Source of the DNA: a virus
DNA: 23,520 nucleotides
Strand: one strand, 5' to 3'
IMG/VR virus record: IMGVR_UViG_3300046804_002198
Span: 1-23,520 of that record
Below, one piece after another: positions 1-23,520 of the stretch; the stretch's first letter is position 1; every line of letters starts with the position of its first letter. The notes beneath the pieces were generated by a model, which was not told the origin of the DNA, ran no database searches, and saw only the letters and a list, made by a program, of their open reading frames with translations. The translations under genes and the position numbers were made by a program.

Positions 1-159
1 GAAATCGCTTTATTAATCGCGGCCGTTGGCGGCCTTATTATAGCGGGCCTTATAGCCCAAATCACGATTAGGGTTCTGAATGAAAAACCTCAAGATAACA
101 ATGATTTACAGGGGCAGAAGCCTATGTCAGTGCCACGCCCGTTTGGGGGACGCCGTTGA
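1..159 (+). CDS. small membrane protein, 5' truncated by window edge
   Basis: An open frame runs in from the window edge and stops with TGA at 157-159 (52 codons visible). The visible part starts with a hydrophobic stretch of about 22 residues rich in Ala, Leu, Ile and Gly (residues 3-24), which looks like one transmembrane helix. A polar tail containing PQDNND and a C-terminal RPFGGRR follows. The next gene starts directly after the stop (TGA-ATG), so the two are probably co-translated. A membrane role such as a holin or inner-membrane accessory protein is possible, but the N-terminus is missing and nothing more specific can be said. Confidence 0.55.
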   Translation, partial: EIALLIAAVGGLIIAGLIAQITIRVLNEKPQDNNDLQGQKPMSVPRPFGGRR

Positions 160-360
160 ATGCTCCGCATCGACCCGCCTCTTCCGCTTGATACGCCAAA
201 GGGCAAGGCGATGGCTCACTTTTTGATTGACTATGGGCCCGAGCACCATCTGCTTTGGGTCACTTTTATTGACGAAACAGGCGAGTGTTGGACCTTCCAA
301 AACCCAGAAATCCGTTTGCAATCAAATACTTCGATGGGCAGACCACCAAAGGCAAAATAA
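160..360 (+). CDS. conserved small phage protein, unknown function
   Basis: A 66-residue protein that begins immediately after the previous stop codon. It has the pattern LRIDPPLPLDTP, then AHFLIDYGPEHHLLW, then TGECWTFQNPEIRLQ and NTSMGRP. From memory this pattern recurs in a small hypothetical protein of many proteobacterial phages (family knowledge, not searched here). It is soluble, with no membrane segment, no cysteine cluster and no catalytic motif. The 98 bases that follow hold no gene and carry the first copy of the repeated leader cassette. Function unknown; I am fairly sure it is real because of the recognisable pattern and the tight junction. Confidence 0.75.
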   Translation: MLRIDPPLPLDTPKGKAMAHFLIDYGPEHHLLWVTFIDETGECWTFQNPEIRLQSNTSMGRPPKAK

Positions 361-380
361 TTTTAAGAAAATGCATTTTT

Positions 381-458
381 TTGCTTGCACTGATCTTCGG
401 GATATGGGAGAAGGGGGTGTCGCCGCTGTGGCGCTAGATTTTAGATAGGAGACTTCAG
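381..458 (+). promoter_or_regulatory. leader cassette copy A: CTTGCACTG promoter-like element, hairpin, CTAGAT, RBS
   Basis: The element TTGCTTGCACTG (381-392) contains a -35-like TTGCAC at 385-390. No good -10 box is visible 17 bases downstream (GAGAAG at 408-413). A short hairpin CGCC-GCTGT-GGCG lies at 421-433, followed by CTAGAT and the ribosome binding site TAGGAGA, then the ATG at 459. The same order of elements recurs before the genes at 4487, 4885 and 6395, which is the main evidence that it is regulatory. Confidence 0.55.
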
Positions 459-755
459 ATGACCAATCGCACTCTCGCAGACAAGTACAACGATCTTGAT
501 AGCCAGATCAAAGCTCTCGAAGAGCAGAAGAAAGCCGTTAAGTCAGAAATCGTCGCGCTCGGCGTTGATCTCGTTTCTGGTGAAGAATGCGACGTTAAGG
601 TGTCGCTCTCGCAGCGTTCGGTCATGGACTTCGACAAGCTGCTCAAAGATTACGGCATCACCGAAGAGCAGTTCAAGCTCTTCTCGGCATGCGTGAAAGA
701 CGGCAAGTCTTTCGAAGTTCTCAAGGTCGTCGCAAAGAAGAAGGAGGCCGCATAA
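459..755 (+). CDS. small coiled-coil phage protein, unknown function
   Basis: A 98-residue protein with a good ribosome binding site (TAGGAGA) about 8 bases before the ATG. Residues 6-34 are highly charged and heptad-like (LADKYNDLDSQIKALEEQ, then KKAVKSEI), which predicts a coiled coil. The C-terminal half (SVMDFDKLLKDYGITEEQF) looks like a compact helical segment and the tail is lysine-rich, ending KKKEAA. It is the first gene behind leader cassette A. The last 17 bases, including RBS and stop, are copied exactly at the end of the gene at 5657-5845. No function recognised. Confidence 0.8.
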   Translation: MTNRTLADKYNDLDSQIKALEEQKKAVKSEIVALGVDLVSGEECDVKVSLSQRSVMDFDKLLKDYGITEEQFKLFSACVKDGKSFEVLKVVAKKKEAA

Positions 756-1087
756 TGGAACCTTCTTCAATTGCAGTAAAAGGCGATATTGTTGCGGTCA
801 GGTTTGACCGCAGCAGCACCACAATCAAATTGAAAACCACACGCTATTCGGATTGGCGATTGGCGCGTGCAATCAAGGTTGATCGTAAAGGTCGTGTGAC
901 CAAGTTTCGCGTCATTGCCGATACGACCGTGTCTGATGTCGATGCTATCCCCGTGCGCGTCTTTACAATCTCTGGCGATAACCAGATCAAGGCTCGGGCA
1001 CTCGCTGATGCTATCGGCAATGACAATGAGAAAAACCATTTCGCCACAGGAGAAGCTTTAAAGGAAGCAATCATCAATGGATTATAA
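755..1087 (+). CDS. hypothetical protein, beta-rich
   Basis: A 110-residue protein starting at the ATG that overlaps the upstream stop (TAATG at 753-757), with the strong site AAGGAGG 9 bases upstream. A longer in-frame start at 689 exists, but it has no ribosome binding site and runs through the end of the upstream gene, so it is not preferred. The first 75 residues alternate hydrophobic and charged positions (IAVKGDIVAVRF, STTIKLKTTRY, RVTKFRVIADTTV), suggesting a small beta-barrel. The C-terminus (residues 78-110) is probably helical. Unknown function, probably translationally coupled to its neighbours. Confidence 0.75.
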   Translation: MEPSSIAVKGDIVAVRFDRSSTTIKLKTTRYSDWRLARAIKVDRKGRVTKFRVIADTTVSDVDAIPVRVFTISGDNQIKARALADAIGNDNEKNHFATGEALKEAIINGL

Positions 1088-1364
1088 TGTTTTACTTCTT
1101 GTGTTGGTTGACGAGAAGATCTCGTCATCTGCCAAGGTCTTGTGGATCAGGTTGTTTCTCAAGTACGGAATCCACATCAACTTCTCTACCCTGTACGTCA
1201 CTCTAGCAAAGGAGCTTGATATAAACTCATGGACCGTGTCTTCCAACATGCGAATGTTGATCAAGCGCGGCGCAATAAAAGTAAATCGCAATTATGATGA
1301 AAACGGCCGAACAGCGAGCACGTTCACGTTGGTCGAGCCAACTAAATGGAAAAAGGTTAAATGA
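1077..1364 (+). CDS. winged-helix/HTH DNA-binding-like protein
   Basis: A 95-residue protein overlapping the previous gene by 11 bases, with AAGGAAG upstream of the ATG. Residues 15-85 read like a winged helix: a first helix (ISSSAKVLWIRLFLKYG), the pair TLYVTLAKELDI and WTVSSNMRMLIKRGAI as helix-turn-helix, then a beta wing (IKVNRNYDENGRTASTFTLV). This resembles the DNA-binding part of phage replication-initiator or MarR/GntR-like regulators. It has no effector domain, so it could be a small transcription regulator or a replication accessory protein. Its place among small early-type genes fits either role. The fold is inferred from the pattern only. Confidence 0.65.
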   Translation: MDYNVLLLVLVDEKISSSAKVLWIRLFLKYGIHINFSTLYVTLAKELDINSWTVSSNMRMLIKRGAIKVNRNYDENGRTASTFTLVEPTKWKKVK

Positions 1365-1720
1365 CAAAACTTTCGGAAATGCTTAAATCAGCATCTTTAA
1401 CATCAGAGGAATCTAAAATGGATATCAATGTTTCATTGTCAAAAAAAGAAAAGACCCATGGCATTTACAAAGAGACGGCGAGCCTGTCTCAATCTTTGAA
1501 GGACGTCATGCGTTCGGGCCGCAACTGGCAGAACCTGAACGATCAACAGAAAGAGTCGCTTGAGGCAATTGCTATGAAGCTTGCTCGCCTGTTGAATGGC
1601 AATCAGAATCATCGAGACCATTGGGATGATGTTGCAGGCTATGCAACCCTTGGTGGCGAAGGTGGCGCGGTCAATCTACCGACTGTCCGCGGTGACATTG
1701 AACAAGCATTGGGGCAATAA
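1361..1720 (+). CDS. DUF6378/MazG-like small protein
   Basis: A 119-residue protein joined to the previous gene by an ATGA overlap (1361-1364). The C-terminal half carries LNDQQKESLEAIAMKLARLL, then NGNQNHRDHWDDVAGYATLG. The pattern 'K.ARL..G...H.D.W.D.AGYA' is the signature I associate with the DUF6378 family of phage proteins, which look like all-alpha NTP pyrophosphatases (memory, not searched). The usual family N-terminal helices are shortened here, so catalytic activity is uncertain. An internal ATG at 1418 (residue 20) has a good GAGGA site 7 bases upstream and could be the main start, giving a 100-residue product. Confidence 0.65.
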   Translation: MTKLSEMLKSASLTSEESKMDINVSLSKKEKTHGIYKETASLSQSLKDVMRSGRNWQNLNDQQKESLEAIAMKLARLLNGNQNHRDHWDDVAGYATLGGEGGAVNLPTVRGDIEQALGQ

Positions 1721-1721
1721 A

Positions 1722-1928
1722 ATGAGACACGCTGACGACCTGACGATCAAGCACATTATCGAATTGCGTAAGCAGCTTGCTGAAGCAGAGCGTCAGCGTG
1801 ACAATGCTTTGAATGCTTGTATGGCATTACGAAAGAAGATTGATTCATTGCAACGCACGTTGGAAAAATACGGTGACTATACGTTTGATAGTATTAGTTA
1901 CACGTTGAAGGGATTTGGAGGTGAGTGA
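1722..1928 (+). CDS. small coiled-coil protein
   Basis: A 68-residue protein that starts two bases after the upstream stop. The sequence is dominated by a coiled coil from residue 10 to 46 (IIELRKQLAEAERQRDNAL, ACMALRKKIDSLQRTL). A short tail, YGDYTFDSISYTLKGFGGE, follows. The stop overlaps the next start (TGATG). An extended frame back to 1596 is an out-of-frame shadow of the upstream gene. It belongs to a cluster of similar small helical proteins (1722-2385), probably related by duplication and shuffling. Function unknown. Confidence 0.65.
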   Translation: MRHADDLTIKHIIELRKQLAEAERQRDNALNACMALRKKIDSLQRTLEKYGDYTFDSISYTLKGFGGE

Positions 1929-2158
1929 TGGACATCGTTGAACGGTTGCGAAAAATTGCAGAAATTCATTTCTCTGAAACAGGCGATTGGTGCGAAGAAG
2001 CCGCCGACGAGATTGAGAAATTGCGTGAAGAACGCAATCGGTTGCGGGAAGCATTGCGGAAGATTGGTGAAGGCAATGTATGCGTTTCATTGCTAACGCA
2101 TCCGTCACAATGTGGGAGAGCATATCAAGCCCGCACCGCGCTGAAGGAGAAAGAGTAA
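1928..2158 (+). CDS. small coiled-coil phage protein (MDIVERLR type)
   Basis: A 76-residue protein whose ATG overlaps the upstream stop (TGATG, 1926-1930) with TGGAGGTG as a strong ribosome binding site. A GTG three bases earlier is in frame, but the ATG is better placed. It begins MDIVERLRKIAE and continues CEEAADEIEKLREER-NRLREALRKI, a pattern common in small phage proteins sometimes grouped with Ead/Ea22-like products. A likely leucine-zipper-like coiled coil spans residues 24-47. The following gene starts MDLVE and repeats the EIE[KR]LR core, so the two look like diverged paralogues. Confidence 0.7.
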   Translation: MDIVERLRKIAEIHFSETGDWCEEAADEIEKLREERNRLREALRKIGEGNVCVSLLTHPSQCGRAYQARTALKEKE

Positions 2159-2385
2159 TGGACCTCGTTGAATTAATGCAAAAAGCATTAGACAAAACCA
2201 ACGACCCTGATGCGCTATTTGCTTTAGATAAAGGCATCACTGAAATTGAGCGGTTGCGGGGAATTATTGATAAACAGATGGTAAAAGAATTTGCGGATCG
2301 TTGGGCTAATCATATTTTATATGATCAACCTAAAATACCTCAAGGTTTTCCATCTCTTCTTGACGCACTAAAGGATAAAGAGTGA
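2158..2385 (+). CDS. small helical protein, paralogue of upstream gene
   Basis: A 75-residue protein starting in a TAATG overlap (2156-2160) with GAAGGAGAA upstream. A longer in-frame start at 2080 lacks a ribosome binding site and lies inside the previous gene. The N-terminus MDLVELMQKALDK and the core GITEIERLRGIIDK resemble MDIVERLRKIAE and ADEIEKLREER of the preceding protein. The C-terminus (EFADRWANHILYDQPKIPQG, then FPSLLDALKDKE) is unique. It is linked to the next gene by TGATG. Function unknown. Confidence 0.7.
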   Translation: MDLVELMQKALDKTNDPDALFALDKGITEIERLRGIIDKQMVKEFADRWANHILYDQPKIPQGFPSLLDALKDKE

Positions 2386-2606
2386 TGGACCATCCGCATT
2401 ATATAACGCCTGAAGAGGCTGAGGATTTATACTGCCCAATAAGTATGGGCGCGATTGAAGGAAAAGATTTGTGCGCTGGCCCAAAGTGCATGGCATGGCG
2501 GTGGAGGCTGATGCGATACGCTGAAGAGAAAGATCCTGAGACGGATTCATGGCCTGCTATCTACAGCACAACCCATGGCTATTGCGGGATGCTGGAGCGG
2601 CCATGA
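2385..2606 (+). CDS. small Cys-containing phage protein
   Basis: A 73-residue protein whose ATG overlaps the previous stop (TGATG). Cys17 (in YCP), Cys30 and Cys35 (in LCAGPKCMAWRW) and Cys67 give a pattern that recurs in a common small phage protein with 'CP...C.GP.CMAWRW'. The spacing could bind a metal such as zinc, but this is inferred. It closes the small-gene cluster; the next gene is separated by 73 bases with its own hairpin leader. Function unknown, reality likely. Confidence 0.7.
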   Translation: MDHPHYITPEEAEDLYCPISMGAIEGKDLCAGPKCMAWRWRLMRYAEEKDPETDSWPAIYSTTHGYCGMLERP

Positions 2607-2642
2607 ATGAAAGGATGAATAAATAAATAAATTTAAGACAGG

Positions 2643-2679
2643 GCCCCGCTGTTCAGGGGCATTCAGAGGGAATAATAAA
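2643..2679 (+). promoter_or_regulatory. leader hairpin with GCTGT loop and RBS
   Basis: The segment GCCCC-GCTGTTCA-GGGGC (2643-2660) forms a 5-bp GC stem. It has no following U-run, so it looks like a leader structure and not a terminator. It is followed by the site GAGGGAA and the ATG at 2680. The CCCCGCTGT loop sequence also occurs in both hairpins before the gene at 21962, and GCTGT occupies the loop of the hairpin at 421-433. Confidence 0.5.
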
Positions 2680-3315
2680 ATGTTAGATAAAACAAAGAAG
2701 ACAGAAATTGTTGCAATCACTGCACCAAAAATCCAGACAGCAAGCTTTAAGCTGATTGGTACTGCGCCTTTTGTACAAGCTCGATTTTCACAAAAAGCAA
2801 AGCTTGCCATGATGGCGAAGATGGAAGCAGGCGGCACAGCCAAAGGCAAGAAAGTGCGTGACGCGCGTGACTTTGATCAAGACTGTAGAGATGCAATGCA
2901 TATCGGTGTTGATGGCAAGAACGGCGTACCCGCGGGCGCGTTTCGTAATGCTATGATCTCTGCGTGTCGTCTCGTTGGTTTTAAGATGACGCTTGCAAAG
3001 CTTTCTATCTTTGTCGAGGCAGACACGTTCGACGCTGTCGATGGTGTTCCTCTTGTTCACTTACACGGCGATTGGGAGCGCCTCGATATGCACACACGAA
3101 ATGCGACAGGTGTTGTCGATATTCGCGTGCGGCCGATGTGGCGCAAGTGGCATATTGATCTGCGTGTGAAATACGATGCCGATCAATTTACTCTTACCGA
3201 TGTGACCAACTTGCTTATGCGTGCTGGTGTTCAGGTCGGTATTGGTGAAGGCCGACATGATTCCAAATCATCAACAGGTTTAGGTTTTGGGACGTTTGAA
3301 ATTGAAAGAGCTTGA
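2680..3315 (+). CDS. conserved phage protein with RAMP-like sequence pattern
   Basis: A 211-residue protein with a GAGGGAA site upstream. It starts with a likely beta strand (ASFKLIGTAPFVQARF) and continues with a Lys-rich loop (MEAGGTAKGKKVRDARDF). A motif GVPAGAFRNAMISACRLVGF follows at residues 87-106, then a set of beta strands. It ends with the glycine-rich segment VGIGEGRHDSKSSTGLGFGT. I recall a conserved phage protein of this type without an assigned role. The 'P...FR.A' helix plus a C-terminal G.G...(S)..G.G.G loop resembles ferredoxin-like RAMP (Cas7/Csm3-type) RNA-binding proteins. That is inference from pattern only. It is followed within 2 bases by the next gene. Confidence 0.7.
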   Translation: MLDKTKKTEIVAITAPKIQTASFKLIGTAPFVQARFSQKAKLAMMAKMEAGGTAKGKKVRDARDFDQDCRDAMHIGVDGKNGVPAGAFRNAMISACRLVGFKMTLAKLSIFVEADTFDAVDGVPLVHLHGDWERLDMHTRNATGVVDIRVRPMWRKWHIDLRVKYDADQFTLTDVTNLLMRAGVQVGIGEGRHDSKSSTGLGFGTFEIERA

Positions 3316-3316
3316 T

Positions 3317-3751
3317 ATGGACATCAACGCAATAAAAGACGAGCTTCAACAGCTTGCAGTGGGGGGTGTTCTCGAACCTGAACAGGTTGTCGAGGCAGCA
3401 AGAAACCCCAATTCATCCATGCACAATCAATTTGTGTGGGATGATAATGAGGCTTCTCATCTTTATCGTTTGCAACAGGCTCGCGCACTGATCAAACGTG
3501 TAAAGGTTGAGGTGATCCGCTCCGATAATGAAGTGGTGCGGGTTCCAGTATTCGTACGATCGCCGACGGGATCAGGTTATGAAGCCACACAGCAGGTTGT
3601 GGTTCGTCACGCTGATCGTATCACGCTCGTACTCATGACACTCACGACGTGTGCGACGATGCTTAAGAATCTGGCTGCGCCAGAGCTCGATGAGATCATC
3701 GAACACATCGAGAGTCTCAAGGAGAAACTTCTTCTTGAGAATGCTGCCTAA
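3317..3751 (+). CDS. conserved phage hypothetical protein
   Basis: A 144-residue protein starting at the ATG just after the upstream stop, with AAAGAG as a weak ribosome binding site. The longer in-frame start at 3287 lies in the previous gene and is not preferred. Recognisable elements are LEPEQVVEAARNPNSSMHNQ, then FVWDDNEASHLYRLQQARAL, a central beta region (VEVIRSDNEVVRVPVFVR) and a C-terminal amphipathic helix (LDEIIEHIESLKEKLLLEN). I recall similar proteins in other phages with no known function. It is the last gene before the pentamer array, which begins within a few bases of its stop. Confidence 0.7.
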   Translation: MDINAIKDELQQLAVGGVLEPEQVVEAARNPNSSMHNQFVWDDNEASHLYRLQQARALIKRVKVEVIRSDNEVVRVPVFVRSPTGSGYEATQQVVVRHADRITLVLMTLTTCATMLKNLAAPELDEIIEHIESLKEKLLLENAA

Positions 3752-3754
3752 GCC

Positions 3755-4372
3755 AAATGGCAGGCTTCGCAATGCTGGGCGCTGGTGGTTCGGTAACGCA
3801 CAGCAGGGCAAGGCAGGCACGGTACGGCGAGCCGAGGATACGCTAGGCATGACCACGCAAGGCAGGCGAGGCGGGACACGGTATGGCTAGGTCTGGCAAC
3901 GTCTGGCGAGGCAGGCACGGCACGACACGGTGAGCCATGGATTGTCATAGCAAGGCGGGGCAACGCAGGCGAGACTAGGCACTGCTCGGCAATGCGAGGC
4001 AAGGCGGGGCAGGCAAGGCGAGGCGCGTACTGGTCTGACGAGTCGCGGCGAGCCGTGGCAAGGCAGGCAAGGCACGGCAGTGTGAGGCTAGTTTGGGCGA
4101 GGTCAGGCAAGGCAGGCACGGCACGGCTGGGACTTGCAAGGCGCGGCATCGACCGGATCGGCAAGGCAGGCTAGGCAAGGCGCAGCTCGGTGCGGCATGG
4201 CGCAGCAAGGCAGGCTCGGCAGTACTGGGACGGGCTGGGCAGAGCGCGGCTCGGTGCGGCATGGCGAGGCACGGCAGGCAAGACGAGGCGTCGTATGGCG
4301 GGGCAATGCTGTGTAATGCAAAGCAGGCGTGACAAGGCGGCGCACGGTCAGGATAGGCCAAGCACCGCAAAC
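3755..4372. repeat. non-coding GGCNN pentamer array in 44-64 bp blocks
   Basis: About 600 bases are built from 5-base units of the form GGCNN with drifting copies. Once per block the phase is shortened to four bases, giving the 7-mer GGCAGGC. These phase markers start at 3812, 3861, 3910, 3964 (CGCAGGC), 4008, 4062, 4111, 4165, 4209, 4273 and 4322 (AGCAGGC). The spacings are 49, 49, 54, 44, 54, 49, 54, 44, 64 and 49, all 4 modulo 5, so each block is one 4-mer plus 8-12 pentamers with no other slip. A related block starts at 3759 (spacing 53). The + strand has frequent stops and no plausible start site. The array sits between a stop codon and a terminator, so it may be transcribed. Function unknown. 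Confidence 0.9.
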
Positions 4373-4374
4373 AT

Positions 4375-4406
4375 AAAGAGGGGGTTTCGACCCCCTCTTT
4401 TTTCTA
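4375..4406 (+). terminator. strong rho-independent terminator
   Basis: The stem GAGGGGGT pairs with ACCCCCTC around a TTCG tetraloop (4378-4397) and extends through AAA/TTT. A run of T residues follows. It closes the transcription unit ending with the pentamer array. Confidence 0.93.
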
Positions 4407-4410
4407 TTTT

Positions 4411-4486
4411 TGTGCTTGCAATATTCTGCAGCAACTGGTACGGATTATGTGTCGGCCAAGGGGCCGCCTAGATTGGAGATTGCGAT
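4411..4486 (+). promoter_or_regulatory. leader cassette copy B
   Basis: It contains TGCTTGCAATATT (-35-like TTGCAA at 4416-4421), the hairpin CGGCC-AAGG-GGCCG at 4453-4466, then CTAGATTGGAGATTG, which supplies the ribosome binding site for the ATG at 4487. It lies directly after the terminator at 4375-4406, consistent with a fresh transcription start. The -10 box is not obvious. Confidence 0.55.
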
Positions 4487-4711
4487 ATGAGTTCGATTGA
4501 AATTTTCGCCACATGTGACCGTCTTCGCAAGGCATACGCTGCTGATGCAGTCCGTCAGGGTTTCTCGGCGGATGGCATCTATGCCCGCTCCATGTATGAG
4601 ATGGCGCTTGAGGTGTTCATCGCGCAAATGGTCAAGGGCAATGCTAGCCGCACGTTCGAAGAGCACGTCCAGTGGTACCTCAACCAGATTGAGGAGCAGG
4701 CAAGCCTGTGA
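4487..4711 (+). CDS. small hypothetical protein
   Basis: A 74-residue helical protein with a TTGGAGATT ribosome binding site from leader cassette B. The sequence runs MSSIEIFATCDRLRKAYAAD, then IYARSMYEMALEVFIAQMVK, then FEEHVQWYLNQIEEQASL. There are no membrane or metal motifs. It forms a one-gene unit between two terminators, so it is probably expressed on its own. Function unknown. Confidence 0.7.
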   Translation: MSSIEIFATCDRLRKAYAADAVRQGFSADGIYARSMYEMALEVFIAQMVKGNASRTFEEHVQWYLNQIEEQASL

Positions 4712-4720
4712 TAAAAAGGC

Positions 4721-4749
4721 GGACTCCCCTTTCCATTGTAGGGTAGTCC
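4721..4749 (+). other. interrupted hairpin downstream of gene
   Basis: GGACT pairs with AGTCC and CCC with GGG inside it, with a 1-base mismatch between and an 11-base loop. It lies between the gene at 4487 and the stronger terminator at 4758-4789 and may protect the 3' end of the transcript. Confidence 0.45.
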
Positions 4750-4757
4750 TCCCGACT

Positions 4758-4789
4758 TAGGGGCCCTTTGATGGGCCCCTCTTTTTTTT
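4758..4789 (+). terminator. rho-independent terminator
   Basis: GGGGCCC-TTTGAT-GGGCCCC (4760-4779) forms a 7-bp GC stem followed by TC and eight T residues. Confidence 0.92.
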
Positions 4790-4806
4790 ATAGGTTCGTG
4801 TAATTT

Positions 4807-4884
4807 TCTACTTGCACTGGTTTTGGATTTATGATTTTATGATTCTTGTTCGGGGACGGCCCCGACTAGATTGGAGATTGCAAA
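4807..4884 (+). promoter_or_regulatory. leader cassette copy C
   Basis: It has CTTGCACTGG (TTGCAC at 4812-4817), with TTTTAT 17 bases downstream as a possible -10. The hairpin CGGGG-ACGG-CCCCG lies at 4851-4864, followed by ACTAGATTGGAGATTG and the ATG at 4885. It lies just after the terminator at 4758-4789. This copy has the best -10 candidate of the four. Confidence 0.6.
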
Positions 4885-5643
4885 ATGTTCTACTATCGCT
4901 CAGGCCAAGAAGTTTCTGGTGAAGTCCAATCGACCGCACGCGGTCATTCAGCAGCCCAGCCTTATCCCTGCGGCCGTTGCGGCGGCTCAGGCCATTACAG
5001 CTATAACCAAATCGACGGCACAACATGCTTCGAGTGCCGCGGCCATGGCTTCAAAGGCCGCACCCGTGACGTGCCTGTCTACACGGCTGAACAGCTTGAC
5101 AAGCTCAATGCCAAAACAAATGCCAAGGCAGCAAAAAAGGCTGCTGAAGTACATGCACGCGAAACCGCTTTCGACGCGCTCTACGCCGACCTGCTTCTCG
5201 CTGTAGCAAAGCTCGACCATGTGCCTGCGTTCGTAGATGACGTGATCTCCAAGGGCCGCAAGTACGGCACGCTTTCTGACGCGCAGGTTGCAGCCGTCCA
5301 GAAGACGATCGAGCGCGAGCTTGCCAAGAAGGCGCAGGACGCCGCATCTGGCTGGGTCGGCACTGTCGGCGAGCGTATCACGGTCGATGCCACAGTCGTC
5401 TTCGTGACGTCCTACGAAGGCGTTTTCGGCACGACGCACGTTCACGGCTTGCGCGACGCAGCTGGCAACATGCTGATTCACAAGGGTGCCAAGCTTCTGG
5501 TCAATGTGATCGACAGCTATCCGCAGCAGGTCACGAAGGGCGAGCTTGTGCGCTTCTCGGCCACCGTAAAGGAACACGGCACACGCGACGGCGTGAAGCA
5601 GACAATCCTCGCGCGCCCGTCACGCGCAGAGTTTATGGACTGA
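4885..5643 (+). CDS. DnaJ-type zinc finger plus OB-like domain protein
   Basis: A 252-residue protein with a TTGGAGATT site. Residues 29-55 hold two CxxC knuckles of DnaJ cysteine-rich type, CGRCGGSG (Cys29, Cys32) and CFECRGHG (Cys48, Cys51), so one zinc ion is likely bound. No J domain is present. Residues 70-150 are charged and helical. The C-terminal 95 residues (GWVGTVGERITVDATVVFV, DAAGNMLIHKGAKLL, FSATVKEHGTRDGVKQTILA) match a pattern I know from phage OB-like domains with 'D..GN' and 'TVK.H....G.KQT.L.R'. A role in binding nucleic acid or protein partners during replication is plausible but not shown. GC content is visibly higher than in the neighbouring leader. Confidence 0.75.
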   Translation: MFYYRSGQEVSGEVQSTARGHSAAQPYPCGRCGGSGHYSYNQIDGTTCFECRGHGFKGRTRDVPVYTAEQLDKLNAKTNAKAAKKAAEVHARETAFDALYADLLLAVAKLDHVPAFVDDVISKGRKYGTLSDAQVAAVQKTIERELAKKAQDAASGWVGTVGERITVDATVVFVTSYEGVFGTTHVHGLRDAAGNMLIHKGAKLLVNVIDSYPQQVTKGELVRFSATVKEHGTRDGVKQTILARPSRAEFMD

Positions 5644-5656
5644 GGGGGAGGTTATT

Positions 5657-5845
5657 ATGACCATCCAAGACGCAATCAATATTGTACAATACGCCGACGA
5701 AGATGCGGATTTCTACGTCGTAGCCAATGCCTATCAGACCTTGATAGATTTTGACCTGATCTGGGATCTGGGCGCAGAATACGCTCAGGAAGCTCAGTAT
5801 CTGATCGACTTCGGTATCTGTTATAGCAAGAAGGAGGCCGCATAA
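5657..5845 (+). CDS. small phage protein, first of a tandem paralogue pair (DUF7417-like)
   Basis: A 62-residue protein with the strong site GGGGGAGG upstream. It reads MTIQDAINIVQYADEDADFY, then AYQTLIDFDLIWDLGAEYAQ, then AQYLIDFGICYSKK. The next gene has the same layout (DAIEII, then AWQALIDTGLVWRLQGRYGR, then AHNLIVEGVC), so the pair arose by duplication. The pattern is a widespread small phage protein that I associate with DUF7417 (memory, unverified). It lacks the LQG and YGR signature residues that its partner keeps, so it is the diverged copy. It ends in KKEAA with a TAATG overlap. Confidence 0.75.
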   Translation: MTIQDAINIVQYADEDADFYVVANAYQTLIDFDLIWDLGAEYAQEAQYLIDFGICYSKKEAA

Positions 5846-6045
5846 TGAACACGCTAGACGCAATTGAAATCATCGAAGGCGAGGCAGGCCCAGTTGACTT
5901 CGAAACCGTCATTGAGGCTTGGCAGGCCTTGATCGACACGGGCCTCGTATGGCGCTTGCAGGGCCGCTACGGCCGCATGGCGCACAACTTGATCGTCGAG
6001 GGCGTTTGCCAGCCGCCGAGCGGTGAACAGATAAATTTGCAGTAA
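5845..6045 (+). CDS. small phage protein, second tandem paralogue (DUF7417-like)
   Basis: A 66-residue protein starting in the TAATG overlap (5843-5847) with AAGGAGG upstream. It keeps the family pattern AWQALIDTGLVWRLQGRYGR and AHNLIVEGVC better than the upstream copy. The tail QPPSGEQINLQ is unrelated to its partner. Function unknown; the family is recognised as common in phages, not by role. Confidence 0.8.
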   Translation: MNTLDAIEIIEGEAGPVDFETVIEAWQALIDTGLVWRLQGRYGRMAHNLIVEGVCQPPSGEQINLQ

Positions 6046-6058
6046 AGGAGATTGAAAA

Positions 6059-6301
6059 ATGAGCTATCACCATTGGATGAAAGAGCTGACGATTTCGACC
6101 CAGAACGGCGCTGGGTTTCGTGTAAAAATAGACTATGAGAGCCCCTCGGTAAAAAGCTTTTCCATGGAAGCCTTGGTCGATATTGGAGACAAAACAAAAT
6201 GGAAACCTGTGGCTGGCATTACGAGCTTTGATGCCGAGCAACTGGCCGAATTTTTTACCCTTTTAAAAGGTTTTCTTGAATACAAAGAAAATGAGGAGTG
6301 A
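6059..6301 (+). CDS. small hypothetical protein
   Basis: An 80-residue protein with an excellent site, AAAGGAGATTG, 13 bases after the previous stop. It starts MSYHHWMKELTIS, has a central amphipathic beta region (GFRVKIDYESPSVKSFSMEA) and a C-terminal helix (FDAEQLAEFFTLLKGFLEYK). It is the last gene of the unit that begins at 4885. No family recognised. Confidence 0.7.
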   Translation: MSYHHWMKELTISTQNGAGFRVKIDYESPSVKSFSMEALVDIGDKTKWKPVAGITSFDAEQLAEFFTLLKGFLEYKENEE

Positions 6302-6310
6302 CTGCAATTT

Positions 6311-6394
6311 TCTGCTTGCACTGGGTTGCGATTCGTGAGACAAGGATCGGGCAGGGCGCTGGTGCCCTCTAGATGTTAAACAGGAGATTTTAAA
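6311..6394 (+). promoter_or_regulatory. leader cassette copy D
   Basis: TCTGCTTGCACTGGG gives TTGCAC at 6316-6321. A short hairpin GGGC-GCTGGT-GCCC lies at 6354-6367, then CTCTAGATG and the site ACAGGAGATTTT before the ATG at 6395. It is nearly identical to copy C over the first 11 bases, but has no clear -10 box. Confidence 0.55.
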
Positions 6395-6710
6395 ATGACA
6401 AAGATTAAATCCGTCACCAACTGGCCCCGCTTCCGAGATTATCCCTAATTGCCCGGGCTTTTATGTTTCTGCTACCACCCATAAGGGTGTGGTGTTCCTT
6501 CACAAACGCATTGATCTCACCTTCGCTCAGTGCGAGCGTCTGGCAGAGCGTGTTCGAGCAGTCGGCGAGATCAACGAGGACAACTGGTATTTTTCGCGCA
6601 CGGTCTACGGATCGGAGGCATACGAAGAAGAAGTCTCAGAAGTTGCCTTTATTCTAGGCGGCGGAGGACGAGAAGAAGATCTCCCAGACTATCTTCGTTC
6701 TCTTGCCTGA
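6395..6710 (+). CDS. small phage protein split by a CCC-TAA +1 frameshift
   Basis: The first frame reads MTKIKSVTNWPRFRDYP and stops at TAA 6446-6448. Shifting by one base within CCC-T (6443-6446) continues as NCPGFYVSATTHKGVVFLHK, then RIDLTFAQCERLAERVRAV, to the stop at 6710, giving a joined 104-residue product. The second part alone has only a GTG start (6489) with no good ribosome binding site, while the first part has leader cassette D and a strong site. The join is natural ('DYPNCPGFYV'). Three explanations remain: programmed +1 slippage at the 'shifty' CCC UAA, a sequencing or assembly error, or a broken gene. Function unknown. Confidence 0.6.
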
Positions 6711-6717
6711 TTAACTA

Positions 6718-6733
6718 GGGGGCTTCGGCCCCC
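6718..6733 (+). terminator. TTCG hairpin, weak terminator or leader hairpin
   Basis: GGGGGC-TTCG-GCCCCC forms a 6-bp stem. Only four T residues follow, after a 7-base gap (ACCCACC), so termination would be partial. The hairpin could equally serve as the leader structure for the gene at 6761, since TTAGATTGGAGATAG follows as in the leader cassettes. Confidence 0.6.
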
Positions 6734-6760
6734 ACCCACCTTTTAGATTGGAGATAGAAA

Positions 6761-7045
6761 ATGCAGACCGTAACCGTAAAAAACCCCTTCGTCGGCAAAG
6801 AGATCTACGGACCCCTCGCGGACTATCGCGACACCATCACGTTCGAGATCTGCTACCCCGGCTTTCGGAGCGACCCCAACGCGCCCTATGCCGTTATGCA
6901 AGAAGAAAACTTCGAAGACCCGCTCGATGTCTTCGGTGTCATGATCTGGGGCCCGACCCCTGAGCGCGCTGCACAGCGTTATGTCGATTACATCAGAGAA
7001 GCCTACGAGGCTTACTATGACGAGCATGGTCGGGTGGCGGCATGA
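6761..7045 (+). CDS. hypothetical protein
   Basis: A 94-residue acidic protein with a TTGGAGATAG site. It reads MQTVTVKNPFVGKEIYGPLA, then YRDTITFEICYPGF, then VFGVMIWGPTPERAAQRYVD and ends with a Tyr/Glu-rich helix (YIREAYEAYYDEHG). No catalytic or membrane motif is visible. It is joined to the next gene by ATGA (7042-7045). Function unknown. Confidence 0.7.
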   Translation: MQTVTVKNPFVGKEIYGPLADYRDTITFEICYPGFRSDPNAPYAVMQEENFEDPLDVFGVMIWGPTPERAAQRYVDYIREAYEAYYDEHGRVAA

Positions 7046-7257
7046 GGATCGGGCGCACAGTCAGAATCGATGAGGATGCGGATGGGATCTGGATCCTCAA
7101 AGAAGACGACCAAGGGGAACGGTGGAGTTCGCTTATAATGACCGCAGGAGACCTCCATCGCGAGGGGAAAGTGTTTGTGGCGCGTACGCAGAGATGGGCG
7201 CTCAGGCCGTCCTATGGCGGCTCTGTTGAAGATTTTGTAAGGGAGATGTTCGGTTGA
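7042..7257 (+). CDS. small hypothetical protein
   Basis: A 71-residue protein starting in the ATGA overlap with the previous gene, so probably translated by re-initiation. It begins with a beta-rich segment (RTVRIDEDADGIWILKEDD), then WSSLIMTAGDLHREGKVFVA, and ends RPSYGGSVEDFVREMFG. It is the last gene before the terminator at 7258-7277. No family recognised. Confidence 0.65.
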   Translation: MRIGRTVRIDEDADGIWILKEDDQGERWSSLIMTAGDLHREGKVFVARTQRWALRPSYGGSVEDFVREMFG

Positions 7258-7277
7258 GGGCCCTTCGGGGCCCTTTT
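7258..7277 (+). terminator. rho-independent terminator ending the accessory region
   Basis: GGGCCC-TTCG-GGGCCC is followed by four T residues and then ACTTAG. It comes immediately after the stop codon of the preceding gene (7255-7257). Confidence 0.85.
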
Positions 7278-7510
7278 ACTTAGATAGATAGTTTTTTTTG
7301 ATATTTTATAAGCCATTGAAATCATTACAGATATTAGGCTAGAATGGATAGTCTTAAGAGAGAGATATATAGAGATAGAAACAGAGACAATAATAGATAG
7401 AGATAGAGAGATAGACATGGAGACTGTTTTCAAACTAAAGAGAGAGAAGGTATATATATCTATATATATATCTATATATCTATAAAATATTATACAATAA
7501 AATCAAGCTC
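7278..7510. repeat. AT-rich low-complexity control region upstream of terS
   Basis: No gene is supported between 7278 and 7620. The first part has GATA-type repeats (GATAGATAG at 7283-7291) and a T8 run. About 7354-7412 is a C-poor AGATAG-type hexamer-like run. About 7450-7482 alternates TATATATATC, TATATATATATC and TATATATC, which on the opposite strand is again GATA-like, so the two halves could partly pair. Composition and position before the packaging genes fit a promoter region, an origin or a packaging site. None of these can be decided from sequence alone. Confidence 0.7.
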
Positions 7511-7519
7511 TTAGCCCTC

Positions 7520-7580
7520 GTTTTGGATAGTGGGTGTTTTGGATATCTAAAATATCTATTCGGCTATTTGCGCTTTGCGC
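7520..7580 (+). promoter_or_regulatory. operator-like repeats before terS
   Basis: The 10-mer GTTTTGGATA occurs at 7520-7529 and again at 7536-7545. The second copy runs into the inverted repeat GATAT-CTAAA-ATATC (7542-7556), and a small hairpin GCGC-TTT-GCGC lies at 7570-7580. Such phased repeats just upstream of the packaging operon could bind a regulator or TerS. No binding protein can be named. Confidence 0.4.
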
Positions 7581-7620
7581 GGAAAAGCACTATTTTCTGC
7601 TGGTGTTTGGAGGAATAGCC

Positions 7621-8100
7621 ATGCCTGCGGGCAGACCGTCGCTTTACAAGCCTGAATATTGCGAGACGATCATTGAGCTTGGCAAAGAGGGCAAGTCGAT
7701 GACTTCGATGGCCTTGGCTTGCAATGTCTCAAAGCAAACGATCTTGGATTGGGCTGCGGCCCACGAAGAATTTTCTGACGCCCTCACGCGCGCGAGAGCT
7801 TTGTCGCTCCAGTGGTGGGAAGATCAGGCGCAGATCGGGATCAAGGATCCAAAATTTAACGCGCAGATCTGGAAGATGATGGTGGGGTCTCAGCACCGAG
7901 AAGAGTACGGCGAGATGAAACGCGCCCTCGAGTTGACAGGCCCCAATGGCGGCCCCATCCAGACGCAGACGACCGTGCTCGATCCTGCAGCCATGGATCC
8001 TGATGCGCGTGATGCCCTGCGCTATGCGCTCACGGCCGCTGCCAGAGCCTCACAAAGCGACGACAAGCCGTTTGAGGATGACGACGAGGACAGCGAGTGA
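7621..8100 (+). CDS. terS: terminase small subunit
   Basis: A 159-residue protein with the strong site TTGGAGGAA before the ATG at 7621. An in-frame start at 7534 lacks such a site. The N-terminus MPAGRPSLYKPEYCETIIEL is the typical opening of this TerS family. Residues 26-46 (SMTSMALACNVSKQTILDW) form a helix-turn-helix that would bind the packaging site. A central helical part (about 50-105) would drive ring assembly. A variable segment follows, and the acidic tail DDDEDSE fits contact with TerL. Its stop overlaps the GTG start of TerL. Confidence 0.9.
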   Translation: MPAGRPSLYKPEYCETIIELGKEGKSMTSMALACNVSKQTILDWAAAHEEFSDALTRARALSLQWWEDQAQIGIKDPKFNAQIWKMMVGSQHREEYGEMKRALELTGPNGGPIQTQTTVLDPAAMDPDARDALRYALTAAARASQSDDKPFEDDDEDSE

Positions 8101-9722
8101 CAACCTACGTTCGAGCGCCTGACGGGTCTCTGATTGACGCAGAAGCGCAGGTCGTGGCCCTCGATCTTTATGACGCGCCTCGGTCTCTCGCAAAATTCAT
8201 CCAGCTCGCATGGCATGTGGTTGAGCCGGGGCAAGAATACGTCCACAACTGGCACATCGACCTGCTCTGCGCCCATCTGGAAGCCATCACAAAAGGCGTC
8301 ATGGTTGATGATGAGCGTTTCTACAACCGCCTGCTGATCAACGTGCCCCCGGGCGCAATGAAGTCCCTGATCACGAATGTGTTCTGGCCCGCATGGGAAT
8401 GGGGACCGCGGCGCATGCCATCGATGCGCTATGTCTGCGCGTCTCACTCGATGGATCTGGCCGTTCGCGATTCCACCAAGATGCGGCGGCTCATTCAGTC
8501 AGAATGGTATCAGGCTCGGTGGGGCGACATCGTCCAGCTTACGGGCGATCAGAACGCGAAGACCAAGTTTGAGAACACCAAGACGGGCTTCAGGCAGGCT
8601 GTGGCGGCTGGATCGATCACGGGTGCCCGCGGCGATCGGGTGATCATCGACGATCCCTTGTCGGTTGACGATGCCAACTCAGAGGCCGTGCGCGCGAGCG
8701 TGGCCGAGTGGTTCGAGCAGGCCGTGCCGACCCGTCTCAATAATCCCGACCGATCCGCCATCGTGGTGATCATGCAGCGCCTGCACGAAGAGGATCCTTC
8801 TGGAATCATTCTTGAAAAGCAGGCCGATGAATACGACCACATCATGATCCCGATGGAATACGACCCCGACCGCGCGACCCCGACCATGCTTGGCTGGGAG
8901 GATCCGCGCACCGAGCGTGGCGAGCTCTACTTCCCCGACCGTTTCCCGCGGCATGTCGTCGATCGCGACAAGAAGATCATGGGGAGCTATGCGGTCTCTG
9001 GTCAGTTTCAGCAGACACCGACCCCAGAGGATGGCGGCATCATCAAGCGTAATTGGTGGAAGCTTTGGGACGCTCCGCGCTTTCCTGACTTCGACAACAT
9101 TATCGCGGCCGTCGATACCGCCTACACCGAGAAGACCGAGAACGATTACAGCGCCATGACCGTCTGGGGCGTTTTTTCGGAAGATCCTGTTGCGGACGCA
9201 GCCAAAACAGGCGTTGGCTACGCAATTGAGCGCGTCTACAAGCAGCCGCACCCGAAGGCGATGCTGGTCTATGCATGGCAGGAAAGGCTTCAATTCGCGG
9301 ATTTGATGCAGAAGATTGCTGAAACCTGCGCCCGCTTTCCAATCAGCCGCGTTCTGATTGAAGACAAGGCGGCAGGCATTCCAGTCGCGACCGAGCTTCG
9401 TAGGATATACGCTAATAAAAAGTTTTCTGTTCAGCTCGACAATCCGGGGTCTCTTGACAAGGTTTCACGTCTTTACGCCGTCCAACATCTTTTCGAAGAA
9501 GGGCTCGTATATGCCCCCGACAAGAGCTGGGCGGACAATGTGATTGTCCAATGCCAGAAATTTCCGAAAGCCAAACACGACGACCTAGTGGACACGGTGA
9601 GTATGGCTATGCGATACTTACGGCGAACAAGCCTCATCCAACGGGCGGAAGAGGCGCAAGAGGAATATGATATTAGCCGCCAACATACGGGTGCTCCGCC
9701 CGCGCCGCTTTATGGGATTTAA
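8097..9722 (+). CDS. terL: terminase large subunit (ATPase/nuclease)
   Basis: A 541-residue protein, the usual length for TerL, starting at GTG in a GTGA overlap with terS. The packaging ATPase has a variant Walker A, VPPGAMKS (residues 83-90), and Walker B RVIIDDP (181-187). A coupling motif lies near 222-230 (IVVIMQRLH). The RNase H-like nuclease follows with Asp340 (AAVDTAYT), Glu422/Asp423 (LIEDKAAG) and Asp495/Asp496 (KHDDLVDT) as metal-binding acids. It translocates DNA into the prohead through the portal and cuts the concatemer. The Walker A lacks the canonical GK pair, as I recall for this TerL subfamily. Confidence 0.96.
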   Translation: MTTYVRAPDGSLIDAEAQVVALDLYDAPRSLAKFIQLAWHVVEPGQEYVHNWHIDLLCAHLEAITKGVMVDDERFYNRLLINVPPGAMKSLITNVFWPAWEWGPRRMPSMRYVCASHSMDLAVRDSTKMRRLIQSEWYQARWGDIVQLTGDQNAKTKFENTKTGFRQAVAAGSITGARGDRVIIDDPLSVDDANSEAVRASVAEWFEQAVPTRLNNPDRSAIVVIMQRLHEEDPSGIILEKQADEYDHIMIPMEYDPDRATPTMLGWEDPRTERGELYFPDRFPRHVVDRDKKIMGSYAVSGQFQQTPTPEDGGIIKRNWWKLWDAPRFPDFDNIIAAVDTAYTEKTENDYSAMTVWGVFSEDPVADAAKTGVGYAIERVYKQPHPKAMLVYAWQERLQFADLMQKIAETCARFPISRVLIEDKAAGIPVATELRRIYANKKFSVQLDNPGSLDKVSRLYAVQHLFEEGLVYAPDKSWADNVIVQCQKFPKAKHDDLVDTVSMAMRYLRRTSLIQRAEEAQEEYDISRQHTGAPPAPLYGI

Positions 9723-9725
9723 CCA

Positions 9726-12074
9726 ATGGCACTCGCCCCTCTCAATCTGCGTCAACAACAACCCGAGGAAGAGAAGCTCAATCTCGGTGACCTGATTATC
9801 GAAATGGCAGAAGACGGGCCACAAGAAGACCGAGACGATAAAGGCAACTTGCTCACGATTGAAGGCCCAGACGGGTCAATCACTCTTACGCTTGACGGCT
9901 CGCCATTGGAGAAGGCCGAAGGGTCTAGCCGCGCAGGATGGTTTGATAACCTCGTTGAAGATATTGATCAGATGGAGCTAGGCAGGATTGCGGATGATCT
10001 TCTAAAAGGGGTTGAGGATGATTTGCAATCACGAAAAGAATGGATTGAAGATCGAGCGCAAGGCATCAAGCTCCTCGGACTTAAACTTGAAGTGCCGGGA
10101 CTTGCTGGGGCAGCAGATGGAGCGCCCGTGGAAGGCATGTCGCGTATTCGACACCCGCTCTTGCTTGAAGCGGTGCTCCGCTTCCAAGCTAACGCAAGAA
10201 GCGAACTGCTCCCGACTGATGGGCCTTTAAAGATCCGCGAGGATAACAACAATGCTACCCTTGAGTCTGATCAGTTGGCTAATGATCTCGAAGACGATCT
10301 CAACCACTATCTTACCTCCACTGCAAAAGAGTATTACCCAGATACAGACCGCATGCTTCTCATGCTCGGTTTCGGAGGCACTGCGTTTAAAAAGATTTAC
10401 TTCTGCCCATTGCGTGGCAGGCCCGTAAGCGAAAGCGTCGATGCTGATGATCTTATTGTCAACAACTCGGCAACCGATCTTTCAAATGCAAAGCGCATCA
10501 CGCATCGCATTATGATGCGACCGTCAACTGTGAAGCGTATGCAGATCCTTGGTGTGTATCGTGATATTGATTTGTCAACGCCAAGGCAAACGACATTAGA
10601 CGCAGCACAACGCGCAAAGAACGAACAGCAAGGCATATCAAGCGAACAATCAAATCCAGAAGACCGTGATCGCGAGATCTATGAATGCTATTGCGAGTTG
10701 AACATTCAAGGGTTTGAACATAAGCGCAAAGGCAAAGAGACGGGGCTTGAGATCCCCTATCGCGTGACAATTGATGTGTCGTCTAGAGAGATCTTGTCAA
10801 TCGTGAGGAATTACGATGAAGACACAAAGGATCTGCCAGAAGCTCGACAGAATTTTGTCAAGTATACGTTTGTCCCCGGCATGGGTTTTTACGATATTGG
10901 TTTGCTTCACATTCTCGGCAACACCACCAACGCGCTCACAGCTGCGTGGCGTGAAATGCTCGATGCTGGGATGTATGCCAACTTCCCCGGCTTTTTGTAC
11001 GCAGACACGGGCGCTCGTCAAAACACGAACATCTTCCGTGTGCCGCCCGGTGGTGGCGCGCTTGTGAAGACAGGCGGCATGCCAATCAATCAAGCTGTGA
11101 TGCCGTTGCCATACAAAGACGTTGGCGGCGGTTTGATGAGCTTGACCGATAACATGGCGCAGACAGGCATGCGTATCGGTGGCACGGCCGAGATGGCTGT
11201 CGGCGAAGGCAGGCAAGACGCGCCTGTCGGCACAACGATTGCGTTGATTGATCAGGCGACAAAGGTCTTGAACAGCGTACACAAGCGCATGCATGCAGCG
11301 CAGGCAGAAGAGTTCCAGCTGCTTGTCAATTGTTTCCGCGAAAACCCTGAATCGTTCTGGCAGCAGAACCGCCGCCCTGCACGCCCATGGGATCAAGAAA
11401 CATTTTTGCGCGCGTTGAACCAAGTTGATCTTGTTCCGCAAGCTGATCCTAATACTGCGTCACAAACACAGCGCTTGATGAAAGTGGTTGGTTTAAAACA
11501 AATCCAAGCTTCAAATCCTTCAATGTATGATCCAGTTGCGATTGATACCGCGGCACTGAAGGCGATGGGCTGGTCGAACCCTGATCAGTTTATGATCCCG
11601 CCACAAGCACAAGGTCAAATGCCACCTGAAATGCAGCGTGCGATCGCAGAGTTACAGATCCGCAAACAGGAAGCTGACACGAAACAAATGTCGGCACAAG
11701 GCAAACTTGCTGTTGATCAAGCGAAGCTTCAAATTGATGCGGCAAAAGTCATGCAAGATAAAGAAATTGCGGGGATTGGTGGGCCGCAAGGGCCTGATCA
11801 ACATGAGAAACTTGCAAAAGTTGCCGATCTTCAAATCAAGAAGCAACTTGCAGATGCAAAGACCATGGATGCAAAAATAAAAGCAGCAGGTCTTGCTGCT
11901 GATATGCAAAAAGATGCGGCCGATAATGCAATGAAACAAGCAGAGATGATTGCGAAAGAGCGTATCCAGATGGTTGATCTTGCGCAGAACATCGCCGTGC
12001 ATCCTGAAAGCACAGGTATTGTGGAAGAGCTTTTAGGTAATGTTTTGCCAGCTATTACAGGAAGAAATCCATAA
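9726..12074 (+). CDS. portal protein, P22-like
   Basis: A 782-residue protein, in the size range of P22-like portals (about 725), directly after terL. An acidic N-terminal extension (about 1-80) precedes the core. The core includes HPLLLEAVLRFQANARSELL, the segment MLLMLGFGGTAFKKIYFCP, and FVPGMGFYDIGLLHILGNTT followed by NALTAAWREMLDAG. It also holds the RVPPGGGALVKTGG and GGTAEMAVGEGRQDAPVGTT stretches characteristic of this portal group. Residues about 635-745 are Gln/Lys/Ala-rich heptads, matching the C-terminal helical barrel. It forms the dodecameric DNA entry ring and docks TerL. The stop overlaps the next start (TAATG). Confidence 0.93.
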   Translation: MALAPLNLRQQQPEEEKLNLGDLIIEMAEDGPQEDRDDKGNLLTIEGPDGSITLTLDGSPLEKAEGSSRAGWFDNLVEDIDQMELGRIADDLLKGVEDDLQSRKEWIEDRAQGIKLLGLKLEVPGLAGAADGAPVEGMSRIRHPLLLEAVLRFQANARSELLPTDGPLKIREDNNNATLESDQLANDLEDDLNHYLTSTAKEYYPDTDRMLLMLGFGGTAFKKIYFCPLRGRPVSESVDADDLIVNNSATDLSNAKRITHRIMMRPSTVKRMQILGVYRDIDLSTPRQTTLDAAQRAKNEQQGISSEQSNPEDRDREIYECYCELNIQGFEHKRKGKETGLEIPYRVTIDVSSREILSIVRNYDEDTKDLPEARQNFVKYTFVPGMGFYDIGLLHILGNTTNALTAAWREMLDAGMYANFPGFLYADTGARQNTNIFRVPPGGGALVKTGGMPINQAVMPLPYKDVGGGLMSLTDNMAQTGMRIGGTAEMAVGEGRQDAPVGTTIALIDQATKVLNSVHKRMHAAQAEEFQLLVNCFRENPESFWQQNRRPARPWDQETFLRALNQVDLVPQADPNTASQTQRLMKVVGLKQIQASNPSMYDPVAIDTAALKAMGWSNPDQFMIPPQAQGQMPPEMQRAIAELQIRKQEADTKQMSAQGKLAVDQAKLQIDAAKVMQDKEIAGIGGPQGPDQHEKLAKVADLQIKKQLADAKTMDAKIKAAGLAADMQKDAADNAMKQAEMIAKERIQMVDLAQNIAVHPESTGIVEELLGNVLPAITGRNP

Positions 12075-12250
12075 TGATGGGCACGCGCGCAGTATTGAAG
12101 GGGGGCGCAGAGTTTGATGCGTTCAACCGCTATGCGCGCAGCTTGTATTGCTATCTGCACAACACAAAAGCATTGCGTAAGATCAAGCGCGGCTTCTGGA
12201 AGCGCCAACGGCTTGAGACCAAGATATCTTTGAGGAGCGAGATAGAATGA
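12074..12250 (+). CDS. 58-residue coupled gene between portal and polyvalent protein
   Basis: This short frame starts ATGATG in a TAATG overlap with the portal stop (12072-12076) and ends in an ATGA overlap with the next gene (12247-12250). It reads MMGTRAVLKGGAEFDAFNRY, then ARSLYCYLHNTKALRKIKRG, then FWKRQRLETKISLRSEIE. The pattern 'KGGAE.DA..R' followed by 'LRKIKR...KR.R' recalls a small basic protein that many phages carry near the portal and capsid genes. It is very basic (R/K-rich), so it may touch DNA or the portal barrel. The double overlap is the strongest evidence that it is real. Confidence 0.8.
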   Translation: MMGTRAVLKGGAEFDAFNRYARSLYCYLHNTKALRKIKRGFWKRQRLETKISLRSEIE

Positions 12251-13944
12251 GCAAAGATGTTTTGGGCATAGCTCGCTCTGTTAAGCCTGTCATGCGAGTG
12301 AAACTTGCAAAAGGCGGCTCAAAAAGCATGATGGGCCACAACAATCCGCCCGAGCCCATGAAGACGATCGGAAGCGAAGATCATCCTGCGTGGATTCCTA
12401 CGCGCCTCGGCAGTAAGGCAGACCCAACGCCTGCAGGTGAGCCAAAAATTTCTGATATGGCGGCATTGAAAGCTTCTCCAAACAATGTGTTTGGCAAAAA
12501 CATGGCGCTTGTTCGTAATTACATCAATGTCCCGCAATCAGCCGCATTGCGTATGAGCGATGACGAGCTTGCAGAACATTTTATTGAACACATGAAAGAC
12601 AACTTGCTTGCTCTTCATGACCAGATCAGGCCCGACATTCGCGAGCGGAGTAGCAAGTGGTATGATGGAGCTCGAGCAATTACCGATCGTCAATCGGCAA
12701 AATACAATCTTCCTGACCATTCTGTTGCAGGTGTTTATGCGGCGCTCTCTCCTCAAAAAGATTGGTTTCAAAATGTATCACTAGGAAACCGCGTGTTGCA
12801 TATTATGGCAAACCATCACGACACACCGATGGACGATGCCATGATGACAAAGTTTAAGCAAATGATCACGCCAACAGAATCGCAAGTTAAAAAAGGCGCG
12901 GATCCATCGCTAGCCAAATATCTTAAAGTTGCTGAGATGATGCATGGCAAATCGTTGACCGACATCGACAACATGGGATTGGATAACAACGAACGACTTG
13001 CAGCAAAAGCATTGTGGCTTCGCTTGCATGACGAAACTTATGGCGACAAAAAATATCACATCATCTCACCAGAAGGTGACGAAACAGAATATGCGATGAC
13101 GGATGCGGGCGGTCATAAGAAGGTCGCTTGGGGCTCGTTCAATGAGATTGGCAAGGCAATTGCCGCGATTGAAAATAAAGACAACCCAGAAGCAATGTCC
13201 CAATTGATGGGTTCAAAACACAAGGTTCGCAATTTTTACAATAACATTCTTGTGCCTCATTCAAAGCTTGGCGATGTGACGGCGGATACTCATGCGGTTG
13301 CGGCGGCACTATATCGTCCTTTGAGCGGCAAATCGCTTGAAGTTGGGCATAATCTTGACACAAGCACCGGTGCGGGTATTCCAAATGCGGCTGGGTCTGA
13401 TATAACTGGCGTTCGTGGAACGTATCCTTTGGTGGCTGAAGCCTATCGGCGAGCAGCAAACGAAAGAGATATTCTGCCAAGGCAAATGCAATCCATTACA
13501 TGGGAAGCCATTCGTGGGTTGTTTTCGCCTTCGTTCAAAGCGAACAAAAAAAACGTAGATGCTATTGATAATATTTGGCGCGATTTCCGCGCAGGAAAAA
13601 TCTCACAGGAACAGGCGAGGGCATTAACCCATGACGCAGCATCAACACCGCAAGGACAAATCCCGCACCCCGATTGGCACAGAGAAGATGGACCTGTCGA
13701 AGGGCTTGTTGGGCCTAATGCGCCGAGCGGGCTTGAAGGAGAACAGGGAAACCTATCTTCACCTAGCTCATTTGGGGAAACCGCCAGCGGAGTTGCACCC
13801 AGAAGAAGAAGAGGATCTTCCCAAGCACTTCCGCCGCAAGAAGGCTTAAAGCGCGGCGGATCTGTTCACCCCGCTCACGGCATCCCCGGCGTTCACATCG
13901 TGACGGCGGATTCAGGCGAGCCTGTGTTCAGCGGGAGGCTGTGA
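12247..13944 (+). CDS. polyvalent-type protein with DUF7178/HhH-glycosylase-like core
   Basis: A 565-residue protein with the site GAGGAG upstream, coupled to the preceding small gene. Residues 137-180 (KWYDGARAI, then VAGVYAALSPQKDWFQNVSL) carry the 'ALSPQ.DW..N' motif I associate with DUF7178. Residues 325-357 (HKVRNFYNNILVP, then VTADTHAVAAALYRPL) resemble the HhH-GPD glycosylase segment ending in the catalytic 'DTH' aspartate (Asp347 here). RGTYPLVAEAYRRAA and RQMQSITWEAIRGLF follow (390-425). A base-lesion or nucleic-acid role is inferred only. Residues about 482-532 are low-complexity and are overprinted by another frame. The end, LKRGGSVHPAHGIPGVHIVT, carries a GG motif shared with the next two proteins. 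Confidence 0.7.
   Translation: MSKDVLGIARSVKPVMRVKLAKGGSKSMMGHNNPPEPMKTIGSEDHPAWIPTRLGSKADPTPAGEPKISDMAALKASPNNVFGKNMALVRNYINVPQSAALRMSDDELAEHFIEHMKDNLLALHDQIRPDIRERSSKWYDGARAITDRQSAKYNLPDHSVAGVYAALSPQKDWFQNVSLGNRVLHIMANHHDTPMDDAMMTKFKQMITPTESQVKKGADPSLAKYLKVAEMMHGKSLTDIDNMGLDNNERLAAKALWLRLHDETYGDKKYHIISPEGDETEYAMTDAGGHKKVAWGSFNEIGKAIAAIENKDNPEAMSQLMGSKHKVRNFYNNILVPHSKLGDVTADTHAVAAALYRPLSGKSLEVGHNLDTSTGAGIPNAAGSDITGVRGTYPLVAEAYRRAANERDILPRQMQSITWEAIRGLFSPSFKANKKNVDAIDNIWRDFRAGKISQEQARALTHDAASTPQGQIPHPDWHREDGPVEGLVGPNAPSGLEGEQGNLSSPSSFGETASGVAPRRRRGSSQALPPQEGLKRGGSVHPAHGIPGVHIVTADSGEPVFSGRL
13688..13849 (+). CDS. overprinted small phage protein inside the previous gene
   Basis: In another frame of the 3' part of the 12247-13944 gene, an ATG at 13688 opens a 53-residue product. 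It reads MDLSKGLLGLMRRAGLKENR, then ETYLHLAHLGKPPAELHPEE, then EEDLPKHFRRKKA. The layout 'L.RAGL...RE.YL.LA.LG.PP.EL..EEE.DLP' matches a conserved small phage protein I recall near head genes. Meanwhile the host frame over the same bases is a low-complexity Gly/Ser/Pro/Arg string. The frame also extends upstream to an ATG at 13631. The ribosome binding site is weak (AGAG before 13688; GAGG 12 bases before 13631), so expression is uncertain. Confidence 0.5.
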   Translation: MDLSKGLLGLMRRAGLKENRETYLHLAHLGKPPAELHPEEEEDLPKHFRRKKA

Positions 13945-16900
13945 TGGAAGAAGATTATCGCGGCCAGCATCAAGCGCCATCGCGGGACGATGATGTCGGT
14001 GCGCCGTTGCATGATACAACAGGCGTATACCCATCCGATTTGTATGGCCCTAATGGCCTTCATTATTATGGCAATAAAGATAATCCGATTGATCAGGAGT
14101 CATATCGACATACTGTTCGCATAAAAGGAAATCCAGAAGCTCCTGTTTGGATTCATAGAGCTATACCGCTCGAAGTTTATAAAAATGCTATGAAACATGA
14201 AAATCCAATTAGTCAAATGATTAGAAAGGGCGATTGGGTAACGCCAACTAAAGCATATGCTAAACAGCATGGTGAAAGTGTTCTTAATGGAAAATATAAA
14301 ATTGCTAGCAAGAGGGTAAAAGCAAAAGATGTTTTTACCAATGGAGATTCATTGAACGAATGGGGTTATGACCCCGATATTACAAAAGGCGACGGCGGAG
14401 AGGTAGACGGCATCACCGCCTACCACGGCTCACCGCATGAGTTTGAGCAGTTTGACACAAGCAAGATTGGAACGGGCGAAGGCGCACAAGCGTTTGGCCA
14501 TGGGTTGTATTTTGCTGAAGCGGAGCCTGTAGCAAAAGAATATCGTGATGCTCTTCAAAATCCAACAATATCAGTAAAAGGGAAAGAATTTCCTCTTGCG
14601 TCTCAAGCTGCAAACGAAATTTATCCATACGAAGATCTTTCTTATCCAGAGAACATAAATTGGTCAGAAGTTCTTTATCCTATTCATCATGCACTAACAA
14701 AAATGCAAAATTATGATATGGGTTTAGATGAAGCTGTCGATGACATGCGGTCTAATTATTCTCATTACAAACCTGAATATATTGAAAAAGCAGAACAGCT
14801 TATTCGTTCTGTAAAACCTGAAATTAAAAATAAAGGCCACATGTACGAGGTCCACATCGACGCTCATCCTGATCACTTCTTGGATTGGGATAAGCCGTTG
14901 AGTGAGCAGAGCAAGTATGTAAAAAATGCTTTGGCTAATCATACGCCATTGCAAAAAAACAGGCCGTATAAGCCAGAGGATACTGGACAAGACGTATATT
15001 ATAAAAATACCCAAGGTTTGGGCGGCAAAAACATCGCTAGCAATGAATTGATGTCTCTTGGCATCCACGGCATTAAGTATCTTGATGCAGGTAGCCGCGG
15101 GCCACTCGCCAGCTGGAGCACGGATAAACTAACACACAACTACGTCGTCTTCGATCACGACCGCGTAAACATCAAGCGCCGCTATGCAGAAGGCGGCGAG
15201 GTTGAAGCTTATGGAGATGGCGGTACGGCAAAGGCCCGTGGTCATATCATAGCTGCGACAAAAGGTGATGCGTTTAATCAACAAACGCATTATTTTATGG
15301 ACACGCATTCTGGTTTGAAAAGAATACAACCTGCACAAGGCTCTGGTGGAATTAACTTATATCAAGAACATGAAGATAAATCTTTTCATGATCCAGAAAA
15401 AATTAAAAATGAATATCATTCATTTTCTTTAGTGCACCCAGATGTAAAGTTTGGTGAAAAGCTCCACACTCCAATCCAAGCTTTAGCTTTGCCAGAAGGC
15501 GCAAAATTGCGTTTGGCTTCTGGTAAAACAATGACCAAGACAGCAAATGATAAATTTCGTTATCCTGATGATGATAAGGATTACGAGTATTTTCATTTTG
15601 CAACAGGTCGTCACGCGCCTGTGTGGGAAGGCAATGAAAATGAAAATACATGGCATGAGCCGCAACATTTTGAAGAAGGCGGTGATGTCGAACCAACAAA
15701 TACAGTAAAGGCTTACAAGCTTTTCCGCACAGATCCGCGCAAGCCGAACCAAATATTCCCTTTGTTTGTTGATGCAAATAAACCTGTTCCAATGGGCCAA
15801 TGGGTTAGCGCAGAAGCTGGCCCTCCGGGAAAAAATCCGACCAAAGTAAAATCAAAGCTTGGTGACCTTGCGTATCGCCCCGGCTGGCATGCTGGTGATT
15901 TACCTATTGCAACGCATATCGGCGGCAAATCTAAAAAATCATTGAAGGCACCCGACTACCGTCCTGACAATCATGTGTGGGCTGAAATTGAAATGCCTGA
16001 TGATGTCGATTGGCAATCGATCGCAAACAGCCGAGCTCGCATGACAAAGGCAGGTAAGCCTGATTTAAAAACCGCACATATTACAGATCAGGTTCCTCAT
16101 GGTGGCCACTATCGTTATAAAACAAATCCAAACATGACGGGCAACTGGCTCATTGGCGGCGAGATGAAAGTCAATCGCATCCTTGGCGATGATGAAGTCA
16201 AAGCTATCAATGACGCTCATGGTGTTGCGGATCTTCCGCGACTGCCAAAAGCAGACGGCGGAGAAGTCGAGCGCGATCATTTTGGCTTCGGCGGTGACAC
16301 AGAATTTTCTGGCAGCAAACCAGAACGCGGTGCAACAGGATCAGCTGGTTCATCGGGGGCATCAAACGGATCTTCTAATCAACAAGAAAATCCAAATACT
16401 ACATCTGATCAAAATGGTCATGATAACAGTCAACAAACACAACATAGTTATCGCGATATGCCGCCTAATTTATTGCAATCTCAGCTTAATTTAAATGCTA
16501 AAAATTTTGCTATCATTGATGCAATGAAAGAAGAAAACGCAGAAGATAAACAACGAAAAGCAGAACAGATGACGGCATGGGCAAACGCGGGCTTTCCTGC
16601 GGGCGGTCCATCATCAATGCAAATTGCCAATGAAAAACGTCCAAGCGCATATCAAATGGCAGACATATCAAACAAATCGCCAATAATGAAATCACAGGCT
16701 GATATTATTTCATCAATCATGCCTTCTCCGCAACATTATGAATCATCCGTTGCAGGAAATCAAATAGCGGCCGCGCCGATACCGCAACGTTTTGAACCGA
16801 CAATCGCGCAGAACCAAATCGCTCCTGCGCCAATGCCGCAACATTACGAGCCAACATTTGCACAAAATCAAATTGCGCCTGCGCCGATGCCTCAACACTA

Positions 16901-17294
16901 TGAGTCAACATTTGCGCAAAACCAGATCGCGCCTGCGCCACAACAGGTTGCATTCACGCAGCCTGCGCGACCGATTTCGCTAACGCCTGTCAACAAGCCA
17001 ATACAGCTTGCATCGCTGGATAGCTCAACATTTAAGCCAGCTTCACCTATGCCTGACTTCCAACCGCAGCAACCGCAAGGCGGAGGATCACGCCGCCGCT
17101 TGGTGAAGAAGCTTATGCCTGACGGTACTTATCAAGATGTCTGGGAAGAATATGCCCATGGTGGCGTTGCAAAATATCGTGCTCCCTATCATAATCCCGC
17201 GATTGTCGAGCATGCGCTCGCCAAAATCAGTGCGCCGCCACCCGCATTGGACCCTTCAGCAATTATGGTGGCAAAACGGGGACGCCCGTTCTAA
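13944..17294 (+). CDS. large polyvalent protein with two ADP-ribosyltransferase-like domains
   Basis: An 1116-residue protein starting in a TGATG overlap. Domain 1 (about 20-145) has Arg72 (VWIHRAIP), Thr100/102 (GDWVTPTKAYA) and Glu139 (NEWGY), an R-S/T-E-like arrangement of ADP-ribosyltransferases. Domain 2 (157-412) has His161 (YHGSPHEF), GTGEGAQAFGHGLYFAE with Tyr189, and NELMSLGIHGIKYLDAGSR, as in ART-PolyVal H-Y-E enzymes. Domain 3 (about 430-575) is unknown. Domain 4 (587-755) holds LFRTDPRK and LAYRPGWHAGDLPIATHIG, a domain known from phages and mobile elements. The rest is disordered with four 18-residue repeats (929-1000). GGEV/GGDV motifs at 151, 417, 579 and 772 separate the modules. 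Probably packaged and injected. Confidence 0.8.
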   Translation: MEEDYRGQHQAPSRDDDVGAPLHDTTGVYPSDLYGPNGLHYYGNKDNPIDQESYRHTVRIKGNPEAPVWIHRAIPLEVYKNAMKHENPISQMIRKGDWVTPTKAYAKQHGESVLNGKYKIASKRVKAKDVFTNGDSLNEWGYDPDITKGDGGEVDGITAYHGSPHEFEQFDTSKIGTGEGAQAFGHGLYFAEAEPVAKEYRDALQNPTISVKGKEFPLASQAANEIYPYEDLSYPENINWSEVLYPIHHALTKMQNYDMGLDEAVDDMRSNYSHYKPEYIEKAEQLIRSVKPEIKNKGHMYEVHIDAHPDHFLDWDKPLSEQSKYVKNALANHTPLQKNRPYKPEDTGQDVYYKNTQGLGGKNIASNELMSLGIHGIKYLDAGSRGPLASWSTDKLTHNYVVFDHDRVNIKRRYAEGGEVEAYGDGGTAKARGHIIAATKGDAFNQQTHYFMDTHSGLKRIQPAQGSGGINLYQEHEDKSFHDPEKIKNEYHSFSLVHPDVKFGEKLHTPIQALALPEGAKLRLASGKTMTKTANDKFRYPDDDKDYEYFHFATGRHAPVWEGNENENTWHEPQHFEEGGDVEPTNTVKAYKLFRTDPRKPNQIFPLFVDANKPVPMGQWVSAEAGPPGKNPTKVKSKLGDLAYRPGWHAGDLPIATHIGGKSKKSLKAPDYRPDNHVWAEIEMPDDVDWQSIANSRARMTKAGKPDLKTAHITDQVPHGGHYRYKTNPNMTGNWLIGGEMKVNRILGDDEVKAINDAHGVADLPRLPKADGGEVERDHFGFGGDTEFSGSKPERGATGSAGSSGASNGSSNQQENPNTTSDQNGHDNSQQTQHSYRDMPPNLLQSQLNLNAKNFAIIDAMKEENAEDKQRKAEQMTAWANAGFPAGGPSSMQIANEKRPSAYQMADISNKSPIMKSQADIISSIMPSPQHYESSVAGNQIAAAPIPQRFEPTIAQNQIAPAPMPQHYEPTFAQNQIAPAPMPQHYESTFAQNQIAPAPQQVAFTQPARPISLTPVNKPIQLASLDSSTFKPASPMPDFQPQQPQGGGSRRRLVKKLMPDGTYQDVWEEYAHGGVAKYRAPYHNPAIVEHALAKISAPPPALDPSAIMVAKRGRPF
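16728..16943 (+). repeat. four in-frame 54-bp repeats (PQHYE...AQNQIAPAPM)
   Basis: Four consecutive 18-codon units start at 16728, 16782, 16836 and 16890, of the form PQHYEPTFAQNQIAPAPM with substitutions. Units 3 and 4 are nearly identical in protein but differ at several third codon positions, so they are not freshly duplicated. They lie in the disordered C-terminal part of the large protein and probably act as a flexible spacer. Confidence 0.85.
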
Positions 17295-17315
17295 ACCCTC
17301 CATGGAGCAAACCAA

Positions 17316-19625
17316 ATGTCAGAAGCCGCGAAAGCCGCAAGGTCGGCAATGAAGAGTAAGGCAGAGCGCCTTACCAAATCCGACCCAAGCCAAAAAGTTG
17401 ATTCGTCCACATGGTCACCGCCCGAGGCGCTTAATGCCGACGTGAAGACAGGCGCTCGTCCGCTTGTAAAGCGTTTGTACAAGAAGGGCGGTAAAGTAGT
17501 TGGCAAAATTGATGGCGTAGCTGCAAAAGCCCGTGCTGATCGTAAGCCGCGCAAATCTGGCGGACGCATTGGCACAGAGGCCGAGGATCGCTCAAAGCGG
17601 TATCTGACACCTGACAATCTGATCAATCGCGACGTTCGCATGGCGAATGAAGCGCGCGAAGGCAAAAAGCACGTCGGCGCGTTCAAGAAGGGCGGCAAGG
17701 CGTTCCCCGATTTGACGGGCGACGGAAAGGTCACAAAAGCTGACGTTCTTAAAGGCCGCGGCGTTATCAAGACAGGTGGCGTTGCCAAGAAGTTTGGCGG
17801 CGGCCCGATTGGCGACAATCCGATCTCGGATCAGTCGCGTGCCATGGGCAAAGCCGCAGGCATGATGAAGAAGGGCGGCAAGGTCCACAAAAAGTGGGGC
17901 GGCAAGTCCACAGGCGTCGAAGAAGGTTATCGTCCAACAACGCCATCGCCTGATTACAAAGGCGTTCAATATAGCGATGCCGATCAGGAAAAGGTTACTA
18001 ATCTTGCCAAGTATGGCTCGATGAAAGGCAACCCAACAAAATCACCTGATTATCCTGATGCGCGTAAGAAGGGCGGCAAGGTAAAGAATTGGGAAGGTTC
18101 TAAGAAGGACGAGGCCCAAGATCGTTTGCTTGCCAAGAAGTATGGCATCTCCATGGAAAAGTGGGAGAAGTCGAAGCTTGATGAAAAGCACGATAAGCAA
18201 AAATCCATGAAGGGATTAAAAGAGGGCGGCAAAGCCATGCACCACAAAGACTGCACATGCAAAATGTGCGGTGGCGGTCGCACGATGAAATATGCGGGCG
18301 GCGGCGTGTTCTCGGGCGATTCATTGACCAAGATCCCCGGTGCAGTCGGCGGTCGTCATGCTCATGCAAAGGGCGGCAAAACAGAAGACGAAAAAGGCGG
18401 AAATTGGTTTTCCGATATGTTTGACAACAGCAAGATGATTAAAAGCCTTGAGGAAAAAGGTGCTGTTGCAGGCATTACAAAGGAAGATTTTGCCAAAAAA
18501 TTTGGCGTAGACCCAAAGAATATTGGCTCACGCATCGTCAATTTTGGCGAAGGCCCTCGCGTCGATTATTATCGCACCGATAAAAGCTTTTTTGGCGGGC
18601 CGTCAAAAGAAGCCGATATGCCTGCTAAGAAAGCGGCTACAGCATTAGCTTCTGGCAAGTCTGCAACAGCCCCTGCATACAAGCCTGCAAGCGGTCCAAT
18701 GCCGGGGTCAACGCAGTTTGGTATGCGTGATCCGCAACAGCAGATGGAAATGGAAGCCCAAATGCGCGCTCAACGCATTGCTGAAGATCAGGCATCGCGT
18801 GTGCGTGATCGTCAGACGCAGGATGTCATGGGAGACCGTGCTTATCGTGAAGCGCAACTTCGTTATAATCCGTATGCGGATGTAGGAGCGCGAGACACAA
18901 CTGCTACGAACGAAATGGCATATCGTAATGCTATGATGAGGCAGGAACCAACTTTTGTTTCCTACAATCCTTATCAGGAAATGACGGCACCAGAAGACAG
19001 GCTTTCTACAAATATGCAAGCAAGTCGTAATGCTATGATGAGGCAGGCACCAACGCCTGTTGCACCTGAACCGCAAACTTTTGGCGCTTTAGATCGCACA
19101 TTGCAAGACTTGATGCAGCAAGAGCAAATTGATGCTTCTCGTCGCAGATTAATGCAACAACAAGGTCAAGGTGTAGCAGGCTTTAAAAAAGGCGGTCGCA
19201 CCAAGGGCAAGACAAACATCAATATTGTCATTGCAACTGGCAAAGGCCAACAGCAGCCAATGGGAATGCCAAACGCGCCTGTTCCTATGCCGAAAGCAAT
19301 GCCTGTTCCGCCTCCTATGCCCCCGCAGGGCATGCCAATGCCTCCGCAAGGCGGCATGCCTCCAATGCCTCCTATGCCTCCGCAGGGCGCACCAATGCCG
19401 CGCAAGTCAGGCGGTCGCGCCTATCGTTCTTATAAGGACATGGATGCGGGCGCAGGCAGCGGCAAAGGTCGCCTTGAGAAGACGGAAATCCAAGCTCACA
19501 AGCCCCGCAATACGGGTGGTCGCACAACGCATGTAATTGATCATGCAGCGGGCGGCGGTCTTGGCCGCTTGGAAAAAATCAAGGCCTACGGGCACAAGGC
19601 TGGCAAAGTCGTCGGCAAAAAGTAA
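17316..19625 (+). CDS. Lys/Gly-rich virion-type protein with KKGGK repeats, EF-hand-like loop and Cys cluster
   Basis: A 769-residue protein with GGAG before the ATG. Double-glycine motifs of the type KKGGK[VAR] or KSGGR recur about a dozen times (for example at 56, 125, 186, 251 and 625). A Ca-binding EF-hand or dockerin-like loop spans residues 132-143 ([12 protein letters not shown]). A His/Cys cluster [10 protein letters not shown] lies at 309-318 and may bind zinc. Residues 470-620 are Gln/Arg/Met-rich with a 34-residue internal duplication. Residues 645-697 are Met/Pro-rich. The C-terminus has [20 protein letters not shown] and [10 protein letters not shown] recall similar GG-repeat proteins in environmental phages, with no function assigned. 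Its high Lys content and place among head genes fit a DNA-contacting internal or packaged protein. Confidence 0.7.
18923..19047 (+). repeat. 102-bp spaced direct repeat within the KKGGK protein
   Basis: A 23-base identical segment (18923-18945 and 19025-19047) encodes RNAMMRQ in two consecutive 34-codon units. The flanking units are diverged ([16 protein letters not shown] versus [16 protein letters not shown]). The stronger nucleotide than flanking identity suggests gene conversion or a recent partial duplication. Confidence 0.75.
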
Positions 19626-19717
19626 TTCTGCGGTCATAGGCGCAGAACGGGTCGGGTGCTATCCCTCTACCAGCATCCGACCCACCCATCATGGTAGAGG
19701 GAGCATTGAGGGATGCT
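19626..19717 (+). promoter_or_regulatory. intergenic hairpins with predicted anti-SD pseudoknot
   Basis: An inverted repeat TTCTGCG/CGCAGAA (19626-19632, 19641-19647) follows the stop codon. A second stem pairs 19649-19660 with 19672-19683 (12 bp, one G-U), leaving the 11-base loop ATCCCTCTACC. Bases 62-71 of that loop region are perfectly complementary to GGTAGAGGGA at 19693-19702, giving an H-type pseudoknot. The loop ATCCCTC also matches GAGGGAT at 19708-19714, the likely ribosome binding site of the next gene. This looks like a translational control element. Confidence 0.65.
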
Positions 19718-19927
19718 ATGTTAACGACTACACAACGAACGCACGCTATATTTTTACAGAAGGTAAAAGAGCAATATGAACGGCTTAAAGACGCTCTGGC
19801 ATCTGGTGTTGCAGAAAACCATGCCCATTATCTCAAGCAGGTGGGCATCATTCAAGGCTTGGCTCTCGCGCTGGAGTTGATGGATGAGGCCACCGATATC
19901 GCTAATCGCGATGAAAGGAGCCTGTAA
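19718..19927 (+). CDS. small conserved phage protein in head operon
   Basis: A 69-residue protein from the ATG at 19718, 5 bases after GAGGG. The in-frame ATG at 19691 lies inside a predicted pseudoknot and lacks a ribosome binding site, so 19718 is preferred. The sequence MLTTTQRTHAIFLQKVKEQY, then LKDALASGVAENHAHYLKQV, then GIIQGLALALELMDEATDIA is all helical. I recall similar proteins just upstream of phage scaffold and capsid genes ('YL..VG.IQGL..AL'). Its stop overlaps the next start (TAATG), so it is coupled to the co-chaperonin. Function unknown. Confidence 0.75.
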   Translation: MLTTTQRTHAIFLQKVKEQYERLKDALASGVAENHAHYLKQVGIIQGLALALELMDEATDIANRDERSL

Positions 19928-20319
19928 TGCCGCCAATGAAAATGGCTCATGCCATTGATCCAGTTAAAGAAATCCAATCAAAAGTTGGCAATCTTAAAGA
20001 TATTGAACTTTTCAATATGCAAGTTCTTGTCGGTATTTATGTCCGTCCGCAAAAAACAGCGAGCGGCATTCTCTTAACCGATAAAACAATTGATGAAGAC
20101 AATTATCAAGGCAAAGTTGGCCTTGTTCTTAAAACAGGGCCATCGGCTTTTGTTGACGAGACAGGAAAATGGTTCAATGGGCAACAAATCAAAGTTGGCG
20201 ATTGGGTCGTCTTTCGTCCGTCTGATGGCTGGGCCCTTTCTGTAAATGGAAAATCTTGCCGCATTCTTGATGATCTGTCGATTAAAGCGCGGATCAAAGA
20301 ACCAGACATGATTTGGTAA
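19927..20319 (+). CDS. GroES-like co-chaperonin (Cpn10 family)
   Basis: A 130-residue protein, longer than GroES (97) and nearer the T4 gp31 size (111), with GAAAGGAGCC upstream and a TAATG overlap. The Cpn10-like core runs from LVGIYVRPQKTASGILLTDK, where residues about 42-54 correspond to the GroEL-binding mobile loop. It continues through YQGKVGLVLKTGPSA and IKVGDWVVFRPSDGW to SVNGKSCRILDDLSIKARI. The last part is the C-terminal beta strand that closes the barrel. It would cap host GroEL and help fold the capsid protein. Its place just before scaffold and capsid genes fits that role. Confidence 0.85.
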   Translation: MPPMKMAHAIDPVKEIQSKVGNLKDIELFNMQVLVGIYVRPQKTASGILLTDKTIDEDNYQGKVGLVLKTGPSAFVDETGKWFNGQQIKVGDWVVFRPSDGWALSVNGKSCRILDDLSIKARIKEPDMIW

Positions 20320-20328
20320 GGAAATCTC

Positions 20329-21240
20329 ATGGAAAATACTCAAAAAACAGAGCAAATTGAACTTGAGCTTGATCTTGAACCTTTGGAGGCCGAGAAAAAA
20401 GAAGACGATCTTATTATTGAAGAAGCTCCAGAACCTTCGGTTAAAGTTAAAGAGCCTGAACTTTCAATAGAAGACGGAATAAGCGAATTAAAAGCTCGCC
20501 TTGAAGAAGAAAAAAAAGCTCGCGAAGTTGCTGAAAAACGATATCGTGAAGCTCAAGAACAGGCTGCAGTTGCAAAAAACAACGAAAACGATAGCAATTT
20601 GCGTTTAATTGACAATGCAATTGAGACTGTGAAGCGCAATTCGGAGATTTTAAAACAAAATCTCAAAGATGCTATTGCTATGGGTGATGCAGATTCCCAA
20701 GCTAACATTATGCTTGAGATTCAAAGAGCTAATAGCGATCTGGATAAGCTTATTATTGGCAAAAACCAATATGAAGTTGCCCTTAAACAACAAGCAATCA
20801 CTGATCCAATTGAAAAATTGGCATCTCAGGCAACTCCAGAGTCAGCCAAATGGCTCAGAGAGCATAAAAATTTGCTTTCTGATAGTAGAAAGCTTGATAG
20901 GGCTCTTCGCGCACATCAAGATGCTTTAGATGACGGTATCGAAGTCGATACTCATGAGTATTTTGATTATATTGAGGGCCGATTGGGCATCAATAAACAA
21001 CAACAACAGTCGCAACAAGAGGAGTCGGTTTTGTCAGAAGCGTCAGCACCAACACAACGCAGATCAGCCCCTCCTGCGGCACCCGTATCACGATCTGTCC
21101 CTAATAATAGCGGCACAAGGCAAAATGTTGTGCGCCTGACGGCAGCAGAACGTGAACACGCAGCCGCTTTCGGTATGACCGATCGCGAATACGCTCTTCA
21201 AAAACAAGCCTTGATAAAGGCTGGAAAGATGGCAGGTTAA
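20329..21240 (+). CDS. capsid scaffold-like protein
   Basis: A 303-residue acidic protein with TAAGGAAAT upstream. The first 50 residues are Glu/Leu-rich and unstructured. Residues about 50-160 form strong coiled coils (ISELKARLEEEKKAREVAEK, YREAQEQAAVAKNNEN). A helical middle (ESAKWLREHKNLLSD, RKLDRALRAHQDALDDG) follows, then a Gln/Pro-rich linker (about 220-265). The C-terminal helix-turn-helix-like segment LTAAEREHAAAFGMTDREYA is usual for scaffolds that contact the capsid. It lies between the co-chaperonin and the capsid genes. No protease domain is seen. The call rests on architecture and position. Confidence 0.75.
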   Translation: MENTQKTEQIELELDLEPLEAEKKEDDLIIEEAPEPSVKVKEPELSIEDGISELKARLEEEKKAREVAEKRYREAQEQAAVAKNNENDSNLRLIDNAIETVKRNSEILKQNLKDAIAMGDADSQANIMLEIQRANSDLDKLIIGKNQYEVALKQQAITDPIEKLASQATPESAKWLREHKNLLSDSRKLDRALRAHQDALDDGIEVDTHEYFDYIEGRLGINKQQQQSQQEESVLSEASAPTQRRSAPPAAPVSRSVPNNSGTRQNVVRLTAAEREHAAAFGMTDREYALQKQALIKAGKMAG

Positions 21241-21242
21241 TC

Positions 21243-21803
21243 ATGCGTTCCGCAAGTGAAATTCAACAAGCAAAAACACCGCAAAAAGAGGTTATTGAGC
21301 GTCCTTCCATGCGCGAAGAAACCGTTCGGCCAGAGCCTGCGGCTTCTGAAGACCCCCGCGCACGCGCAGCCAAGCGCGCCGCAGAGCTTCGCGGCCATCT
21401 TGGCAATATTGATGACGGCGTTGATAAATTTTATGCCCCAACCGCCCCAGAAGGGTGGCAGTATGAGTGGAAACGCAAAACCGTCATGGGGTGGGAAGAC
21501 CCAGCTTATATGAACAACTTGATCCGCACAGGTTGGGAGCCAGTACCAGCCTCTCGGCATCCAGAAATGATGCAGAAGGGCTATACGGGCGCGATTGAAC
21601 GTGACGGTCAGGTGCTTATGGAGCGTCCAAAGGAAATCTCTGACGAAATGCGCCGAATTGAACTTATGAAGGCCCGCCAACAAGTAAATATCAAGGCAGG
21701 CCAAATGGATCCCAAAGGCAAAGGCGGCATTATATCTCGCGAAGACGCTCAAATTGCCCCTAAAATCTCCAAGGCGTATGATACTTCAATCCCTGAACAA
21801 TGA
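21243..21803 (+). CDS. conserved phage protein between scaffold and capsid
   Basis: A 186-residue protein starting 2 bases after the scaffold stop. The central block KFYAPTAPEGWQYEWKRKTV, then MGWEDPAYMNNLIRTGWEPV, then PASRHPEMMQKGYTGAIERD, and VLMERPKEISDEMRRIEL is a pattern I recall as conserved across many phages at this position, without assigned role. The N-terminal 50 residues are charged and probably disordered. The C-terminus may also be flexible. A minor head protein is a reasonable guess from context. The terminator follows the stop directly. Confidence 0.75.
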   Translation: MRSASEIQQAKTPQKEVIERPSMREETVRPEPAASEDPRARAAKRAAELRGHLGNIDDGVDKFYAPTAPEGWQYEWKRKTVMGWEDPAYMNNLIRTGWEPVPASRHPEMMQKGYTGAIERDGQVLMERPKEISDEMRRIELMKARQQVNIKAGQMDPKGKGGIISREDAQIAPKISKAYDTSIPEQ

Positions 21804-21812
21804 TCTTGAAAT

Positions 21813-21842
21813 GGGGGCTTCGGCCCCCTTTTCTTTTTTTTA
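21813..21842 (+). terminator. rho-independent terminator before capsid genes
   Basis: GGGGGC-TTCG-GCCCCC (21813-21828) is followed by a T-rich run. It separates the scaffold unit from the decoration and capsid genes, which need their own high-level expression. Confidence 0.92.
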
Positions 21843-21961
21843 AACTAAGTATACTATCCGCAATTGCTCATCTCCCCCCGCTGTGGGAGATTTTAACCAT
21901 CCCCTGTTTCTTAGTCGCCCCGCTGTGCGATGATGGAACTCTCTGAAAGGAGAATACCGTC
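21843..21961 (+). promoter_or_regulatory. capsid operon leader with two hairpins sharing the loop CCCGCTGT
   Basis: A TATACT box (21850-21855) could be a -10; no convincing -35 is visible. The first hairpin is ATCTCCC-CCCGCTGT-GGGAGAT (21870-21891), followed by TTTT. The second is TCGC-CCCGCTGT-GCGA (21915-21930). Both present the same 8-base loop. The ribosome binding site GAAAGGAGAA precedes the ATG at 21962. The repeated loop and strong downstream genes suggest regulated capsid expression. Confidence 0.6.
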
Positions 21962-22588
21962 ATGGCGAATACTTCTGCGCCTTTCGGCTTCTTGGAGTAT
22001 TATGGTGGCGCAGGCGGCGCTCCGACTTTTGCACAGTCGACCCGTCGCATTGCATCTTCCAATACGACTCCAATTTTTACGGGTGATCCCGTGATGCCTG
22101 TTGTCTCGACTGCCAATGGATATATTACGCAGGCGGCTGCAGGATCTACGGCACTTGCTGGCATCTTCGTTGGTTGCTCTTATCTTTCGACCTCTCAGAA
22201 GCGTACCGTCTGGTCGCGCTACTGGCCGGGATCGGATGCTACGGGTGACGTGACGGCTTATGTCATTGACAACCCGAACGCTCGCTTCCTTGTACAGACT
22301 TCTGGTGCTTCCTTCCCGATTACGGGCACGTTGGCAACCCAGACATCTGGTGTTCAAGGCCAATACGCTCAGTTCACTATTGGCTCTGGTAATACAAGCA
22401 CGGGCACGTCGGCTGCTTATCTTTCTTCAGTCGGCACGACGGTTACTTTCCCATTCATCATCGTCGATTATCAGTATCAATCTGGCGCAAACGGTGGCGA
22501 CCCCACCTCTCAGTACTGCAACGTGATCGTTGGCTTTAACAACGAAATCTTCCGCAGTAACGGCGCTGGCCCGACTGGTATTTCGTAA
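21962..22588 (+). CDS. head decoration/stabilisation-like protein
   Basis: A 208-residue protein with the strong site AAAGGAG. It begins MANTSAPFGFLEYYGGAGGA and continues TRRIASSNTTPIFTGDPVMP, GIFVGCSYLSTSQKRTVWSR and YWPGSDATGDVTAYVIDNPN. It is Gly/Ser/Thr-rich and beta-rich, with no membrane segment. I associate this pattern with capsid decoration-type proteins that sit directly before the capsid gene in marine and freshwater phages. Position and composition agree. The exact role on the capsid surface is inferred. Confidence 0.75.
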   Translation: MANTSAPFGFLEYYGGAGGAPTFAQSTRRIASSNTTPIFTGDPVMPVVSTANGYITQAAAGSTALAGIFVGCSYLSTSQKRTVWSRYWPGSDATGDVTAYVIDNPNARFLVQTSGASFPITGTLATQTSGVQGQYAQFTIGSGNTSTGTSAAYLSSVGTTVTFPFIIVDYQYQSGANGGDPTSQYCNVIVGFNNEIFRSNGAGPTGIS

Positions 22589-22603
22589 GAGGAGTAAAGA
22601 CCA

Positions 22604-23518
22604 ATGGCTGTTAATCTTTCACAGATCAAGGATCTTCTCCTCCCCGGTCTTCGCGGTGTCGAAGGCAAATATGAGATGATCCCGTCGCAATACGACAAGA
22701 TCTTCACCAAGCATGACTCAAAGATGGCTCTCGAACGTACCGCAGAAATGCGCTACCTCGGCCTCGCGCAGCTCAAGACCGAAGGTGGTCAGACTGCATT
22801 TGATAACAATGCTGGCGAACGTTTTGTTTACAACCAAGAGCATACTGAAATTGCTCTCGGCTACGCGATCACCCGCAAGGCGATCGATGATAACCTCTAC
22901 AAGAGCCAGTTTGCTCCGTCGAACCTCGGTCTTATTGAATCGTTTCAACAGACCAAGGAAATCTACGGCGCGAATATTCTCAACACAGCTACGACGTACA
23001 ATGCTGCTATCGGCGGTGACGGCGTTGCGCTCTGCGCTACGAACCATCCGATCGACGGCGGTACTGTTGCAAACAAACCTTCAACTGATGTTGATCTTAA
23101 CGAAGCAACCTTGCTGAATGCGATGATCGCAGTCCGTACGAACTTCAAAGATCAAGCAGGCTTGAAAGTGTTTGCACGCGCTCGCAAGCTTGTTGTTCCG
23201 CCGCAGCTTGAGCCTGTTGCAATTCGTCTTACAAAGACAGAACTGCGTCCGGGCACTGCAGACAACGATGTCAACGCGATATTGACCACGGCCGGGGGCT
23301 TGCCCGAAGGTTACATGGTCAACGATTTCTTGACCTCTTCGTATGCATGGTTCTTGCTGACCAACATTGATGGCTTGTCCTATATGGAACGCATTCGCTT
23401 CGAAACAGATATGCAAGTTGATTTCGTGACAGACAATCTTCTTGTAAAAGGTTACGAGCGTTATTCGTTTGGATATTATAATTGGAGAAGTATCTACGGT
23501 TCGTTCCCAACGTCGTAA
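22604..23518 (+). CDS. major capsid protein, Mu gpT-like HK97 fold
   Basis: A 304-residue protein with GAGGAG before the ATG, complete two bases before the window end. It shows the gpT-type order: an N-terminal arm (YDKIFTKHDSKMALERTAEM), the block YLGLAQLKTEGGQTAFDNNA, the E-loop region with NQEHTEIALGYAITRKAIDD, then NLYKSQFA. The internal block LCATNHPIDGGTVANKPSTD and the P-domain helix LNEATLLNAMIAVRTNF follow. The A-domain end reads LSYMERIRFETDMQVDFVTD and SFGYYNWRSIYGS. It forms the icosahedral shell. A P22-like portal beside a Mu-like capsid shows head-module mosaicism. Confidence 0.92.
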   Translation: MAVNLSQIKDLLLPGLRGVEGKYEMIPSQYDKIFTKHDSKMALERTAEMRYLGLAQLKTEGGQTAFDNNAGERFVYNQEHTEIALGYAITRKAIDDNLYKSQFAPSNLGLIESFQQTKEIYGANILNTATTYNAAIGGDGVALCATNHPIDGGTVANKPSTDVDLNEATLLNAMIAVRTNFKDQAGLKVFARARKLVVPPQLEPVAIRLTKTELRPGTADNDVNAILTTAGGLPEGYMVNDFLTSSYAWFLLTNIDGLSYMERIRFETDMQVDFVTDNLLVKGYERYSFGYYNWRSIYGSFPTS

Positions 23519-23520
23519 GA

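What the first reader, a model, noticed from the sequence alone, without database searches (positions are those of the whole stretch)
3755..4372. Two-level periodic GGCNN array with one 4-base phase shift per block
The region keeps strict 5-base phase (GGCNN, often a GGCAA unit) for over 500 bases. Exactly one 4-base unit per block forms GGCAGGC. Eleven such markers are spaced 49, 49, 54, 44, 54, 49, 54, 44, 64 and 49, all 4 mod 5. Positions 1-3 of each pentamer are held and the last two vary, so selection appears to act on the pitch and the GGC core, not on a fixed sequence. Most blocks end in a GCAA pentamer just before the marker. It follows a stop codon directly and ends at a strong terminator, so it could be a structured 3' RNA. 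A 5-bp pitch also places GGC at half-turns of the DNA helix, which would suit a protein-bound packaging or origin site. I know of no named element with this organisation.
Basis: partly seen in the sequence, partly recalled or inferred. Interest (0 to 1): 0.88.

Follow-up and report, generated by a model that had tools for sequence, protein, structure and literature searches.

The report
Phage VIPR guide-RNA array, punctuated
The repeated stretch is a bank of about eleven to twelve short guide RNAs of a newly described phage weapon system (VIPR, a relative and possible ancestor of CRISPR), and here the guides are packed end to end and separated only by a four-letter unit that breaks the five-letter rhythm.

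Summary
In detail: 3755-4372 is a GGY-NN pentamer array interrupted by 4-nt GGCA units at exactly the spacings reported. It is not a packaging or origin site. Its upstream gene (2680-3315) encodes a RAMP (Cas7/Csm3-like) protein whose family profile matches the solved SUSP1 Vipr protein (E=1.8e-15). The array is therefore the guide array of a VIPR system, described in a 2026 preprint (PMC13142463): Vipr protein plus RNAs of GGY/NN repeats, where the NN pairs specify DNA targets with a 1-nt skip. The gene between Vipr and array (3317-3751) belongs to a second family: in 50,697 phage records exactly the same 33 carry both. I found such arrays in more than 100 viral contigs, in cultured Mycobacterium/Gordonia phages and beside Vipr in bacterial genomes, on Vipr's strand. 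4-nt units outnumber 6-nt units about 8 to 14 to 1; blocks mostly hold 8-13 repeats; relatives differ by whole blocks, so a block is the unit of turnover, i.e. one guide. Native targets could not be identified. New member of a known kind; the tail-less, 4-nt-punctuated layout may be a variant, possibly the preprint's 'staggered arrays', whose supplement I could not read.

The parts
2680..3315 (+). vipr gene: 211-aa RAMP-fold protein with C-terminal glycine-rich loop (VGIGEGRHDSKSSTGLGFG)
   Evidence: profile of 67 relatives matches PDB 36pp 'SUSP1 Vipr protein' E=1.8e-15 over nearly its full length; AF2 model pLDDT 88, top Foldseek hits Csm3/Cas7 RAMPs E~1e-5; invariant G183, G187, R192, G204
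3317..3751 (+). vap-like accessory gene, 144 aa, no recognised domain
   Evidence: family linked to Vipr in 91 of 117 array loci and in the same 33 phage records as Vipr; AF2 pLDDT 95 but no fold or family match
3755..4372 (+). vrRNA (guide) array: 124 GGY-NN units, 12 of them 4 nt
3763..3815 (+). block 1, irregular
3816..3864 (+). guide block 2 (NN: AC AC GA GA TA TA AT CA AA)
3865..3913 (+). guide block 3 (GA GG AC AT TA CT AA CT GA)
3914..3967 (+). guide block 4 (AC AC AC GA AT TT AT AA GG AA)
3968..4011 (+). guide block 5 (GA TA AC TC AA GA AA GG), shared with relatives L083 and L084
4012..4065 (+). guide block 6 (AA GA GC CT CT GA GC GA GT AA)
4066..4114 (+). guide block 7 (AA AC AG GA TA TG GA CA AA)
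4115..4168 (+). guide block 8 (AC AC TG CT AA GC AT CC TC AA)
4169..4212 (+). guide block 9 (TA AA GC TC GC AT GC AA)
4213..4276 (+). guide block 10 (TC AG TG CG TG AG GC TC GC AT GA AC)
4277..4325 (+). guide block 11 (AA GA GT AT GG AA TG AA AA)
4326..4372 (+). guide block 12 (GT AA GG AC CA TA CA AC), shared with L083 and L084
4375..4402 (+). intrinsic terminator closing the array

Best explanation
The window carries a VIPR system: vipr (2680-3315), a vap-like accessory gene (3317-3751) and a guide array (3755-4372) ended by a terminator. The array is transcribed with the genes. Vipr, a small relative of Cas7, coats the RNA with one subunit per GGY-NN pentamer. The GGY is held by protein and the NN pairs face the target, so that each block of about 8-12 pentamers is one guide that reads DNA as xNN-xNN-xNN. 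The 4-nt GGCA unit breaks the register and marks where one guide ends and the next begins; it probably is, or lies at, the processing or filament-ending site. The guides presumably repress genes of competing phages or prophages. Shown here: the array, the Vipr homology and fold, linkage, orientation, punctuation and whole-block turnover. Taken from PMC13142463: RNA binding, the 1-nt skip and repression. Inferred: co-transcription, the role of the 4-nt unit and the targets.
For: Vipr profile vs PDB 36pp E=1.8e-15; RAMP fold. Units are GGY-NN with G absent at position 3, the consensus in PMC13142463. Vipr homologs in 97 of 117 array loci, most of the rest truncated next to the array; only 3 of 89 loci without a strong array, and all three came from the array pattern scan. 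All elements on one strand. Of 25 loci found in GTDB by Vipr alone, 21 hold array-like tracts, nearly all on Vipr's strand. The same 33 of 50,697 phage records carry both Vipr and the accessory family. In 31 arrays reached without the array pattern scan, 283 4-nt vs 34 6-nt units, none best on the other strand. Relatives with 98% identical Vipr (L083, L084) share 2 of about 12 blocks with the window; L083 and L084 differ by whole blocks, as do M. smegmatis phages ByChance vs SwagPigglett and Brocalys vs Donkeykong.
Against: No native target was found. Window guides in IMG/VR gave at best 19 of 20 (L215), which is near chance; 679 guides against a 2 Mb local pool showed no advantage for skip 1 over skips 0, 2, 3; Bradyrhizobium guides in 196 congeners and mycobacteriophage guides in three phage segments gave nothing decisive. 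No expression data. No repeated 3' tail as in the SUSP1 type. The window Vipr alone, without its family profile, matches 36pp only at E=0.026.
Confidence: 0.93

Rival explanations
1. A VIPR array in which guides are not one per block: mature vrRNAs overlap or run across the 4-nt units (the preprint's 'staggered arrays with overlapping vrRNAs').
For: PMC13142463 mentions such arrays; 4-nt units place neighbouring blocks in staggered registers.
Against: Turnover between close relatives is of whole blocks bounded by the 4-nt units; block length peaks at 8-13 repeats, close to the 9-16 repeats of known vrRNAs.
Confidence: 0.3
2. A decaying simple GGCAA microsatellite with no function.
For: Units resemble GGCAA; GGC is imperfect (66 of 124 units exact).
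Against: NN pairs are diverse while GGY is held and G is never seen at position 3; 4-nt units far exceed 6-nt ones across arrays; strict linkage and strand with Vipr.
Confidence: 0.02
3. A DNA site (packaging, origin or recombination) bound by a protein every half-turn.
For: 5-bp pitch; a gene with a weak match to a RecE-like exonuclease family lies upstream.
Against: Fixed strand relative to Vipr, absent from 79 loci of related terminases, and the terminator at its end points to an RNA.
Confidence: 0.02
4. The reverse-strand open frames (for example 3748-4164) encode a repetitive protein.
For: Long open frames exist.
Against: A 5-nt period with 4-nt slips destroys any constant reading frame; absence of stops follows from GCC-rich composition (inference).
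Confidence: 0.01

Closest known systems
VIPR (Viral Interference Programmable Repeat), PMC13142463; SUSP1 and P. fulva type II systems; PDB 36pp
   Same: RAMP-type Vipr protein; adjacent accessory gene; GGY/NN tandem-repeat RNA; about 9-16 repeats per guide; phage-borne; several guides per locus
   Different: Here about eleven guides abut in one continuous array without the invariable 3' tail described for SUSP1, separated only by a 4-nt GGCA unit; the accessory family has no detectable relation to a known domain; type within the preprint's seven could not be assigned (supplement not readable)
Class 1 CRISPR-Cas (Csm3/Cas7)
   Same: RAMP fold, glycine-rich loop, RNA coated by protein subunits at a fixed nucleotide step (for Vipr inferred); turnover of guides as whole units
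   Different: No cas genes detected, no palindromic repeats or spacers; variable letters are spread through every pentamer; step of 5 nt, not 6
Microsatellite or minisatellite arrays
   Same: Short unit, block period near 49
   Different: Variable letters at fixed positions and phase-marking 4-nt units, linked to a specific gene

Membership tests
VIPR system | Vipr protein: RAMP fold of about 20 kDa related to SUSP1 Vipr | tested here: met
   (single-sequence match alone weak)
VIPR system | Tandem repeats of GGY alternating with hypervariable NN | tested here: met
VIPR system | About 9-16 repeats per guide RNA | tested here: met
   8-12 pentamers plus the 4-nt unit per block in the window; mode 10 over 106 arrays
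VIPR system | Accessory (vap) gene beside vipr | tested here: met
   a linked second family in the same records; whether it is one of Vap1-6 was not testable
VIPR system | Guide RNAs transcribed and bound by Vipr | not testable with these tools
   no RNA data
VIPR system | Target recognition by the 1-nt skip (xNN) rule | tested here: inconclusive
   no targets found; coding-phase test weak and not frame-specific
VIPR type II (SUSP1 clade) | Invariable structured 3' tail after each repeat tract | tested here: not met
   blocks abut, separated only by the 4-nt unit; so not filed as this type
Class 1 CRISPR-Cas | CRISPR repeats with spacers and cas genes | tested here: not met
   no Cas family in hmmscan of the neighbouring proteins tested and no tandem repeat-spacer array reported there

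The most novel reading that the evidence does not exclude
The 4-nt GGCA unit is a punctuation mark: a selected register break that separates tail-less guides in a continuous array, ends or starts each Vipr filament and directs processing, so that guides are added and lost as whole blocks without spacers, tails or ribozymes.
Probability: 0.5. Interest if true: 0.65.

Novelty: new member of a known kind. Interest (0 to 1): 0.55.

Why it matters
VIPR is a very recent discovery, a programmable RNA-guided DNA recognition system that may predate CRISPR. This locus and more than a hundred relatives show a compact array form in which guide boundaries can be read directly from sequence, which makes guide repertoires, their turnover and their targets countable. 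Cultured M. smegmatis and Gordonia phages carry it (27 and 5 records), so it can be tested in ordinary laboratory strains; their array stretches are partly annotated as probably spurious genes.

Tried and rejected
Rfam and tRNA scans of the window: nothing. RNA folding of the array: z -2.2 with only 20 shuffles, modest, not evidence for a fixed structure. Target searches under the 1-nt skip rule in IMG/VR, in Bradyrhizobium genomes, in a 2 Mb local pool and in Che8, Giles and TM4 segments: nothing beyond chance; a tblastn of one decoded guide peptide found nothing. A target-free test that guides read codon positions 1-2: excess z 3-4 but equal for positions 2-3, so not informative. Pfam, NCBIfam, PDB sequence and fold searches for the accessory protein: no convincing match. 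Packaging/origin site, microsatellite and antisense protein were considered and rejected (see rivals).

Full report
OBSERVATION. In 3755-4372, self-identity is 0.50 at lag 5 and 0.52 at lag 49; eleven GCAGGC markers lie at 3813-4323 with spacings 49, 49, 54, 44, 54, 49, 54, 44, 64, 49. A dynamic-programming score for chains of GGC units gives 198.9 for the array and at most 19.9 for 50 shuffles. Of 124 units 111 are counted as 5 nt, 12 as 4 nt and none as 6 nt. Position 3 is C 78%, T 14%, A 7%, G 0%: the core is GGY.

THE ELEMENT IS WIDESPREAD AND GENE-LINKED. A scan of IMG/VR with GGCAAGGCAGGCNNGGCNNGGC hit at least 119 stretches, nearly all of those fetched carrying such arrays. The arrays usually start within about 20 nt of the stop codon of a same-strand gene, and most of those genes form two families. 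One (family B) holds the window gene 2680-3315, the other (family A) the window gene 3317-3751. Iterated searches found B in 97 of 117 array loci and in 3 of 89 other loci, and A in 91 array loci. The 3 exceptions came from the array pattern scan itself. Most array loci without B are cut off next to the array; L085, L091, L096, L142 and L182 are true exceptions. The order is mostly B-A-array (41) or B-array-A (32), and no element lies on the opposite strand. In 50,697 phage records, exactly the same 33 carry both A and B: 27 Mycobacterium, 5 Gordonia, 1 cyanophage. Seventy-nine loci fetched for a related terminase, not counting the window's own phage, have no array.

WHAT FAMILY B IS. Its C-terminal GxGxGR...GxGxG loop suggested a RAMP protein. 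The AlphaFold2 model (pLDDT 88) matches Csm3/Cas7 subunits best (E about 1e-5). A profile of 67 members matches PDB 36pp, 'SUSP1 Vipr protein', at E=1.8e-15 over positions 11-195 of 195; the window sequence alone reaches only E=0.026. A paper search led to PMC13142463, which describes VIPR: a RAMP protein (Vipr), an accessory gene, and vrRNAs of 9-16 repeats with conserved GGY and hypervariable NN; NN pairs bind DNA with one skipped base between pairs; complexes repress competing phages. The window has all the sequence hallmarks that could be tested.

THE 4-NT UNIT. With equal penalties for short and long units, 106 arrays contain 929 4-nt and 68 6-nt units; the distance between 4-nt units peaks at 8-13 repeats (mode 10); the 4-nt unit is GGC in 88% and ends in A in 91%, and the next unit is GGC in 89%. 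Because those loci were mostly found with a pattern holding the junction, I repeated the count on 31 arrays reached by other routes (Vipr, the accessory gene, or overall similarity in phage records): 283 against 34, the same peak of block lengths, final A in 82%, GGC 59%. So the excess of 4-nt units and the block length do not depend on the search pattern, while the strength of the junction consensus partly does.

BLOCKS ARE THE UNIT OF TURNOVER. L083 and L084 have Vipr 98% identical to the window's but share only blocks 5 and 12 with it; L083 and L084 share most blocks and differ by entire ones. Mycobacterium phages show the same: ByChance lacks one block of SwagPigglett and BobaPhett; Brocalys lacks two of Donkeykong. 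This is what is expected if a block is one guide.

MECHANISM. Shown: array, Vipr homology and fold, linkage, orientation, punctuation, turnover. From the preprint: binding of RNA by Vipr, 1-nt skip, repression. Inferred: each block is one guide; the 4-nt unit breaks the filament register and marks guide ends; targets are competing phages. I could not find native targets. The best window hit (19 of 20 in L215) is near chance for the collection size; a guide shared by two relatives, two Bradyrhizobium guides and a mycobacteriophage guide gave nothing decisive. Some decoded guides read like plausible peptides (for example block 6 at 4012: K E A L L E A D V K; Quico in antisense: T L S M A Q I L K A M D I P), but this was not shown to exceed chance.

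NOVELTY. A new member of the VIPR kind, not filed under its SUSP1 type II form, because there is no tail. The continuous array punctuated by GGCA may be the preprint's 'staggered arrays with overlapping vrRNAs'; the supplement was not available, so I do not claim the layout as new.

Noticed in passing
window 4465-4487 and 4853-4885: Two small genes downstream of the array share the leader TAGATTGGAGATTGC directly before their start codons, each preceded by a GC-rich hairpin-like stretch (CGGCCAAGGGGCCG; CGGGGACGGCCCCG); relative L083 has a similar leader after its array. Possibly a repeated promoter or translation leader.
   Followed up: no
window 16728-16940: 54-bp tandem repeat inside a 1117-aa open frame in the structural-gene region.
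   Followed up: no
L204:2486-2872 (Donkeykong gene 48), L205:2510-2833 (UmaThurman gene 40): Annotated hypothetical genes that lie in VIPR guide arrays; probably not genes.
   Followed up: partly
L142, L085, L091, L096, L182: GGC arrays with kilobases of flank but no clearly detectable Vipr of this family; may hold a divergent Vipr or act in trans.
   Followed up: partly
L163:3921-5549, L177:6723-8007: Very long arrays of 332 and 262 units, some 25-35 blocks: large guide repertoires.
   Followed up: no
window 4169-4276: Blocks 9 and 10 share the run GC TC GC AT G, including a GGT in the same unit, suggesting partial block duplication.
   Followed up: no
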